Assembly: GCF_003626755.1 (NCBI RefSeq)
Contig: NZ_RBCJ01000005.1
Location: forward strand, 310,001 to 374,000
Direction: 5' to 3'
From: Ulvibacterium marinum
GTDB lineage: Bacteria; Bacteroidota; Bacteroidia; Flavobacteriales; Flavobacteriaceae
Length of the DNA stretch: 64,000 bases
A program made the translations under genes and the position numbers. Positions 1-64,000 of this stretch are shown here, piece after piece (positions within the stretch are counted from its first letter, which is position 1; each line of letters starts with the position of its first letter). Below the pieces are notes generated by a model. That model worked only from the letters and a program-made list of their open reading frames with translations. It searched no databases and was not told the origin of the DNA.

Positions 1-59
1 TAGGCAGATTTCATTTCGTCCTCAATGTTGATAGGAATCAATTTTTCTCCTTCCGCCAT
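1..59 (-). CDS. gyrA: DNA gyrase subunit A, N-terminal fragment (cut by window edge)
   Basis: Only the first 19 codons are inside the window, read on the minus strand from the ATG complementary to 57-59. They encode MAEGEKLIPINIEDEMKSA, which matches the characteristic N-terminus of Bacteroidota GyrA. GyrA is the breakage-reunion subunit that, with GyrB, introduces negative supercoils into DNA using ATP. The gene diverges from clpC, an arrangement common in flavobacteria. The identification rests on the short N-terminal signature only. Confidence 0.85.
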   Translation of the reverse strand, partial: MAEGEKLIPINIEDEMKSA

Positions 60-318
60 TATTAAAATCTTGTTGTTTTAGTTCATCAAAAAAGCATGCC
101 AATATACGGAAAATAGAGGCTTTTAAAGCATATCCAAAAGACTTTATTCAATTATTTATCAACACTTTCACCCCCTCTTTTCGTTGATAATTACCCTGTT
201 AATTATTTTGTAAATCAATGCTTTTTTCGTCATTTAGGACTAGTTTATCGAATATAGGTACGGTATTTGTCCGAGATAAGGCTAGATTTACTAATTTTAT
301 AGATGAAAGAAAATTTCT
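60..318. promoter_or_regulatory. Divergent gyrA/clpC intergenic region
   Basis: This AT-rich 259-base spacer must hold the promoters of both gyrA (minus) and clpC (plus). On the plus strand, TTG at 267-269 followed 22 bases later by TAATTTTA at 292-299 is a one-mismatch version of the Bacteroidota -33/-7 promoter. It would give clpC a very short leader. I see no CIRCE-type inverted repeat and no convincing gyrA promoter. Confidence 0.35.
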
Positions 319-2868
319 ATGGATGATAATTTTTCACCTAGGGTCAAGGATGTGATTGCTTACAGCAAAGAGGAAGCATTAAGACTCGGGCATGACTTTA
401 TAGGTACCGAACATTTGATGTTGGGACTTTTGCGTGATGGGAATGGAAAAGCCATCAGCATATTGGACGCCTTGGATGTAGACCTGGACCATTTGCGACG
501 AAAAGTCGAGATTCTAAGTCCCTCCAATCCGAACCCTAGCGGCATACAAAAAGACAAAAAAAATCTGCATTTGACCAGACAGGCGGAGCGGGCACTAAAA
601 ACAACATTTCTTGAAGCCAAGCTTTTTCAAAGTTCTTCCATAAATACGGCACATTTGTTATTGTGCATTTTGCGCAATGAAAACGACCCCACTACCAAAC
701 TTCTTCACAAGTTAAAAGTAGACTATGATGGGGTAAAGGAGCAATTCAAATTCATGATTACCAGTGATGATGATATTGTGGATGCACCCACTTCCGAATC
801 ATTTCCAAGTGACTCGGATGATGCCGCCGAAGGAAAAGAGAGCACCTTTGGAACCTCTTCTGGACAAAAAGGGAACAAAAAATCCAAAACTCCGGTTCTG
901 GACAATTTTGGAAGGGACCTTACCCGATTGGCGGAGGAAAACCGACTTGATCCCGTAGTAGGTAGAGAAAAGGAAATAGAACGGGTATCCCAGATTTTAA
1001 GTAGGCGTAAGAAAAACAACCCCCTTCTGATAGGGGAACCTGGAGTAGGAAAAAGTGCTATTGCGGAAGGTCTGGCACTTCGCATCATAAATAAGAAAGT
1101 ATCCCGCATATTATATAACAAACGTGTTGTGACCTTGGATTTGGCATCCTTGGTAGCCGGCACTAAATATCGAGGTCAGTTTGAAGAGCGTATGAAGGCG
1201 GTAATGAACGAACTTGAAAAGAACGACGACGTTATCCTCTTCATAGACGAGATTCATACTATAGTTGGTGCTGGTGGAGCTACTGGAAGTTTAGATGCCT
1301 CCAATATGTTTAAACCCGCACTTGCCCGAGGGGAAATTCAATGTATTGGAGCCACCACCTTGGACGAGTATAGACAATATATTGAAAAGGACGGTGCACT
1401 TGAAAGACGTTTCCAAAAGGTTATCGTTGAGCCTACATCTGTGGAAGAGACTATTGAGATTCTTCAGAATATCAAAGAAAAGTATGAAGATCACCATAAT
1501 GTAGAATATACAGACGAGGCCATTATTGCCTGCGTGAAGCTGACCAATCGCTATATGACAGATCGGTTCCTTCCGGACAAGGCCATTGACGCCATGGATG
1601 AAGCAGGATCACGAGTGCATATTGTAAATATGGATGTTCCTAAACAGATATTGGAACTGGAAAAACAATTGGAGGACGTCCGCGAGCTTAAAAATAGTGT
1701 AGTCAAAAAACAAAAATATGAGGAGGCCGCCAAATTAAGGGATGATGAAAAGCGATTAGAAAAGGATTTGGCCACTGCTCAGGAAAAGTGGGAGGAAGAT
1801 AGCAAGCAACACAAAGAAACGGTGAGCGAAGACAATGTGGCAGATGTTGTTTCCATGATGAGTGGCATCCCTGTAAATCGTATAGCCCAAACAGAAAGTA
1901 ACAAGTTGGCCGAATTGCCCGAATTGATAAAAGCCAATGTGATTGGCCAGGATGAAGCAGTAGCTAAAGTGGCCAAGGCTATCCAACGAAATAGGGCCGG
2001 ACTTAAGGATCCCAATAAACCAATTGGTTCCTTTATCTTCTTGGGGCAGACCGGAGTGGGTAAAACACAATTGGCCAAAGTATTGGCCAAGGAATTGTTT
2101 GATTCCGAAGACGCGCTTATTCGAATAGATATGAGCGAGTACATGGAAAAATTCGCCATATCACGATTGGTAGGAGCACCTCCGGGATATGTCGGTTATG
2201 AAGAAGGTGGACAGCTCACGGAAAAGGTTAGAAGAAAGCCATATTCGGTAATTCTACTGGACGAAGTTGAAAAAGCACACCCGGACGTATTCAATATGTT
2301 ATTGCAAGTACTGGATGATGGTTACTTGACCGATAGTCTCGGCAGAAAAATAGATTTCAGGAATACCATTATCATTATGACTTCCAATATCGGTGCCAGA
2401 CAGTTAAAGGATTTTGGACAAGGTGTTGGTTTTGGAACCGCGGCAAAAAAAGCCCAGGAGGACAGTCATCATAAAAGCGTAATAGAGAGTGCCCTTAAAA
2501 AGGCCTTTGCTCCTGAATTTCTTAACCGTATAGACGATGTTATTGTATTTAATCCGTTGGAGCGCGAGCATATTCACAAAATCATCGATATTGAGTTGGA
2601 CAAGCTGTTTGCAAGAATAAAAGATATAGGCTACAATCTTAAGCTCTCGGTAAAGGCCAAGGATTATATAGCTGAAAAAGGATTTGACAAACAATATGGA
2701 GCCAGACCTTTGAAAAGGGCCATTCAAAAGTATATAGAAGATGCTCTGGCCGAGGAAATTGTCAACTCCAAATTGGAAGAGGGCGATAGTATCCAAATGG
2801 ATTTGGACAAAAAGAATGATGAACTGACAATAACGATCAAAAAGGCGGAAAAATCTTCAAAAACCTAA
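319..2868 (+). CDS. clpC: ATP-dependent Clp protease ATP-binding subunit ClpC
   Basis: This Hsp100/AAA+ unfoldase feeds substrates to the ClpP peptidase in the cytoplasm. At 849 residues it is full length. The order is a double Clp-N repeat (about 1-150), an acidic Ser-rich linker, AAA+ module D1 with Walker A GEPGVGKSA near residue 240, a UVR-type coiled motif (KYEEAAKLRDD) near 465, and AAA+ module D2 with GQTGVGKTQ near 576. A VGF tripeptide near 702 matches the ClpP-docking loop. The UVR segment and VGF loop argue for ClpC rather than ClpB. Translation starts at the ATG at 319. The gene diverges from gyrA and is closed by a strong terminator. Confidence 0.95.
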   Translation: MDDNFSPRVKDVIAYSKEEALRLGHDFIGTEHLMLGLLRDGNGKAISILDALDVDLDHLRRKVEILSPSNPNPSGIQKDKKNLHLTRQAERALKTTFLEAKLFQSSSINTAHLLLCILRNENDPTTKLLHKLKVDYDGVKEQFKFMITSDDDIVDAPTSESFPSDSDDAAEGKESTFGTSSGQKGNKKSKTPVLDNFGRDLTRLAEENRLDPVVGREKEIERVSQILSRRKKNNPLLIGEPGVGKSAIAEGLALRIINKKVSRILYNKRVVTLDLASLVAGTKYRGQFEERMKAVMNELEKNDDVILFIDEIHTIVGAGGATGSLDASNMFKPALARGEIQCIGATTLDEYRQYIEKDGALERRFQKVIVEPTSVEETIEILQNIKEKYEDHHNVEYTDEAIIACVKLTNRYMTDRFLPDKAIDAMDEAGSRVHIVNMDVPKQILELEKQLEDVRELKNSVVKKQKYEEAAKLRDDEKRLEKDLATAQEKWEEDSKQHKETVSEDNVADVVSMMSGIPVNRIAQTESNKLAELPELIKANVIGQDEAVAKVAKAIQRNRAGLKDPNKPIGSFIFLGQTGVGKTQLAKVLAKELFDSEDALIRIDMSEYMEKFAISRLVGAPPGYVGYEEGGQLTEKVRRKPYSVILLDEVEKAHPDVFNMLLQVLDDGYLTDSLGRKIDFRNTIIIMTSNIGARQLKDFGQGVGFGTAAKKAQEDSHHKSVIESALKKAFAPEFLNRIDDVIVFNPLEREHIHKIIDIELDKLFARIKDIGYNLKLSVKAKDYIAEKGFDKQYGARPLKRAIQKYIEDALAEEIVNSKLEEGDSIQMDLDKKNDELTITIKKAEKSSKT

Positions 2869-2894
2869 AGAATAGATAGTAAATTTTGGATAAG

Positions 2895-2923
2895 GGAGTC
2901 ATACAGTATGACTCCTTTTTTTA
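2895..2923 (+). terminator. Rho-independent terminator after clpC
   Basis: The arms GGAGTCATA (2895-2903) and TATGACTCC (2907-2915) pair perfectly around a three-base loop and are followed by a run of T from 2916. The hairpin begins 27 bases after the clpC stop codon. A second, weaker hairpin (ACCCTT/AAGGGT, 2926-2941) follows directly. Confidence 0.85.
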
Positions 2924-3069
2924 TGACCCTTAATCAAGGGTGTAGGAAATAAAATACGTAAAATACCCCTGAAAAGCAATATAAACGATATTTGAGCCTT
3001 TAATCTAATTTTTTATAGAAAATCTAGGCTTACATCTACTTTCGTTCCAGACACTATTAAACATACGTA

Positions 3070-3471
3070 ATGAAAGTGGGACAGCCAAAGAAGACAGTTA
3101 TTGTCAGAGAGTATCAATTGGAGATTGGAAAAGTGCAGGTGTACGATAATTATATGGTATCCATTTTTGACGAGGGGGCTACATTGACACTGGAGCGCGC
3201 CTATCAAATTATTGGAATATCGGAAATTCATTTTAGGGGGAAAAATTTTGGCTTTATCAGTCTACGGAAACATTCCTATGCCATAGACCCCACTATTTAC
3301 AATTACTTGAGGGAATTGGAAAATCTAAAGGCCTTCGCCATAGTTTCGGTAAAGGAAGTGGATATGCACAATTTTAAAATAGAAAAACTTTTCTACAAAA
3401 AACCAATGAAGTTCTTTATAGAGTTTAATAATGCCCTGACCTGGGTTAGGCAAAGAGTAAAAGCAAAATAG
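3070..3471 (+). CDS. Conserved small protein of unknown function (STAS/SpoIIAA-like in appearance)
   Basis: This 133-residue soluble protein has no signal peptide or membrane segment. I do not recognise a named family. The alternation of short strands and helices, with a central strand ending in 'FGFISLRKHSYAIDP' and a C-terminal helix 'FNNALTWVRQRV', resembles flavobacterial STAS/SpoIIAA-like orphan proteins. That is a structural impression, not a match. It stands alone between the clpC terminator and the convergent nnr gene. The start is the ATG at 3070; no clear promoter is seen. Confidence 0.65.
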   Translation: MKVGQPKKTVIVREYQLEIGKVQVYDNYMVSIFDEGATLTLERAYQIIGISEIHFRGKNFGFISLRKHSYAIDPTIYNYLRELENLKAFAIVSVKEVDMHNFKIEKLFYKKPMKFFIEFNNALTWVRQRVKAK

Positions 3472-3496
3472 AGTCTTTCCTTGAAGTTTCCTTTAT

Positions 3497-5047
3497 TTAT
3501 TCTTCTCTTTCTTTAGAGGCACGTTCCGATTTGTTTTCAGGTCTGGTGAACAAATCCAAATAAGCCTCACCCATATGTGTTATGATATCCGAAGCGGTAA
3601 GTGCTTGATACCCTATTTTTTCGACAACAATATCCCCCGCCCTACCATGCAGGTAAACACCGAATACTGCAGCGGATAATGGTTCATATCCCTGGGCGAT
3701 CAAGCCTGTTATGATTCCTGCAAGTGCATCGCCGCTCCCAGCTGTGGCCATTCCAGGATTACCTGTGGAATTTATATATCCCTTGTCCTTGTAAATAGTA
3801 ATGGTATGGGCCCCTTTTATAACCAGGACACAGTCATACTTCTTTGAGAAAGCCTTCGCCTTTACAAGTTTATCAAAATCGTCCTTCCAAGTGCCTATTA
3901 ACCTTTCCAGTTCCTTGGGATGAGGCGTAAGGACGGTTTGAGCGGGTATTTTTCCAATCAACTCCTTATGCTTGGAAAGAATGTTCAATCCATCCGCATC
4001 AATAACCAAGGGTTTTTCATTCTTCGACAAAAAATCTGAAAACGCTTTTACCGTTTTATCCGAGACGCCCAAACCGATACCTATCCCTATTACGGTCGGT
4101 TCAATTTCAAAATCCAAATGCTCAATACACTTCTCTCCTTCATCGGTTATGACCATGGCTTCGGAAAGAAAAGTCTGTAGAGGAATATATCCACATTGCG
4201 GTACATAGGCCGTAACCAGGCCGCTTCCAACCTTAAGGCAGGCCTTTGCAGCAAGGGTGACCGCCCCGATCTTACCATGGCTTCCACCGATAATCAAAGA
4301 GTGGCCGAAGGTCCCTTTGTGTGAAAATTTTTCCCTGGGAATATATAAGGGCAGTACCTCATTTTTTCCTATAAGTTCATAATCCGTTTCGGTAGATGCC
4401 ATAAAACTAGGATCTAAACCAATATCCAATACCTCCCAGTTATTGCTATAGATTCCGGTGCCGGGAAGGAAAAAAATCAACTTGGGCGCCTGAAAGCTCA
4501 ACACATAATTGGCCTTGACTACTGCTTTACTCTCCCCTACTCCCCTATCCAAAAATAATCCGGAAGGTACATCTATGGAGAGAATAAAAGCATCCGAATC
4601 ATTTAGATGCCGTATTAATCTACCGACCCAATCATCAGGATTTCTATTTAAACCTATTCCAAAAACTGCGTCTATGATAATATCGTCCCGTCCAATCCCT
4701 GGAAATTCGGACCCTTCCTCCAAAAAAACGGGCCATATTTTTCTTTCCTTCAACCGCTCCAAATTGACAAGGAAGTCCTGGGATCGCTTTTTGCTGTAGT
4801 TCACTACATAAACACCAATATTGTAACCATGATCTTGCAAATGTCTTGCAACGGCAATACCATCGCCACCATTATTGCCGATGCCACAGAATAAATGAAT
4901 TTTTACCTGGGCACCCTGCATACGCCTATGTATCCAATCAAAAATTCCCGTCGCCGCCCTTTCCATAAGCTCTGCACTGGAAATTTGCTGATTCTTAATT
5001 GTGGATTTGTCCGCCAAATAGATTTGTTCAGCAGTGAAAATCTTCAT
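3497..5047 (-). CDS. nnr: Bifunctional NAD(P)H-hydrate epimerase / ADP-dependent dehydratase
   Basis: This enzyme repairs NADHX and NADPHX, the hydrated damage forms of the nicotinamide cofactors. The N-terminal half (about 1-215) is a YjeF_N epimerase with the glycine-rich FCGIGNNGGDG motif. The C-terminal half (about 230-500) is the ribokinase-like ADP-dependent dehydratase, with GGSHGKIGA, the TPHPKELERL motif and GNPGMATAGSGDALAG near residues 430-445, which carries the catalytic Asp. The 516-residue length is standard for the fused enzyme. It is transcribed divergently from thrA. Confidence 0.93.
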   Translation of the reverse strand: MKIFTAEQIYLADKSTIKNQQISSAELMERAATGIFDWIHRRMQGAQVKIHLFCGIGNNGGDGIAVARHLQDHGYNIGVYVVNYSKKRSQDFLVNLERLKERKIWPVFLEEGSEFPGIGRDDIIIDAVFGIGLNRNPDDWVGRLIRHLNDSDAFILSIDVPSGLFLDRGVGESKAVVKANYVLSFQAPKLIFFLPGTGIYSNNWEVLDIGLDPSFMASTETDYELIGKNEVLPLYIPREKFSHKGTFGHSLIIGGSHGKIGAVTLAAKACLKVGSGLVTAYVPQCGYIPLQTFLSEAMVITDEGEKCIEHLDFEIEPTVIGIGIGLGVSDKTVKAFSDFLSKNEKPLVIDADGLNILSKHKELIGKIPAQTVLTPHPKELERLIGTWKDDFDKLVKAKAFSKKYDCVLVIKGAHTITIYKDKGYINSTGNPGMATAGSGDALAGIITGLIAQGYEPLSAAVFGVYLHGRAGDIVVEKIGYQALTASDIITHMGEAYLDLFTRPENKSERASKEREE

Positions 5048-5101
5048 TCAATAAAGGTTTTTGTTTAAAATTGTCAATTCCATAAAAATTGATCCGAACA
5101 T

Positions 5102-5131
5102 TTGATTGGGTTGCTAAAAGTACTACATTTG
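5102..5131 (+). promoter_or_regulatory. Promoter of the thr operon (TTG-N19-TACATTTG)
   Basis: TTG at 5102-5104 and TACATTTG at 5124-5131 are exactly 19 bases apart. This is a perfect match to the Bacteroidota housekeeping promoter (TTG-N19-TAnnTTTG). It predicts a start near 5138 and an untranslated leader of about 175 bases before thrA. A second isolated -7 match (TACCTTTG, 5210-5217) lies downstream but lacks a -33 TTG at the usual distance. Confidence 0.65.
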
Positions 5132-5174
5132 AACCTATCTAAGAAGGGTGCTTTTTAACAAGTAGGACAAACAA

Positions 5175-5240
5175 ATGCTAGTTTCTTCATTCAATACATA
5201 TTGTGTTTTTACCTTTGGTATCACCACCCCTTTGGGGTAA
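5175..5240 (+). CDS. Candidate thr operon leader peptide (21 residues)
   Basis: This short frame runs from ATG 5175 to TAA 5238-5240, inside the predicted leader of thrA. Its last eight residues are FGITTPLG. Over 21 residues it has four Thr and one Ile, with three Thr and the Ile among the last nine codons. These are the two amino acids that regulate thr operons in enterobacteria through thrL. The final codons lie inside a hairpin ACCCC-TTT-GGGGT (5226-5238), and GGGTG at 5146-5150 can pair competitively with CACCC at 5225-5229. There is no obvious U-run after the hairpin, so a classical terminator is not shown. The frame could be fortuitous, especially if transcription starts at the downstream -7 motif. 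Confidence 0.4.
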   Translation: MLVSSFNTYCVFTFGITTPLG

Positions 5241-5312
5241 GCAATTCTATATTTGTCCGTTTTCGCATTTTCTATACCTTAACGCAATAGCAAACTTCAA
5301 TCAGTTTATCAA

Positions 5313-7757
5313 ATGAAAGTTTTAAAATTTGGTGGCACATCCGTAGCCAGCGCAAAAAACATAGCCCTTGTAAAGGATATCGTCTCCCAAAGTGATAACC
5401 TTAAAAACATAGTAGTTGTTTCCGCATTTGGGGGAATAACGGACCTACTTTTGCAAGCTGCCCATTTGGCTTCCGAACAGAATGAGAAGTATAAATCTGT
5501 TCTCAAGGACATAGAGGAGCGGCACTTAAATACTATCAAGCAACTAATTCCAGTTCATGGCCAAAGTAGAATTCTTAGCAAGGTAAAAAGTGACCTCAAC
5601 ATATTGGAAACCCTTTTGGAAGGTTCTTACTTAATAGGGGAAATAACTACTAAATTGTCCGATAAAATTGTTAGTTATGGCGAATTGCTTTCATCTTACA
5701 TCATATTCGAATTCTTCAAGCAAGAACAAATGGATGTTACGTACATGGATAGCAGGGAACTGATCAAAACCAATGACCTGAATGAAAAGGCCGTTGTAAA
5801 TTTTGAGGTCACTGATGCGCTTTGTAAAACTTTCTTTGAAAGTGTACAAAAAAGTATTGTGGTCGCCCCTGGATTCATCTCATCCTCGGAAATGGGAAAT
5901 TCTACTACTTTAGGTAGAGGAGGTTCAGATTACACTGCGGCCATTTTCGCAGCGGCCATGAATGCGGATATTTTGGAAATCTGGACAGACGTTAGTGGTA
6001 TGTATACCGCAAACCCCAAACTTGTAAAACAGGCCAAGGCCTTACCCCATATTTCTTATGAAGAGGCTATGGAGCTATCTCATTTTGGTGCCAAAGTGCT
6101 ATACCCGCCAACAATTCAACCCGTGCTTTCCAAGGGGATTTCTATATTGATCAAGAATACCTTTAAACCCGACGATAAGGGCACGCTTATTACCCAAAAT
6201 AAGAATGGCAAGGGCAAGACCGTTCGGGGTATCAGTCATGTGGAGAACATTGCCCTACTTTCTTTGGAAGGTCCCGGCATGGTGGGTATTCCAGGTATTT
6301 CGAAACGTTTTTTTGAAGTGCTTTCCCAAGCAGGTATCAGCGTTGTATTGATTACCCAAGCCTCGTCCGAGCATTCGATTTGTGTGGGTATTTCAGCGGA
6401 GGATACCGATGAGGCCGTGAATACCGTAAATGCCGCTTTTGAATACGAAATTGATAGAAATAGAATTAAACCGGTAATCGCCGAAGGGAACTTGGCCATT
6501 ATTGCCTTGGTAGGTGATAATATGAAAAGTCATCAAGGGTTAAGTGGTAAAATGTTCAGTACTTTAGGGAGAAATAATGTGAATATTCGGGCTATAGCCC
6601 AAGGAGCCTCTGAACGAAATGTTTCTGCCGTAATCAAAAAAAACGATGTAAAAAAAGCGTTGAACGCCCTTCACGAAGAATTTTTTGAAGAGAACATCAA
6701 ACAGTTGAATCTCTTTGTCATGGGGGTTGGCAATGTTGGTTCCAAGTTTTTGAAACAAGTACAGCAGCAGAAAAAGTACTTGAAAGAAAATTTGAAGCTG
6801 AATATCCGGATTATTGGAATTTCAAATTCACGGACCATGGTATTTGATGAGGACGGTATTGCCCTTAAGAACTGGGAAGGACTATTGGAGAAAGGCGAAA
6901 AGGCGGACAAAAATAGTTTTTTTGATACGGTTCAAAAATTGAACTATCGGAACAGCATTTTTGTGGACAATACGGCCAGTGACGAAGTGGCATCCACATA
7001 TGATGCTTACTTGGGCAATAGTATTTCCGTGGTTACCTGTAACAAAATTGCATGTTCTTCGAATTACGAAAATTATCAAGGCCTTAAAAATATGGCCCGG
7101 GAATACAATGCGCCTTTTTTGTTCGAGACCAACGTTGGTGCCGGTCTACCCATAATCGATACTTTAAAACACCTAATAGCATCTGGAGATAAGGTCCTGA
7201 AAATTCAGGCCGTCCTATCGGGAAGTCTTAATTTTGTATTTAACAATTTCAATGATAAGATTGCGTTCCATGATGTTGTTAAACAAGCTCAAGAGGAAGG
7301 TTATACCGAGCCAGATCCAAAAATTGACCTTAGTGGAATAGATGTAATGCGTAAAATTTTGATCTTGGCCAGGGAAAGTGGAAACCGACTGGAAATTGAC
7401 GATATCGAAAATAAATCCTTTCTCCCCAAAGAGAGTCTCGAGACAAAAAGCAATGAAGATTTCTTTGCTTCCTTGAAAAAGTATGAAAATGATTTTCAGG
7501 ATTTGTATACACAAGCCAACGAAGCGGATTGCAAATTAAAATATGTGGCCCAATATGAAGATGGGAGGGCCAGCGTAGGGTTGCAGCAAATTCCAAAAAA
7601 TCATGACTTTTATAATCTACAAGGAAGTGATAACATTGTTCTGTTCTATACGGAACGGTATCCCAATCAACCCATGATCATAAAAGGCGCGGGTGCGGGA
7701 GCTGAAGTAACCGCTTCGGGAATTTTTGCAGATATCATTCGAATTGGGAATTTTTAA
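5313..7757 (+). CDS. thrA: Bifunctional aspartokinase / homoserine dehydrogenase I
   Basis: This fused enzyme catalyses the first step (aspartate to aspartyl-4-phosphate) and the third step (aspartate semialdehyde to homoserine) of threonine and methionine synthesis. The N-terminal kinase begins with KFGGTSVAS and covers about 1-295. Two ACT regulatory domains lie at about 310-460. The NAD(P)-binding homoserine dehydrogenase starts at about 462 with LFVMGVGNVGSKF and runs to the end, including the GYTEPDPKIDLSG segment. The length of 814 residues is normal for ThrA. It is first in thrABC; thrB follows after 46 bases. ACT domains imply feedback by threonine (family knowledge). Confidence 0.96.
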   Translation: MKVLKFGGTSVASAKNIALVKDIVSQSDNLKNIVVVSAFGGITDLLLQAAHLASEQNEKYKSVLKDIEERHLNTIKQLIPVHGQSRILSKVKSDLNILETLLEGSYLIGEITTKLSDKIVSYGELLSSYIIFEFFKQEQMDVTYMDSRELIKTNDLNEKAVVNFEVTDALCKTFFESVQKSIVVAPGFISSSEMGNSTTLGRGGSDYTAAIFAAAMNADILEIWTDVSGMYTANPKLVKQAKALPHISYEEAMELSHFGAKVLYPPTIQPVLSKGISILIKNTFKPDDKGTLITQNKNGKGKTVRGISHVENIALLSLEGPGMVGIPGISKRFFEVLSQAGISVVLITQASSEHSICVGISAEDTDEAVNTVNAAFEYEIDRNRIKPVIAEGNLAIIALVGDNMKSHQGLSGKMFSTLGRNNVNIRAIAQGASERNVSAVIKKNDVKKALNALHEEFFEENIKQLNLFVMGVGNVGSKFLKQVQQQKKYLKENLKLNIRIIGISNSRTMVFDEDGIALKNWEGLLEKGEKADKNSFFDTVQKLNYRNSIFVDNTASDEVASTYDAYLGNSISVVTCNKIACSSNYENYQGLKNMAREYNAPFLFETNVGAGLPIIDTLKHLIASGDKVLKIQAVLSGSLNFVFNNFNDKIAFHDVVKQAQEEGYTEPDPKIDLSGIDVMRKILILARESGNRLEIDDIENKSFLPKESLETKSNEDFFASLKKYENDFQDLYTQANEADCKLKYVAQYEDGRASVGLQQIPKNHDFYNLQGSDNIVLFYTERYPNQPMIIKGAGAGAEVTASGIFADIIRIGNF

Positions 7758-7803
7758 ACCTCCTTATGGTCAATAAAAAAATTGCCACATCAAATAGGAA
7801 CAT

Positions 7804-8736
7804 ATGCATACCAATAAAATTAAATTATTCTGTCCGGCTACCATCGCCAATATTTCCTGTGGATTTGATGTACTAGGTGTTGCGCTGGATGCCGTTGGGG
7901 ACGAAATGGTAATTCGGAAGGCTAAGGAAAAAGGTATAAAAATTACCAAACTGGAAGGACAGGACTTGCCATTGGAAACCCATTTGAATGTTGCAGGTGT
8001 AGCAGGTATGGCATTGTTGGAACATGTTGATTATGAGGACGGTTTTGAAATAGAGATTTATAAGAAAATCAAGGCCGGAAGCGGGATAGGTAGTAGTGCG
8101 GCCAGTTCTGCAGGAGCCGTTTGGGGCATAAACCAGTTATTGGGCAGACCATTTTCCAATGTGGACCTGGTGAAGTTCGCCATGGAAGGGGAACGATTGG
8201 CCAGTGGTGTTGCCCATGCCGATAATGTTGCCCCAGCCTTGTTGGGTGGATTTACCTTGGTACGTAGTTATGACCCCTTGGATATTATTTCCATACCCAG
8301 CCCTTCCAAATTGTATGCTACGGTAATCCATCCACAAATAGAAGTGAAGACCTCTGATTCACGAAAGATATTGAAGACCAACATTACCTTGGCGGATGGC
8401 ATTAAACAATGGGGCAATGTAGGTGGATTAATTGCAGGGCTTTTCCAAGAAGATTATGAATTGATCGGACGATCATTGGTAGACCATATCGTGGAACCCA
8501 TTCGTTCCATTCTAATTCCAGGATATGACACCATTAAATCCGAATCATTGGAAGCAGGGGCACTGGGTTGTGGAATTTCAGGTTCCGGTCCTTCCATTTT
8601 CGCGTTTAGCAAAGGTGAGACCGTTGCGAAAAGAGTAGCCCATACAATGAAAGAGATATATCAAAAAATAGGGGTCGACTACGATGTACATGTTTCAAGA
8701 ATAAACACATTGGGTATTAAGCCATTAGATCAATGA
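7804..8736 (+). CDS. thrB: Homoserine kinase
   Basis: This GHMP-family kinase phosphorylates homoserine to O-phosphohomoserine. The family ATP-binding motif GSGIGSSAASSAGA is present near residues 95-108, and the C-terminal GHMP motif appears as GCGISGSGPSIFAF near 258. The protein has 310 residues, standard length. Its stop codon overlaps the thrC start (ATGA at 8733-8736), which suggests translational coupling. Confidence 0.95.
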   Translation: MHTNKIKLFCPATIANISCGFDVLGVALDAVGDEMVIRKAKEKGIKITKLEGQDLPLETHLNVAGVAGMALLEHVDYEDGFEIEIYKKIKAGSGIGSSAASSAGAVWGINQLLGRPFSNVDLVKFAMEGERLASGVAHADNVAPALLGGFTLVRSYDPLDIISIPSPSKLYATVIHPQIEVKTSDSRKILKTNITLADGIKQWGNVGGLIAGLFQEDYELIGRSLVDHIVEPIRSILIPGYDTIKSESLEAGALGCGISGSGPSIFAFSKGETVAKRVAHTMKEIYQKIGVDYDVHVSRINTLGIKPLDQ

Positions 8737-10031
8737 ATTTTTACAGTTTAAACGAGAAAGCTCCCAAAGTATCCTTTAAGGATGCGGTTGTCAAAGGCAT
8801 AGCCCCAGATCGTGGATTATATTTTCCGGAAAAAATCACTCCTTTGCCTATTGGATTTTTTGGAGGCATTGAAAGTTTGTCAAATCATGAAATCGCCTTT
8901 AAGGCCATCCATCAATTTGTTAGTGATGATATTTCCGAAACCGCTCTAAACGATATTTTAAAAGATGTTCTAGACTTTGACTTTCCTGTAAATGAACTAG
9001 AGGATAACATAGCGGTACTGGAGCTTTTCCATGGTCCTACTATGGCATTTAAGGATGTCGGCGCCCGATTTATGGCTAGATGCCTCGGGCATTTTTCAAA
9101 AGAAAAGGCCAGTGAAGTTACTGTTCTGGTAGCCACTTCAGGAGATACGGGAGGTGCTGTTGCAAATGGGTTTTTAGGCGTAGAAGGTGTAAATGTTGTG
9201 ATTTTATATCCCAGTGGCAAAGTAAGTGATATTCAAGAAAGACAACTAACCACATTGGGACAAAACATAGTGGCATTGGAGGTAGATGGCACCTTCGATG
9301 ATTGCCAAAAAATGGTAAAGACCGCTTTTTTGGATGCAGAGCTCCTCGAAAACATGCAGTTGACATCGGCCAATTCCATTAACGTGGCCCGATGGTTGCC
9401 CCAAATGTTCTATTTTTTATTCGCTTACAAACAATTGAAATCCAAAAACAAAGAAATTGTATTCTCTGTACCCAGTGGTAACTTTGGAAATATTTGTGCG
9501 GGAATGGTAGCTCAAAAACTGGGGATGCCGGTAAACCATTTTGTAGCATCCACCAATGTAAACGATACCGTACCCCAATTTATGGAATCACAAAAATACG
9601 AGCCTAAACCTTCCACGGCCACCATATCCAATGCCATGGACGTAGGCGACCCCAGTAATTTTATCCGTATACGGCATCTGTATAAGGACAATTTTGATTT
9701 GTTGAAACAGAACCTCTCCTCCTATTCCTTTACGGATATCGAAACGAAAAGAACCATGCTTAAAATTTATATGGAAAATGGATATGTAACGGATCCGCAT
9801 GGTGCCGTAGGTTATTTAGGACTGAAAAAATTTAGGGAAAACCATCCAAATACGTATGGGATTTTTCTGGAGACTGCGCACCCGGTAAAATTTTTGGATG
9901 TAGTAGAGGAGACTTTGGGAAAATCTTTGGAGATACCACCACAAATTCGAAAAGTAATGGATAAGGAGAAAAAGTCCATCAAAATTTCTACGTATCAAGA
10001 AGTAAAAGACTACTTATTGGGCCGGCGGTGA
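8733..10031 (+). CDS. thrC: Threonine synthase
   Basis: This PLP enzyme converts O-phosphohomoserine to threonine. The PLP-binding Lys lies in GPTMAFKDVGARFMA near residue 108, followed by the phosphate-binding ATSGDTGGAVANGFL. At 432 residues it fits the fold type II threonine synthases of Bacteroidota. It overlaps thrB by four bases and is the last gene of the operon. I see no clear hairpin terminator in the 102 bases after it. Confidence 0.95.
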   Translation: MNFYSLNEKAPKVSFKDAVVKGIAPDRGLYFPEKITPLPIGFFGGIESLSNHEIAFKAIHQFVSDDISETALNDILKDVLDFDFPVNELEDNIAVLELFHGPTMAFKDVGARFMARCLGHFSKEKASEVTVLVATSGDTGGAVANGFLGVEGVNVVILYPSGKVSDIQERQLTTLGQNIVALEVDGTFDDCQKMVKTAFLDAELLENMQLTSANSINVARWLPQMFYFLFAYKQLKSKNKEIVFSVPSGNFGNICAGMVAQKLGMPVNHFVASTNVNDTVPQFMESQKYEPKPSTATISNAMDVGDPSNFIRIRHLYKDNFDLLKQNLSSYSFTDIETKRTMLKIYMENGYVTDPHGAVGYLGLKKFRENHPNTYGIFLETAHPVKFLDVVEETLGKSLEIPPQIRKVMDKEKKSIKISTYQEVKDYLLGRR

Positions 10032-10105
10032 TTCAATCATTATTCGTGCCAACACTTTATAAAAAACATAGTATAAACAAGCTTTCCTATCGCTAAATTA
10101 TTCTA

Positions 10106-10131
10106 TAGCTTTGCGCTTCAAAATTGAAGCG
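10106..10131 (+). promoter_or_regulatory. gcvT promoter -7 element with adjoining palindrome
   Basis: TAGCTTTG at 10106-10113 is a perfect -7 element; the -33 position holds only a partial match. Immediately after it lies the inverted repeat CGCTTCAA-AA-TTGAAGCG (10114-10131), ending two bases before the gcvT start codon. It covers the expected transcription start and could be an operator or a hairpin at the very 5' end of the mRNA. Confidence 0.5.
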
Positions 10132-10133
10132 AG

Positions 10134-11222
10134 ATGAAAAATACCGCACTTACCGAAACACATAAGGCGCTTGGTGCCAAGATAGTGCCTTTTGCGGGCT
10201 ATAATATGCCTGTTTCCTATGATGGAGTAAATTTAGAGCATGAGACTGTGAGAAAAGGCGTGGGCGTTTTTGATGTGTCCCATATGGGCGAATTCCTGAT
10301 CGAAGGTCCAAAAGCTCTGGAACTCATACAAAAAGTAAGCTCCAACGACGCTTCAAAATTAACCATTGGGAAGGCACAATACAGTTGCTTACCCAATGAA
10401 ACCGGGGGCATAGTGGATGACCTAATCATTTACCGAATTAAGGAAGAAACCTATCTTCTAGTAGTAAATGCTTCCAATATTGAAAAGGACTGGGCGCATA
10501 TCTCAAAATATAATGAAACGTTGGGTGCCGACCTTAGAAATATCTCTGATGACTATTCCCTTCTAGCCATTCAGGGCCCAAAAGCTGTAGCTGCAATGCA
10601 AAGCTTAACATCGGTGGATTTATCGCAAATCAAGTTCTATAATTTTGTCGTCGCCGATTTTGCCGGTATCGATTACGTCATCATCTCAGCAACAGGATAT
10701 ACAGGCTCCGGGGGATTTGAAGTCTACTGCAAGAATAATGAAGTCCAACAAATTTGGGAGAAAGTGCTGGAAGCTGGAGAGGGCTTTGGAATTAAGCCCA
10801 TTGGGTTAGCCGCCCGTGATACACTTCGCCTAGAAATGGGCTACTGCCTTTATGGCAACGATATAGATGAAACTACTTCTCCAATAGAGGCTGGTTTGGG
10901 ATGGATTACGAAGTTTAACAAGGACTTTGTAAATGCTGAAAACTTAGCTAAAGAGAAAGAAAGGGGCCCGGAACGTAAGCTTGTGGGGTTTCAATTGGAG
11001 GATAGGGGAATTCCGCGTCAAGGTTACGATATCGTTGATGGGCAAGGTAGAAAAATCGGTTCTGTGACCTCAGGCACCATGTCACCTTCCTTAGGCAAAG
11101 GTATAGGCCTAGGGTATGTTCCGCTAATTTTTTCGGAAACCGGCAGTAAATTGCACATTCAAATTAGAAAGAACGCAGTACCGGCTACCGTAGTGAGACT
11201 CCCATTTTACAAATCTCAATGA
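10134..11222 (+). CDS. gcvT: Glycine cleavage system T protein (aminomethyltransferase)
   Basis: GcvT transfers the methylene group from aminomethyl-lipoyl-H-protein to tetrahydrofolate, releasing ammonia. The sequence has the N-terminal HKALGAKIVPFAGYNMPVSY segment, the FDVSHMGEF motif near residue 45, the ATGYTGSGGFEVY folate-site region near 185, and a C-terminal GCV_T barrel with SGTMSPSLGKGIGLGYV. Its 362 residues match the family. P, H and L proteins are not adjacent. The next gene starts within the stop codon. Confidence 0.95.
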   Translation: MKNTALTETHKALGAKIVPFAGYNMPVSYDGVNLEHETVRKGVGVFDVSHMGEFLIEGPKALELIQKVSSNDASKLTIGKAQYSCLPNETGGIVDDLIIYRIKEETYLLVVNASNIEKDWAHISKYNETLGADLRNISDDYSLLAIQGPKAVAAMQSLTSVDLSQIKFYNFVVADFAGIDYVIISATGYTGSGGFEVYCKNNEVQQIWEKVLEAGEGFGIKPIGLAARDTLRLEMGYCLYGNDIDETTSPIEAGLGWITKFNKDFVNAENLAKEKERGPERKLVGFQLEDRGIPRQGYDIVDGQGRKIGSVTSGTMSPSLGKGIGLGYVPLIFSETGSKLHIQIRKNAVPATVVRLPFYKSQ

Positions 11223-12133
11223 CAGACTATCAAACTATAATTGATACTATAGGTGCCCAATGTAGGCAGTCCAAGGACCGTGGTAAGGTAGCTAACTATA
11301 TTCCTGAACTTGCCAAGGTCAGCGATTCCAAGTTCGGTATTCATTTGGTAGACTCAAATAAAAACAACTACTATACCGGACATTCGGATGAGGCATTTTC
11401 CATACAAAGTATTTCCAAGGTTCTTTCCCTGGCACTTGCCTTTACCTTAGTGGACAATGCCATATTGAACAGGGTAGATGTAGAACCGTCAGGAGATCCG
11501 TTTAACCACTTATCGCTATTGGAATTTGAAAATGGGATTCCCAGGAATCCGCTCATCAATGCCGGGGCTATAGTGGTGGCAGATATATTGGTAACCGAGC
11601 TTCAGGACCCAAAAAGGGACTTTCTACAATTCGTAAGGGACTTGACGAATGACCAGACCATTGATTTCGATAAAAAAGTGGCCAGGTCCGAAAAGAAAAC
11701 CGGATTCAAAAACTATGCGGCGGCGAATTTATTAAAGTCCTACGGTAACCTTAAGAATGATGTGGAGACCGTACTGGATTTTTATTTTCATCAATGTTCC
11801 ATAGCCATGGACTGCGCCCAACTTACCAAGGCCTTTTTTATATTTATGAACAGAGGCGTGTGCCAAAGGAACAAAACCTATTTGACCCTGGGCCAAGTGA
11901 AAAGAATTAATGCCATAATGCTTACCTGTGGTTTTTATGATGAGGCAGGAGAGTTCGCATTTGAAGTTGGCCTACCAGGAAAAAGCGGCGTTGGCGGCGG
12001 TATCGTGGCCTTGCTTCCTGGAAAATATTGTGTTGCAGTCTGGTCTCCAGGCTTGAATGCCAAAGGAAATTCAAAATTAGGGATGGAAGCCTTGGAAAAA
12101 CTGACTACCGAATCCCATCAATCAATATTTTAG
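11219..12133 (+). CDS. glsA: Glutaminase
   Basis: This enzyme of the serine-dependent glutaminase family hydrolyses glutamine to glutamate and ammonia. The catalytic Ser-x-x-Lys appears as SIQSISKVLSLA near residues 60-70, and the GGGIVALLPGKYCVAVWSPGL segment near 260 is characteristic. The 304-residue length is standard. The ATG overlaps the gcvT stop by four bases, so gcvT and glsA are probably cotranscribed. Both reactions release ammonia, but a joint role is inference. Confidence 0.93.
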   Translation: MTDYQTIIDTIGAQCRQSKDRGKVANYIPELAKVSDSKFGIHLVDSNKNNYYTGHSDEAFSIQSISKVLSLALAFTLVDNAILNRVDVEPSGDPFNHLSLLEFENGIPRNPLINAGAIVVADILVTELQDPKRDFLQFVRDLTNDQTIDFDKKVARSEKKTGFKNYAAANLLKSYGNLKNDVETVLDFYFHQCSIAMDCAQLTKAFFIFMNRGVCQRNKTYLTLGQVKRINAIMLTCGFYDEAGEFAFEVGLPGKSGVGGGIVALLPGKYCVAVWSPGLNAKGNSKLGMEALEKLTTESHQSIF

Positions 12134-12136
12134 ATT

Positions 12137-12958
12137 TTGGAGTCGAAGAAAGTATTAATCCTTGGGGCTAGCGGTTTTTTGGGTAATGCCATTTACAAAG
12201 AACTTTGTAATTATTTTGATACCTATGGCACCTATTTTTCGGCCAGAAGAGCCTTCGAGGATAATCATCAATTCTTTAAATACGATATGCAGGAGGATGA
12301 TATTTTCCACCTTTTGGAAAAAGTACGCCCCCAATATATTATTTCTGCGGTGCGGGGTAACTTCGCTGCCCAGATACAAATGCATCAACATATTACCGAA
12401 TATATTTTGCAGAATAAGTGTACCCTCTACTTCCTTTCCTCCGCAAATGTTTTTGATGCTTACAGCAAATATCCATCCTACGAGTACGACAAGACTTTGT
12501 CCGAAAGCATCTATGGTAGATTAAAAATAAAAATCGAAAATATGCTCCTTAGGCTTCCCAAAAAAAAGATGGTCATTTTAAGGATACCCATGGTTTTCGG
12601 AAATTCCTCTCCCCGCATAAAAGAAATCAAAAAGGTAATATGGAAGAACACGCCTATCGAGGTTTTTCCAAACTTGGTTATGAACGTTACCAATGACGAC
12701 AAGCTTACCCAGCAGATACACTACTTGATCAACCAAAACAAAACGGGCATTTATCATATGGGGAGTATGGATTTAATACACCATGATGAATTCATAAAGG
12801 AAATTGTAGATCGTATCGGCAATTTTAATCCCATCTATAAGCGTGTGTATACTACAAATGAAGAACGTTATTTGGCCGTACTTCCCAAAGACAATAAGTT
12901 GCCGAAAAATCTAAGGTTCGGTTATCAGGAAATTATTGATCATCATATTCTTAAATAA
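12137..12958 (+). CDS. NAD(P)-dependent sugar-nucleotide reductase-like protein (RmlD/SDR family)
   Basis: This 273-residue Rossmann protein begins with KVLILGASGFLGNAIY, an extended-SDR nucleotide-binding motif. The active-site pattern YxxxK appears as YGRLK near residues 128-132, and RIPMVFG follows as in dTDP-4-dehydrorhamnose reductases and NAD-dependent epimerases. The substrate cannot be read from sequence. Translation appears to start with TTG at 12137, three bases after the glsA stop; no in-frame ATG precedes the Rossmann motif. It is probably the third gene of the gcvT-glsA unit. Confidence 0.75.
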   Translation: MESKKVLILGASGFLGNAIYKELCNYFDTYGTYFSARRAFEDNHQFFKYDMQEDDIFHLLEKVRPQYIISAVRGNFAAQIQMHQHITEYILQNKCTLYFLSSANVFDAYSKYPSYEYDKTLSESIYGRLKIKIENMLLRLPKKKMVILRIPMVFGNSSPRIKEIKKVIWKNTPIEVFPNLVMNVTNDDKLTQQIHYLINQNKTGIYHMGSMDLIHHDEFIKEIVDRIGNFNPIYKRVYTTNEERYLAVLPKDNKLPKNLRFGYQEIIDHHILK

Positions 12959-13054
12959 ACTTCTTTCCGGCGTTAATTTTTGTTTAAATCTTGTATCGGT
13001 CAACAGAAGGTTGATGCAATTCTTTACTTTTAGAGGGATACAAAAAACAACACT

Positions 13055-13336
13055 ATGGAAAAATTATCAGAACGGACGATAACGGAGCGTTTGGAGAAAT
13101 TTGAAAGATGGCAGTACAAGGACGGAGCCATAGAGGCCAATTTCACCTTTAAGGATTTCAGGGAAGCCTTTTCCATGATGACCCATATCGCCTTTGAATG
13201 TGAAGCTCATAACCACCATCCAGATTGGACCAATGTCTACAATTCCTTAAAAATACGGCTAAACACCCATGATGCAGGCGGTGTTACGGAAAAAGATTTT
13301 CAACTTGCCCATAGTATCGAGGAAATAATTCTATAA
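13055..13336 (+). CDS. phhB: 4a-hydroxytetrahydrobiopterin dehydratase (pterin-4-alpha-carbinolamine dehydratase)
   Basis: This small enzyme (93 residues) dehydrates the 4a-carbinolamine formed by aromatic amino acid hydroxylases, regenerating the pterin cofactor. The family signature of clustered histidines is clear: EAHNHHPDWTNVYN near residues 51-64, followed by LNTHDAGGVTEKD. No aromatic hydroxylase is in the window, so its partner must be elsewhere. Confidence 0.92.
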   Translation: MEKLSERTITERLEKFERWQYKDGAIEANFTFKDFREAFSMMTHIAFECEAHNHHPDWTNVYNSLKIRLNTHDAGGVTEKDFQLAHSIEEIIL

Positions 13337-13357
13337 AAGGACAACTCCCTTTTGTTC

Positions 13358-13387
13358 TTGCGGCAGGCTTTTATTTTGCTAAATTTG
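13358..13387 (+). promoter_or_regulatory. Promoter of the YebC-family gene (TTG-N19-TAAATTTG)
   Basis: TTG at 13358-13360 and TAAATTTG at 13380-13387 are separated by exactly 19 bases and match the Bacteroidota promoter perfectly. The expected start near 13394 leaves a leader of about 20 bases before the ATG at 13415. The element lies between the phhB stop and the yebC start, so yebC is transcribed independently. Confidence 0.75.
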
Positions 13388-13414
13388 CCTATTAAATTAC
13401 ACAAATCATAGGCA

Positions 13415-14125
13415 ATGGGAAGAGCTTTTGAGTTCAGAAAAGCACGTAAAATGAAGCGGTGGGCCGCCATGTCCAAAGCGTTTACCCGTATAGGGAAAGA
13501 TATTGTTATAGCCGTTAAGGAAGGTGGGCCAGATCCCGATTCAAATGCCAGGTTGCGGGCGGTAATCCAGAACGCCAAGTCCGTTAACATGCCCAAGGAC
13601 AATATTGAACGGGCCATAAAAAGGGCATCGGATAAGAACCAAGGGGATTATAAAGAAGTCCTTTTTGAGGGTTATGCCCCTCATGGGATTGCCATACTTA
13701 TTGAAACCGCTACCGATAACAATACCCGTACCGTAGCCAACATAAGAAGTTATTTCAATAAGTGTGATGGTAGTTTGGGAACTTCAGGATCGGTAGAGTT
13801 CATGTTTGATCATACCTGTAATTTCCGAATCAATGGAGATGATATAGATCCTGAGGAATTGGAATTGGATATGATCGATTTTGGTACGGAAGAGGTTTTT
13901 GTAGACGATGATGGGATTTTAATTTACGCTCCATTTGAAAGTTTTGGATCTATTCAAAAGGAATTAGAGAATAGGAACATTGAGATTCTTTCTTCCGGAT
14001 TCGAACGCATTCCTCAGGTAACGAAAGAGCTTACCGAAGAACAGGCCCAAGATGTGGAAAAACTCTTGGAAAAAATTGAAGAGGACGATGATGTCCAGAA
14101 CGTTTATCATACCATGAAGGAATAG
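13415..14125 (+). CDS. yebC: YebC/PmpR-family protein (DNA-binding regulator or translation factor)
   Basis: This 236-residue protein starts MGRAFEFRKARKMKRWAAMSKAFTRIGKDI, the conserved N-terminal region of the family (TACO1-like). The KSVNMPKDNIERAIKRA and GYAPHGIAILIE motifs follow. Family members bind DNA or relieve ribosome stalling; which role applies here cannot be decided from sequence. The C-terminal part is strongly acidic (EEDDDVQNVY), as in homologues. It has its own promoter directly upstream. Confidence 0.93.
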   Translation: MGRAFEFRKARKMKRWAAMSKAFTRIGKDIVIAVKEGGPDPDSNARLRAVIQNAKSVNMPKDNIERAIKRASDKNQGDYKEVLFEGYAPHGIAILIETATDNNTRTVANIRSYFNKCDGSLGTSGSVEFMFDHTCNFRINGDDIDPEELELDMIDFGTEEVFVDDDGILIYAPFESFGSIQKELENRNIEILSSGFERIPQVTKELTEEQAQDVEKLLEKIEEDDDVQNVYHTMKE

Positions 14126-14202
14126 CCCTCCAACAATTTGATCTATTTTTTACCGTTTTGTAAATAAGCTTCTAGGGCAACGACTTACTTATAAAATCGG
14201 TT

Positions 14203-14706
14203 ATGCGCAATCTTTTCCTCCTTGACCTTTTATTTTTTATGTTCAACACCTCTGTAATTAGGGCCCAGGAAATGAATCCTACAAAGTTGGGGGAACTTAT
14301 TGAATCGGTCACAGACACCTTTGAAATCAATGGCAATTCCTTTAGGTTCGTTTATAAGGATGTTTTTCTTTTTACGATTTATGATGAAAATGCCAACCGT
14401 ATGCGAATTATTTCACCGATTGTTCAACTTACGGAAATAGAGGAGGAACAGTTATTGAATGCCTTAGTAGCTAATTTTCATTCTGCCTTGGATGTAAAGT
14501 ACGCGTTAAGCGACGAAATCATTTGGTCTGTTTTTACACATCCCCTTAAGGAACTTTCCAACCACCAAGTATTGGATGCCATTGACCAGGTTTATTTGGC
14601 TAATGTGACGTTTGGCACCACCTACTCTAGTACTAATTTGGTATTCCCTGGCAATGCAAAGAAAAAAGACGAGCCCAGACCAAAAAAATTGATTAAAAGG
14701 GATTAG
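14203..14706 (+). CDS. Exported protein of unknown function, YbjN-like in appearance
   Basis: The 167-residue product begins with a hydrophobic segment ending IRAQ|E near residue 22, a plausible signal peptide. The mature part (about 28-140) alternates helix and strand as in YbjN/type III secretion chaperone-like folds ('FRFVYKDVFLFTIYDENANRMRIISPI' style strands, then two helices). This is a fold impression only. The C-terminus is Lys-rich (KKKDEPRPKKLIKRD). The stop codon interlocks with that of the convergent acyltransferase. Confidence 0.6.
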   Translation: MRNLFLLDLLFFMFNTSVIRAQEMNPTKLGELIESVTDTFEINGNSFRFVYKDVFLFTIYDENANRMRIISPIVQLTEIEEEQLLNALVANFHSALDVKYALSDEIIWSVFTHPLKELSNHQVLDAIDQVYLANVTFGTTYSSTNLVFPGNAKKKDEPRPKKLIKRD

Positions 14707-15242
14707 AAACTATATTCCCGTACCTTACCCTTTACGCCATTAAAAAACCTTTGATAGATTTCAAAATCCATTTCTTTAGTATTGGATGGGTATTGTGGTT
14801 CTGAAATTTTCACCTGCTTGCGGCCATAATCAAACGCTATCATAAGAATAGGAACCTGGGCGCTTTTGGCAATGTAATAAAACCCTGTCTTCCATTGAGT
14901 GACTTTCTTGCGGGTACCCTCAGGAGAAAGTGCCAACCTAAACTTTTTGCGTTCCTTGAAGATTTTTGAAATAGCACTAACCGTATCGTTGTTCTGGCTG
15001 CGATCGATAGGTGCACCTCCCATCCACTTAAAATACCAACCCAATGGCGGCTTAAATAAGCTTTTCTTGGCAATATAATTGATTTCTTCATTCAATACCC
15101 TCCGGACCAAAAGTCCAAGAAAAAAATCGATCCAACTCGTATGGGGTACAACAATAACCACACACTTGTCCAATTTGGGAAAAGAACCGATCAACTTCCA
15201 TCCCAATACTTTAAAGTAAATAAATTTTGCTAGCGTACGCAT
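14703..15242 (-). CDS. 1-acyl-sn-glycerol-3-phosphate acyltransferase-like protein (PlsC family)
   Basis: This 179-residue protein has the acyltransferase catalytic motif HTSWID (H-x4-D) near residue 34 and the substrate motif PEGTRKK near 109. It is a short PlsC-type enzyme as seen in many Bacteroidota, likely acting at the inner membrane on glycerophospholipid or lipid precursors. The exact acceptor is uncertain. The gene ends inside the stop codon of the convergent gene at 14703-14706 (TTAG shared by both stops). Confidence 0.85.
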   Translation of the reverse strand: MRTLAKFIYFKVLGWKLIGSFPKLDKCVVIVVPHTSWIDFFLGLLVRRVLNEEINYIAKKSLFKPPLGWYFKWMGGAPIDRSQNNDTVSAISKIFKERKKFRLALSPEGTRKKVTQWKTGFYYIAKSAQVPILMIAFDYGRKQVKISEPQYPSNTKEMDFEIYQRFFNGVKGKVREYSF

Positions 15243-15371
15243 GTGTTAACTTGCTGTTGCATAAGTACGGATATTTAATAAATGAAAATGTAGAAGTGAT
15301 TCGAGTTGAAAATCTAGTCAAAAAATGAGCTAAGGATTGTTTGCCCTAATGCCAACTAGTATCACCAAAAA

Positions 15372-16499
15372 TTATATCCTACTATAAATAGATTTCAATT
15401 TTTTCCAGGTGGCAATATCGCGCCAGCTCTTACCAAGGGCATTCTCCCACAAAGGTTCCATGCCAAGGGAAACGCTTATCATGGTTTTATAGTCGCTATC
15501 GGTAAGGTCAGAACAGATACCCGTTGGCAGTTGTACTTTTTGTTTTTGCATCATTTGGTTAAAAAGCGCTACTCCTTTCGGGTAAAACTCTTCCAAATGC
15601 TGAAACACCATGCAATTCCCTATGCCGTGTTTTACACCAAGTAAATAGGACAGTCCATAGCTCATGGCATGTGCGATTCCTACTTGGGAGTATGCTATGC
15701 TCATACCTCCGTGCCAAGAGGCCATCATTAGTTTGTCCCTCGAATCCGCCAGCGACAAATCGCCTAGATACACTTCCTTGCAAAGCTCCAAGGCCTTTTC
15801 GCCATAACTCTGACTGAAAGCGTTTAAATACGTTCCATTGAGGGATTCTATACAATGAATAAAACAATCCATTCCCGTGTAAAACCACTGTTCTTTTGAA
15901 ACACCTTTGGTTAAATCAGGGTCTAGAATCACTTGATCGAATGTGGTGTGATCCGAATTTATTCCCAGTTTTTTTTCAGGCCCTAAAAGAACGGTGGTCC
16001 TGGAAACCTCTGCTCCAGTGCCACTTATTGTGGGAATGCCAACGTGGTAAACCGATGGTTTTCTTACCAAATCCCATCCCTGGTAATCACAAGAACTGCC
16101 GGTATTGGTCAAACAAATTGATACGGCCTTTGCCAAATCCAAGAGGGTACCGCCACCAATTCCAACAATTCCGGACGGAAGTTCATTAAACTCCCTCTTT
16201 ATTCTCCCCACCAGCGCATCAACTTGAACCGTTTTGGGTTCCTCATCGGCAGAAACAAAAATTACCTGATCATTAAAAATTAAAGGAATACGACTGGCAA
16301 ACGGTGTACCTTCAAAAACGTCGTCGACCAAAAATATAAATGGAGCTTCGGAATGCCTACGCTTGGGCATGAGTATTTCGCCCAATTGATCAAAACTTCC
16401 TCGCCCAAATATTACCCTGGGCACCATAGGGAAGTTTCTATAACGACTTATTTTAGAAGTGATAGAATCCCTTACGCCAACCTCTTTTCTAATCTCCAT
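15372..16499 (-). CDS. kdnB: Iron-containing alcohol dehydrogenase, likely 3-deoxy-D-manno-octulosonate 8-oxidase (KdnB-like)
   Basis: This 375-residue group III (Fe-ADH) dehydrogenase has the NAD-binding GIGGGTLLDLAKAV motif near residue 118. Metal ligands sit in GMDCFIHCIE, AHAMSYG and KHGIGN (Asp and three His). The N-terminal NFPMVPRVIFGRGSFDQL resembles KdnB, which in Shewanella oxidises Kdo at C8 before amination to 8-amino-Kdo by KdnA. The location eight bases after the HAD gene that follows kdsB supports a Kdo role. No KdnA-type aminotransferase is in the window. Another Fe-ADH substrate remains possible. Confidence 0.75.
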   Translation of the reverse strand: MEIRKEVGVRDSITSKISRYRNFPMVPRVIFGRGSFDQLGEILMPKRRHSEAPFIFLVDDVFEGTPFASRIPLIFNDQVIFVSADEEPKTVQVDALVGRIKREFNELPSGIVGIGGGTLLDLAKAVSICLTNTGSSCDYQGWDLVRKPSVYHVGIPTISGTGAEVSRTTVLLGPEKKLGINSDHTTFDQVILDPDLTKGVSKEQWFYTGMDCFIHCIESLNGTYLNAFSQSYGEKALELCKEVYLGDLSLADSRDKLMMASWHGGMSIAYSQVGIAHAMSYGLSYLLGVKHGIGNCMVFQHLEEFYPKGVALFNQMMQKQKVQLPTGICSDLTDSDYKTMISVSLGMEPLWENALGKSWRDIATWKKLKSIYSRI

Positions 16500-16507
16500 A
16501 GCACGAT

Positions 16508-17206
16508 TTACAAATACTTCAAAATATCTGTCAATTGATTAATTTTCAGATACGTATACTTTCCTTCTTCTACCGATACTTCTTCATGCTGCCACGTAGT
16601 GTGAAAAGGAACATGTACGGCTTGCGCGCCTATATTGAGAATCGGTAAAACATCGGATTTTAAGGAATTCCCAATCATCAAGAATTCATGAACCCCTATT
16701 TTCAAATGATCCAACAAATTTAGATAGTTTTCTTCTTTTTTATCACTCAAAACCTCAACATGGTGAAAATAATTCGACAAGCTTGAGCGTTCCAATTTGC
16801 GTTCTTGGTCCAAAAGATCGCCTTTGGTCAGAACTATAAGTCTATACTTTCCATTCAATTGTTTTAATACTTCCTTTACTCCGCCCAATAGTTCCACAGG
16901 ATGTGCAATCATCCTTTTACCAAGATTCAATATTTCCGATATCGTTGCTTGGGAAACTTGATTATTTGAAATTTCCATAGCAGATTCTATCATGGAAAGC
17001 ATAAATCCTTTAATCCCATATCCATATAGCTCAAGATTTTTCATTTCCATTTTGAAGAGCTCTTGGTCAATTTTGTTCTTGGTTTCATAGCCCTCCAATA
17101 AATCGGCAAATTTTTCTTCGGTCTCCCTAAAATAGGTTTCATTTACCCAAAGTGTATCATCCGCATCAAAGCCTATAACCTTGATGCCGCTGTAATCTAT
17201 TTCCAT
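16508..17206 (-). CDS. HAD-superfamily hydrolase (YjjG-like phosphatase)
   Basis: This 232-residue HAD phosphatase has motif [13 protein letters not shown] with the two catalytic Asp near residues 14-16, motif II LTKGD near 126, and motif IV region [10 protein letters not shown] near 177. A helical cap lies between motifs I and II, as in subclass C1. The substrate cannot be told. The gene overlaps the end of kdsB by ten bases and precedes the KdnB-like gene by eight, so a role in Kdo or nucleotide-sugar metabolism is suggested. It lacks the short, capless form of KdsC. Confidence 0.82.
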
Positions 17207-17925
17207 TCCTTTTGTGCCCGTTTTAAGTCTTCAGGGGTATCAATTTCTATTCCACTAATGGTCGTTTCTACCATTTTTATTTTTTTTCCATATTCCAAAT
17301 AGCGAATGGCCTCAATTTTTTCCGTTGCCTCTAATGGAAGCATGGGCAGTTTTTGAAAATCCATCAAGGCTCTTTTTCTAAAAGCATAAATTCCTTTATG
17401 TTTAAAATAAGGAGGGTCAACTTCCTCTGCCCTATGATACGGAATAGGAGATCGTGAAAAATATAGGGCGAAATTATAATGGTCAACAATAACTTTTACG
17501 GTATTTGGATTGTGGATCTCGTCCTTATCTCGAATCCTAACCATTAAGGAAGCCAAATCGATTTCTTTTTTTACATCACCTTGAAATACATCTAGTACCC
17601 CTGCCAGACTTTCCCTATCGATAAAGGGTTCATCTCCCTGAACATTTACAATAATATCCACGTCCATATCCTCAACCGCCTCCGCAATACGATCACTTCC
17701 ACAATCATGTTCCTTAAAACTCATTATCGCCCTACCTCCGGCATTGGAAATAGTATCAAAAATAAGTGTGCTATCGGTAACTACGTAAACGGCATCAAAG
17801 AGCTGAGTTTTCACGGCCGCTTCATAGGTCCTCAAGATTACGGGTTTGCCCATAAGATCTTTCATCAATTTTGCAGGAAATCTTGATGCGGCATAACGCG
17901 CAGGTATCATAGCAATAACTTTCAC
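17197..17925 (-). CDS. kdsB: 3-deoxy-manno-octulosonate cytidylyltransferase (CMP-Kdo synthetase)
   Basis: KdsB activates Kdo with CTP to CMP-Kdo, the donor for the lipid A inner core. The N-terminal nucleotide motif [24 protein letters not shown] near residue 93, and the C-terminal [15 protein letters not shown] and [10 protein letters not shown] are all diagnostic. The 242-residue length is normal. It heads a tight minus-strand unit with the HAD and KdnB-like genes and lies 25 bases after DUF4126. Confidence 0.95.
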
Positions 17926-17950
17926 CTTTTTTTGTTTTAGTTGGTCTATT

Positions 17951-18520
17951 TCATGTTTTCGGCCTTGGCCTTAGTTTTCTGTATATCCTGAATACGATAA
18001 TCAAAATTATGATGACCAGAACAGCCGCCAATATAGGTGCAAAGATAGAAGCTACAGAGACAACAAGAGCGGTTCCCGTTTCCGCAGTGGATACTATAGG
18101 GTTTGCCAGACCTCCCGTAGATACGGTAGAAGCTAACCGACCCGTGGCACCGGCGCCTTTAATTGCTGTTGCGGTACCTCCGCCAGCTATAATGGCCAAT
18201 GACCAAGTTACAACGGGATCTAAATTGGCGACGGTAGAGACCATAACGGCTGTGCCGGCCAGAGCAGCCAAGGGTATGGCTATGCTATCCAAAACGTTGT
18301 CCACCCAGGGAATGAAATAAGCAAAAATCTCGACAATGGTCGCCACTCCCAAGGTAATTAGGGTTGCAAGGCTGCCTACCCATTGCCAGTTATCGTTAAG
18401 CTCCCAAATATCAAAATAGGCAGCCAAACTTAGGGCGAACAAGGGTAAAAAAACCCTAAAGCCTACAGAAGCGGCAAGGCCTACGCCCAAAAAAATGCTA
18501 ATAATGGTATCCGAGGTCAT
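17951..18520 (-). CDS. DUF4126-family membrane protein
   Basis: This 189-residue protein is strongly hydrophobic with about five predicted membrane segments (near 5-35, 45-75, 82-97, 100-120 and 155-180). It carries the Gly/Ala/Thr-rich '[19 protein letters not shown]' segment that I associate with DUF4126. Function is unknown. It sits between the RecD-like helicase gene and kdsB, all on the minus strand with short gaps, so cotranscription is likely. Confidence 0.75.
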
Positions 18521-18573
18521 TCTATTTTATAGGAGCTTGGTTTAACAACTCCCTTTAACTACACGAATTTAAC

Positions 18574-20013
18574 TTATTCATTCCCAACAAAAAAATTGTC
18601 CTTAAAGCCAATGAGATACAGTTGCCTTTTGGCTCGTGTAATTGCCGTATATAGCCAGCGAAGATAATCCTTATCCACCCCATTGGGCAAATAGGGTTGT
18701 TCCACAAAAACAGTATCCCATTGCCCGCCTTGTGACTTATGGCATGTTATGGCATAAGAGAACTTTACCTGCAAAGCGTTGAAATACCTATTGTTCTTAA
18801 CCCCTAAAAATCTTTTGTATTTGGACTTTTCATGCATGTAATCCTTACTTACCTCCTGGTACAGTTTATTACCGTCCTCATAGGACAAAGAAGGTGTAAT
18901 GGCCTGTATAGTATCCAGTAAGAGCACTGTTTCAAATGGCTTTTGATCGGGATAATCTACCATTCTTACTTTTACCTCGGCAAATTTGAAGCCGTAAATC
19001 TCCTTTAGGGCAAAAATTTCAAGGACTTCAATGATATCACCATTCGCGATAAATCCGGCCTCTGAATTGGGCTTCAACCAAAAATAATTGTTCTTCACCA
19101 CCATCATATAATCACCAACGGCCAATTCATTCTCCAGAAATAAAATCCGGCTTCTAATATTTTCATTGTAAAGATTTGCCCTTTTGTTTGAACGAACAAT
19201 AAAGGCCGTCTCTTCTCTCCCATTCCTGGAGTAAGAGGAATCTATGGCTTCCTGTATTTCATGGCCATCCACCAATCTTTGAATGTCTTTGAAAAGGTTC
19301 ACATCGAACTGAAACGAATCAAAAAAACTGCCTTGGAGTTGTTCTCGCAACAGGGTTGCGTTGACTAAAATACCGGAATTTTCTGCTTGACGAACTACTT
19401 CATCCAATTCAACCTTAACTATTTCTTTATTATAATTGAGAGATAACTTGTTCTCATCCAAAGCTGGACTTATATTCAGATGTACCGGGGGCAACTGAGC
19501 CGTATCGCCTATTAAGATCAATTTGCAGTTATGGCCCGAATAGACGAACATTAATAAATCGTCTAACAAGGAACCGTTTTCAAAAAGTTTGGAATCCGCC
19601 GGGGAATCAGGAATCATGGAGGCTTCATCCACGATAAAAACCGTATTCCTATGTTTATTTGGTGCCAATACAAATTGAATTCCACCCCCACTCTGTTTTT
19701 TTGGAAAATATATCTTTCTGTGTATCGTAAATGCCTGTGTATTCGAATAATTGGACATTACTTTTGCTGCCCTTCCCGTAGGGGCCATGAGTACGGACTT
19801 CATGGTCGTCTTCCATAGGCAATTGACCAAAGTACCTATAATTGTAGTTTTTCCCGTACCTGCAAAACCTTTTAATAGGAACACGCTATCTTTTCCTGCG
19901 GACAAAAGATAATCGGCCATTTTTTGGAGAACAACAGATTGCCCTACGGTAGGCTCATGAGGAAATTTCTCTTTCATAATAGCATAAAAGGAGGTGTTTG
20001 AAAGACTTTTCAT
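18574..20013 (-). CDS. RecD-like SF1 ATP-dependent DNA helicase
   Basis: This 479-residue superfamily 1 helicase has Walker A GFAGTGKTT near residue 47, motif II FIVDEASMI near 128, motif III LILIGDTAQLPP near 165, and C-terminal UvrD_C_2 motifs YAITCHKSQGGQWDTVF near 430 and YTAITRAKRQLYLIG near 456. It resembles the compact RecD2-like exonuclease/helicase proteins of Bacteroidota and has no nuclease domain. The first ATG (20013) keeps the SFY...FPHEPT segment typical of these proteins. A perfect -7 element lies only 8 bases upstream, so the mRNA may be almost leaderless. Confidence 0.85.
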   Translation of the reverse strand: MKSLSNTSFYAIMKEKFPHEPTVGQSVVLQKMADYLLSAGKDSVFLLKGFAGTGKTTIIGTLVNCLWKTTMKSVLMAPTGRAAKVMSNYSNTQAFTIHRKIYFPKKQSGGGIQFVLAPNKHRNTVFIVDEASMIPDSPADSKLFENGSLLDDLLMFVYSGHNCKLILIGDTAQLPPVHLNISPALDENKLSLNYNKEIVKVELDEVVRQAENSGILVNATLLREQLQGSFFDSFQFDVNLFKDIQRLVDGHEIQEAIDSSYSRNGREETAFIVRSNKRANLYNENIRSRILFLENELAVGDYMMVVKNNYFWLKPNSEAGFIANGDIIEVLEIFALKEIYGFKFAEVKVRMVDYPDQKPFETVLLLDTIQAITPSLSYEDGNKLYQEVSKDYMHEKSKYKRFLGVKNNRYFNALQVKFSYAITCHKSQGGQWDTVFVEQPYLPNGVDKDYLRWLYTAITRAKRQLYLIGFKDNFFVGNE

Positions 20014-20020
20014 AGATTTT

Positions 20021-20028
20021 CAAAGATA
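20021..20028 (-). promoter_or_regulatory. -7 promoter element for the RecD-like gene (TATCTTTG)
   Basis: On the minus strand TATCTTTG ends eight bases before the start codon. The nearest TTG is 15 bases further upstream, shorter than the usual 19, so the -33 element is imperfect. Confidence 0.4.
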
Positions 20029-20229
20029 GAGAGGATTTCCTTGCAAAACCTCTGCAATAGTATAAAAGAAGTCTTATTCCAGGCCAAATTACCAAGTAAC
20101 ATTCCTTCCTTTTATCATTTATAGCCTTGCCTTTTAAGCCTATAAAACAGAGAGATTCTCTACCATTAGACCTATGAAATCCAGCGCAAAATCCGAATGC
20201 AAAAAATTAGGCAGTTTGCAAAAAAATTG

Positions 20230-20237
20230 TAGATTTG
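20230..20237 (+). promoter_or_regulatory. -7 promoter element TAGATTTG upstream of the pseudopilin-like gene
   Basis: TAGATTTG is a perfect -7 match 33 bases before the ATG at 20271. No TTG is found 17-23 bases upstream; one at 20216-20218 is too close. Confidence 0.4.
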
Positions 20238-20270
20238 TGTTAACCACTAAATTTAATTAACACATACGAA

Positions 20271-20921
20271 ATGAAGACCATAATACAAATTGTACTTTGG
20301 ATAGCTTGTGTAGGACTTGGATATCTTATTTATAGATCGGTTACCGGTCCCATAGAGTTCAACAAAGTTAAGGTAGAGCGCTTTGCCAAAGTAGTTTCCA
20401 ACCTAAAGGATATTCGAAATTCCCAGGAGGCGTACAAAACGGTAAACGGTAAATACGCCAAGGATTTCAATAGCCTTATCACTTTTGTGGACACCGGAAA
20501 ATATGTGATAACCCAGCAAAGGGATTCCTCGTATATGGAGTTTGACAAGGTATACCAAATTGACCTGTTGAAAGAAGTGAAAATTATCGACACACTAGGT
20601 TTTGTATCTGTTAAGGATTCCTTGTTCAAAGCGGACGATCGGTATAAAAGCATGATGAACGTTCCTGGAGCACCAGGTGGTGAAAAGTTTGAAATGAAAG
20701 CGGACATCATTGAAAAAAGTGGCTACAAGGCTCCTGTTTTTGAAGCAAAAGTGGAAAAAAACGTAATACTTTATGACCAGCCCAAGGACTTATTGGCAAA
20801 GGAAAATGCTGAAATAGGAGTGGACGAGGTGAATGGAAATGTTATTACAGTAGGTTCTTTGGAGGAAGTGAGCACAAGTGGTAATTGGCCTCCTATTTAC
20901 GATAAAAAAGGTGAACAATAA
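20271..20921 (+). CDS. Membrane-anchored protein of unknown function with pseudopilin-like ectodomain
   Basis: The 216-residue product has one N-terminal membrane helix (about residues 4-23). The next segment (about 36-75), with 'LKDIRNSQEAYKTVNGKYAKDFNSLITFV', closely resembles the helix-loop of type II secretion pseudopilins ('..QEAYK...GKYP..F..L'). However, there is no prepilin peptidase site (G|FxxxE), so it is not a classical pseudopilin. The rest is periplasmic or cytoplasmic depending on topology and is unrecognised. It overlaps or abuts the DUF3822 gene, with rsmD following, suggesting one operon. Confidence 0.65.
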   Translation: MKTIIQIVLWIACVGLGYLIYRSVTGPIEFNKVKVERFAKVVSNLKDIRNSQEAYKTVNGKYAKDFNSLITFVDTGKYVITQQRDSSYMEFDKVYQIDLLKEVKIIDTLGFVSVKDSLFKADDRYKSMMNVPGAPGGEKFEMKADIIEKSGYKAPVFEAKVEKNVILYDQPKDLLAKENAEIGVDEVNGNVITVGSLEEVSTSGNWPPIYDKKGEQ

Positions 20922-21729
20922 TCCCAAGGGAATTTCTCAAGATTTTTTGAAACTGTCCATTCAAGTTAGTTTGAATGGACTTTCTTTTTGTATTCTGGAT
21001 ACCATTAAAAATACCGTACTGCTATCGGAAAAGAAAACTTTTGACATAACCCTTACCCCCTATAAACTGCTAAAGGAAGTAAAAGATCTCTTTAAAAAAC
21101 ATTCCATTTCTCAAAAAGAGTTCTCCGAAGTAATTGTCATTCATCAGAACAAATTATTCGGTTTGGTCCCAAAACCGCTGTTCAACCCGGAAGAGCTCCC
21201 TAATTATATTAAATTTAATGCCAAAATATTGGCAAGTGATCATATAGATTTCGACGAAATCGCAGGTTACGACATGGTCAATGTTTATGTACCTTTCGTC
21301 AATATCAACAACTATATTTATGAGCTTTTTGGTGATTTCATTTTTAAGCATATCGGTACCGTATTGATCGAATCTTTGTTAAAAAATCATACCAACGGGA
21401 AAAGTCCGGTTTGCTATGTTCATGTATCCGAAAAAAATATGGACATCGTGATTATCTCCCAAAAAAAATTATTGCTGTACAATAGTTTTTCATTCGATAC
21501 AAAAGAGGATTTTCTTTATTATCTCCTTTTTGCACTGGAACAATTGAACCTGGATGCGGAGTCCGTCATCTTACGACTCTTTGGCAGTATAGAAGAAGAT
21601 GATGAAATCTATGCGCTTTGTTATGAATATATTAAGCATATCTCCATTTTTGTACCTACGGGTGCGTCGCATCCTTTTATAGATGCTGCATCTGAAAATA
21701 TCGATTTTGCCATATTAAATTCCCTATAA
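20911..21729 (+). CDS. DUF3822 family protein (actin-like/PilM-like fold suspected)
   Basis: From the GTG at 20911 the product has 272 residues; an upstream GTG at 20878 would add 11 residues but overlap the previous gene further. The downstream GTG gives the usual N-terminus (NNNPKGISQDFLKLSIQ). The family is Bacteroidota-specific and normally sits directly before rsmD, as here (one-base overlap with the rsmD ATG at 21729). The strand-rich halves ('LKLSIQVSLNGLSFCILD', 'PVCYVHVSEKNMDIVIISQ') recall ASKHA/PilM-type domains. No function is established from the sequence. Confidence 0.8.
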   Translation: MNNNPKGISQDFLKLSIQVSLNGLSFCILDTIKNTVLLSEKKTFDITLTPYKLLKEVKDLFKKHSISQKEFSEVIVIHQNKLFGLVPKPLFNPEELPNYIKFNAKILASDHIDFDEIAGYDMVNVYVPFVNINNYIYELFGDFIFKHIGTVLIESLLKNHTNGKSPVCYVHVSEKNMDIVIISQKKLLLYNSFSFDTKEDFLYYLLFALEQLNLDAESVILRLFGSIEEDDEIYALCYEYIKHISIFVPTGASHPFIDAASENIDFAILNSL

Positions 21730-22277
21730 TGCGGATTATCTCTGGGGTATATAAGGGGAAGCGGATCTTGGCCCCTAAAAAATTACCTGTTAGGCCTACG
21801 ACCGATATGGCCAAAGAAGCTTTGTTCAACATTTTGAACAATCGATATTATTTTAAGGACGTATCTGTTCTCGACCTGTTTTCGGGTACTGGAAATATTA
21901 GTTATGAGTTTGCTTCCAGAGGTTCTAAACATATTTCCGCCGTAGATATGAATAGTAATTGCATAAAATTCATTTCACGAATAGCCCGTGAATTAAATTT
22001 TAATATCACTCCTATTAAGGCCGATGTTTTGGTCTATTTGAAGAAGTCCGATATAAAAGCAGATATTATCTTTGCCGATCCTCCTTATAACATGTCTCTA
22101 AATGATTTTGAAAAAATACCCCAGCTTGTTTTTAGTAATGACCTACTTACAGAAAATGGCATATTGATCATTGAACATTCCAAACATATGAATCTGTCCC
22201 AGTGCATTCATTTTTCGGATTCAAGAAAATATGGCGGTAGTATCTTTAGTTTTTTTGATATATCTAAAAATGGGTAA
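21729..22277 (+). CDS. rsmD: 16S rRNA (guanine(966)-N2)-methyltransferase RsmD
   Basis: RsmD methylates G966 of 16S rRNA in the assembled small subunit, using S-adenosylmethionine. The sequence opens with MRIISGVYKGKRI, has the AdoMet motif LDLFSGTGNISYEFASRG near residues 50-67, and the catalytic FADPPYN near 117. The 182-residue length is standard. It overlaps the DUF3822 stop by one base and converges on the RNase P RNA gene. Confidence 0.93.
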   Translation: MRIISGVYKGKRILAPKKLPVRPTTDMAKEALFNILNNRYYFKDVSVLDLFSGTGNISYEFASRGSKHISAVDMNSNCIKFISRIARELNFNITPIKADVLVYLKKSDIKADIIFADPPYNMSLNDFEKIPQLVFSNDLLTENGILIIEHSKHMNLSQCIHFSDSRKYGGSIFSFFDISKNG

Positions 22278-22310
22278 AATCCTGAGTGAAGCTAAAATTA
22301 AAACTATAAA

Positions 22311-22622
22311 AAAGCAGGCCATAAGCCGAATTCTGTTTCCGTTAATACGGACCCTTATCATTTATCTAGGCTTTTGGTCACCCAAAAGCTCCATCCGCCT
22401 ACCCTTCGGCTTGGGCATGCAACCCTCATAACGCCGGTATATGTGGCGTTTCACCGCATAGAGTTTACCTGATTTCACTACAGCATTATCTGTACATACT
22501 TTCTGTTGCACTGGTCCTTTCCCATATGGTATGGGAAGACGGGCGTTACCCGCTATGCCGCATTATGGTGTCCGGACTTTCCTCCCCCGATAGCTATCGG
22601 GGGCGATAAGGTGACCTGCTCC
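22311..22622 (-). ncRNA. rnpB: RNase P RNA (bacterial class A)
   Basis: Read on the minus strand, the 5' part has GGAGCAGGTCACC, then GAGGAAAGTCCGGACACC (conserved region I) complementary to about 22567-22584. The core includes ACAGAAAGTATGTACAGATA. The 3' end reads ACAGAATTCGGCTTATGGCC-TGC, followed by a T-run at 22308-22313. P1 pairs GCAGGTCA with TGGCCTGC at the two ends, which sets the boundaries at about 22314 and 22619. The P3 helix is a perfect 20-base palindrome (22584-22603). A perfect -7 element precedes the 5' end. RNase P matures tRNA 5' ends. Confidence 0.92.
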
Positions 22623-22625
22623 GTG

Positions 22626-22633
22626 CAAAGGTA
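22626..22633 (-). promoter_or_regulatory. -7 promoter element of rnpB (TACCTTTG)
   Basis: The complement of 22626-22633 reads TACCTTTG, a perfect -7 match. It places the transcript start within a few bases of the predicted 5' end of RNase P RNA (about 22620). The -33 position has TTA instead of TTG. Confidence 0.6.
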
Positions 22634-22741
22634 GTCCAATTGTTGATAAAAATTAACGATATGGCCCATTATCACGGCATATCAAAAACAGCTATCTTTA
22701 TATTTGTAGAACAAGTTAGCTGCAATTCAAAAAGACATCTA

Positions 22742-24556
22742 TTGGAACCATTTATCGTATCAGCTAGAAAATATAGGCCACAGACATTTGCAGATGTCGT
22801 TGGACAGGAAGCCATTACCAAGACCTTATTGAATGCCATTGAAAGTAATCATTTGGCACAAGCCTTGCTTTTTTGTGGCCCAAGGGGAGTTGGCAAAACT
22901 ACCTGCGCCCGTATTTTGGCCAAGCAGATCAATCAAGATGGTACGGAACGTGAGGAAGAGGATTTTGCCTTTAATATTTTTGAGTTGGATGCAGCATCCA
23001 ACAACTCGGTAGATGATATCAGAAACCTTATCGATCAAGTACGAATACCACCCCAGGTCGGAAAATACAAGGTGTATATCATAGACGAGGTGCATATGCT
23101 TTCCCAGTCCGCATTCAACGCCTTTTTAAAAACCTTGGAGGAGCCACCAAAACATGCCATTTTTATTTTGGCCACCACTGAAAAGCACAAGATAATCCCC
23201 ACCATTTTATCCCGTTGCCAGATATTCGATTTTAAACGAATTACGGTCAAGGATGCCGCGGCGTATCTAAAAAATATCGCCGAAAGACAGGGTGTACAAG
23301 CCGAGGACGATGCTTTGCATATTATTGCACAAAAAGCCGATGGTGCGATGCGTGATGCGCTTTCCATATTCGATAGGGTGGTCAGTTTTTCAGGAAAACA
23401 ACTTACCCGGAAGGCAGTTACGGAAAATTTAAATGTACTGGATTATGATACCTATTTCGAGGCCACAGAGTTAATATTACAACATAAAATCCCCCAATTG
23501 CTATTGTTATTGAACAGTACACTGGCCCTTGGTTTTGACGGACATCATTTCATTGTTGGTCTGGCATCCCATTTTAGGGATTTAATGGTGTGTAAACATC
23601 AAGATACCGTCGATTTATTGGAAGTGGGTGAAGTGGCAAAAAAAAATTATCAAGAGCAGTCCGGGAAAACTTCCAATCCCTTTTTGTTGAAAGCCTTGGA
23701 TATTGCCAATGATTGCGATTTAAATTACAAAGCCAGCAAAAACCAAAGATTACTTGTGGAACTGGCTTTGATGAAAATGGCATCTATCGATTTTGAAAAA
23801 AAAAATCCTTATTCCACTGATGTAAACCAATTCGCCAACGCATCTATCGCCCCTGCATCTTTTTTTAATCATATACCGGCTCCAGTTCTTGAAACTGTCA
23901 ACACGTTAAAGGAAGCCCATTCAAAGGACTCCCCAATAGACGTTGAACCATCCACTTTTACAGTGGAAGCAGAAGAGGAGGTTCTCGTAAGTCCTGAAAT
24001 TGAGACTTCAAAAGTTCCGAATACAATTACTTCTACGATTCCGATTACAAGCAGGCCGCCAACATTGGAGAAGATAAACCTTAAGGCAAAGGGTAAAAGA
24101 ATATCAGGACTGTCCCTCTCCAGCCTTAAAGCAAAAAAAGAGCATCATCTGAGTAAGAAAGAGGAATCCATTGAGGAAAGCCAACTCCCAAGAGACGCCT
24201 TTACCGAAAAGGATATGCAGGGACACTGGGCGGATTTTGTACAAAAGATAGATGGGGAAGGAAGGAAGATACTGGCATCCAGCCTCACCACGGATACACC
24301 CAAACTCTTTGATGAAAGCACCATCTGGATAGAATTGCCCAATGATACCATGAAAAAAGAGGTGGAAAGGGAACAGTATGATCTAATGATGCACTTAAGG
24401 CAGCAATTGAACAATTATTCCATTAATCTAAGGATTACCGTTAATGAGCAAACCGCCAAGAAATTTGCCTTTACACCAGAGGAAAAATATCAAAAACTTC
24501 GGGAGAAAAACCCCGCTATAGATCTACTACGCAAGGAATTTGATCTAGATTTTTGA
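22742..24556 (+). CDS. dnaX: DNA polymerase III subunit gamma/tau
   Basis: This clamp-loader ATPase loads the beta sliding clamp and links polymerase cores. The family N-terminus EPFIVSARKYRPQTFADVVGQ follows a TTG at 22742, which I take as the start (604 residues). The longer open frame from 22640 adds an implausible tail that overlaps the rnpB promoter. Walker A GPRGVGKTT lies near residue 46, DEVHML near 117, and the sensor-1 LATTEKH motif near 143. The Cys4 zinc module normally found after Walker A is absent, replaced by an acidic stretch. The tau-like C-terminal part is present. Confidence 0.93.
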   Translation: MEPFIVSARKYRPQTFADVVGQEAITKTLLNAIESNHLAQALLFCGPRGVGKTTCARILAKQINQDGTEREEEDFAFNIFELDAASNNSVDDIRNLIDQVRIPPQVGKYKVYIIDEVHMLSQSAFNAFLKTLEEPPKHAIFILATTEKHKIIPTILSRCQIFDFKRITVKDAAAYLKNIAERQGVQAEDDALHIIAQKADGAMRDALSIFDRVVSFSGKQLTRKAVTENLNVLDYDTYFEATELILQHKIPQLLLLLNSTLALGFDGHHFIVGLASHFRDLMVCKHQDTVDLLEVGEVAKKNYQEQSGKTSNPFLLKALDIANDCDLNYKASKNQRLLVELALMKMASIDFEKKNPYSTDVNQFANASIAPASFFNHIPAPVLETVNTLKEAHSKDSPIDVEPSTFTVEAEEEVLVSPEIETSKVPNTITSTIPITSRPPTLEKINLKAKGKRISGLSLSSLKAKKEHHLSKKEESIEESQLPRDAFTEKDMQGHWADFVQKIDGEGRKILASSLTTDTPKLFDESTIWIELPNDTMKKEVEREQYDLMMHLRQQLNNYSINLRITVNEQTAKKFAFTPEEKYQKLREKNPAIDLLRKEFDLDF

Positions 24557-24904
24557 AGTTCGCAAAAATCGGGTTCGAAGGGCGTATATGAACATTATAA
24601 CGGAAATGATAAGAAGCCCAAAGGCTTCCCTCCCCTCTTCAATATTCTTAATATCCCCAGCGCCTATTTCGAAACCCTCGAACTTTTCGGGAAAAACATA
24701 AATAAAACCTAATAGTGCAATAACCCCAAAAGATAAGGATACTATGTAATGTAACCTTCTTAAAGCGAAACCAAAAGAAACCAATGCAGCTACACTATAA
24801 ATCAAAATCCAGATCCAAGGATCAGGGTCATTATATTGCACTACGGCGGATACCAGGAACAAAGCTCCAAAAACCCAGCCCAATATTGCAAAAAACAATT
24901 TCAT
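24545..24904 (-). CDS. TMEM220-like transmembrane protein
   Basis: This 119-residue protein has four predicted membrane helices (about 3-22, 30-47, 52-70 and 93-110). The hallmark VVQYNDPDPWIWILIY lies between helices one and two, typical of the TMEM220 family. Function is unknown. The gene is convergent with dnaX, and the two coding ends overlap by 12 bases. Confidence 0.75.
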   Translation of the reverse strand: MKLFFAILGWVFGALFLVSAVVQYNDPDPWIWILIYSVAALVSFGFALRRLHYIVSLSFGVIALLGFIYVFPEKFEGFEIGAGDIKNIEEGREAFGLLIISVIMFIYALRTRFLRTSKI

Positions 24905-24929
24905 AAAAACAAATATAATAAGCCAGCTT

Positions 24930-24960
24930 TTGAATTCTATCGCAATTCCTATTAATTTTG
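24930..24960 (+). promoter_or_regulatory. Promoter of miaE (TTG-N20-TAATTTTG)
   Basis: TTG at 24930-24932 and TAATTTTG at 24953-24960 are 20 bases apart. The expected start lies about ten bases before the ATG at 24977. Confidence 0.6.
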
Positions 24961-24976
24961 AAAAAATACAATTACA

Positions 24977-25558
24977 ATGCTGGGATTAAAACTGCCGACG
25001 GACCCAAGATGGGTAAATATCGTTGAAAAAAACATCGGAGAAATTCTAACCGATCATGCCTACTGTGAACAAAAAGCGGCCAGTACGGCTATTTCCTTAA
25101 TCGTTACTTTTCCCGAATATCCAGAATTGGTAGAGGAAATGATTGCGCTTTCCCGAGAGGAAATGGGTCATTTTAAAATGGTCCACGATAGAATTATCGT
25201 AAGAGGAGAAACCTTGGGCAAATACAGAAAGGACGAATATGTAATCGAATTGATGAAATTCTTCCCAAAAGGCGGTAGCCGAATCACACAGTTGATCCAT
25301 AGATTGCTATATGCCGCATTGATAGAGGCGAGAAGCTGCGAAAGGTTTCGTTTATTGTCCGAAGAGCTTAAGGATAAGGAACTAGCGGAATTCTACCATA
25401 AATTAATGGTAAGTGAAGCTTCGCATTATACCATGTTCCTCAAATTTGCCAGAATGTACGGGAAACGCGATGAAGTTGATCAAAAATGGAAGGAATTACT
25501 AGTCTACGAGGCAGATATCATGAAAAACCTCGGAAAAAAAGAGACTGTTCATGGATAA
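24977..25558 (+). CDS. miaE: tRNA-(ms[2]io[6]A)-hydroxylase
   Basis: MiaE is a diiron monooxygenase that hydroxylates the isopentenyl side chain of ms2i6A at tRNA position 37. The ferritin-like diiron motifs are visible as REEMGHFKMV (ExxH) near residues 55-64 and SEASHYTMF (ExxH) near 152-160, with single Glu ligands between them. The 193-residue length fits. It has its own promoter and converges on ppk1. Confidence 0.9.
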   Translation: MLGLKLPTDPRWVNIVEKNIGEILTDHAYCEQKAASTAISLIVTFPEYPELVEEMIALSREEMGHFKMVHDRIIVRGETLGKYRKDEYVIELMKFFPKGGSRITQLIHRLLYAALIEARSCERFRLLSEELKDKELAEFYHKLMVSEASHYTMFLKFARMYGKRDEVDQKWKELLVYEADIMKNLGKKETVHG

Positions 25559-25578
25559 ATCGAAAAACAAAAAAGGTA

Positions 25579-27645
25579 TCAGGAATTGAGTTTGTTCAAA
25601 TAATAATCATAAGTGGCGAACTGCGATCTTACCTTTGGGCCATCACTCTTTCTATAGGCATTATCCTGTTCTTCTGAAAAGATTCTGGCTTTTAAATTGT
25701 CCTTCCAAGAGATTTCAAAAGTATCTATTAATTCCTGTTTCACATCCTTATCATAAATAGGGCAACCTACTTCCACCCGATAATCCAGGTTTCGGGTCAT
25801 CCAATCAGCAGATGAAATGTATACTTTGGGGTTATCTTCATTGGCAAAAATAAAAATCCTGGGATGTTCCAGAAATTTATCCACTATGCTTATGGCCTCA
25901 ATATTATCGCTCATCCCTTTAACTCCGGGTACCAGACAACATATACCACGTATTATCAATTGAATTTTTACGCCCGCCCTACTCGCCTCGTACAATTTAT
26001 CCACCATTTTATAGGAAGTAAAGCTGTTCATTTTTATTTTTATATAAGCTTCCTTACCTACAATGGCATTGGCGATTTCATTATCAATCAATTTTTGAAA
26101 CGTACTTTTGGTATAGTGCGGGGATACCACCAAGTGCTTGTATTTGTTTATCTTATAAGTGGTTTCAAAAAAGGCAAAAACCTTGTTCAATTCCTTTAAA
26201 ATTGCTTCGTGTGCGGTAAAAAGGGTATAGTCCGTATAAATTCTGGCCGTGGATTCATTAAAGTTGCCTGTACTTATAAACCCATAACGTTTAATTTCTT
26301 CGTTCTCCTCCCGTTCAATAACACATATTTTGCTATGTACCTTAAGGCCGGGAACCCCAAAAATCAATTTAACACCTTCTGCTTGTAATTGCTCCGCGTA
26401 TTCTATGTTCGCCTGTTCGTCAAACCTTGCCTGTAGTTCTATTTGAACAGTGACTTGTTTCCCATTTTTGACGGCATTAATAAGTGATGCGGCTACCTGA
26501 GAGTTATTGGCCAGACGATAGACGGTTATTTTTATACTACGGACCTTCGGGTCCAAAGCAGCCTCCCTAAGGAACTTAATTACGTAGGAAAATTTATGAT
26601 ACGGTGTATATTGCAAATAGTCTTTTTCTGAAATTTGCTCAAAAAGACTGCCCTCCATACTTAAACCCTTGACGGGCAAAGGAGTAATCTTATCATAGAG
26701 CAAATCCTCCCTTCCTAAACTAGGAAAGCCCATGTAGTCTCTTCGATTGTGATATCTACCTCCTGGGATAACGCTGTCCGTATCTTCTATATTCATCTTT
26801 TCTTTGAGGAATAGAAGCGTATCCCTCCCTATGCTTTTGTCATATACAAACCTAACGGGGTCACTTATTTTGCGAGATTCCACACTGGAAGATATCTTTT
26901 CGATGAAGCTTTTGCTCAGATCATTGTCAATATCCAATTCGGCGTCTCTGGTAATTTTTATCATATGTGCGGAGATGGACTCATATTCGAACATGGTAAA
27001 AATGCTGTCCAAACAGTACCTGATCAAATCATCCAAGATAATAATGAAGTTTTTTTCTCCTTCCTTGGGAAGTACCACAAAACGATCTATCCCTTTTGGG
27101 ATTTCTATAAGCGCATACCTTTTTTCCTTTTCTTCTTCCTCTCCCCGTATCACCATTTTTATGGCCAAATATGCCGCGGTATCCTTTAACATGGGAAACT
27201 CGGTAAGGTCATTGAGAATAATGGTCATGAGCTGGGGACTCACGTTTTGAATAAAGTAATTCTTTACAAACTCCTTTTGATTTTCATTGAGCTCCGTTTC
27301 CCGTAAAAGAAATATATTCTGTGTCTCAAGTTCCTTCTCAATGTTCCTTAAAATGGTAATACTGTCCGCCTGCTGTTTGATTACAATTTTGGTGATTTCC
27401 TCCAGCAAATCTTTCGCTTTCTCTCCTCCGAGAACACTTTTACCTGTCTTTCCGGCTTCCACTATGCGTTTAACCGTAGCATAACGTACTTTAAAAAACT
27501 CATCAAGATTGTTGGAAAATATCCCTAGGAATCGAAGTCTTTCTATGAGCGGTACGTTCTTATCGGCACTTTCCTGCAATACCCTTTCATTAAACCACAA
27601 CCAACTAATTTCCCTGTTAACATATTGATTTCCCGTTTTGTTCAT
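25579..27645 (-). CDS. ppk1: Polyphosphate kinase 1
   Basis: Ppk1 polymerises the gamma-phosphate of ATP into inorganic polyphosphate. The 688-residue protein has the N-terminal helical domain starting VNREISWLWFNERVLQEA-like sequence, the head domain, and two phospholipase D-like catalytic domains. The autophosphorylated His lies in GLKVHSKICVIE near residue 430; the C2 segment SSADWMTRNLDYRVEV is near 600. The gene overlaps the start region of the upstream SixA-like phosphatase gene by four bases, indicating cotranscription. Confidence 0.95.
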   Translation of the reverse strand: MNKTGNQYVNREISWLWFNERVLQESADKNVPLIERLRFLGIFSNNLDEFFKVRYATVKRIVEAGKTGKSVLGGEKAKDLLEEITKIVIKQQADSITILRNIEKELETQNIFLLRETELNENQKEFVKNYFIQNVSPQLMTIILNDLTEFPMLKDTAAYLAIKMVIRGEEEEKEKRYALIEIPKGIDRFVVLPKEGEKNFIIILDDLIRYCLDSIFTMFEYESISAHMIKITRDAELDIDNDLSKSFIEKISSSVESRKISDPVRFVYDKSIGRDTLLFLKEKMNIEDTDSVIPGGRYHNRRDYMGFPSLGREDLLYDKITPLPVKGLSMEGSLFEQISEKDYLQYTPYHKFSYVIKFLREAALDPKVRSIKITVYRLANNSQVAASLINAVKNGKQVTVQIELQARFDEQANIEYAEQLQAEGVKLIFGVPGLKVHSKICVIEREENEEIKRYGFISTGNFNESTARIYTDYTLFTAHEAILKELNKVFAFFETTYKINKYKHLVVSPHYTKSTFQKLIDNEIANAIVGKEAYIKIKMNSFTSYKMVDKLYEASRAGVKIQLIIRGICCLVPGVKGMSDNIEAISIVDKFLEHPRIFIFANEDNPKVYISSADWMTRNLDYRVEVGCPIYDKDVKQELIDTFEISWKDNLKARIFSEEQDNAYRKSDGPKVRSQFATYDYYLNKLNS

Positions 27646-28130
27646 TCTCTAAGATGTTTTGGAAAAATGGTCTGTATTGTAGTCCCTTTTTCCACGGAAG
27701 TCCATCGGTCGATATCAAATTCCAAATGGACCAGTCCACTGGTAGGGACATTGTCAATATAGGTATTTCCCAAGGAATTGGCAATATGTGTAAAGGCATG
27801 GTTGTGTCCAAAAATCATTACAGTTTTCAAATTCTCGTCCAAGCTTTGAACAAACTCGAGCACACTATCTCCAGAAAAATCATACAACATTTCGGAGAGT
27901 TCTAATTGGCCAAAGGGAAAGTGCAACTGTCTTAGAAAAATCATGCAGGTATGAAGTGCCCTATTGGCAGGGCTAGAAAAAACTGCATCGATTCCAATGT
28001 CCCGTGAATGAAAAATGGAACTCACCAAATGGCCATCATTAATTCCCCTTTCGTTAAGTGGGCGATCTTTATCATCTACGGAATACTCCCAAGAAGATTT
28101 ACCATGCCTTACCAATATAAGTGTCTTCAT
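27642..28130 (-). CDS. SixA-like histidine phosphatase family protein
   Basis: This 162-residue protein of the histidine phosphatase superfamily has the N-terminal LVRHGKSSW with the phospho-accepting His near residue 9, DRPLNERG, and the second-half motif IFGHNHAFTHIA near 105. Short members of this type include the phosphohistidine phosphatase SixA. Its coupling to ppk1 by a four-base overlap may mean a role around the phosphohistidine of Ppk1 or phosphate metabolism; that link is inference. Confidence 0.85.
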   Translation of the reverse strand: MKTLILVRHGKSSWEYSVDDKDRPLNERGINDGHLVSSIFHSRDIGIDAVFSSPANRALHTCMIFLRQLHFPFGQLELSEMLYDFSGDSVLEFVQSLDENLKTVMIFGHNHAFTHIANSLGNTYIDNVPTSGLVHLEFDIDRWTSVEKGTTIQTIFPKHLRE

Positions 28131-28155
28131 TTAATCTAAACTTAGCTTGAATTTT

Positions 28156-28180
28156 AAGGTTTCCAATAACCTGAAACCTT
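28156..28180 (-). other. Inverted repeat between pdxH and the SixA-like gene
   Basis: AAGGTTTC (28156-28163) and GAAACCTT (28173-28180) form an eight-base-pair stem with a nine-base loop, overlapping the pdxH stop codon. No T-run follows on the minus strand, so it is unlikely to be an intrinsic terminator by itself. Confidence 0.4.
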
Positions 28181-28826
28181 AGGGCGCCAACCTTTCTATG
28201 TTCCAGTCAAAATCTTCTTGAAGGCTATAACGGATGCGGTCATGCAAACGGTTAGGCCTGCCTTGCCAAAATTCAATGGACAGGGGCTTTACTATATAAC
28301 CTCCCCAATAATCGGGCCGTTCAATATCTTTCCCAGAGTATTCTTTTTCAAGCTCCTTTAACTTTATTTCCAGAAATTCCCTGGAAGGAATAACGCTGCT
28401 TTGGTTGGACACTATGGCACCCAATTTACTGCCCTCTGGCCTGGATTCAAAATACCCATCGGAAAGGTTTTCGGCAATTTTCTCGGCATTTCCTTTTATA
28501 ATGACCTGTCGCTCCATAGTCGGCCAAAAAAAAGAAAGACATACATTGGAGTTCTCGGCTATCGACTTCCCCTTTTCACTTTCATAGTTTGTGTAAAAAA
28601 TAAACCCTTCATAGGTATACTTTTTAAGGAGAACTACCCTGTTTTTTGGAAATCCATCCAAGCCCAAGGTAGAAACAGTCATCGCATTAGGCTCTTCCGT
28701 TCCCTCGGAGGCTTCAACCTCATAAAACCATTTTTGAAAGAGTTCCATGGGATTGTCTGAGATATTATCCTCCGTTAAGGCCCTCTTTTCGTATGATTTC
28801 CTATAATTCCCTAAATCGTTTTGCAT
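28179..28826 (-). CDS. pdxH: Pyridoxamine 5'-phosphate oxidase
   Basis: This FMN enzyme oxidises pyridoxamine or pyridoxine 5'-phosphate to pyridoxal 5'-phosphate. I choose the ATG complementary to 28824-28826, giving 215 residues that begin MQNDLGNYRKSYEKRALTE. The longer frame to 28931 adds 35 residues with no family character. FMN and substrate motifs include NRVVLLKKYTYEGFIFYTNYESEKG near 66-90 and the C-terminal EFWQGRPNRLHDRIRY, which is diagnostic. It follows rnz after about 100 bases on the same strand. Confidence 0.94.
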   Translation of the reverse strand: MQNDLGNYRKSYEKRALTEDNISDNPMELFQKWFYEVEASEGTEEPNAMTVSTLGLDGFPKNRVVLLKKYTYEGFIFYTNYESEKGKSIAENSNVCLSFFWPTMERQVIIKGNAEKIAENLSDGYFESRPEGSKLGAIVSNQSSVIPSREFLEIKLKELEKEYSGKDIERPDYWGGYIVKPLSIEFWQGRPNRLHDRIRYSLQEDFDWNIERLAP

Positions 28827-28927
28827 TGTGCTATTATCAAAAAACAAGATAGGCAAAGTTCTTAAAAAGACGGGACTCTGGAAAGATGAATTGGACATTT
28901 CAAACCAAAGCTTGGTGAAAATAGAAA

Positions 28928-29839
28928 TCAAAATTGAAAAATTCTCCCGTCTCCCGCAAGTTCCACATTTTCAAAAATCTCTTCGGCTTCTTCCTTAAAA
29001 AGATCAATGGATTTATATCGGGTAGAATAATGCCCCAGAATAAGTTTACCAACTTTGGCCATCTTCGCCATAGTTGCCGCTTCCTTGGCCGTAGCATGCT
29101 TTGTTTTAGCGGACAAATGTTTTTCCGTTTCCAAAAAAGTGGCTTCGTGATATAGAATATCCACACCCATTATCTGTTCCGTTATGTCCGGTTTAAACTG
29201 GGTGTCGCTACAATACGCATAGCTCATGGGTTTTGGTGGATCTAACGTAAGTTTCCCATTGGGAATTATTCGACCATCGTCCAATAGTACATCCTCACCC
29301 CCTTTAATGTTACGGAAATGAGCCTTATCAATCTTAAGGTCCCTTACGGCTTCTATATTCAATTTTCGTTCCAATGGCTTCTCCCTGAATAAAAAACCAT
29401 TGGTATAGACCCGATGATTCAAAGGAATGGTTTCTACAGTAACCTTATCGTCCTCAAAAAGTATTGTGGGTTCTTTGGAGGTAAGCTCATGGAAAATTAA
29501 GGGATAATTGGTCCATGAATCCCCCAGCTTCAACAAAAGGGTGATTGCCTCTTTTATTCCCTTTGGTCCGTACACGTGCATTTCCTTGTCTCGCCCCAAA
29601 AGACGAAAAGTAGAAATTAATCCAGGAAGTCCGAAAAAATGGTCCCCATGTAAGTGGGAAATAAATATGTGGTTAATCCTTGAGAATTTTATCCTATTCT
29701 TCCTCAATTGCACTTGGGTCCCCTCACCACAATCTATCAAGAACATATGGTTTCTGATTTCCAATACTTGTGAGGTGGGGTTGGTAAGTGTTCTTGGAGT
29801 GGCAGCGTAACAACCTAAAATTGAAAGTTTCATTGCCAA
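28928..29839 (-). CDS. rnz: Ribonuclease Z
   Basis: This metallo-beta-lactamase endonuclease trims the 3' end of tRNA precursors. The zinc motif HLHGDHFFGLPG lies near residues 63-74, CSDTQFKP near 210, and the C-terminal HYSTRY near 271. The 303-residue length is normal; an ATG two codons later (29833) is an equally good start. It is the last gene of the tight pyrR-pyrB-STAS-like-rnz unit, four bases after the preceding stop. Confidence 0.94.
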   Translation of the reverse strand: MAMKLSILGCYAATPRTLTNPTSQVLEIRNHMFLIDCGEGTQVQLRKNRIKFSRINHIFISHLHGDHFFGLPGLISTFRLLGRDKEMHVYGPKGIKEAITLLLKLGDSWTNYPLIFHELTSKEPTILFEDDKVTVETIPLNHRVYTNGFLFREKPLERKLNIEAVRDLKIDKAHFRNIKGGEDVLLDDGRIIPNGKLTLDPPKPMSYAYCSDTQFKPDITEQIMGVDILYHEATFLETEKHLSAKTKHATAKEAATMAKMAKVGKLILGHYSTRYKSIDLFKEEAEEIFENVELAGDGRIFQF

Positions 29840-29843
29840 TTAA

Positions 29844-30176
29844 TTAGAAATCCAAATCTCTTTCAATTTCTTCCATTTCAATAATATCATATGCTTCCCT
29901 AAGGGTTGGCACTACACAAATCTCATCTGGCACTTGATCAAACGAAACTTTATCAGTTACTAATACAAATGATTTTTTGGACGCTCTATGCCTATTGGAA
30001 AAATCCAAAAATTCCAGAATGTCCCCAGAACTTAAATCGGAAAATGAAAAAAGATTGATGATAACATTATTATTTTTGATTTCTTGATAGGAGCTGTTCA
30101 AGTTTTCTAAAAATTGTTTCAGCGAGATATTTTCCTGATGTACCACGATTGTATTCCCTTCCCTATCAAAAATCAT
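29844..30176 (-). CDS. STAS-like small protein of unknown function, between pyrB and rnz
   Basis: This 110-residue cytoplasmic protein alternates strands and helices in the STAS/SpoIIAA-like order, with 'NVIINLFSFSDLSSGDILEFLDFSNRHRASKKSFVLVTD' at about 36-75 covering two beta strands and the helix between. No catalytic motif is visible. It lies three bases from pyrB and four from rnz. Database entries sometimes name such proteins after the neighbouring rnz, but there is no metallo-hydrolase motif here. The function is unknown. Confidence 0.75.
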   Translation of the reverse strand: MIFDREGNTIVVHQENISLKQFLENLNSSYQEIKNNNVIINLFSFSDLSSGDILEFLDFSNRHRASKKSFVLVTDKVSFDQVPDEICVVPTLREAYDIIEMEEIERDLDF

Positions 30177-30179
30177 GGT

Positions 30180-31109
30180 TTATTGCTTTATTTTGGAGGC
30201 CAGCAAATAAATAACGGCCATGCGTATGGCCACACCGTTTTCCACTTGATTCAAAATGATGGATTGTTTGGAATCAGCCACATCACTGGTTATCTCTACT
30301 CCTCTGTTAATCGGACCCGGATGCATAATTACAATTTCTTTGTCCAGACCATCCAACAACTTTCTGTTCACCCCATATTGCTGTGTGTATTCCCTAGTGG
30401 TAGGAAAGTAGCTAATATCCAATCGTTCATTCTGGATGCGCAGCATATTGGCCACATCGCACCAATTTAGGGCTTTTTGCAAATCGGTCTCCACTCCTAC
30501 ACCTAAAGATTCTATATGTTTGGGCAATAAGGTGCGTGGTCCACATACTTTTACTTCGGCCCCTTGGAGCTTTAAAGCGAATATATTGGACAAGGCTACC
30601 CTGGAGTGCAAAATATCCCCCACAATGACCACTTTTTTACCCGCCACATCACCCAATTTTTCCCGAATGGAGTATGAATCCAGAAGAGCTTGGGTAGGGT
30701 GTTCGTGGGCTCCATCCCCCGCATTGATAATGGAAGCATTGACATATTTGGCCAAAAAAATCCCTGCTCCCGGATTGGGATGGCGCATCACTACCATATC
30801 TACCTTCATGGAGAGGATATTGTTTACCGTATCGATCAAGGTTTCGCCTTTTTTCACCGATGATTGTCCAGCGGAAAAATTAATGACATCAGCCGAAAGG
30901 CGTTTTTCAGCAAGTTCAAAGGACAACTTTGTTCGTGTACTGTTTTCAAAGAAAATATTAGCTATGGTTATATCCCTAAGGGAGGGTACTTTTTTGATCG
31001 ATCGGTTAATGACCTCTTTAAAATGATCAGCAGTCTCAAAAATGAGTTGAATATCCTTCTCTCCCAGATATTTTATTCCTAATAAGTGTTTAACACTTAA
31101 TTCGCTCAT
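30180..31109 (-). CDS. pyrB: Aspartate carbamoyltransferase catalytic subunit
   Basis: PyrB condenses carbamoyl phosphate with aspartate, the committed step of pyrimidine synthesis. The carbamoyl-phosphate motif ENSTRTKLSFELA lies near residues 54-66, HPTQALLDSYSI near 135, and the C-terminal HPGPINRGVEI near 263. It has 309 residues. pyrR lies two bases upstream; no pyrI regulatory subunit is adjacent. Confidence 0.95.
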   Translation of the reverse strand: MSELSVKHLLGIKYLGEKDIQLIFETADHFKEVINRSIKKVPSLRDITIANIFFENSTRTKLSFELAEKRLSADVINFSAGQSSVKKGETLIDTVNNILSMKVDMVVMRHPNPGAGIFLAKYVNASIINAGDGAHEHPTQALLDSYSIREKLGDVAGKKVVIVGDILHSRVALSNIFALKLQGAEVKVCGPRTLLPKHIESLGVGVETDLQKALNWCDVANMLRIQNERLDISYFPTTREYTQQYGVNRKLLDGLDKEIVIMHPGPINRGVEITSDVADSKQSIILNQVENGVAIRMAVIYLLASKIKQ

Positions 31110-31111
31110 TC

Positions 31112-31651
31112 TTATTTGTTTATCAAATAAATTACGTCCTCTCCGTCATTTTCCTCCCACATTACTTTTACCTTCTCATCGTTTATGGCATCTACTTGCC
31201 TACCTCTATAATTGGGTTGTATGGGCAAATGCCGACTAAAACGACGATCAATAAGCGTAAGCAGCTCAATCTCCTGGGGCCTACCAAAGGATTGAATTGC
31301 CGTAAGCGCCGCCCTTATACTTCTCCCGGTATATAGTACATCATCTATGAAAACCACTTTCTTATCCTCGACCAAGAAATCTATTTTGGTGGTGTTGGCC
31401 TCCAATGGCTTTTCCCCCCTTCTAAAATCATCCCTATAGAAAGTGATGTCCAACAAACCAAGATTTATCTCCTTTACGCCATATTCCGATTGGAGTATTT
31501 TTTTTAGTCTTTGCGCTACGAAAATGCCCCTAGGTTGTAGGCCAATTAAAACAGTATCCTTAAAATCCAAATGATTTTCAAGAAGTTGGCAAGCCAAACG
31601 ATGAAGAATGATGTTGATTTCTTTTGAGGAAAGTAGTACTTTTTGGCTCAT
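31112..31651 (-). CDS. pyrR: Bifunctional pyr operon regulator / uracil phosphoribosyltransferase
   Basis: PyrR is an RNA-binding attenuation regulator in Bacillus and also has uracil phosphoribosyltransferase activity. The PRPP loop VVFIDDVLYTGRSIRAAL lies near residues 85-102, preceded by GLQPRGIFVAQRL near 42. The 179-residue length is normal. It leads the pyrR-pyrB unit. I could not identify a convincing PyrR-binding loop or attenuator upstream, so RNA regulation here is only a family-based expectation. Confidence 0.92.
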   Translation of the reverse strand: MSQKVLLSSKEINIILHRLACQLLENHLDFKDTVLIGLQPRGIFVAQRLKKILQSEYGVKEINLGLLDITFYRDDFRRGEKPLEANTTKIDFLVEDKKVVFIDDVLYTGRSIRAALTAIQSFGRPQEIELLTLIDRRFSRHLPIQPNYRGRQVDAINDEKVKVMWEENDGEDVIYLINK

Positions 31652-31851
31652 GTATTAGACCGTCTACTCTTGAAAGGACAAAAATAGGGATTTCTCTTTA
31701 AAGTATGGATAGATTGAACAAATACATACAGTATTCGTAACGGTGTTTTTTAAATTGAAATAGAAAATTTTTCTTGACCTAAACTATTCCGGAAAGATGG
31801 GTCATACATAGACCGGTTTTCCTAGGTTCATCAAATCCTTTTTCATTGGCA

Positions 31852-32178
31852 TTATCTAGATTTAGCCTCGTTTTTATGATAAAAGACATCAACTAGAGCC
31901 AATACTATTTTTAGATCTTCCTCCGTTTTGATTGCCCTTTTCAGTCTTTCCATATGTTCATCAAGATGGGTGTTGTCCTGAAATTTGTATTTGTCCTTAA
32001 AATACGCTGGGTCTACCTCGAGAACTTTTGCCAGTTTGGCCAAAGTTTCTGGTCTAGGGGTAGACAATCCATTTTCGTACCTGCCAATCTGAACGTTGGA
32101 TACTCCTGAGATTTTTCCAAGGGCTATTTGGGTCAATTTATTTTTCTGTCTCAGCTTTTTTAATCTTTCCTTGATCAT
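31852..32178 (-). CDS. XRE-family helix-turn-helix transcriptional regulator
   Basis: The 108-residue protein has a lambda-repressor-like HTH at about residues 3-60 (LRQKNKLTQIALGKISGVSNVQIGRYENG, with the recognition helix VSNVQIGRYE), then a short helical tail probably used for dimerisation. The target is unknown. It stands between pyrR and an orphan permease gene, both also on the minus strand but separated by 100-200 bases. Confidence 0.85.
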   Translation of the reverse strand: MIKERLKKLRQKNKLTQIALGKISGVSNVQIGRYENGLSTPRPETLAKLAKVLEVDPAYFKDKYKFQDNTHLDEHMERLKRAIKTEEDLKIVLALVDVFYHKNEAKSR

Positions 32179-32279
32179 TTTTAGTATTTGAGGGAAGTTT
32201 ATGAATTATACAACAACGCCGTACGGTCTGGATTGGTTCAATATTCTTGTGCTTTTTATAGCTAAGGCGGTTATACATA

Positions 32280-34655
32280 CTATTCCGCCCGTAAGCTTTT
32301 AACCGGGTTCGCATTTGCGGCCTTTATGGACTCAAAGCTTAAGGTGAGTAGGGCAATACCTATAGCCAATATTCCAGCAGCTCCGAATGCCCAAAAGGGC
32401 ATATCTATCCGATATTCATAATTGGTCAGCCATTTATCCATTAAATACCAAACTATAGGGCTCCCTATGGCAATGGCCAGCAGCACCAATTTTAGAAAGT
32501 CCTTTGCCAATAATGTTGTAATACCCATGACCGAAGCTCCCAAAACCTTGCGAATGCCAATTTCTTTTACCTTTTGCTGTGCGGTGAACATTACTAGGCC
32601 AAATAGGCCTAAACAAGAAATAAAGATGGCAAGGATGGAGAAATATCGAGAAAGGATAAAGAACATGTTCTCACTTTTGTACAACTCATTATATTGCTGG
32701 TCCGTGAAATTGTATTGGAAAGGGAAGGCGGGGTTAAGTTCCCTATGAAGGGACTCCAACGAGGCAATGGTCTGTCTTACATTATGGGGGTCTATCTTGA
32801 CCAAGACTGTCCCAAGCCAAGCGGTTCCAGCATTGCCAGTATTTCGCAGTACTAAGGGGCCAATGGATTGCCTCATGGATTTAAAATGGAAGTCCTTTAC
32901 CACACCCACAATAGGACCATCCATCCCCCATTGGCTTAAGGGTTTGCCTATTGGGTCTTTCAGTCCCATGACCTTAACTGCGGTCTCATTGAGGATGAAT
33001 TCAATAGTATCTGAATCCCTGTCCTTAAAATCACGACCTTCGATAATCTCGCAACCCCAAGTCTTTAGAAAGTCCCCAGAAGCTGGAAAGGTGGTAAATA
33101 ATGTCATGTTATTTTCCTCTTTTCCTTGCCATATCACCTCAAAGGTATTACCGCCAATTACTAATGGTGATTCGTAAGTCGCTGTTAAGGACTCTACCCC
33201 GGAAAATTTCAGGGCGCGGTCTTTAAAAGTCTGAAAACTGCCTATCAGGTCACCTTCCAATGGAAATGCCAAAAGATTTTGTCTATCAAAACCTAGGTTT
33301 TTGTTTTGAATGTAATCGATCTGCTTAGAAGTAATGATCATTCCACAGATTAAGATGATGGAAAGGGAAAATTGAAAAACGACCAAGCCTTTGCGTATCC
33401 ACTGGGACTTGTGGTCTGTCATGGTTTTTTTTCTGAATATGCCAATTACATTAAAAGATGAGAGCATAAACGCTGGATAGCTTCCTGATATGAGTCCTGT
33501 AAGAAGGGCTATTCCCAGTATACCGGCCCAGGCAAATATGCTTAGATTAGTTAGGCTCAGCTCTTTTTCCGCCAGTTGGTTGAATACGGGAAGTACTAGA
33601 GCCAATAGAAGAAGTGCTAAAATCGTGCTTATCAGGGAGAGTAAGATCGACTCCCCTAAAAACTGATATACCAACCCTCCTTTTTTCGCACCCAACACTT
33701 TCCGTATTCCTATTTCCTTTGCACGTTTCAACGAACCTGCCGAGGCAAGGTTCATAAAATTGATGCACGCTATTAAAAGAATGAAGAAAGCGATTAGTCC
33801 AAAAATCCGAACATTTTCAATCTTTCCCCCTGTAATCCGGCCATTTTCAAAATTGGAATGTAGATATTTATCTCCATAGGGTTGCATATACAGCTCAATA
33901 TTGAAGTTTTCCCCGATATTTTGATTGTAGTCCTTTAAGAAATTCTTGATTTTCGGTTCCACGGTACCGACATCCGTATGGTCGGCAAGCTGAATAAAAG
34001 TATTTGGGCCGTTGTTGGTCCAATCCTTGGTCCAGGTATTTTCTTTACAAAATATGTCCCAGTGCAGATAGAAATCGTTTCTTTCCATGGTACTTGGACC
34101 CGCTTCCTCGAACACGGCCGACACTTGGAATTTATCAAAGTTTTCGTAAGTAATCGCCTTACCCATGGCATTTTCAGCACTGCCAAAAAACAATTCCGCC
34201 ATCTTCCTGGAAATGACAATATCATTTGGGCCCGTCATGGCCGTTTTAGGACTTCCTTCAATAAACTTATAGGAAAACATATCAAAATAGTCTGGGCTTA
34301 TGTAGTTTCCCGTTTGTTTGAATATCTTGGAACCATTGGTAAAGTTTTTCACTATCGGAAAAATGGTCGGGCTTGCCTTTTCAACTTCTGGCAACTTTAG
34401 CTTTAGCTCACGATACAAATGGGCAGGGGTGTAATAATACCCATCCACTTTGCCATCAAAAAAAACTCTTTCATAAACGGCATACAGCTTTTCCGAGTTT
34501 TCATGATACCGGTCAATCGCCAATTCGTCCGATACCCAAAGGAAGATAAGTAGGCTACAAAGAAGGCCTGTGGCCATGCCTGTTATGTTCAGTAAAGAAA
34601 AGACTTTGTTCCCATGGATGTTCCTCCAAGCAATTTTAAAATAATTCTTCAACAT
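32280..34655 (-). CDS. MacB/FtsX-type ABC transporter permease (no ATPase partner nearby)
   Basis: This 791-residue protein has the duplicated Bacteroidota arrangement: a first membrane helix (about 20-42), a MacB periplasmic core domain, an FtsX domain with three helices (about 285-400), then a helix near 427, a second periplasmic core and a second FtsX domain (about 675-785). The EIGIRKVLGAKKGGLVYQF and EIGIRKVLGASVMGI segments mark the two halves. Such permeases act with a LolD/MacB-like ATPase in lipid, peptide or signal export; none is encoded here. The substrate is unknown. Confidence 0.88.
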   Translation of the reverse strand: MLKNYFKIAWRNIHGNKVFSLLNITGMATGLLCSLLIFLWVSDELAIDRYHENSEKLYAVYERVFFDGKVDGYYYTPAHLYRELKLKLPEVEKASPTIFPIVKNFTNGSKIFKQTGNYISPDYFDMFSYKFIEGSPKTAMTGPNDIVISRKMAELFFGSAENAMGKAITYENFDKFQVSAVFEEAGPSTMERNDFYLHWDIFCKENTWTKDWTNNGPNTFIQLADHTDVGTVEPKIKNFLKDYNQNIGENFNIELYMQPYGDKYLHSNFENGRITGGKIENVRIFGLIAFFILLIACINFMNLASAGSLKRAKEIGIRKVLGAKKGGLVYQFLGESILLSLISTILALLLLALVLPVFNQLAEKELSLTNLSIFAWAGILGIALLTGLISGSYPAFMLSSFNVIGIFRKKTMTDHKSQWIRKGLVVFQFSLSIILICGMIITSKQIDYIQNKNLGFDRQNLLAFPLEGDLIGSFQTFKDRALKFSGVESLTATYESPLVIGGNTFEVIWQGKEENNMTLFTTFPASGDFLKTWGCEIIEGRDFKDRDSDTIEFILNETAVKVMGLKDPIGKPLSQWGMDGPIVGVVKDFHFKSMRQSIGPLVLRNTGNAGTAWLGTVLVKIDPHNVRQTIASLESLHRELNPAFPFQYNFTDQQYNELYKSENMFFILSRYFSILAIFISCLGLFGLVMFTAQQKVKEIGIRKVLGASVMGITTLLAKDFLKLVLLAIAIGSPIVWYLMDKWLTNYEYRIDMPFWAFGAAGILAIGIALLTLSFESIKAANANPVKSLRAE

Positions 34656-35194
34656 GTTTTATCCGCTCTGAATGCCATACGGTAGAGGCTCGCTACGTAT
34701 GCTTTTAAATACTTACCAAAAGATGATGGTTAAAAAACCTACCGAAATCCATGCCAAATTTATAAACAACTTAAAATCAAATAATTACATGTTTTTTCTT
34801 ATGCTTTGACTTTTCCCTTTGTAAAATTACTGGACAAGTACCGTCAAAAAACTTTACAGTTTCCCAATAAGGTGATTTTTTGACCATATAAACAATGAAT
34901 ATCTTCTTCATTATCAAAGATTTGAAATCTTCAGTATACCACACCAAAAAGTAAGATATACTGTATTTCAATAGAAATGTTTATTTCATGATTGTTCCTG
35001 ATTATTATTCGGTATTGGTAAAAGAATCTTTTTTAGAAATTCCAAAGTTTAGAGTTTTCTGTTTTAATGTTTTCAGGACAAGAATAAAAGCTAAAGGCAA
35101 TCCAGAAAGGTATCCACCCCGATACAAAAAAGCCCCGGCGTTTTGCCAGGGCTCTTTGTTTCCGTCTTTTCGGAAATGAAAATTATTTGAAAAC
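34656..35194 (-). other. 539-base AT-rich gap between the permease gene and rpsA
   Basis: Apart from the rpsA terminator at its right end I find no supported gene. Two weak open frames (about 64 codons each, one per strand) have no protein-like composition. On the minus strand TAAATTTG (34755-34762) is a perfect -7 element about 100 bases upstream of the permease, but the nearest TTG is only 15 bases away. The rest looks like plain spacer. Confidence 0.4.
35125..35153 (-). terminator. Rho-independent terminator after rpsA
   Basis: On the minus strand AGCCCTGGC-AAAAC-GCCGGGGCT forms a nine-base-pair stem with one wobble pair, followed by a T-run (complement of 35125-35130). It lies about 40 bases after the rpsA stop codon. 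Confidence 0.85.
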
Positions 35195-37030
35195 CTATTT
35201 CTTTTTATTGGCTTCCATTTTGTCCTTTAAAGCTTGTAATTGCTCGTTGGCATCACCAAGGGTAGGTTTGGACTCTTCCGCACTTACTGCCGCCCTTTTG
35301 GCCGCTGCTTTTACGTTTCGTCGTTCCTCTTCCTTGAAAATAGCGGTATGGCTCGCCACTACGCGCTTAAAGTCTTTGTTAAACTCAATAATCTTAAATT
35401 CGGCCTCTTCACCTTTGCCCAACTTCTTCCCATCCTCTTTCTCCATGTGCCGTTGTGGAATAAAGGCAGTGATATCCTCATTGAAGTCAATAGTACCTCC
35501 TTTATCCACTATTTCAGTAATGGAGGCCTTGTGTACCGTTCCTTCGGCAAATTCTTTTTCGTATTTGTCCCAAGGATTTTCCGTAGTCTGTTTGTGGCCC
35601 AGGCTAAGCTTACGACCCTCTACATCCAATTCCAGTACCTCTACTTCAATAGTATCGCCAACAGTTACAAATTCTGATGGATGTTTGATTTTCTTGGTCC
35701 AGGAAAGATCTGAAATATAAATCAATCCGTCTATTCCCTCTTCCAATTCTACAAATACACCAAAATTGGTAAAGTTCCTGATAATCCCCTTATGTCTGGA
35801 ACCAACAGGGTATTTGGTGGTAATATCGGTCCATGGATCTGGGGTAAGTTGTTTTATGCCTAAAGACATCTTACGATCTTCCCTATCCAAGGTCAATACT
35901 ACTGCTTCTACCTCGTCACCAACATTTACAAAATCCTGAGCGGAACGTAAATGTGTGGACCAGGACATTTCAGAAACATGGATAAGCCCTTCAACGCCTT
36001 CTACAACTTCTATAAAGGCCCCATAATCCGCAATAACAACTACTTTCCCTTTTACTTTGTCCCCAATCTTGATCTCATCACTCAAGGCATCCCAAGGATG
36101 TTTCTCCAATTGTTTTAACCCCAGTTGAATCCTTGATTTGTTTTCATCAAAATCCAAGATAACGACATTAAGCTTTTGATCAAGCTCCACCACTTCGTTA
36201 GGGTGATTGATCCTGCTCCAGGAAAGATCGGTGATATGAATCAATCCGTCCACACCACCTAAGTCAATAAAGACACCGTATGAGGTAATGTTCTTGACAA
36301 CACCTTCCAATACTTGTCCTTTCTCCAACTGGCTGATAATCTCCTTCTTTTGTTCTTCGATATCGGCTTCAATAAGTGCCTTATGGGAAACTACCACGTT
36401 CTTGAATTCATGGTTTATCTTAACTACTTTGAATTCCATGGTTTTCCCCACGTACTGGTCATAGTCACGAATCGGTTTTACATCAATTTGTGAACCGGGC
36501 AGGAAGGCCTCAATACCAAATACATCTACGATCATACCGCCTTTGGTCCTACATTTTACAAACCCACTTACAATTTCTTCCTTGTCATGTGCATTATTTA
36601 CGCGTTCCCAGGCCTTAATGGTTCTAGCCTTTCTGTGAGAAAGGACCAATTGACCACTTTTGTCCTCGCGGATATCGATCAGGACCTCTACCTTATCGCC
36701 AATCTTTAAGTCCGGATTATAACGAAACTCGTTTAAGGAGATAACTCCTTCGGATTTTGCGTTGATATCTATGATGGCCTCGCGCTCCGTTAAGTGGACT
36801 ACTTTTCCCTCAACCACTTCCTCATCTGCCGTGTCCACAAAGTTTTCGGCTACCAAATCCTCAAACTCTTGAAGTTTGGAGTCCTCTACGCGCTCTATCC
36901 CTTGTTCGTATTTTTCCCAGTCAAAATTTTCCAAGAATTCCTTGGGATCTTGAACCGGAGTTGCTGTTTGCGTTTCCTGTGCTGCTTCAGTAGTTTCTTC
37001 TACCTGGGCCGTTTCTTTTTCTTCAGCCAT
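35195..37030 (-). CDS. rpsA: 30S ribosomal protein S1
   Basis: S1 binds mRNA and helps load it on the 30S subunit, important in a phylum that largely lacks Shine-Dalgarno sequences. The 611-residue protein has an acidic, Glu/Gln/Thr-rich N-terminal extension (1-40) and six S1 repeats between about 70 and 560. The repeats carrying SYGVFIDLGGVDGLIHITDLSW, DYGAFIEV and NFGVFVEL are the canonical ones. The C-terminal tail is Lys/Ala-rich. It has a perfect promoter and a strong terminator, so it forms a single-gene unit. Confidence 0.95.
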   Translation of the reverse strand: MAEEKETAQVEETTEAAQETQTATPVQDPKEFLENFDWEKYEQGIERVEDSKLQEFEDLVAENFVDTADEEVVEGKVVHLTEREAIIDINAKSEGVISLNEFRYNPDLKIGDKVEVLIDIREDKSGQLVLSHRKARTIKAWERVNNAHDKEEIVSGFVKCRTKGGMIVDVFGIEAFLPGSQIDVKPIRDYDQYVGKTMEFKVVKINHEFKNVVVSHKALIEADIEEQKKEIISQLEKGQVLEGVVKNITSYGVFIDLGGVDGLIHITDLSWSRINHPNEVVELDQKLNVVILDFDENKSRIQLGLKQLEKHPWDALSDEIKIGDKVKGKVVVIADYGAFIEVVEGVEGLIHVSEMSWSTHLRSAQDFVNVGDEVEAVVLTLDREDRKMSLGIKQLTPDPWTDITTKYPVGSRHKGIIRNFTNFGVFVELEEGIDGLIYISDLSWTKKIKHPSEFVTVGDTIEVEVLELDVEGRKLSLGHKQTTENPWDKYEKEFAEGTVHKASITEIVDKGGTIDFNEDITAFIPQRHMEKEDGKKLGKGEEAEFKIIEFNKDFKRVVASHTAIFKEEERRNVKAAAKRAAVSAEESKPTLGDANEQLQALKDKMEANKKK

Positions 37031-37149
37031 ATGCTGATTTAAAATTTGTATTCCGAAGTGTTACAAGAGCTAAACAATATCCCCGAAAGTTGTTAAAAGT
37101 CTATTTTTATTGTATCCTTTTCCCCTTGACTCTTTGCAAAAAAGGACTG

Positions 37150-37179
37150 CAAAAGTACAATTTAAAAATGGTTTTGCAA
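37150..37179 (-). promoter_or_regulatory. Promoter of rpsA (TTG-N19-TACTTTTG)
   Basis: On the minus strand TTG (complement of 37177-37179) and TACTTTTG (complement of 37150-37157) are exactly 19 bases apart. This is a perfect Bacteroidota promoter. It predicts a leader of just over 100 bases before the rpsA ATG. Confidence 0.75.
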
Positions 37180-37292
37180 ATCACAAATAGCGAAGCTGCG
37201 TGTAAAAATAGTATTTCAAAGCTTTTTCATAATAATATATGAAGAATCGTTATCTTTCAGGCATTAATATTAACCATTAAAAGAGAATAACT

Positions 37293-37673
37293 ATGAGCGT
37301 TAAAGCCAAGTATCAGCCCGTTTTAAGTTTGGGTGAACAGTTAGGAATCAAGGACGGAAATGTCACCGAGGAAGGTGATATCATCAAGATAAAAGGTGAG
37401 GCCAACACACCTTATGAAAAGGACTTGTTATGGGATAAGATAAAGGAAGTTGGTGGTGAAAACCCTTCCGATATAAAAGCTAATATTACTGTTGCCGATA
37501 CTTCGGTTTATCACAGGCATGTAGTCAAAAGTGGGGAATCGCTTAGTAAGATAGCCAAACACTACTATGGAGATGCCATGAAGTATAAACAAATCTTCTC
37601 GGCCAATACAAATATCTTAAGCAACCCGGATGTAATACATCCCGATCAGGTTTTGGTTATTCCAAATGCCTAA
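37293..37673 (+). CDS. BON-like/LysM protein resembling the potassium-binding protein Kbp (YgaU)
   Basis: The 126-residue product has a small BON-like N-terminal domain (about 10-70, including GDIIKIKGEANTPYEKDLLWDKIKEVGG) and a C-terminal LysM domain (about 76-124, HVVKSGESLSKIAKHYYGD...NPDVIHPDQVLVIP). This two-domain order matches E. coli Kbp, a cytoplasmic K+-binding protein. No signal peptide is present, which fits a cytoplasmic role rather than peptidoglycan binding. The assignment is by architecture. Confidence 0.8.
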   Translation: MSVKAKYQPVLSLGEQLGIKDGNVTEEGDIIKIKGEANTPYEKDLLWDKIKEVGGENPSDIKANITVADTSVYHRHVVKSGESLSKIAKHYYGDAMKYKQIFSANTNILSNPDVIHPDQVLVIPNA

Positions 37674-37692
37674 GGTGTTCAAAATATTATTT

Positions 37693-37724
37693 AAAAAAAG
37701 GGGCGCTCATGGAGTGCCCTTTTT
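37693..37724. terminator. Bidirectional terminator between the LysM gene and cmk
   Basis: GGGCGCTC (37701-37708) pairs with GAGTGCCC (37712-37719), one G-U pair, flanked by an A-run at 37693-37699 and a T-run from 37720. It can end transcription from both converging genes. The cmk stop codon (37707-37709) lies inside the hairpin. Confidence 0.8.
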
Positions 37725-38417
37725 ATTTTTGCTTTCAATAACACGCTTTGCATAATTGTGTAAACGTTCAAATTGCTCTTGTAGCCCCATATCACTGTTA
37801 TCGAAAGTTATGGCACCATCAGCCTTTCGCAACGGGGAAAATTCCCTGCTGGAATCTATCCGATCCCTCAACGCTACATTTTTCAATATCTCCTCATAGG
37901 TGACCTCTTCACCTTTTTCCAAAAGTTCCTTATATCGCCTATATGCCCTTTTTTCAGGTGATGCGGTCATAAAAACCTTAAGTTCGGCATTGGGGAAAAC
38001 TACGGTCCCAATGTCCCTACCATCCATGACGACCCCTTTTGCCTCGCCCATCTCTCGCTGCATTCCGACTAACATTTCACGGACCTCCTTAATTTCTGCT
38101 ATTCTACTTACGTATTTAGAAACTTCCAGAGTACGTATTTCTTTTTCAACATTAACTCCATTCAGGTACATCTCGGAATATCCCAATCTGTCATTGTACG
38201 CAAATTCCAAATTTATTTTGGAAAGTGATTCCACAATAGCATCGGTATCATTGCTATGTTCTGCAATGAACTTATTTTGAAGTGCATATAGTGTTACGGC
38301 CCTATACATGGCACCCGTATCTATATAAACATAGTCCAAGGCTTTTGCCAATTGTTTTGCAATAGTACTCTTCCCTGTAGACGAATAACCATCTATGGCA
38401 ATGGTAATTTTTCCCAT
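37707..38417 (-). CDS. cmk: Cytidylate kinase
   Basis: Cmk phosphorylates CMP and dCMP. The P-loop is IAIDGYSSTGKSTIAKQL near residues 5-22, the form usual in flavobacteria, and VVMDGRDIGTVVFPNAELKVFMTAS near 125-149 is diagnostic. The 236-residue length is normal. It lies 66 bases after lon on the same strand. The last codons form part of the terminator hairpin. Confidence 0.94.
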   Translation of the reverse strand: MGKITIAIDGYSSTGKSTIAKQLAKALDYVYIDTGAMYRAVTLYALQNKFIAEHSNDTDAIVESLSKINLEFAYNDRLGYSEMYLNGVNVEKEIRTLEVSKYVSRIAEIKEVREMLVGMQREMGEAKGVVMDGRDIGTVVFPNAELKVFMTASPEKRAYRRYKELLEKGEEVTYEEILKNVALRDRIDSSREFSPLRKADGAITFDNSDMGLQEQFERLHNYAKRVIESKNKKGTP

Positions 38418-38483
38418 GGGTTAAAAATAGGTAGAATTACAGAGTTCAAAGATGATTTTAAAGCGAATATTTCCTGAGGGGCA

Positions 38484-40934
38484 TTAAAGCTTTTTGGCGT
38501 TCTTTACTTTTCTGTCGGTCAGGGCAGTGTCTATAACTTCATGCATGTCCGTTACATAATGGAAAACAAGCCCCTTTAAATACTCCTGCTTTATGTCCAG
38601 AATATCCTTTCTATTGTCCTCACAGAGAACAATTTCCTTGATTCTTGCCCGCTTTGCGGCTAATATTTTTTCCTTGATACCCCCAACAGGCAATACCTTG
38701 CCGCGAAGTGTTATTTCGCCGGTCATGGCCAAACTCTTCTTTACTTTTCTTTGAGTAAACAAGGATACCAAGGAAGTGAGCATGGTAATCCCGGCACTAG
38801 GTCCATCCTTAGGCGTAGCGCCTTCCGGTACATGGATATGTACGTTATATTTATCAAAAATTTGGGTGTCTATCCCAAACCGCTCCGCGTTGGATTTTAT
38901 ATACTCCATGGCAATAGTAGCGGATTCTTTCATCACCTTGCCCAAGTTACCCGTTATGTTCAACGTGCCTTTTCCTTTGGACAATATGGATTCTATAAAA
39001 AGGATATCCCCGCCAACGCTTGTCCAAGCAAGCCCTGTGACCACACCTGCAACTTCATTGTTCTCATATTTATCCCTTTCCAAACGTGCAGGCCCCAAAA
39101 CCTTCTCTACATCGGCATTGCTCACTTTTATATCATACTCCTCTTCAGTAGCAATAGACTTGGCGGCATAACGGACCATTTTGGCAATTTGCTTTTCCAA
39201 GGAACGTACCCCGGATTCCCGGGTATACCCTTCCACAATCTTTTCCAATTGTCGCTTTCCTATTTTTAAATCTTTGGAGGAAAGCCCATGTTCCTTAAGT
39301 TGTTTGGGAAGTAAGTGCCTTTTCGCTATCTCTACCTTTTCCTCTATCGTATAACCCGTGACATTTATAATTTCCATTCTATCCCGTAACGCAGGTTGAA
39401 TGGTAGATAAGTTATTGGCCGTGGCAATGAACATCACTTTGGAAAGATCATACCCCAACTCCAGGAAATTATCATGAAACTCACTATTTTGCTCAGGATC
39501 CAATACCTCTAACATGGCAGAGGAAGGATCACCTTGATGGCTATTGGAGAGTTTATCTATTTCGTCCAATATGAAAACGGGGTTAGAGGTTCCTGCCTTC
39601 TTAATGCTCTGTACAATGCGTCCTGGCATGGCCCCTATGTAGGTCTTGCGATGCCCTCGGATTTCCGCCTCGTCCCGCAGTCCTCCCAAGGACATTCTCA
39701 CATACTCCCGTCCCAAAGCTTCGGCGACCGATTTTCCCAAAGAGGTCTTACCCACTCCCGGAGGACCATATAGGCAAAGGATGGGTGATTTCATGTCATT
39801 ACGAAGCTTTAATACCGCCAAATACTCCATTATCCTTCGTTTTACATCCTCTAGACCGTAATGATCCCTATCCAAAATTCGTTGCGCTCTTTTTAAATCG
39901 AACTTATCCTTCGAATATTCGTTCCAAGGAAGGTCCAAAAAAAGATCAAGATAATTTCTTTGAATGGAGTATTCCGCAACCTGGGGATTCATTCGCTGGA
40001 TTTTCGCCAACTCCTTTTCAAAGTGCTCCTTTACCTTTTTACCCCACTTTTTGGTCTTGGCCTTAGCACGCATCTCCTGTACTTCTTCATCATAGGATAC
40101 ACCACCCAACTCCTCTTGGATGGTCTTCATTTGTTGATGAAGGAAGTACTCGCGTTGTTGCTGGTCCATATCACTTCGAACCTTGGATTGGATATCATTT
40201 TTGAGTTCCAACCGCTGTAGTTCCAGGTTCATATACTTTAAAGTGGCCAAAGCCCTTTCCTGTAGGTTCCCAATTTCCAAAAGCTCCTGTTTTTCCTTTA
40301 CATCCAAATTTAAATTCGAGGACACAAAATTGATTAGGAAAGAATTGCTCTGAATATTCTTTATAGCAAAAGATGCCTCGCTGGGAATATTGGGGTTGTC
40401 TTTGATTATTCGCAAGGCCAAATCCTTTATAGACTCTATAATGGCCAGGAATTCCTGTCCGTCCTCGTCCGGTCGTTCTTCCTTTGTCTCCCGCACCGTC
40501 GCCATCATGTAGGGCTTTTTAGTAAGTATCTCGGCTATTTCAAAACGCTTTTTGCCCTGTATGATAACCGTGGTATTCCCATCCGGCATTTGTAGGACCC
40601 TAAGTATCCTTGCCACTGTACCCAAGGTATTGATGTCATTGATATCGGGATTTTCAGTTTCCTCATCCTTTTGAGAAACTACCCCTATAACCTTAGATCC
40701 GTTATTCGCATCCTTTATTAAATTAATGGACTTGTCCCTGCCCGCGGTGATGGGGATAACCACACCAGGAAATAGTACCGTATTTCGCAAGGGTAAAATA
40801 GGCAAGGTCTCCGGTAGTCCTTCATTGCTCATTTTTTCCTCGTCCTCTGGAGTCAATAGAGGAATCAACTCCGAGTCCTCATCAATTCCATGAAAGGACA
40901 TATTGTCAAAATTTGAAAATTTGGAATCTCCCAT
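38484..40934 (-). CDS. lon: ATP-dependent protease La (Lon)
   Basis: Lon degrades damaged and regulatory proteins in the cytoplasm. The 816-residue protein has the LAN substrate-binding domain (about 43-240, starting [18 protein letters not shown]), coiled helices, an AAA+ module with Walker [14 protein letters not shown] near 391 and FILDEIDKL, and the peptidase domain with the Ser-Lys dyad: DGPSAGITM near 715 and [13 protein letters not shown] near 757. An acidic N-terminal extension precedes the LAN domain, as in other Bacteroidota. Confidence 0.95.
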
Positions 40935-41162
40935 ATATTTATTTCGGTCATTCTGTCACAATTGGACAGAATATTATGTTCAACTAAAGCTTTATTAACA
41001 CCGATACATCCTATATTCATTATAATCATGTGGGATAAGATGCTCTGGCCATACTTTACTGAACAATTGTTATGCCATATCCATAATAGATAAACCTACT
41101 TTTTTATATTTTACTGTAACAATCCAAAAATAGAATCATCTTTTATATAAACCGTCCATCTT

Positions 41163-41717
41163 TTGAGCCACAAGAGTGAACATATTGATGCTTTATTGCA
41201 ATTATGCCTTAAAGGAAACCAAAGTGCACAACTAGAAATTTACAATCGTTATTACAAGGCGATGTACAACATCTCCCTGAGGATTGTAAAGGACAGTGCC
41301 GAAGCCGAGGACATCATGCAGGAATCATTTTTAAACGCGTTTACAAAACTGCATACGTTCAAAGGGGAGGTCACATTTGGAGCTTGGCTAAAACGAATTG
41401 TAATAAACAACAGTATCTATCACTATAAAAAGCAGCAGAAAAAAAATGAAGTTGCTTTGGAAGATGTAATGTACAGGGTTGAAGATAATGATGGAGTTGC
41501 TTCGGATCATGCGTTTACCGAACTGAAGGCTCAAAAGGTGATGGAAGCCATGAAACGGTTGAAAGACAATTACAGAATTTCTTTGACCCTACATTTAATA
41601 GAAGGTTACGACTACGAAGAAATAAGTGGTATTATGAATATAAGTTACGCTAATTGTAGGACAACGATTTCAAGAGCCAAGGAAAGCCTACGACAAAAAC
41701 TATTAATTGCAGGATGA
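41163..41717 (+). CDS. ECF-type RNA polymerase sigma factor
   Basis: This 184-residue sigma-70 family protein has region 2 (about 20-85, with YNRYYKAMYNISLRIVKD and DIMQESFLNAF) and region 4 (about 125-180, with EGYDYEEISGIMNISYANCRTTISRAKESLRQKL). There is no region 3, as in ECF sigma factors. Translation most likely starts at TTG 41163, since no ATG precedes region 2 in frame. Its stop overlaps the next gene's ATG (ATGA), so sigma factor and putative anti-sigma factor are coupled. It probably activates this same operon (inference). Confidence 0.9.
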   Translation: MSHKSEHIDALLQLCLKGNQSAQLEIYNRYYKAMYNISLRIVKDSAEAEDIMQESFLNAFTKLHTFKGEVTFGAWLKRIVINNSIYHYKKQQKKNEVALEDVMYRVEDNDGVASDHAFTELKAQKVMEAMKRLKDNYRISLTLHLIEGYDYEEISGIMNISYANCRTTISRAKESLRQKLLIAG

Positions 41718-42277
41718 TGGAAAACGAAAATTTGGAAAAACTGTTCGAGCGACTACAAGGTTCTTTTGATATAGAAGAACCAGCTCCAGGCCATGAATCG
41801 CGTTTTTTGGAAAAAATGAACGCTGCTCAAGGAGTGGTGCAAATACGCCCCAAAAGAAGAAACTGGTGGAAACCCTTGTCCATAGCGGCCTCTATTCTTG
41901 TGCTTTGCACAATAGGCCTTGGCCTTTACAACAGCGGAGCGACTACGGAGGAAAAAGTAGCGGAAATCTCCCCTGAGGTGTCCAAAACTGAGTTTTACTT
42001 TGCCAATCTTATTGAGCAACAAGTAAGGGAACTGGAAAGTAAGAGCTCTCCGGAAACCGAAAAGATTATTGCCGATACCATGACCCAGCTAAAAAAGTTG
42101 GAGACAAATTACCTACAATTGGAACAGGACCTTTTAAATGGAGGTAACAGTAAGCTTATACTCAGTGCCATGATCACCAATTTCCAAACAAGGATAGATC
42201 TTTTGCAAGATGTCCTGAACCAAATTGAAACTATACAAACATTAAAAGATTACAATGATGAAAACATTACTATATAA
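41714..42277 (+). CDS. Putative membrane anti-sigma factor
   Basis: The 187-residue protein has a soluble N-terminal part (1-50), one membrane helix at about 52-71 (LSIAASILVLCTIGLGLYNS), and a C-terminal part of about 110 residues dominated by helices with heptad-like spacing. I see no zinc-binding HxxxCxxC anti-sigma motif. The role is inferred from the four-base overlap with the ECF sigma gene and single-span topology. Its stop overlaps the next gene by 23 bases. Confidence 0.7.
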   Translation: MMENENLEKLFERLQGSFDIEEPAPGHESRFLEKMNAAQGVVQIRPKRRNWWKPLSIAASILVLCTIGLGLYNSGATTEEKVAEISPEVSKTEFYFANLIEQQVRELESKSSPETEKIIADTMTQLKKLETNYLQLEQDLLNGGNSKLILSAMITNFQTRIDLLQDVLNQIETIQTLKDYNDENITI

Positions 42278-43352
42278 ATACGCGGCAGTGGCACTTTTTT
42301 GTATGCTTCCATTGACTATATGGGCCAATGAGGGAAAGTTAAAGGGCAGATACACCAAGGAAAAGACCATAAAAAAGGAATTCAGCGTAAACTCTGATGC
42401 CCTTCTAAAAGTAAACAATAGCTATGGAAACCTAAATATCACCTCTTGGAACGAGAATCGTGTGCTTATAGAAGTACATATTATGACCAATGGTAATAAC
42501 GAGGACAAAGTACAGCGCAAGTTGGACAACATCACTGTAGACTTTGATTCAAGCAGTAGTATGGTTTCGGCTAAAACTATTTTCAACGACAATAAAGGAA
42601 GTTGGGGCTGGAATTGGGGGAGAAACAACAATGTAAATATGCAGATTAATTATAGTATTAAGCTGCCTGTAAAGAACAGCGTACATTTGGACAATGACTA
42701 TGGAAACATCATTTTGGATCGCGTGGATGGGCATGCCAAAATAAATTGTGACTACGGCCGGTTGGAAATCGGGGAATTACGGGGGAGAAACAACCAGCTT
42801 AATTTTGATTACACTTCCAGGTCGAACATCGGTTACATTAACAGTGGTGATATACGGGCAGACTATTCCGGTTTTACCATTGAAAAGGCTGGAGACCTTA
42901 TGATCAATGCAGATTATACGGATTCGACCGTGGAAGAAATGGAAAACTTACGATATACCTGTGATTATGGAAAAATAGATATCGGTGAAGCAAGCGATGT
43001 TCAAGGAAGTGGGGACTACATCAATGTAAAGTTGGGCACCATACATGGTGATGTGGATATCACTGCCGATTACGGGTCAATAAAAATAGAAGATATGGCC
43101 GATGATGCCGGGAACCTTCAAATCAGAACAGATTATACTGGCATCAAAATCGGATATTCTCCACAATATCATTTCGAATTTGAAATAGATACGGAATATG
43201 CCGGGGTAAACGGTATGGATGATTTTGAAGTGAATATCAGTAAGGAAAAATCCCATTCCAAGTATTATAAGGGTTTCCACGGACAACAGAATAGTGGAAA
43301 CACGGTCACCATTTCCAGTGACTACGGCGGTGTGTCCTTTTCAAGAAATTAA
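42255..43352 (+). CDS. Exported beta-helix-like repeat protein with an Asp-Tyr ladder (DUF4097-like)
   Basis: The 365-residue product has a signal peptide (about 1-24, ending IWANEG). The mature protein contains about twelve copies of a repeat marked by [DSE]-Y-[GTSAI], for example SYGNL, DYGNI, DYGRL, DYTSR, DYSGF, DYTDS, DYGKI, DYINV, DYGSI, DYTGI, EYAGV and DYGGV, spaced by roughly 10-50 residues and often near 20. This pattern predicts a beta-helix with Tyr stacked on one face. The relation to DUF4097 adhesin-like proteins is a pattern-based guess. Either ATG at 42255 or 42258 may be the start. Confidence 0.7.
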   Translation: MMKTLLYKYAAVALFCMLPLTIWANEGKLKGRYTKEKTIKKEFSVNSDALLKVNNSYGNLNITSWNENRVLIEVHIMTNGNNEDKVQRKLDNITVDFDSSSSMVSAKTIFNDNKGSWGWNWGRNNNVNMQINYSIKLPVKNSVHLDNDYGNIILDRVDGHAKINCDYGRLEIGELRGRNNQLNFDYTSRSNIGYINSGDIRADYSGFTIEKAGDLMINADYTDSTVEEMENLRYTCDYGKIDIGEASDVQGSGDYINVKLGTIHGDVDITADYGSIKIEDMADDAGNLQIRTDYTGIKIGYSPQYHFEFEIDTEYAGVNGMDDFEVNISKEKSHSKYYKGFHGQQNSGNTVTISSDYGGVSFSRN

Positions 43353-43369
43353 TCGAAAAACCAACTATT

Positions 43370-44074
43370 ATGAAAAATGTCTTATTACTCGGTTTAGTCT
43401 CAATCCTTACCTTTTCGGCACAGGCACAAAGCCTTGAAAAACGTACGGTAGAGGAATATGATGAAATATCGGTATCAGGTTGGTTCGATGTAGAACTAGT
43501 GGAAGGGAATGAGGGCCAAATCACCCTTACAGGAAGGGCCAGCCAATTGAAGCATATTGATAGCGAGGTAGTTAACGGGGACCTAAAAATCGAATGGGCC
43601 AAAAGATCCAATCTAAATCCCTTCTACTCTTTCTCCAAAATAACGATAACCATACCTGTTGAAAGCATACATGCCGTATCGCTTTCGGGTTCAGGTTCAA
43701 TTTCGGGGAATTCAACCTTAATCGCTGAACGTTTTACCACTAATCTTTCTGGATCAGGTGAAATTGATTTGAACGTAAATGCGAACTCCTTGAATTCCAG
43801 AATATCAGGTTCCGGGAATATTATACTTCACGGACAAGTTGAAAACCATAACACGGAGATATCAGGTTCTGGAAAAATAAAGGCTTATGATATGGAGACA
43901 GATATTGTAGATGCAACCATAAGTGGCTCCGCTAATGTCAACGTCAAAGCCAACAAGGAAATCCGGGCAAGAATCTCAGGTTCTGGGGATGTCAACTATA
44001 TCGGTTCCCCTGATAAAATTGATAGTAAGGTCTCGGGGTCAGGTTCCGTTACCAAAAGAAAAAGAAGTAGTTAG
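43370..44074 (+). CDS. Head GIN/DUF2807 domain protein, copy 1
   Basis: This 234-residue exported protein has a signal peptide ending SAQAQ near residue 20. The mature part starts with EYDEISVSGWFDVELVEGNEG and then carries seven SGS(G/A) repeats (SGSGSIS, SGSGEID, SGSGNII, SGSGKIK, SGSANVN, SGSGDVN, SGSGSVT) spaced about 20 residues apart, typical of the DUF2807 beta-helix. The C-terminus is basic (KRKRSS). It is the first of two tandem paralogues downstream of the ECF/anti-sigma pair. Function is unknown; an envelope location is likely. Confidence 0.88.
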   Translation: MKNVLLLGLVSILTFSAQAQSLEKRTVEEYDEISVSGWFDVELVEGNEGQITLTGRASQLKHIDSEVVNGDLKIEWAKRSNLNPFYSFSKITITIPVESIHAVSLSGSGSISGNSTLIAERFTTNLSGSGEIDLNVNANSLNSRISGSGNIILHGQVENHNTEISGSGKIKAYDMETDIVDATISGSANVNVKANKEIRARISGSGDVNYIGSPDKIDSKVSGSGSVTKRKRSS

Positions 44075-44105
44075 CACATAAATAAAAATCAAAAAACAAC
44101 ACATT

Positions 44106-44831
44106 ATGAAAAAAATAATCACATTAGGTCTGGTATTAGCATTTACGGCCTCTTGTACCGCGCAATGGGGCAGGAGAATAAAAGGAAATGGCAATACCGT
44201 TACCATAGAACGATCTACCGGAGACTATGACGCAATTTCAGTATCAGGATGGTTTGATGTGAATCTCGTGGAAGGAAATGAGGGGGAACTAACCTTAAGG
44301 GGAGAAGATAACCTTTTGGAATACATTAAAACCGAAGTCAAAAATGGGAAACTGGTCATTAAGACTGAAAAAGGAGTAAATCTAAAGCCTTCCAAATGGA
44401 ACGAAGGTATTATTATAACCGTTCCCGTAGAAAGTGTGAATTCCATTGCGTTGTCCGGATCAGGTGATATCGTTGGTAAAACGACCATTAAGGCCAGCTC
44501 TTTTGAAACGGCGATGTCCGGATCGGGCGACATCACTTTAGCGGTAGAAGCCAACTCCGTCAATGCGTCCATGTCCGGTTCAGGAGATATAAGGCTTAAG
44601 GGAAAAACAGATGATTTTGAAGTGAGCATTTCAGGCTCTGGAGATGTTGAGGCTTATTCGCTAGAGGCAGAGAACGTAGAGGCAACGGTATCCGGATCCG
44701 CAAACATACAGGTTACCGCCAATCAAAGACTAAAAGCACGGGTTTCCGGATCTGGGGATATAGAATACCGGGGAAATCCCGATAAGGTGGATACCAAGAC
44801 ATCCGGTTCCGGGGATATTTCTAGGGGATAA
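44106..44831 (+). CDS. Head GIN/DUF2807 domain protein, copy 2
   Basis: The 241-residue paralogue of the preceding gene shares DYDAISVSGWFDVNLVEGNEG and seven SGSG-type repeats, mostly SGSGDI. As in copy 1, the fifth repeat is SGSAN. The N-terminus MKKIITLGLVLAFTASCTAQ could be either a cleaved signal or a weak lipobox (TASC), so it may be a lipoprotein while copy 1 is not. Tandem duplication is clear. It ends the ECF operon before a terminator. Confidence 0.88.
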   Translation: MKKIITLGLVLAFTASCTAQWGRRIKGNGNTVTIERSTGDYDAISVSGWFDVNLVEGNEGELTLRGEDNLLEYIKTEVKNGKLVIKTEKGVNLKPSKWNEGIIITVPVESVNSIALSGSGDIVGKTTIKASSFETAMSGSGDITLAVEANSVNASMSGSGDIRLKGKTDDFEVSISGSGDVEAYSLEAENVEATVSGSANIQVTANQRLKARVSGSGDIEYRGNPDKVDTKTSGSGDISRG

Positions 44832-44874
44832 TCTGAATTAAAAAGCAAATCAAAAAACGAATAGTGTTTAAATA

Positions 44875-44905
44875 AAGGCTTCCATTATCCAATGGGGGCT
44901 TTTTT
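44875..44905 (+). terminator. Terminator of the ECF operon
   Basis: AAGGCTTCCATT (44875-44886) pairs with AATGGGGGCTTTT (44891-44903), with three G-U pairs, and runs into a T-stretch on the plus strand. The MFS stop codon on the other strand (44885-44887) lies inside it; the minus-strand hairpin is weaker. Confidence 0.65.
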
Positions 44906-46222
44906 AGTTTTATTCACCCGGGTAAGCAAAAACATACCAATCAAAAAAAACAGCCCCAGAAAGATTGTGGAATTCCGCATACTGCCCGTAGACTGGGCTA
45001 TAAAGCCATATAAAAAAGTGCCTATTACAATGCCAATTTTCTCCGCCACATCATAAAAGCTGAAGAAGGAAGTGGTATCGGTTGTTTCGGGAATAAATTT
45101 GGAATAGGTTGAACGGGACAGGGCCTGTATACCCCCCATGACCAAGCCCACGCATCCTGCTGCAATATAGAAGTCCATAGGAGTAATCAAAAAGTAAGCG
45201 TAGATACAAATGGACACCCATAAAAGGTTGATTACTATCAGTGTAGGAATGTTGCCAAAAGCCTTGGATGCCCTAGCGGTCAAAGTGGCACCTAAAACGG
45301 CTACAATTTGTATGACCAAAATACTGGTAATCAAGCCTGTGGTACGTTCACCATCCGAACCCCAATTAATCTCTTCTTCGCCAAAATAGGTAGCAATGAG
45401 CATAACGGTCTGGACCGCCATACTGTAGACAAAAAATGCGCCTAAATAACGCTTTAGTTTGGTCTCATTTCCCAGTTGATGCCACACACTTTTTAACTCC
45501 CGAAAACCATTAAGTATCACATTCGTTCTTTTGCCTTCCTTTTTATACCCTTCGGGCAAGTGGAAAAAAGTGTACTGTGCAAAACCAATCCACCAGATAC
45601 CGACGGAGACAAATGAGTATTTCATGGCCTTCAATTCGGCAGCCTCCCCAACACTATCCTCAATACCAAAAAGGTCAGGTTTCATTACCATGGCCAGATT
45701 AAACAGCAAAAGGATTACGCTTCCTATATATCCCATGGAAAAACCCTTTGCACTAATGCGATCTTGTTGCTCTGGAAATGCGATATCCGGTAAGTACGAG
45801 TTGTTGATGGCAAAGCTCACCCAAAAGCCAACAAGGCCGAAAAAATAACAACTTAGACCCAAATAGATATTTTCCAGGGAAAACCAATATAGACCTATGC
45901 AGGAAAGTCCACCCAGATAACAGAAGAACTTCATGAATACCTTCTTGTTACCCAAATAATCGGCAATACCTGACAATAGGGGTGTTATTATGGCTATGAA
46001 CAAGAAAGCAGCAGAAGTAACATAACTGATCAATGGGGCCCTAGCTATTTCTCCACCAAACACAGAGACCTTTTCAACTTCGGCCACTCGAAACAATGCT
46101 CCGTAAAAGATGGGGAAAATGGCCGAAGCAATAACTAAACTATATACTGAATTGGCCCAATCATAGAAAGCCCAAGCATTTAATAACTTTCGATTTCCTT
46201 TTATCGCTATTGTTCTGCCCAT
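44885..46222 (-). CDS. MFS transporter, UMF1/Atg22-like family
   Basis: I take the ATG complementary to 46220-46222 as start, giving 445 residues beginning MGRTIAIKGNRKLLNAWAFYDWANSVYS-like sequence; the frame extends to 46273 but would run through a palindrome. About twelve membrane helices are predicted. The AFYDWANS motif and QALSRSTYSKFIPE segment are characteristic of UMF1/Atg22-like transporters. The substrate is unknown. It is the last gene of the co-directional glgE-to-M48 cluster but separated by a perfect palindrome. Confidence 0.85.
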   Translation of the reverse strand: MGRTIAIKGNRKLLNAWAFYDWANSVYSLVIASAIFPIFYGALFRVAEVEKVSVFGGEIARAPLISYVTSAAFLFIAIITPLLSGIADYLGNKKVFMKFFCYLGGLSCIGLYWFSLENIYLGLSCYFFGLVGFWVSFAINNSYLPDIAFPEQQDRISAKGFSMGYIGSVILLLFNLAMVMKPDLFGIEDSVGEAAELKAMKYSFVSVGIWWIGFAQYTFFHLPEGYKKEGKRTNVILNGFRELKSVWHQLGNETKLKRYLGAFFVYSMAVQTVMLIATYFGEEEINWGSDGERTTGLITSILVIQIVAVLGATLTARASKAFGNIPTLIVINLLWVSICIYAYFLITPMDFYIAAGCVGLVMGGIQALSRSTYSKFIPETTDTTSFFSFYDVAEKIGIVIGTFLYGFIAQSTGSMRNSTIFLGLFFLIGMFLLTRVNKTKKAPIG

Positions 46223-46232
46223 ATGAAAAGAT

Positions 46233-46264
46233 GAAAGCTGTCCGCCAATTGGCGGACAGCTTTC
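46233..46264. repeat. Perfect 32-base palindrome between the M48 and MFS genes
   Basis: Each arm reads GAAAGCTGTCCGCCAA and the two arms are exact inverted copies without a spacer. It lies 34 bases after the M48 stop and 10 bases before the MFS start on the minus strand, where TTTCATCTTTTC follows. It may be a terminator or attenuator for the M48 transcript, or a copy of a dispersed palindromic repeat. Confidence 0.75.
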
Positions 46265-46297
46265 AATATACAATTTTATATTGCTTCTTTGGGATAC

Positions 46298-47107
46298 TTA
46301 TTCAAATGATGTTACACCAAATTTACCTGCCTCCTGTTTTGCCATCGGAGCCCAATTTTCAAGATTAGCGATTCGGGTATCATTGGAAGGATGGGTGCTA
46401 AGAAATTCTGGAGGGGCCTGTCCTCCACTTTTCGCTTTCATTCTCCTCCAAAGGTCGGCGGCCTCATCCGGGTTGTATCCTGCAATTGCCATCATTTGAA
46501 GACCGATCAAATCCGCCTCCGTTTCATGGCTTCTACTGAAGGGCAACATCAAACCTACCGAAGATCCAACGCCATAAGCCTGATTGAACATATTACGCTT
46601 CTGGGGGTCCTTAATTGCCACATTTCCTGCCACAGCCCCTAATTGCTGTAATGTACCGGCACTCATCCGTTGTGCCCCATGATCGGCAAGGGCATGTGCC
46701 ACTTCATGGCCCATGACCACCGCAACGCCGGTTTCTCCCTGGCAAATAGGCATAATTCCTGTATAAAAAACGATTTTCCCTCCCGGCATGCACCAGGCGT
46801 TAACGGTTTCGTCCTGTACAAGGTTGTATTCCCATTTATAGTCCTTAAGGTATCCCGGTTGGCCATTTGCAGATAGCCATCTTTCAGCGGCTGAAGCTAT
46901 TCTTTGGCCTACCTTCTCTATCATTTTCGCCTCCGAAGTATTTTCGACCACCTTGTTTTCGTTCAAAAATTGGTCGTACTGTGCAAAAGCCGTAGGGAAT
47001 ATTTGGCTGTTGGGATAAAAATTTAAAGTACTTTTTCCGGTAAATGGATTGGTTTTACAGGCCACAACGCCCATAAAAACAACCAAAGTCAATACTAATT
47101 TTTTCAT
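46298..47107 (-). CDS. M48-family zinc metallopeptidase, lipoprotein
   Basis: The 269-residue protein has a lipoprotein signal with VVAC at residues 14-17, then the catalytic HEVAHALADHG (HExxH) near 133 and the third-ligand region ETEADLIGLQMMAIAGYNPDEA near 193. This is the BepA/LoiP-like type that acts on outer-membrane proteins in the periplasm (family knowledge). It follows GH31 after 35 bases on the same strand. Confidence 0.9.
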   Translation of the reverse strand: MKKLVLTLVVFMGVVACKTNPFTGKSTLNFYPNSQIFPTAFAQYDQFLNENKVVENTSEAKMIEKVGQRIASAAERWLSANGQPGYLKDYKWEYNLVQDETVNAWCMPGGKIVFYTGIMPICQGETGVAVVMGHEVAHALADHGAQRMSAGTLQQLGAVAGNVAIKDPQKRNMFNQAYGVGSSVGLMLPFSRSHETEADLIGLQMMAIAGYNPDEAADLWRRMKAKSGGQAPPEFLSTHPSNDTRIANLENWAPMAKQEAGKFGVTSFE

Positions 47108-47142
47108 TTTTAATAGTGTTTAGCATAAGAAAAATACGAAAA

Positions 47143-49542
47143 TTATTTTCCTGTTATGTGTAATTCGGTAAAATTCTTGTCGATTTCAATGCTATTATTA
47201 CCATTCAATTTTATCTGCTTTAATGGAACCTCCTCATTATCCACTTCTATGGTGGCTATGGTAAAGGGCAATCCATGTAATTTAAATTTAAAGCTCTTAT
47301 AGGAAGTTGTATACGACCCATCTTTGAATTGTTGAATTATTAGTTCATTTTCCTTGCCTACCAATTTAAACTTGCGTAGACTAAACTGCCCTTTTTTATA
47401 ATCGTATCCGTCCTGGGCATCCTCATAAACCATTGAATTCTCGGCGCCGATCTTAAAATAAACATCCAGGATCAATTCCTTTATTTCAAGTTCTCCCACA
47501 TATTGCTGCACGGGATATTTAGGTATTATAGCTCCTTCCTTGATGAATAGGGGAATCTTATCGATATCCGCTGTTACCCATCTTTCCTTACCGCCTTCTA
47601 TGGTTTCCTCGGTCCAATAATTGTACCATTTTCCTCTAGGAACGTACATTCGTCTACCCTTTGCGTTGGGTTCCTGAACCGGGCAGACCAAAATCTGCTT
47701 TCCAAAAATAAACTCATCCGTTCGGAAGTGGGTCTGAGTATCCTCTTGGTCATAATAGAATAGGGACTGCAACATTGGTGTACCATATTCCGTATACCTA
47801 TAGAACATGGTATACAAATAGGGTAATAATTGATATCGCAATTCAATAAACTTGCGGACAATATCCGTTACCTCATTGTCAAAGGACCAAGGTTCCTGAT
47901 CGCCATGATCCCCACTGGAGTGTACCCTGCAAAAAGGATGAAAAACACCTAATTGAATCCATCTGGCGAACAGTTCACCATTGGGTTGTTCGGCAAATCC
48001 CCCAATATCGGATCCCACAAAGGAATAGCCGCTAAGGCACATGCGCTGTGCCTGTACGTTGGCTATCCACAAATGTTCCCAGGTGGCCACATTGTCCCCG
48101 GTCCAAGTTGAGGAATACCTCTGGGTCCCCGCAAAGGCCGCTCTGGTAATGACAAATGGCCTTTTAGGAAATACATACTTCTTTACGCCTTCATAGGTGG
48201 CTCTTACCATTTGCATACCATAGATGTTGTGCGCCTTTCTATGGGTACAAGGGTGGCCATCATAATTGTGTCTGGTATCCAGCGGGGCAGTTTTGGTGGG
48301 CACTTCCATTACGGCCGGTTCGTTCATATCGTTCCAAACGGCATGTACCCCGATCTCTGCCATAAACTCCTTGTACAGTTCCGCCCACCATGCACGCACT
48401 TCCGGGTTGGTATAGTCAGGGAACTTACAGGCACCAGGCCACACTTTCCCCTGCATATAGGGTCCATCGCCACGTTTACAGAAATAATCCTTTTCCATGG
48501 CTTCCTGGTAGACCCAATAATCTTTGTCCACCTTGATACCGGGATCGATCATTACCACAGTTTTAAAACCGTCTTCATTCAATTCCCCTATCATACGTTT
48601 CGGATCGGGAAATCGCGTTTTATCCCATGTAAAACAGCGAAAGCCATCCATATAATCAATATCAAGGTAAATGGCATCACAAGGAATCTTGAGTTTTCTA
48701 AAGTTATCGGCTATTTCCTTTACCCTGCTTTCAGGAAAATAGCTCCACTTGGATTGATGGTATCCCAAGGCCCATTGTGGGGGCATTTCCGGAGTGCCTG
48801 TCAAATTTGTATAGGAACGTACTACCTCGGACATTTGTGGCCCATAAAAAAAGTAGTAGTTCATTTCCCCGCCATCTGCCCAAAAACTGGTGATGTTTCT
48901 GCGCTCATGGGCAAAATCAAAATAGGTCCTAAAGGTATTGTCGAAGAAAATGCCATAACTTTTACCTTTGTGAAGACCGGTATAAAATGGTATTGCCTTA
49001 TAAAGTGGTTCTTGATCTTTTCCATATGCATACTGATCGGTACACCAGTTGTTTACACGCTTGCCCTTTAAGTTGGAGTGTGTAGCCTTATCCCCCATAC
49101 CATAAAAACTTTCAGCGGTCTGGGTTATTTTACTCATTTTTACGGTATTGCCACCATATTCATAATTTTCCTCCCAGTGAAAACCGAGTTCGTCCTCATT
49201 TATGATATTCCCTTCCAAGTCGGATATCTGCGTGCGCAGGGTTTTTTTATCGATCAATAGTTGAAGAACGGAAGTCTCTAAAAGATACTCGGTCTTATTC
49301 TCAGTAACCTCCAAGCGGTTATATCCCTTACTCGCCGTTTCACTTATGGCATATGAAAAATCGGGTTCAAATACATATTCCGTTGCATATCGAAACCTTA
49401 AGACACTATCTTGAAGGACCGTAACTTCCAGTATAACGCCATTTTCTGTGGTAAAGTAAAGTTTATCCGAATCCCTTTTGTAGTCTACTATCTGATTCGG
49501 GTATAAATTGCCCTTATATTCAAGTTCGGTATTGGTAATCAT
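47143..49542 (-). CDS. Glycoside hydrolase family 31 alpha-glucosidase
   Basis: The 799-residue protein has the GH31 N-terminal beta-sandwich (about 1-230), the catalytic barrel with WNDMNEPAVM (nucleophile Asp near residue 408) and VGSDIGGF (acid Asp near 515), and C-terminal beta domains. There is no signal peptide, so it acts in the cytoplasm. Alpha-1,4-glucosidase activity on maltooligosaccharides is the simplest reading given its position 100 bases after glgB in the GlgE cluster. Specificity is not proven. Confidence 0.92.
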   Translation of the reverse strand: MITNTELEYKGNLYPNQIVDYKRDSDKLYFTTENGVILEVTVLQDSVLRFRYATEYVFEPDFSYAISETASKGYNRLEVTENKTEYLLETSVLQLLIDKKTLRTQISDLEGNIINEDELGFHWEENYEYGGNTVKMSKITQTAESFYGMGDKATHSNLKGKRVNNWCTDQYAYGKDQEPLYKAIPFYTGLHKGKSYGIFFDNTFRTYFDFAHERRNITSFWADGGEMNYYFFYGPQMSEVVRSYTNLTGTPEMPPQWALGYHQSKWSYFPESRVKEIADNFRKLKIPCDAIYLDIDYMDGFRCFTWDKTRFPDPKRMIGELNEDGFKTVVMIDPGIKVDKDYWVYQEAMEKDYFCKRGDGPYMQGKVWPGACKFPDYTNPEVRAWWAELYKEFMAEIGVHAVWNDMNEPAVMEVPTKTAPLDTRHNYDGHPCTHRKAHNIYGMQMVRATYEGVKKYVFPKRPFVITRAAFAGTQRYSSTWTGDNVATWEHLWIANVQAQRMCLSGYSFVGSDIGGFAEQPNGELFARWIQLGVFHPFCRVHSSGDHGDQEPWSFDNEVTDIVRKFIELRYQLLPYLYTMFYRYTEYGTPMLQSLFYYDQEDTQTHFRTDEFIFGKQILVCPVQEPNAKGRRMYVPRGKWYNYWTEETIEGGKERWVTADIDKIPLFIKEGAIIPKYPVQQYVGELEIKELILDVYFKIGAENSMVYEDAQDGYDYKKGQFSLRKFKLVGKENELIIQQFKDGSYTTSYKSFKFKLHGLPFTIATIEVDNEEVPLKQIKLNGNNSIEIDKNFTELHITGK

Positions 49543-49642
49543 AGCGGGTTAAATTTAAAACGCCACAAATTAAGGACTTAACCCATAATAACGAAAACAT
49601 ATTACGACCAATTGTTAACTATAACGATATAGCTACTTTTCG

Positions 49643-51538
49643 TTACTTTAAAATGACGATACCTAAAGGAGGAATGGTAATTTCTATGGATTTTTTATAT
49701 CCATGCCATTCTTTATTTGTGATTTTCACAGAAGTATTTTGTGTGCCACTGCCACCATATTTTGTGGCATCGCTATTAAAAATTTCTTTCAAGGCCTTGG
49801 ATTTTGGAACACCGATACGGTATTTTTCCCGGGGTACGGGTGTAAAATTGCAGGCAACGATAATATCATTCTTATCATCATGGCCCCGGCGGATATACGT
49901 AAGGACCGAGTTTTCCGAGTCCCCATAATCTATCCATTGAAAACCTTCATGGCTAAATTGTTTTTCGTACAACGCGGGTTCCGATTTGTACAGTGCATTT
50001 AAATCCTTAATCAATTCCTGGATTCCGGAATGCAAATCGTATTGATTTAAATGCCAGTCCAAGCTTTGTTGAAAGTTCCATTCCGAAGTCTGGCCAAATT
50101 CCCCTCCCATAAAAATTAGATTGCCCCCGGGGTGGGTAAACATATAACCAAAAAGCAATCGCAGATTGGCAAATTGCTGCCATTCATCCCCGGGCATGCG
50201 GTAAATAAGGGACTGCTTGCCATAGACCACCTCATCATGCGAAAAGGGCAACATGAAGTTTTCGGTAAAGGCATAGGTCATACTGAAAGTGATATCATTT
50301 TGATGATGTTTCCTGTAGACAGGTTCTTTTTTGAAATACTCCAAGGTATCGTGCATCCATCCCATCATCCATTTCATCCCAAAACCTAGCCCCCCTAAAT
50401 TTACAGGTCTGGAAACTCCGGAAAATGCTGTGGATTCCTCTGCAATGGTCTGTACATCCGGATAATTCCCATAAACCGTTTCGTTGAGTTCCCGAATAAA
50501 GGATATGGCTTCCAGATTTTCGTTGTTGCCATATATATTGGGCTCCCATTCTCCTTCTTCCCGCGAGTAGTCCAAATAGAGCATGGAGGCCACGGCATCT
50601 ACCCTTAGACCATCCACATGATATTGTTCCAGCCAGAACATGGCATTACTAATGAGGAAGGCCCTGACTTCGTTCCTACCATAGTTGAAAATCAAACTTT
50701 TCCAATCGGGATGGTAACCCCTACGACGATCCGGGTTTTCATAAAGGTGAGATCCATCAAAAAAGCCAAGTCCATGGGCATCCTCGGGAAAGTGGGAAGG
50801 AACCCAATCCAAGATGACCCCAATATCATTTTGGTGAAGCTTATCTACTAATAATTTAAAATCCTCCGGTTTTCCAAATCTTGAGGTCGGTGCAAAATAC
50901 CCCGTTAATTGGTAGCCCCATGAGGGATCGTATGGATACTCCATAATAGGCATAAACTCCACGTGCGTAAAGCCCATATCCTTTACATATTTTACCAGAT
51001 CTTCGGATAAATCGACATAGGACAGATATTCGTTTCCATTTTTGCGTTTCCAAGAACCTAGATGCACCTCATATACGGAGTAGGGCCTATCCAGACCATT
51101 TTTATCGCCGCGATAACCCATCCACTTTTTGTCCTTCCATTTGTAATTATCATTCCAAACTACAGACGCCGTATTGGGCGGATGTTGACAATAACGCGCA
51201 AAAGGATCTGCTTTTTCCGTCTTGATATCGTTATTATGGGAGTGTATTTTGTATTTATATAAAGAGCCTTGATCTATACCTGGGATGAATCCCTCCCAAA
51301 TACCACTTTCGTCCCATCGTACAAAGAGTTTGTGGTCGCCCTCGATCCAATAATTGAAATCGCCCACTACCGATACGGATTTGGCAGTTGGTGCCCATAC
51401 GGCAAAATAGGTGCCCTTTTGGCCATTCAGTTCCAAGGGATGTGATCCCAGTTTCTTATAAAGCTGATAGTGCTTTCCAGATTTAAAAAGGTCAATATCA
51501 AAATCGGTAAATAGACTGTACGCTATTACGTTTTCCAT
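49643..51538 (-). CDS. glgB: 1,4-alpha-glucan branching enzyme (GH13)
   Basis: GlgB introduces alpha-1,6 branches into linear alpha-glucans. The 631-residue protein has a CBM48 domain (about 25-120), the GH13 barrel with DWVPSHFPEDAHGL near 240, DGLRVDAVASMLYLDYSR with the nucleophile near 315, IAEEST near 366, and FSHDEVVYGK near 431, and a C-terminal beta domain. It lies eight bases after the maltokinase gene, which itself is three bases after glgE, so these three form one operon. Confidence 0.94.
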   Translation of the reverse strand: MENVIAYSLFTDFDIDLFKSGKHYQLYKKLGSHPLELNGQKGTYFAVWAPTAKSVSVVGDFNYWIEGDHKLFVRWDESGIWEGFIPGIDQGSLYKYKIHSHNNDIKTEKADPFARYCQHPPNTASVVWNDNYKWKDKKWMGYRGDKNGLDRPYSVYEVHLGSWKRKNGNEYLSYVDLSEDLVKYVKDMGFTHVEFMPIMEYPYDPSWGYQLTGYFAPTSRFGKPEDFKLLVDKLHQNDIGVILDWVPSHFPEDAHGLGFFDGSHLYENPDRRRGYHPDWKSLIFNYGRNEVRAFLISNAMFWLEQYHVDGLRVDAVASMLYLDYSREEGEWEPNIYGNNENLEAISFIRELNETVYGNYPDVQTIAEESTAFSGVSRPVNLGGLGFGMKWMMGWMHDTLEYFKKEPVYRKHHQNDITFSMTYAFTENFMLPFSHDEVVYGKQSLIYRMPGDEWQQFANLRLLFGYMFTHPGGNLIFMGGEFGQTSEWNFQQSLDWHLNQYDLHSGIQELIKDLNALYKSEPALYEKQFSHEGFQWIDYGDSENSVLTYIRRGHDDKNDIIVACNFTPVPREKYRIGVPKSKALKEIFNSDATKYGGSGTQNTSVKITNKEWHGYKKSIEITIPPLGIVILK

Positions 51539-51546
51539 AGTATTGT

Positions 51547-53181
51547 TTAGTTAGTATCGTTAATAATTCCCATAATACCTTCCAAGGGTATTACTGCCCA
51601 CTGTGGCCTGGAATTCATTTCGTAACCTAATTCGTAGACTGCCTTTTCCAACATACAGTATTTCAGAAGAAATATACGTTCTTGGACATATCCTATGTTA
51701 AGGTTGTGTTCCTGTATCAACCCTACATAGCTTCCCAAGAACACCCCGATGAAATAGCGATATAATATTTCGCCTGCCTTATATAGGTCTTCCCGTGAAT
51801 ACGGATACTCTTCCCCTTTTCCAAAGATGGTAGCATAAATTGCATAGTGGAAAGAGCGAAAAATACCGGCAACGTCCTTTAGGGGAGGTTGTTTCACTTT
51901 ACGGTCCCGAATAGTGCTCTCCGGCTCGCCTTCAAAGTCCAGCAAGTAGAAGTCGTCTTCCTGAACCAATACCTGGCCCAAATGATAATCCCCATGTATT
52001 CGTATGCGCTCCCCTTTCAATTTGGTCCAATCAAAATTTACGAATCGTTTTCGTATCTCGTTCTTCCGTTCTAAAAACTCCTGGGCCAATTCCAAGGAAA
52101 GTCCCTCCAAGCGGTGCATATTGTTCTCAACGATATTCAAACGATTCTGAAATTGATACAACAGCCTATTCTTTAACCATACTTCATAGTCCCCGTTAAA
52201 ATGTGTGGGGTGAAAGGCTGTATCGCCAAATTCGGATCCCAAGGCAATGTGCATCTCCGCAGTTCTTTGCGCAAGTTTTTGGATTTTCAAAAAAATATTA
52301 AGCCCGGCCCAATCAATAATCTGTGGAGGTACATCGTTAATGCCTAAATTTTTAAACATCGAGGTTTCAGGCAAGTTCTTGACTTGGATACGCTTGTATT
52401 CCAGATTGCAGAATATTTTATGTAGCTCCCCCAACATATACTCCCATGCATCCCCTTGGTTGGGCACCAATTCCTGCATTAGGGCAATTGTGATATTCAC
52501 ATTATCGGAATCGATGACGTTGATACTTCCTTTATATGCCGGTATGTTCCTGTACTCTTTCTCCTCGGAGAGAAATCGGGTCATTTCATAGTCGGGATTT
52601 TTATCGGAATAAATTCTGCGGAAAAACTTAATGACCAACCTATCATTGATTATGACCGAAGTGTTACTCTGCTCCAAGCCCATAAATCTGGAGGATACGT
52701 ACTCCGTTTCTGAAAAACTGGCACTTTTATGATACCTCACTTTGGTAGTATCATTGGGTACGGCCGTCATGATACGCTCAAAGACCAATTTTCGAAAGGC
52801 CTCAAGATTGAGCGCGTCTATAATATAACCTTCCTGGTCCTTTATTTTTATGGGTAATATGCGGTCTTTCTCGGCAAAACTTTCATCGGATACAAAGGCA
52901 ATGGGCAAGAAGTAATGTTGGTAGAAGGCCTCTTCAAAATTAACCTGCAATAAAAGGCCATAGTAGACTTCCTCATTTTGTTGAATCCTAAAATACTCCT
53001 GAAGCTCCAAATATTTCAGCTTACTGGCCTTACCGCCATACCACCTTTGCTGTACCACATAATTCTCCAGCACATCGGAAAGAAATACTTTGACAAACTT
53101 ATCGTTCCCCATCAATTCTTCCCATATGGTATCGAAATGATAAGGTGGTCGTGCCAAGGATTCCTTTTTCTTTTTGGTCAT
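51547..53181 (-). CDS. Maltokinase (Mak/Pep2-like), stand-alone
   Basis: Maltokinase phosphorylates maltose with ATP to maltose 1-phosphate, the substrate of GlgE. The 544-residue protein has an N-terminal cap with QQRWYGGKASK near residue 45, the kinase catalytic loop RIHGDYHLGQVLV near 395, and the metal motif LLDFEGEP near 415. In many bacteria this domain is fused to trehalose synthase (TreS); here it stands alone between glgE and glgB, with a three-base gap upstream. No TreS is in the window. Confidence 0.9.
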   Translation of the reverse strand: MTKKKKESLARPPYHFDTIWEELMGNDKFVKVFLSDVLENYVVQQRWYGGKASKLKYLELQEYFRIQQNEEVYYGLLLQVNFEEAFYQHYFLPIAFVSDESFAEKDRILPIKIKDQEGYIIDALNLEAFRKLVFERIMTAVPNDTTKVRYHKSASFSETEYVSSRFMGLEQSNTSVIINDRLVIKFFRRIYSDKNPDYEMTRFLSEEKEYRNIPAYKGSINVIDSDNVNITIALMQELVPNQGDAWEYMLGELHKIFCNLEYKRIQVKNLPETSMFKNLGINDVPPQIIDWAGLNIFLKIQKLAQRTAEMHIALGSEFGDTAFHPTHFNGDYEVWLKNRLLYQFQNRLNIVENNMHRLEGLSLELAQEFLERKNEIRKRFVNFDWTKLKGERIRIHGDYHLGQVLVQEDDFYLLDFEGEPESTIRDRKVKQPPLKDVAGIFRSFHYAIYATIFGKGEEYPYSREDLYKAGEILYRYFIGVFLGSYVGLIQEHNLNIGYVQERIFLLKYCMLEKAVYELGYEMNSRPQWAVIPLEGIMGIINDTN

Positions 53182-53184
53182 CTC

Positions 53185-55122
53185 TTACGTATTGATATGG
53201 AATAGGTGAAAGGGCAATGCAGGATGCAGTTCTATAAAGTTCCATTCACTGTGCCAAAGGTACCCATTATCCGTAACAACATCATGGACCTGTACGGATT
53301 GCCCTGCATGGATTCCCAAGCCTTCCAATGGAAGTTGAACCGTGCCCCTTTGGGAGTAATAAGGATCCAAACTGATTACAATCAACATTTGGTCCGTACA
53401 ATCATCGTTCCACTTATAAAAAGCGATCAAATTATCATTGTCTATAGTACAAAAACGAATGTTATTGGTTTGCTGTAGGCATTCATGCGCTTTACGTGCC
53501 GCATTTATTTTGCTTATAACATAGGTCAATTTGTTTTCCTTGGACCAGTCCCAATGGCGTATCTCATATTTTTCGCAATTCATGTATTCTTCCTTCCCCG
53601 GAAGGGCAGCGGTATCCATATATTCAAACACCGGTCCATAGATTCCTATGTTTCCACTCATTGTCGCGGCCAGGGCATACCGAATAAGATGCATCGCCTC
53701 ATTGGCCCCCTGTAGATGGTACGGATTAATGTCGGGGGTATTGGGCCAAAAATTGGGACGGTAGTACTCCTTCATTTCTGTTTGGGTAAGCTCTACCATA
53801 TACTCTATAAGCTCATGTTTCCATACCCTCCAGGTAAAATAGGTATAGGATTGCGAGAAGCCCTGTTTGGCCAATTGCTGCATAACCCTTGGCCGGGAAA
53901 ACGCCTCTGCCAAGAACAGCACGTCCGGATAATCCTTTTTGACTTGGCCAATAAGCCAATTCCAAAAATAATAGGGTTTGGTATGGGGGTTGTCTACCCT
54001 AAAAATGTGAACCCCACAATTGACCCAATGTAGAGTGACGTTCAATAGTTCCTCCCACAGCTCTTTATATGCCTTGGATTCAAAATAAAAATTGACGATA
54101 TCCTGATACTTTTTAGGAGGGTTTTCGGCATATTGGATGGTTCCATCAGGCCGCTTTCTAAACCATTCCGGATGTTCGGTAATATATGGATGGTCCGGGG
54201 CCGCCTGAAAAGCAAGATCCATAGCAATCTCTATTCCATGGTCATTTGCCTTTTTGATCAAGTTCTTAAAGTCTTTTTCAGTCCCCAGTTCCGGATGTAT
54301 GGCGGTATGCCCTCCCAATTTAGATCCAATGGCCCACGGTACACCGGAATCGCCCTCAATTGCATTTACGGTGTTGTTTTTCCCTTTCCGGTTTACCTCC
54401 CCTATGGGATGCACAGGCGGAAAATACACTACATCAAAGCCCATATTGGCTATTCTGGGCAGTAATAGTTCACAATCCTTAAAAGTCCCATGCGTATTGG
54501 TCTTTGTCGAGGAAGATCTTGGAAAAAACTCGTACCAGGTGCTAAAATTAGCCTTCTTGCGATCAACATATACTTGAAGCACTTTACTGCTATTGGCTAG
54601 AAAACGTTGAGGGCAGCTCAAAAACAATTCGTGTAATTTGGGGGAAACGGCTTCCTTTACCGCCTCATTATAAGAATTGTCTTCTTTAAAAAGCCTTATT
54701 AGTTTCTGAAGATATGGTCTCTCCTGGGCGGGCGCTTTTTTGGAAACGTACTCCAAGTACTGCACGCCGTCCAAAAGTTCGCTCTTTACGTGTTGGCCAT
54801 CCTCAAGTTTGGCCTCAATACCATGCTGCCAGTTAAGGGCATGGTCTACCCATCCCTGTACCTTATAGTCGTAAAATCCTTGTTTATCTACCGCAAAGGT
54901 TTCAAAATATACATCCTGTCCTTGATCTTGCATACGGACCACCGAATATTTCTTCTCACTCTCGTGCTTATAAAGAATTTCGGCCTGGATAACATCATGG
55001 CCATCGGGAAGCACATCGGCATATACCGTTATTTTTTCGCCTACGGTCCTCTTGATAAAAAACGCCCCACATTGAATTTGTGGTGAAACATTTTCTATAA
55101 CAACACGTTGTTGTCTTAACAT
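53185..55122 (-). CDS. glgE: Alpha-1,4-glucan:maltose-1-phosphate maltosyltransferase
   Basis: GlgE (GH13_3) extends alpha-1,4-glucans by two glucose units from maltose 1-phosphate. The 645-residue protein has an N-terminal beta domain and helical region (about 1-190), then the catalytic barrel. YEFFPRS near 198 and NPPKKYQDI near 334 are family motifs. The nucleophile Asp lies in FRVDNPHTKP (about 377) and the acid Glu in FLAEAF (about 406). It is the first gene of the minus-strand cluster; no perfect promoter is seen in the 174 bases upstream. Confidence 0.94.
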   Translation of the reverse strand: MLRQQRVVIENVSPQIQCGAFFIKRTVGEKITVYADVLPDGHDVIQAEILYKHESEKKYSVVRMQDQGQDVYFETFAVDKQGFYDYKVQGWVDHALNWQHGIEAKLEDGQHVKSELLDGVQYLEYVSKKAPAQERPYLQKLIRLFKEDNSYNEAVKEAVSPKLHELFLSCPQRFLANSSKVLQVYVDRKKANFSTWYEFFPRSSSTKTNTHGTFKDCELLLPRIANMGFDVVYFPPVHPIGEVNRKGKNNTVNAIEGDSGVPWAIGSKLGGHTAIHPELGTEKDFKNLIKKANDHGIEIAMDLAFQAAPDHPYITEHPEWFRKRPDGTIQYAENPPKKYQDIVNFYFESKAYKELWEELLNVTLHWVNCGVHIFRVDNPHTKPYYFWNWLIGQVKKDYPDVLFLAEAFSRPRVMQQLAKQGFSQSYTYFTWRVWKHELIEYMVELTQTEMKEYYRPNFWPNTPDINPYHLQGANEAMHLIRYALAATMSGNIGIYGPVFEYMDTAALPGKEEYMNCEKYEIRHWDWSKENKLTYVISKINAARKAHECLQQTNNIRFCTIDNDNLIAFYKWNDDCTDQMLIVISLDPYYSQRGTVQLPLEGLGIHAGQSVQVHDVVTDNGYLWHSEWNFIELHPALPFHLFHINT

Positions 55123-55296
55123 AGTTTAAGGTTTGTCCGGTTTTGCTAAAAATAGGAAATAAAACGATAATCCCGCATGAGAGAGGCACAAATCTTGGGT
55201 TCTTTGAGGAAGTCAAATTCTACCGATTTCATTTTTGGAACGCTTTTTGAAACAGGTACAAAAAAGAATCATATCTCTAGCTAAAATACAGTAATT

Positions 55297-55860
55297 ATGA
55301 AAAAAACAACTTTGGTATTTAGTACAGTATTGGCCCTATTTTTTATATCCTGCGAGGGTCCGGCAGGGCCTCCAGGATTGGACGGATTTGATGGAGCAGA
55401 TGGTGCCCAGGGACCTCCAGGTCCCGAATTTGAGGCAATCGCCTTTGAAATTGATATTGATATGGTTTTAAATGCAGACCTGAACAGGTACGAGTTTGCT
55501 CTTGAGCCCTTCCCGGATGATGTAATATTATTACAGGACGATGTGGTGCTCATGTATCGATTGGAGGAAGTAAACAATGACCTCGACGTTTGGCGACAAT
55601 TGCCACAGCCTTTCTTTTCCGATCAGGGATTGTTGTTCTACAATTTTGACTTTACCCTAAATGATTATAGCGTTTTGGTAGAACCGGAATTTGATGCAGG
55701 TTTGGTTCCAGCGGATTTGGTCCAAAACCAGGTTTTTAGAATCGTTGTTATTCCAGCAGATTTAGGATTATCTTCAAAAATGGATAAATCCAATATCGAT
55801 GCCGTAATGCGCTCTTTGGGTATCGAAGAAAAGGATATTAAAAAAATACAATTGGATTAA
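55297..55860 (+). CDS. Lipoprotein with a short collagen-like Gly-X-Y segment
   Basis: The 187-residue product has a lipoprotein signal (cleavage before Cys near residue 19, FISC). Directly after it come eight Gly-X-Y triplets (GPAGPPGLDGFDGADGAQ...GPPGPE) at about residues 21-44. The rest, about 140 acidic residues, looks beta-rich and is unrecognised; it ends with a helical EEKDIKKIQLD. Collagen-like tails on bacterial lipoproteins usually act as spacers or trimerisation elements (family knowledge). The start is the ATG at 55297. Confidence 0.8.
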   Translation: MKKTTLVFSTVLALFFISCEGPAGPPGLDGFDGADGAQGPPGPEFEAIAFEIDIDMVLNADLNRYEFALEPFPDDVILLQDDVVLMYRLEEVNNDLDVWRQLPQPFFSDQGLLFYNFDFTLNDYSVLVEPEFDAGLVPADLVQNQVFRIVVIPADLGLSSKMDKSNIDAVMRSLGIEEKDIKKIQLD

Positions 55861-55882
55861 TCATCTTACCATATAAAACACA

Positions 55883-55924
55883 GGAAAGGCCTTGTTCCCC
55901 AAATGGCGAATGGGGCTTTTCCTA
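55883..55924 (+). terminator. Probable terminator after the collagen-like lipoprotein gene
   Basis: GGAAA...CCCC and GGGGCTTTTCC can pair in an interrupted hairpin with a bulge and an 11-base loop, starting about 20 bases after the stop. The T-run is short, so confidence is limited. Confidence 0.4.
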
Positions 55925-55977
55925 TTGGGTAGATGGCATTAGCAAAACCTTAACGCAATTCATTTCATAAAGTGGAT

Positions 55978-55985
55978 TACATTTG
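55978..55985 (+). promoter_or_regulatory. -7 promoter element upstream of msrB (TACATTTG)
   Basis: TACATTTG is a perfect -7 match about 57 bases before the msrB ATG. The -33 position 19 bases upstream has no TTG, so this is only half a promoter. Confidence 0.4.
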
Positions 55986-56041
55986 AAAGGATTTACCAAT
56001 TGTGTCGTCCAATCTAAAAAATGTAGTATAAACTAATTTTC

Positions 56042-56545
56042 ATGAACAGTAAAACACTTTTGATCGCCTTCATCCTACTAATAACCGGATGTAAAGGAAA
56101 TTCCCAAGAAAAGGAAATCGCCTCCAATCCAGATAAAAAAGAAGAAAAAACTTTCCCTGTATCCAAAACGGAAGAGGAATGGAGAAAGGAGCTTAACGAT
56201 ATGGAATTCTATGTACTGCGCAAGGCCGCTACGGAAAATGCCTTCAGTAGTGAGCTTTTGGATAACAAGGAAGAAGGAACCTATGTTTGTGCGGGTTGTG
56301 GTACTCCGCTTTTTGAAAGTAAATTCAAATTCGATTCCGGTACCGGCTGGCCTAGTTTTGATCGGGAAATAGAAGGCAACGTGGCTTACGATGTAGACTA
56401 TAAAATAGGCTACAAACGTACCGAGGAACATTGCGCTACATGTGGGGGTCACTTAGGACATGTATTTGATGATGGCCCTAGGAACACCACAGGAAAACGA
56501 CACTGTATCAACGGCGTGGCACTGGATTTTGTAGCCAAGGAATAA
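56042..56545 (+). CDS. msrB: Peptide-methionine (R)-S-oxide reductase, predicted lipoprotein
   Basis: MsrB reduces methionine-R-sulfoxide in proteins. The 167-residue protein has a lipoprotein signal (LLITGC, Cys at residue 17) and a charged linker. The MsrB domain follows, with zinc-binding CAGC near 84 and CATC near 131, the core FDSGTGWPSFD near 98, and catalytic Cys in RHCINGVALDF near 157. Lipid anchoring would place it in the periplasm or at the outer membrane, so it would protect envelope proteins; this is inferred from the lipobox. MsrA is not adjacent. Confidence 0.92.
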   Translation: MNSKTLLIAFILLITGCKGNSQEKEIASNPDKKEEKTFPVSKTEEEWRKELNDMEFYVLRKAATENAFSSELLDNKEEGTYVCAGCGTPLFESKFKFDSGTGWPSFDREIEGNVAYDVDYKIGYKRTEEHCATCGGHLGHVFDDGPRNTTGKRHCINGVALDFVAKE

Positions 56546-56871
56546 AAACACCTCACATCTTTCATTACTTTAACTGAGTTAACCTAACTTAATAGTTGGC
56601 ATATTGTTCCAATGAATAGGGGCATCTTATATTTAGGATCGAAATAAAACAACATCTTAAAAGGTTTCACTTTTCAATCCAAAAAACGTTTCAAAACTTA
56701 GAAAAAGAGAGAATCAGTAAATCCATGTTTTGATTTATCATTTAGAATTCCTTAGCAAACAATTGGGGTTTTGAATTTGTAATTTGGGTTCTGATTTCCG
56801 TACTTTTGCACCGCTCTCGCTCGATGATCTATTCGGGACCTTTCGAGAGGTAATCTCTAAAAAGTTTAAAA
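56546..56871 (+). promoter_or_regulatory. lpdA upstream region with promoter (TTG-N21-TACTTTTG)
   Basis: This 326-base gap has no gene that I can support. Near its right end, TTG (56777-56779) and TACTTTTG (56801-56808) are 21 bases apart, a good Bacteroidota promoter. The expected 5' leader (about 56815-56871) can form a stem from CTCTCG and CGAGAG. The left two thirds show nothing recognisable. Confidence 0.55.
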
Positions 56872-58263
56872 ATGGCCAATTTCGATGTTATTGTTTTGGG
56901 TAGTGGCCCCGGTGGTTATGTTACCGCTATTAGGGCTTCCCAATTGGGTTTCAAAACCGCGATTGTTGAAAAAGAAAGCCTCGGCGGGGTTTGTCTAAAT
57001 TGGGGTTGTATCCCTACGAAAGCCTTGCTAAAGTCCGCCCAAGTATTTGAATATCTACAACATGCCGAGGATTATGGCCTTAAGGCAAATGATGTGGACA
57101 AGGATTTCAATGCTGTGGTAAAACGTAGCCGGGGGGTTGCTGATGGTATGAGCAAGGGCGTACAGTTTTTGATGAAGAAGAACAAGATCGAGGTCATTTC
57201 GGGTTTTGGGAAACTGAAACCTGGAAAAAAAATAGCCGTTACCGATACAGAAGGTAAGGAAACAGAATATAGTGCAGAACATGTCATTATCGCTACTGGT
57301 GCACGTAGTCGTGAATTGCCCAGCCTACCTCAAGATGGCAAGAAGATAATCGGTTATCGGGAAGCCATGTCCTTGGACAAGCAACCGAAGAAGATGATCG
57401 TAGTAGGTAGCGGGGCCATAGGTATCGAATTTGCCTATTTCTATAATGCCATGGGTACCGAAGTGACCGTAGTGGAATTTCTACCGCGCATAGTTCCGGT
57501 TGAGGACGAAGAGGTCTCCAAGCAACTGGAACGAAGTTTTAAAAAGACGGGCATTAAGATTATGACCTCCTCCGAAGTTACAAGTGTTGATACGTCGGGA
57601 GAAGGTGTAAAGGCCACCGTAAAGACTTCAAAAGGCGAGCAGGTACTTGAGGCGGATATCGTCCTTTCCGCGGTGGGTATAAAATCGAATATTGAAAACA
57701 TTGGTTTGGAAGATGTGGGGATTGCCACCGACCGTGATAAAATTCTGGTCAATGATTATTACCAGACCAATATTCCCGGCTACTACGCTATTGGCGATGT
57801 TACCCCGGGGCAGGCCTTGGCCCATGTGGCCTCTGCGGAAGGCATCCTTTGTGTGGAAAAAATAAAAGGCATGCATGTAGAGCCCCTGGACTATGGCAAT
57901 ATTCCTGGATGTACGTATTGTATGCCCGAAGTAGCTTCCGTAGGATTGACCGAAACACAGGCAAAAGAGGCCGGGCATGATATTAAAGTGGGGAAATTCC
58001 CATTTTCTGCCAGTGGAAAAGCTAAGGCCTCCGGTAAGGCAGATGGATTTGTTAAGGTTATCTTTGATGCCAAATATGGGGAATGGCTGGGTTGCCATAT
58101 GATCGGTGCAGGTGTTACGGATATGATAGCCGAAGCGGTAGTCGCACGAAAACTGGAAACTACAGGACACGAAGTCTTAAAAGCGGTTCACCCCCACCCT
58201 ACTATGAGCGAAGCCGTAATGGAAGCCGTGGCCGATGCCTATGATGAAGTAATCCATTTATAA
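56872..58263 (+). CDS. lpdA: Dihydrolipoyl dehydrogenase (E3)
   Basis: Lpd reoxidises the dihydrolipoyl groups of 2-oxoacid dehydrogenase complexes and the glycine cleavage system with NAD+. The FAD motif VLGSGPGGYVTAIRASQLG starts at residue 6. The redox disulfide CLNWGC lies near 43-48, the NAD-binding VVGSGAIGIEFAY is near 181, and the C-terminal HPHPTMSE with the catalytic His is near 442. The 463-residue length is standard. It is not next to E1 or E2 genes, so it probably serves several complexes, possibly including the GcvT pathway. Confidence 0.95.
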   Translation: MANFDVIVLGSGPGGYVTAIRASQLGFKTAIVEKESLGGVCLNWGCIPTKALLKSAQVFEYLQHAEDYGLKANDVDKDFNAVVKRSRGVADGMSKGVQFLMKKNKIEVISGFGKLKPGKKIAVTDTEGKETEYSAEHVIIATGARSRELPSLPQDGKKIIGYREAMSLDKQPKKMIVVGSGAIGIEFAYFYNAMGTEVTVVEFLPRIVPVEDEEVSKQLERSFKKTGIKIMTSSEVTSVDTSGEGVKATVKTSKGEQVLEADIVLSAVGIKSNIENIGLEDVGIATDRDKILVNDYYQTNIPGYYAIGDVTPGQALAHVASAEGILCVEKIKGMHVEPLDYGNIPGCTYCMPEVASVGLTETQAKEAGHDIKVGKFPFSASGKAKASGKADGFVKVIFDAKYGEWLGCHMIGAGVTDMIAEAVVARKLETTGHEVLKAVHPHPTMSEAVMEAVADAYDEVIHL

Positions 58264-58268
58264 AATAA

Positions 58269-58293
58269 TGTCAGGTTGAGCGCAGTCGAAACC
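58269..58293. repeat. Short dispersed flavobacterial repeat (GGTTGAGCGCAGTCGAAACC type)
   Basis: The sequence GTCAGGTTGAGCGCAGTC, continued by GAAACC, lies six bases after the lpdA stop. Closely similar segments (TTCGACTGCGCTCAACC on the other strand) are widely scattered between genes in Bacteroidota genomes, from general knowledge. It overlaps a small palindrome ACCTTAAGGT (58291-58300). Only one copy was noticed in this window. Confidence 0.55.
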
Positions 58294-58339
58294 TTAAGGT
58301 CTAGGCTGTGCTCATATAAAACGTTTACCACTTTAAAAA

Positions 58340-58630
58340 ATGCTCACCACATTTAGAATTACCGCTGTACTTGAAGGTATTTCCTATCTGATGCTTTTTG
58401 CCATCAGTATGCCCCTAAAGTATTGGGCGGGCATCCGTGAACCCAATATCTATATTGGGTACGCCCATGGAGCTTTGTTTATTGCTTATCTGCTTTTTGC
58501 CATTATTTTTTGGATGGAAAAAAAGTGGACCATAAAGCGATTGTTCATATTGGTTTTAGCCTCCTTGTTGCCTTTTGGTACGTTTTATATGGACAAGAAA
58601 TATCTAAAGCCGTTACAATCCGAGCAATAA
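58340..58630 (+). CDS. DUF3817 integral membrane protein
   Basis: This 96-residue protein has three predicted membrane helices (about 3-24, 39-58 and 64-83). FRITAVLEGISYLMLFAISMPLKY at the N-terminus and the GYAHGALFIAYL segment are typical of DUF3817. Function is unknown. It lies 76 bases after lpdA, separated by the dispersed repeat, and converges on aroQ. Confidence 0.8.
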   Translation: MLTTFRITAVLEGISYLMLFAISMPLKYWAGIREPNIYIGYAHGALFIAYLLFAIIFWMEKKWTIKRLFILVLASLLPFGTFYMDKKYLKPLQSEQ

Positions 58631-58710
58631 GGGGATAAATTTTGCACCTGTTTTTGAATGACCGAACAAGGTTTGCCCTTCTGATACCCAAACACCACTC
58701 GGGATATTGC

Positions 58711-59139
58711 CTATTCTGTGATATTTCCCAAAAAACTCTGTATCGCCAAATCATAGCTTTGTAGGCCAAAGCCGAGGATGACCCCTTTGGCGCCCGAAGA
58801 GATATAGGAAACATGTCGGAAGTCCTCCCGTTTATGGGTATTGGAGATATGTACCTCTACAACCGGCGTCTCAATAGCCTTAACTGCATCACCGATACCC
58901 ACCGATGTATGGGTGTAGGAGGCTGCATTAAGGACAACACCATCATAGGAAAACCCCACTTCCTGAAGTTTGCCAATAATCTCCCCCTCGATATTGGATT
59001 GGTAATACTCCAACTGCACATCCTTGAACTTGAACTGCAGTATCGAAAAATAGTCCTCAAAAGTCTGATTGCCATATACCTCCGGCTCCCGTTTGCCTAA
59101 AAGGTTTAAGTTGGGGCCGTTGATTATAATGATTTTCAT
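58711..59139 (-). CDS. aroQ: 3-dehydroquinate dehydratase, type II
   Basis: This shikimate pathway enzyme dehydrates 3-dehydroquinate. The 142-residue dodecameric type II form is recognised by IINGPNLNLLGKREPEVYG at the N-terminus (catalytic Tyr near residue 22), NAASYTHTSVGIGDA near 75, and VVEVHISNTHKREDFRHVS near 93-111. In many Bacteroidota aroQ diverges from xerD; here two barrel-protein genes lie between them. Confidence 0.94.
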   Translation of the reverse strand: MKIIIINGPNLNLLGKREPEVYGNQTFEDYFSILQFKFKDVQLEYYQSNIEGEIIGKLQEVGFSYDGVVLNAASYTHTSVGIGDAVKAIETPVVEVHISNTHKREDFRHVSYISSGAKGVILGFGLQSYDLAIQSFLGNITE

Positions 59140-59198
59140 ATAGCTAAAATAAACAAATTAGCGCCCGTAAAAAAAATGTTGGTCAGGTGATTTTGGAA

Positions 59199-59711
59199 TC
59201 AACGCCTGCGCCCGGTAGGAAAGGTATAGATTACACCAAGATTGGCAGAGTTCCAAGTGCTTTCGTCCAATTGTATTCCGGTATAGGAAAGATTCAATTC
59301 GGTTTGTGGACCCAACAAAAAGCCAATGATAGGTCTATAATAAAGCCCACCATCATTGCCATCATTGATACCCAAGGCGGTTCCGGCATTTATCCCAAAG
59401 GATAAGGAATTGGAAGGCCAAATCCGGATGGAAGCGGCCAAGGGCAAAAACTGTACATTGGGTAAATCAACTGATACGGCTTGATCTTGAAAAGTTTCGG
59501 CAAAGCCATGGATAAAACCAACAGTGGCACCAAGGTCCACCAACTGGCCCAAGGCCCACGAATAACCTACATCTGCTCCAACAAATAAACTTACCTCATC
59601 ATTGAAGTCCCCAAGGGGCAATCCGCCTTGAATGCCCAGTTTAAATCCTTCTTGCGCATTGATGGACCATCGGAATAAAATAAAGACAAAGACGTATATG
59701 GTTTGTTTCAT
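59199..59711 (-). CDS. Predicted outer-membrane beta-barrel protein of unknown function
   Basis: The 170-residue product has a signal peptide ending INAQE near residue 20, followed by alternating amphipathic strands ('FKLGIQGGLPLGDFNDE', 'LSFGINAGTALGIND') ending in an aromatic/basic tail. This fits a small eight-strand OprF/OmpA-like barrel. It lacks an OmpA C-terminal domain. It is upstream of aroQ by 59 bases on the same strand. Confidence 0.65.
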   Translation of the reverse strand: MKQTIYVFVFILFRWSINAQEGFKLGIQGGLPLGDFNDEVSLFVGADVGYSWALGQLVDLGATVGFIHGFAETFQDQAVSVDLPNVQFLPLAASIRIWPSNSLSFGINAGTALGINDGNDGGLYYRPIIGFLLGPQTELNLSYTGIQLDESTWNSANLGVIYTFPTGRRR

Positions 59712-59766
59712 AATTATGGATTATTGGTACCATAACGTCAAATATGTCCATTAACCTACACGATGA

Positions 59767-59958
59767 AGCAACTTTGTTGCCAAATTTGGGAAAACCGTTG
59801 TACACAGGCTTTATAGGTGCATCAATAAGGATAGTGACACTCATGAATTGGAAGATATTTTTGCGAGTATAGGCGATCACCAATATGCTAAACTGAATGA
59901 AGTAGGCAAAATAGCACTTATCCCTTTGGTTATCGGGAGACAGTACATAAGTGCTTGA
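59767..59958 (+). pseudogene. Possible coding remnant without start codon
   Basis: One plus-strand frame reads 63 codons between stops, with protein-like content such as THELEDIFASIGDHQYAKLN and GKIALIPLVIGRQYISA. It has no ATG, GTG or TTG near its beginning, and an ATG at 59763 lies in another frame that stops after 17 codons. It may be the tail of a decayed gene inside a 273-base gap, or chance. I cannot name a family. Confidence 0.2.
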
Positions 59959-59984
59959 AAAGTATTTTTACCTCCTTTTGGATT

Positions 59985-60569
59985 TTAAAAGAAGTAACTG
60001 GCAGAAATCTGTAACACTCGGTTTTTGGAGTCGAAATCCTTGACCACATTGATAAACCCAGGAATAAAACGCAACTGGAAATAAAAGTTCTCGTCCAACC
60101 GATATCCCGCTCCCAGGGCAAAACCAATGTCGAACGTATTCTTGTCCGGTGTAACCAAAGTACCATAGGTATCCTCATCAATATTACTGGAAAGTAAAAC
60201 GCTAAATTGTGGTCCGGCCTCTATAAAAAGATTGTCCCAAACATTGTATTTACCGATCAAAGGTACATTGAGGTAAAACAAATTGATGTCATCATCCAGG
60301 AATGTACCACTACCCTGAAAGGAGAGAAGCACTTCCGGTTGAAGAATAATAACATCTGAAAAGGGAATTTCTACCAATCCCCCAATATGAAAACCGGGCT
60401 TGGAGCCATAATCATACCTACTATCACCACCCAGTGAGGAAAGGTTAAATCCTGCCTTTACGGCAACCGTTCCATCGGCACCTATGCCACTGGTGCCCTG
60501 TATTTGGGCCAAGGCGCATTGTAAGATAAAAAAGGAAAACAAAACGGTTAGGAAAGTTGCTTTTTTCAT
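59985..60569 (-). CDS. PorT-like outer-membrane beta-barrel protein
   Basis: The 194-residue protein has a signal peptide ending ALAQ near residue 21. The mature part shows the alternating strand pattern of the 'porin family/outer membrane protein beta-barrel' group: GVKAGFNLSSLGG-like start ('AVKAGFNLSSLGGDSRYDYGSKPGFHIGGLVEI'), VLLSFQGSG, VPLIGKYNVWDNLFIEAGPQFSVLLS, and a final aromatic residue (ASYFF). Function is unknown. A perfect -7 element (TACTTTTG, complement of 60596-60603) lies 27 bases upstream. Confidence 0.82.
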   Translation of the reverse strand: MKKATFLTVLFSFFILQCALAQIQGTSGIGADGTVAVKAGFNLSSLGGDSRYDYGSKPGFHIGGLVEIPFSDVIILQPEVLLSFQGSGTFLDDDINLFYLNVPLIGKYNVWDNLFIEAGPQFSVLLSSNIDEDTYGTLVTPDKNTFDIGFALGAGYRLDENFYFQLRFIPGFINVVKDFDSKNRVLQISASYFF

Positions 60570-60595
60570 GTTTTCATATTTAAGGGTTGTCTACA

Positions 60596-60603
60596 CAAAA
60601 GTA
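60596..60603 (-). promoter_or_regulatory. -7 promoter element of the PorT-like gene (TACTTTTG)
   Basis: The complement of 60596-60603 is a perfect -7 match 27 bases before the start codon. No TTG is visible at the -33 position. Confidence 0.4.
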
Positions 60604-60801
60604 CCATTTTTTAGAGAGTACCCGTTTTAAAATTTCATTTCAATGCTGAAAAAAACGTCTAATAAAGCCATTTCACTCAATGATATTTTCGATTAAGGAA
60701 GTTTTAATTTTGTTAAAAACACCTCCGTACTTTGCAAAAACAACTTGTGGCATTTATGAATTGATGGTATGGAAATCTTGGACATGATGTATCTTTAAAC
60801 C

Positions 60802-61698
60802 ATGAATTGGCAACAAGCATTGAAGGATTATCAGCACTATTTAAGAATAGAGCGAGGCTTGGCCCAAAATTCCATCAAAAGTTACCAAAGGGACGTAAAC
60901 AAGCTTATACTGTATCTGGAAACACATAACATTCTGGAGGACCCAATAAAAGTAAGCATGGAAACAGTACAAAGATTTATCTACGATATCGCCAAAACTG
61001 TTAACCCCCGCTCACAGGCCCGTATCATTTCCGGACTTAAGGGTTTCTTTAATTATTTGGTCTTTGAGGAATACAGAACTGACAACCCTATGGATCTTTT
61101 GGAGTCCCCAAAAATTGGACGAAAACTCCCGGATACCCTTTCTGAACCTGAAATAGATACGCTTATCGGGGCCATAGATTTAAGCAAGCCGGAAGGAGAG
61201 CGAAACCGTGCCATGCTAGAAACCTTGTATGGATGCGGTCTGCGTGTTTCTGAACTGATCGGCCTAAAGATTTCGGATCTTTTTTTTGAGGAAGGTTTTG
61301 TCAAAGTTACAGGTAAAGGAGACAAACAACGGTTTGTACCTATAGGGACCATCAATATAAAATACATCGACATCTATAGAAATGAAATCCGAATACATCA
61401 AAAAATCCAAAAGGGCCACGAGGATATCCTTTTTCTCAACAGAAGGGGCAAAAAATTGACAAGGGCCATGATATTCACCATCATTAAACGACTTGCGGAA
61501 AAAATCGGACTACAGAAAAGTATTAGCCCGCATACGTTCAGGCATTCCTTTGCCACCCATCTCTTGGAAAATGGAGCGGACCTCAGGGCCATACAACAAA
61601 TGCTAGGCCATGAAAGCATTACCACGACCGAGGTCTACATGCACGTAGATCGTAGCCATCTTTCCGACGTTATGAACAAATACCACCCTAGAAATTAA
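60802..61698 (+). CDS. xerD: Site-specific tyrosine recombinase XerD
   Basis: XerD resolves chromosome dimers at dif together with XerC and FtsK. The 298-residue protein has the N-terminal SAM-like core-binding domain (about 1-85) and the catalytic domain with R in GCGLRVSELI (near 149), K in TGKGDKQRFVP, H-x-x-R in SPHTFRHSFATHLLENGADLRAIQQMLGH (near 244-267), and the nucleophile Tyr in TTEVYMHV (near 280). No attachment site or integron is seen nearby, which supports the housekeeping role. Confidence 0.93.
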   Translation: MNWQQALKDYQHYLRIERGLAQNSIKSYQRDVNKLILYLETHNILEDPIKVSMETVQRFIYDIAKTVNPRSQARIISGLKGFFNYLVFEEYRTDNPMDLLESPKIGRKLPDTLSEPEIDTLIGAIDLSKPEGERNRAMLETLYGCGLRVSELIGLKISDLFFEEGFVKVTGKGDKQRFVPIGTINIKYIDIYRNEIRIHQKIQKGHEDILFLNRRGKKLTRAMIFTIIKRLAEKIGLQKSISPHTFRHSFATHLLENGADLRAIQQMLGHESITTTEVYMHVDRSHLSDVMNKYHPRN

Positions 61699-61714
61699 AA
61701 GAGATACATTTATA

Positions 61715-62260
61715 TCAGAACTTGAATTTTCCTCCCAATGAATACAGGGCAGGAGTAGGAATAAGAGGTTCTCCAAAGCTTCCCATCTTGGAATCATTAA
61801 ATTGTATGTTAGCCCTTGCTTCCAAAAAAAAGTTTTCCTGTACTTCATAGCCAGCACCTGATATAACACCTATTCTGGGAGCCAAAGGGGCTCGCCCATC
61901 TTTTTTCGCTTCCCTTTCCAATTCCATTCCAGAAAGAAGGTATAACTTTTCCGTAAGATAATACCTTCCCAAAAGAGCGGTTCTAAACCTATTGGAAACA
62001 ATATATGTATCGTGAAAACCTTCCAACAGGACATCCAGTTCTTCGGATAAATCATAATTGATCAGAAAAGACGAGTGTTCCTCATTGCTGAAAAATAAGG
62101 GGTATGAAAACCCTTCTATGTTTAAATTGCCTTGCTTCATAAGACCTAAGGGGTCCGGCTTAGGTTCTTGACTATACATCACAACGAGCCCCATAAAAAA
62201 GAAAAGGATCTTGGGAACTTTTAAGTGTGAAAACACAGGCTTCGTTTTTGGTAATTGCAT
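61715..62260 (-). CDS. Predicted outer-membrane protein of unknown function
   Basis: The 181-residue product has a hydrophobic N-terminal segment after a basic start (about 12-31), then repeated amphipathic strands ending 'ALYSLGGKFKF', as in small beta-barrels. The signal peptide may end near YSQEPKP. No family is recognised. It converges with xerD, with 16 bases between the coding ends. Confidence 0.6.
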   Translation of the reverse strand: MQLPKTKPVFSHLKVPKILFFFMGLVVMYSQEPKPDPLGLMKQGNLNIEGFSYPLFFSNEEHSSFLINYDLSEELDVLLEGFHDTYIVSNRFRTALLGRYYLTEKLYLLSGMELEREAKKDGRAPLAPRIGVISGAGYEVQENFFLEARANIQFNDSKMGSFGEPLIPTPALYSLGGKFKF

Positions 62261-62492
62261 ATCTAAAAGTAGATGAAACGCTTTGGTATTCCTAAATATT
62301 TAAAATGAATTTAACGTACAGGTATTCGCCTTCATCTTAAAGGAAAAGCTTTGAATTTAAGCAGTATCGAGAGTATTAAGGAGTTCATTTGCAAAAAAAT
62401 AGGGAACGCAATCGTTATAGTTGATTTAAGATTTTTCCAGACCCAATTTTTCTTAAAGAAAACAATATATTAGGGTCCCGCAAAAAGTTTGT

Positions 62493-64000
62493 ATGGAAGA
62501 ACGATCAAAGCGAAAATGGTGGAAAGAAGGTATTGTCTACCAGATCTATCCTAGAAGTTTTCAAGATACAACCGGCAATGGTATAGGAGACTTAAGGGGT
62601 ATTATCCAGAGGCTGGATTACATTAAAAGCCTGGGAGTAGATATTGTTTGGTTGAACCCCATATACAAATCCCCAAATGACGATCATGGCTATGATATAA
62701 GCGATTACCGGGGCATAATGGAGGAATTCGGTACCATGGCGGATTTTGACGAGTTGCTCAAAGGAATGAAACAAAGAGGTCTAAAGTTGGTTATGGACCT
62801 TGTAGTGAATCATAGTAGTGACGAACACCCTTGGTTCATGGAATCCAGAAAATCCTGTGACAACCCCTATCGGGATTATTACCATTGGTGGCCAGAGGAA
62901 AAAGGAAAACCGCCCAAGCGTTGGAGCTTTTTTGACATTGAGGAGAATGCCTGGAAATATGACCCAAGTACCAAAGCGTATTACTTGCATTGTTTTTCAG
63001 AAAAACAGCCCGATCTAAATTGGGAAAACCCCAAAGTACGGCAGGAAATCTATGACCTCATGAAATTCTGGTTCGATAAAGGGGTCGATGGTTTTCGTAT
63101 GGATGTCATTTCATTTATTTCAAAGGATACGGACTTTCCAGAACTTCCCGAAGAATATGGAGGAGATTTTATCCCATACTATGCCAATGGGCCCAGACTC
63201 CATGAATATTTGCACGAGATGAACAAGGAGGTACTAAGCAATTATGATGTGATGACCGTTGGTGAGGGAACCGGCATATCCATTGATCGTGCATTGGATT
63301 TCGTTAATGAGGATCGAGAGGAACTTAATATGTTCTTTCATTTTGATTTGATGGATCTTGATCGAGAGCCAGGCCAAATGTTTACGATGCGAAAAGAAAA
63401 ATGGAAGCTTACCGATTTCAAGCGGATACATTCCAAGTGGGATTCCATTTTTGCCCTAAAAGGTTGGGGAAGCATCTATTTGAACAATCATGACTTTCCC
63501 CGGGCCGTAAGCCGTTGGGGAAATGATTCAAAAGCGCATTGGCACAATTCGGCCACTATGCTCCATACATTCGTGCTTACCATGAGGGGAACTCCATATT
63601 TTCTGTACGGCGAGGAAATAGGAATGACCAATATCAAGTTCGATGACATTGAGGACTACCGGGACATCAATACTTTGAACCGTTTTGAGACTTTTAAAAA
63701 TGAAGGAGGAAATATTGAAGCGTTTATCCAAAATGAAAAACACGCCAGTAGGGACAATGCCCGAACACCTATGCAATGGGATTTTTCAGAAAACGCCGGT
63801 TTTACCTGCTCAAAACCTTGGATAGGAATCAACAAGAATCATCAGGAAGGTATAAACGTCATGGTACAGGAGTCCGAAGAAGATTCCGTACTCAACTATT
63901 TTAGACGTATGATTGGTGTTCGTAAGTCCAATACTACTTTAATCTATGGAGACTATACCTTGCTAGCGCCACAAAATGAAGATATCTATGCATACACCCG
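62493..64000 (+). CDS. GH13 oligo-1,6-glucosidase-like alpha-glucosidase (cut by window edge)
   Basis: The frame opens at ATG 62493 and runs past the end of the window (502 codons present). WWKEGIVYQIYPRSFQDTTGNGIGDL and VMDLVVNHSSDEHPWF are the first GH13 regions. The nucleophile lies in GFRMDVISFIS (Asp near residue 201), the acid in TVGEGT (near 255), and the third Asp in LNNHD (near 332). Val directly after the nucleophile is the residue found in alpha-1,6-acting oligo-1,6-glucosidases, whereas alpha-1,4-acting enzymes have Ala or Thr there. TreS is less likely because the family motifs match GH13_31. No signal peptide, so cytoplasmic. Confidence 0.88.
   Translation, partial: MEERSKRKWWKEGIVYQIYPRSFQDTTGNGIGDLRGIIQRLDYIKSLGVDIVWLNPIYKSPNDDHGYDISDYRGIMEEFGTMADFDELLKGMKQRGLKLVMDLVVNHSSDEHPWFMESRKSCDNPYRDYYHWWPEEKGKPPKRWSFFDIEENAWKYDPSTKAYYLHCFSEKQPDLNWENPKVRQEIYDLMKFWFDKGVDGFRMDVISFISKDTDFPELPEEYGGDFIPYYANGPRLHEYLHEMNKEVLSNYDVMTVGEGTGISIDRALDFVNEDREELNMFFHFDLMDLDREPGQMFTMRKEKWKLTDFKRIHSKWDSIFALKGWGSIYLNNHDFPRAVSRWGNDSKAHWHNSATMLHTFVLTMRGTPYFLYGEEIGMTNIKFDDIEDYRDINTLNRFETFKNEGGNIEAFIQNEKHASRDNARTPMQWDFSENAGFTCSKPWIGINKNHQEGINVMVQESEEDSVLNYFRRMIGVRKSNTTLIYGDYTLLAPQNEDIYAYT

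Follow-up and report, generated by a model that had tools for sequence, protein, structure and literature searches.

Question raised by the leader region

How transcription might be stopped without the usual terminator is the question raised by the leader of the threonine operon thrABC in Ulvibacterium marinum, a member of the Flavobacteriaceae. The operon lies in a stretch of 64,000 nucleotides (contig NZ_RBCJ01000005.1, positions 310,001 to 374,000 of the forward strand), referred to here as the window, to which all coordinates apply. A sequence-only reading had placed a candidate leader-peptide attenuator in front of the operon, and its elements are compared here with the thrA upstream regions of related genomes (designated by L numbers where they have to be told apart). 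The features on which the argument relies are collected in Table 1.

Table 1. Features of the thrABC locus and its leader (window coordinates)
Feature	Position	Strand	Description
Promoter	5102..5131	+	TTG 5102-5104, 19 nt spacer, TACATTTG 5124-5131; read in sequence
Relic 5' end of ancestral leader frame	5148..5165	+	GTG 5148, four codons, in-frame TAG 5163-5165; from translations of window, L031 and relatives
P1, possible long-range pairing	5165..5171	+	GGACAAA with UUUGUCC 5252-5258; own vs swapped partner z -2.3
Leader peptide frame	5175..5240	+	MLVSSFNTYCVFTFGITTPLG, 21 residues; ATG 5175, TAA 5238-5240; four Thr codons and one Ile codon
P3 hairpin	5226..5238	+	ACCCC 5226-5230, TTT, GGGGT 5234-5238; overlies the last codons and the stop codon
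Untranslated spacer	5241..5312	+	C 0.22, G 0.10; candidate Rho-binding region
AU-rich tract TCTATAT, and CCG	5246-5252; 5257-5259	+	+9..+15 and +20..+22 from the last G of P3; profile of 120 representatives
thrA	5313..7757	+	aspartokinase-homoserine dehydrogenase, named by eye; first gene of the operon
thrB	7804..8736	+	homoserine kinase, named by eye
thrC	8733..10031	+	threonine synthase, named by eye

The locus and a near relative

Genes matching thrA at E <= 1e-50 were found in 184 of 199 genomes of the family, and the nearest relatives of the window's thrA (among the best 80 of 142 loci) include records named Zobellia, Maribacter, Pricia and Pareuzebyella. One locus, L031, comes from an uncultured Flavobacteriaceae record and encodes a ThrA that is 95% identical to that of the window. 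Between 5101 and 5312, five of the 212 leader bases differ between the two, with zero differences over the 152 nt from 5149 to 5300, and the fourfold sites of thrA differ at 110 of 307 positions (35.8%). The sequence 5' of the leader (5048-5100) is also conserved, with two differences in 53 nt. The whole intergenic stretch is therefore constrained, and conservation against L031 alone does not single out the leader. Folding of the leader as a whole is of ordinary energy (z -0.19), so that the argument depends on comparison, and not on stability. Elsewhere in the window, an RNase P RNA of class A is encoded on the minus strand at 22307-22622 (Rfam RF00010, 190 bits).

Occurrence among relatives

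The comparison was based on 177 distinct thrA upstream regions: that of the window, 96 others, and 80 from further genomes of the family. The set covers 110 of the 184 family genomes in which thrA was matched: 30 loci came from the family search itself, and another 80 were chosen from its list, mostly down the ranking. The best 80 of the 142 relatives' loci were added, and 14 regions that were duplicates over the last 200 nt were removed to arrive at the 177. An automatic filter, demanding a short frame whose tail is rich in Thr/Ile codons and which ends in a C3/G3 hairpin, accepts 151 of these regions, from which k-mer thinning yielded 120 representatives. The combination of a Thr/Ile leader frame and an adjoining hairpin ahead of thrABC, proposed at the outset from the window alone, is thus conserved in 151 of 177 distinct Flavobacteriaceae upstream regions.

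Among the 26 rejects, six have the hairpin when inspected by eye (L029, L035, L046, L060, L183 and L199), three (L188, L196 and L200) carry a Thr leader of the classic type, and no such leader is seen in the 210 nt inspected for the remaining 17, some of which lie directly behind another gene and one of which, L134, has a terminator-like site. Judged by eye, the Pricia loci illustrate several fates: L035 keeps the frame and a wobble-paired P3, L046 has a compensated P3 and an early TGA, and L049 has lost the leader. A first impression that the Pricia loci are all losses was given up, as L035 and L046 retain P3.

A covariance model (R1) was built from an alignment of 53 out of 75 candidate relatives, with the window and L031 left out. 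In the 5.9 Mb genome of U. marinum, its single match at E <= 0.01 is the thr leader itself (55 bits, E 3.3e-7, the E-values of this model being rough). Under strict filters, R1 matches 10 of 295 genomes of the class, and given those filters, the non-match in most sampled genomes says little about absence. Six of the ten belong to the family, and the five besides U. marinum all lie before thrA; three of the nine family genomes listed have no match. Four matches fall outside the family: L206 and L209 precede thrA, L210 is judged to be a chance match, and L208, near position 1500 of its locus in a genome of another family, precedes a thrB-thrC operon (genes named by eye). The leader element thus appears to go with the pathway rather than with a single gene.

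Leader frame, control codons and promoter

The earlier reading had located a frame of 21 residues, a hairpin and a GGGTG motif, and all three are found at the stated positions. Over the 15 codons before the hairpin, the Thr plus Ile fraction in the 120 representatives is 0.409 in frame; the other two frames have 0.063 and 0.055, and shuffled sequences 0.154, bearing in mind that the filter required a Thr/Ile-rich tail, which inflates codon counts, and that the frames are open by construction. A fixed register and a codon peak at the hairpin were not asked for by the filter. The codon holding the first C of the hairpin (codon 0) encodes threonine in 120 of 120 representatives, and the share of Thr/Ile codons is 0.85 at codon -1, 0.69 at codons -2 and -4, and 0.65 at codon -5, subject to the same inflation. 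With threonine invariant at codon 0 and the high share at codon -1, the placement of the control codons would let a stalled ribosome affect the hairpin. As judged by comparison, the leader frame looks translated, and the leader-peptide part of the reading is held with high confidence.

The promoter initially described, TTG followed by 19 nt and TACATTTG, is present. A TAnnTTTG promoter type has been named for flavobacteria (PMC9723704), and TACATTTG fits it. Among the 151 accepted leaders, TAnnTTT occurs 60-160 nt 5' of the hairpin in 137, and TTG or TTTT is found 17-26 nt further upstream in 124; a sigma-70 promoter scan is uninformative for the Bacteroidota phylum. An internal TACCTTTG at 5210-5217 is common to the window and L031, and is absent from the other relatives' upstream regions inspected by eye.

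One correction to the earlier reading concerns the 5' end of the frame, which, going by the translations, once began further 5' than ATG 5175. In L031, the old start ATG is intact at the position where the window has GTG 5148, and the same in-frame stop TAG is present. The window's frame is what remains of a longer one of about 30 codons, and translation presumably restarts at the in-frame ATG 5175; the ancestral start is gone and five control codons are left. In L046, the ancestral frame has been separately interrupted by its early TGA (by eye).

The P3 hairpin

In the 120 representatives, the two arms of P3 pair better with their own than with swapped partners (z -6.6, 0 of 3000), a signal that falls to z -3.6, -2.8, -1.6 and -1.3 when the set is thinned to about 52, 30, 12 and 8 sequences. 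The outer pairs vary on both sides, the fourth pair from the loop being C-G in 112 and A-U in 39 of the 151 leaders, and the counts for the three inner C-G pairs are inflated, having been demanded by the filter. In the 53-sequence alignment, 85% of the cells pair at P3, a level reached by 4 of 500 shuffles; pairs with two-sided changes are not above shuffles in this alignment, as 380 of 500 reach their count. Since the signal shrinks with thinning and two-sided changes do not exceed shuffles, P3 rests more on conservation and register than on covariation. It is the only hairpin preserved throughout, and the sole structure returned in the RNAalifold consensus of 91 aligned leaders.

A P3-like pattern, CCCCNNNGGGGTAR, was rejected as uninformative alone, with four matches in the U. 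marinum genome versus six for the reversed control; the match L111 falls within a long coding frame (by eye). In Pricia antarctica (L046), about 75 nt upstream of thrA, P3 has been rebuilt on both sides as AUCCC/GGGAU, and the first hairpin codon encodes isoleucine, not threonine (by eye).

Other pairings in the leader

It had been suggested that GGGTG (5146-5150) could pair with the same CCCC arm, giving two exclusive folds. This alternative is not supported: L031 has GTATG there, two of its five differences falling within the motif, and in 48 representatives the 5' end fits its own CCCC arm at chance level (own vs swapped z +0.25). P1 (GGACAUA with UAUnnGUCC) is weak and confined to near relatives, with 52 of 5000 permutations reaching its score and 27 of 48 sequences above the mean swap. 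P2, a pairing within the frame (CCAUU/AAUGG), is also weak (z -4.0 for the near relatives). Among the relatives' leaders tested, every candidate partner that would exclude P3 failed its controls.

Many relatives, e.g., L171, L128 and L047, have a further small hairpin, P4, about 20-36 nt past P3. Its sequence differs by clade while its pairing is kept, and its loop is often U-rich. An arm-pairing z of -24 for P4 is circular, because each sequence's best hairpin had been taken as its P4, and this value was not used.

A classic intrinsic attenuator, in which P3 would be the 1:2 hairpin, with its 3' arm pairing downstream, and P4, or P1 followed by UUUU, a weak intrinsic terminator, would draw on these observations. 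The P4 pairing is kept in many relatives (z -6.2 in the near set, and, in 83 of 120, a best hairpin lying below its shuffle mean), the 3' arm of P3 fits the 5' arm of P4 above swaps at face value (1 of 3000), and P1 is followed in the window by G and UUUU. Nevertheless, after thinning, the P3-P4 antiterminator pairing is about as strong as the control pairing with the P4 3' arm, so that its signal is not specific; P4 as a terminator was rejected, a U-run of five or more being present within 10 nt after P4 in 6 of 75 sequences, compared with 3 of 120 after P3; and P4 is missing in the window, by the best-hairpin search, and in some other leaders. This explanation is, therefore, considered improbable.

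Downstream of P3: terminators, AU tract and C-rich spacer

The earlier remark that the hairpin lacks a clear U-run agrees with a search of the window between 4800 and 5500, which gave no terminator-like site. Such sites are found in five of the 177 upstream regions: L188, L196, L200, L134 and L011, the latter being an odd match. The first three have strong sites and no P3; within 170 nt upstream of thrA, they carry a classic Thr leader followed by a strong hairpin and a T-run.

The representatives' profile has in this place a tract that is largely alternating U/A and nearly G-free, and then CC(G). The motif [CT]ATA occurs at +6..+14 in 99 of the 120 representatives, compared to 19.4 in shuffles, and 108 of 120 have the tract, defined as an agreement with TATATAT in at least 5/7 letters within the 26 nt that follow P3. 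In these 108, its position varies less relative to the hairpin (sd 2.1 nt) than relative to the stop codon (sd 4.8 nt). The same holds for sequences in which the stop codon is displaced, 56 of 62 having the tract (sd 2.3 to the hairpin vs 6.3 to the stop). The tract thus keeps its distance to the hairpin over that to the stop codon, as expected if RNA polymerase, and not the ribosome, reads the hairpin and tract.

The composition of the leader is also skewed, with more C than G before and after P3 alike in 119 of 120 representatives. In the last 72 nt before thrA, C exceeds G in 118 of 120 (mean C-G 0.105), whereas the figures for other genes are 79 of 122 and 0.023. The 122 control regions come from some of the fetched loci (L031-L120, and L201 onwards) and are not independent, as related species often contribute the same neighbouring gene. 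Within the window, C exceeds G upstream of 13 of the 27 genes, thrA included. A rho gene is present in the genome, and, together with the C-rich, G-poor RNA, it is suggestive of Rho.

Proposed mechanism

Sequence comparison provides the parts of a mechanism: the frame, its control codons, P3, their register, an AU tract tied to P3, a spacer richer in C than in G, and the lack of an intrinsic terminator that recurs across the regions searched. To these parts the model adds translation, stalling, pausing, Rho and a direction of regulation, which are worded conditionally below. As a whole, the model of a Thr/Ile leader-peptide attenuator in which P3 would pause RNA polymerase and Rho would end transcription before thrABC is given an even chance of being correct.

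According to this model, the short frame would be translated, and a shortage of charged tRNA-Thr or tRNA-Ile would make the ribosome stall on the codons before and inside P3, covering the hairpin; P3 would be held open, the RNA shielded, and thrABC transcribed. When the tRNAs are charged, the ribosome would get to the stop codon at P3 and depart, letting P3 fold. The folded hairpin would then act on the RNA polymerase just downstream, stabilising a pause over the AU tract, and Rho could use the exposed RNA, rich in C and poor in G, to terminate transcription before thrA. No role is assigned to P4, the CCG element, or the weak P1 and P2 pairings. The Rho step, which is proposed because of the C-rich composition and the lack of an intrinsic terminator, is put at somewhat below even odds.

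Transcription, and not translation, is suggested as the target because the spacing to thrA is free and the geometry is polymerase-like. The distance from the hairpin to thrA ranges from 51 to 255 nt, being mostly 60-90 nt, and in L023, L075, L110 and L142, some 75-180 nt of extra sequence lies between the leader element and thrA with P3 and the tract still in place. With such spacing, the start of thrA can hardly be the target, and sequestration of this start, as one form of the translational control suggested earlier, becomes unlikely. More generally, a translational attenuation in which the leader ribosome alters access to the thrA start would accord with the absence of a terminator and with the usual spacer length; it is disfavoured by the variable distance over which P3 and the AU tract stay together, and by a linker that shows no pairing preference for the thrA start region of its own sequence over those of others (z +1.6), so that its probability is rated as low.

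Another possibility is a switch of mRNA stability, with P3 and P4 steering cleavage in the AU tract and translation of the leader setting the half-life. The location of the tract between two hairpins in many relatives, and the P4 pairing kept despite clade-specific sequence, would suit such a switch, but the tight placement of the tract relative to P3 (sd 2.1 nt) fits polymerase geometry better and P4 is missing in the window, making it a distinctly doubtful explanation. Finally, a chance frame and hairpin with no regulation, to which the ordinary fold energy and the lost ancestral start might point, is very improbable in view of the presence in 151 of 177 regions, the invariant register and the single genome-wide R1 match.

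Beyond the attenuator with P3 pausing and Rho, a more general and tentative proposal, thought rather unlikely to hold in full, is that of a distinct class of Bacteroidota attenuators. A stalled ribosome would hold open one small hairpin over the leader stop codon, instead of choosing between two folds, and the hairpin would gate pausing at a fixed AU tract, handing the transcript to Rho. In front of this operon, the new class would have replaced the classic U-run attenuator of related genomes, or would alternate with it.

Comparison with known systems

The comparisons indicate a putative sensor of threonine and isoleucine supply that is widely kept in flavobacteria and has no Rfam, NCBIfam or significant Pfam match. 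NCBIfam gave no family for five leader peptides, one of them the phe leader, and among four leader peptides submitted to Pfam, there was one insignificant match (E 0.25). The leader of U. marinum has in common with enterobacterial thrL a short Thr/Ile frame in front of thrABC and control codons that adjoin a hairpin; it differs in having its hairpin over the stop codon, no U-run terminator, and no Rfam match. The latter result is in line with the non-homology in sequence assumed from the start, the Rfam Thr_leader model having no hit between 4500 and 6000 with a cut-off of E 10, and none in the whole window when the gathering score is applied. In E. coli, pauses near the ends of leader peptides, thrL among them, are described as lengthened by NusA, with compensatory hairpin mutants being inconclusive (PMC9291695).

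Among Bacteroidetes, Bacteroid-trp RNA (RF01692) is described as a candidate cis-regulatory RNA (PMC2864571); it has no match in the U. marinum genome or at the thr locus. No Bacteroidetes thr leader is named in the titles or the opening words of the abstracts listed from the literature searched (open PMC papers). For Flavobacterium psychrophilum, leader-peptide attenuation has been proposed before amino-acid operons, with structured 5' elements at pheA and hisG (PMC9723704), and thrA has no occurrence in the main text of that paper. These leaders belong to the same bacterial family as the thr leader and likewise precede amino-acid operons.

Terminator-free leaders have been proposed in mycobacteria, where the control codons of the cys leader peptides lie near the stop codon and Rho acting at pyrimidine-rich sites is suggested; the same paper found neither a terminator-like hairpin nor pyrimidine motifs to be conserved, and names E. 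coli tnaC (PMC1262725). The thr leader belongs to another phylum and concerns another amino acid, and here, the hairpin and the C>G composition are kept. In E. coli tnaC, a ribosome stalled at the end of the leader governs the access of Rho, and the arrest peptide senses free tryptophan. The logic of a stalled ribosome and Rho is alike in the two, Rho being presumed for the thr leader, and the difference lies in the free tryptophan sensed by tnaC: the runs of control codons in the thr leader suggest tRNA charging as its signal.

Material for comparison is also offered by the genome of U. marinum itself. By eye, leaders are found before hisG (L115, HHH), ilvD (L116, reverse strand, Ile/Leu/Val), trpE (L118, WWW) and pheA (L120, reverse strand, Phe/Tyr), each with a hairpin followed by a T5-T6 run (also by eye) and with more G than C. 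The thr leader shares with them a short frame rich in codons for the end product before the operon and, unlike them, has neither the hairpin with a T-run nor an excess of G over C. Four leaders with ordinary terminators in the same genome provide a clean internal comparison for terminator-free leaders. In addition, the classic Thr terminators before thrA in L188, L196 and L200 suggest that the classic and P3 types can replace each other, and this interchange makes the terminator-free mechanism directly testable.
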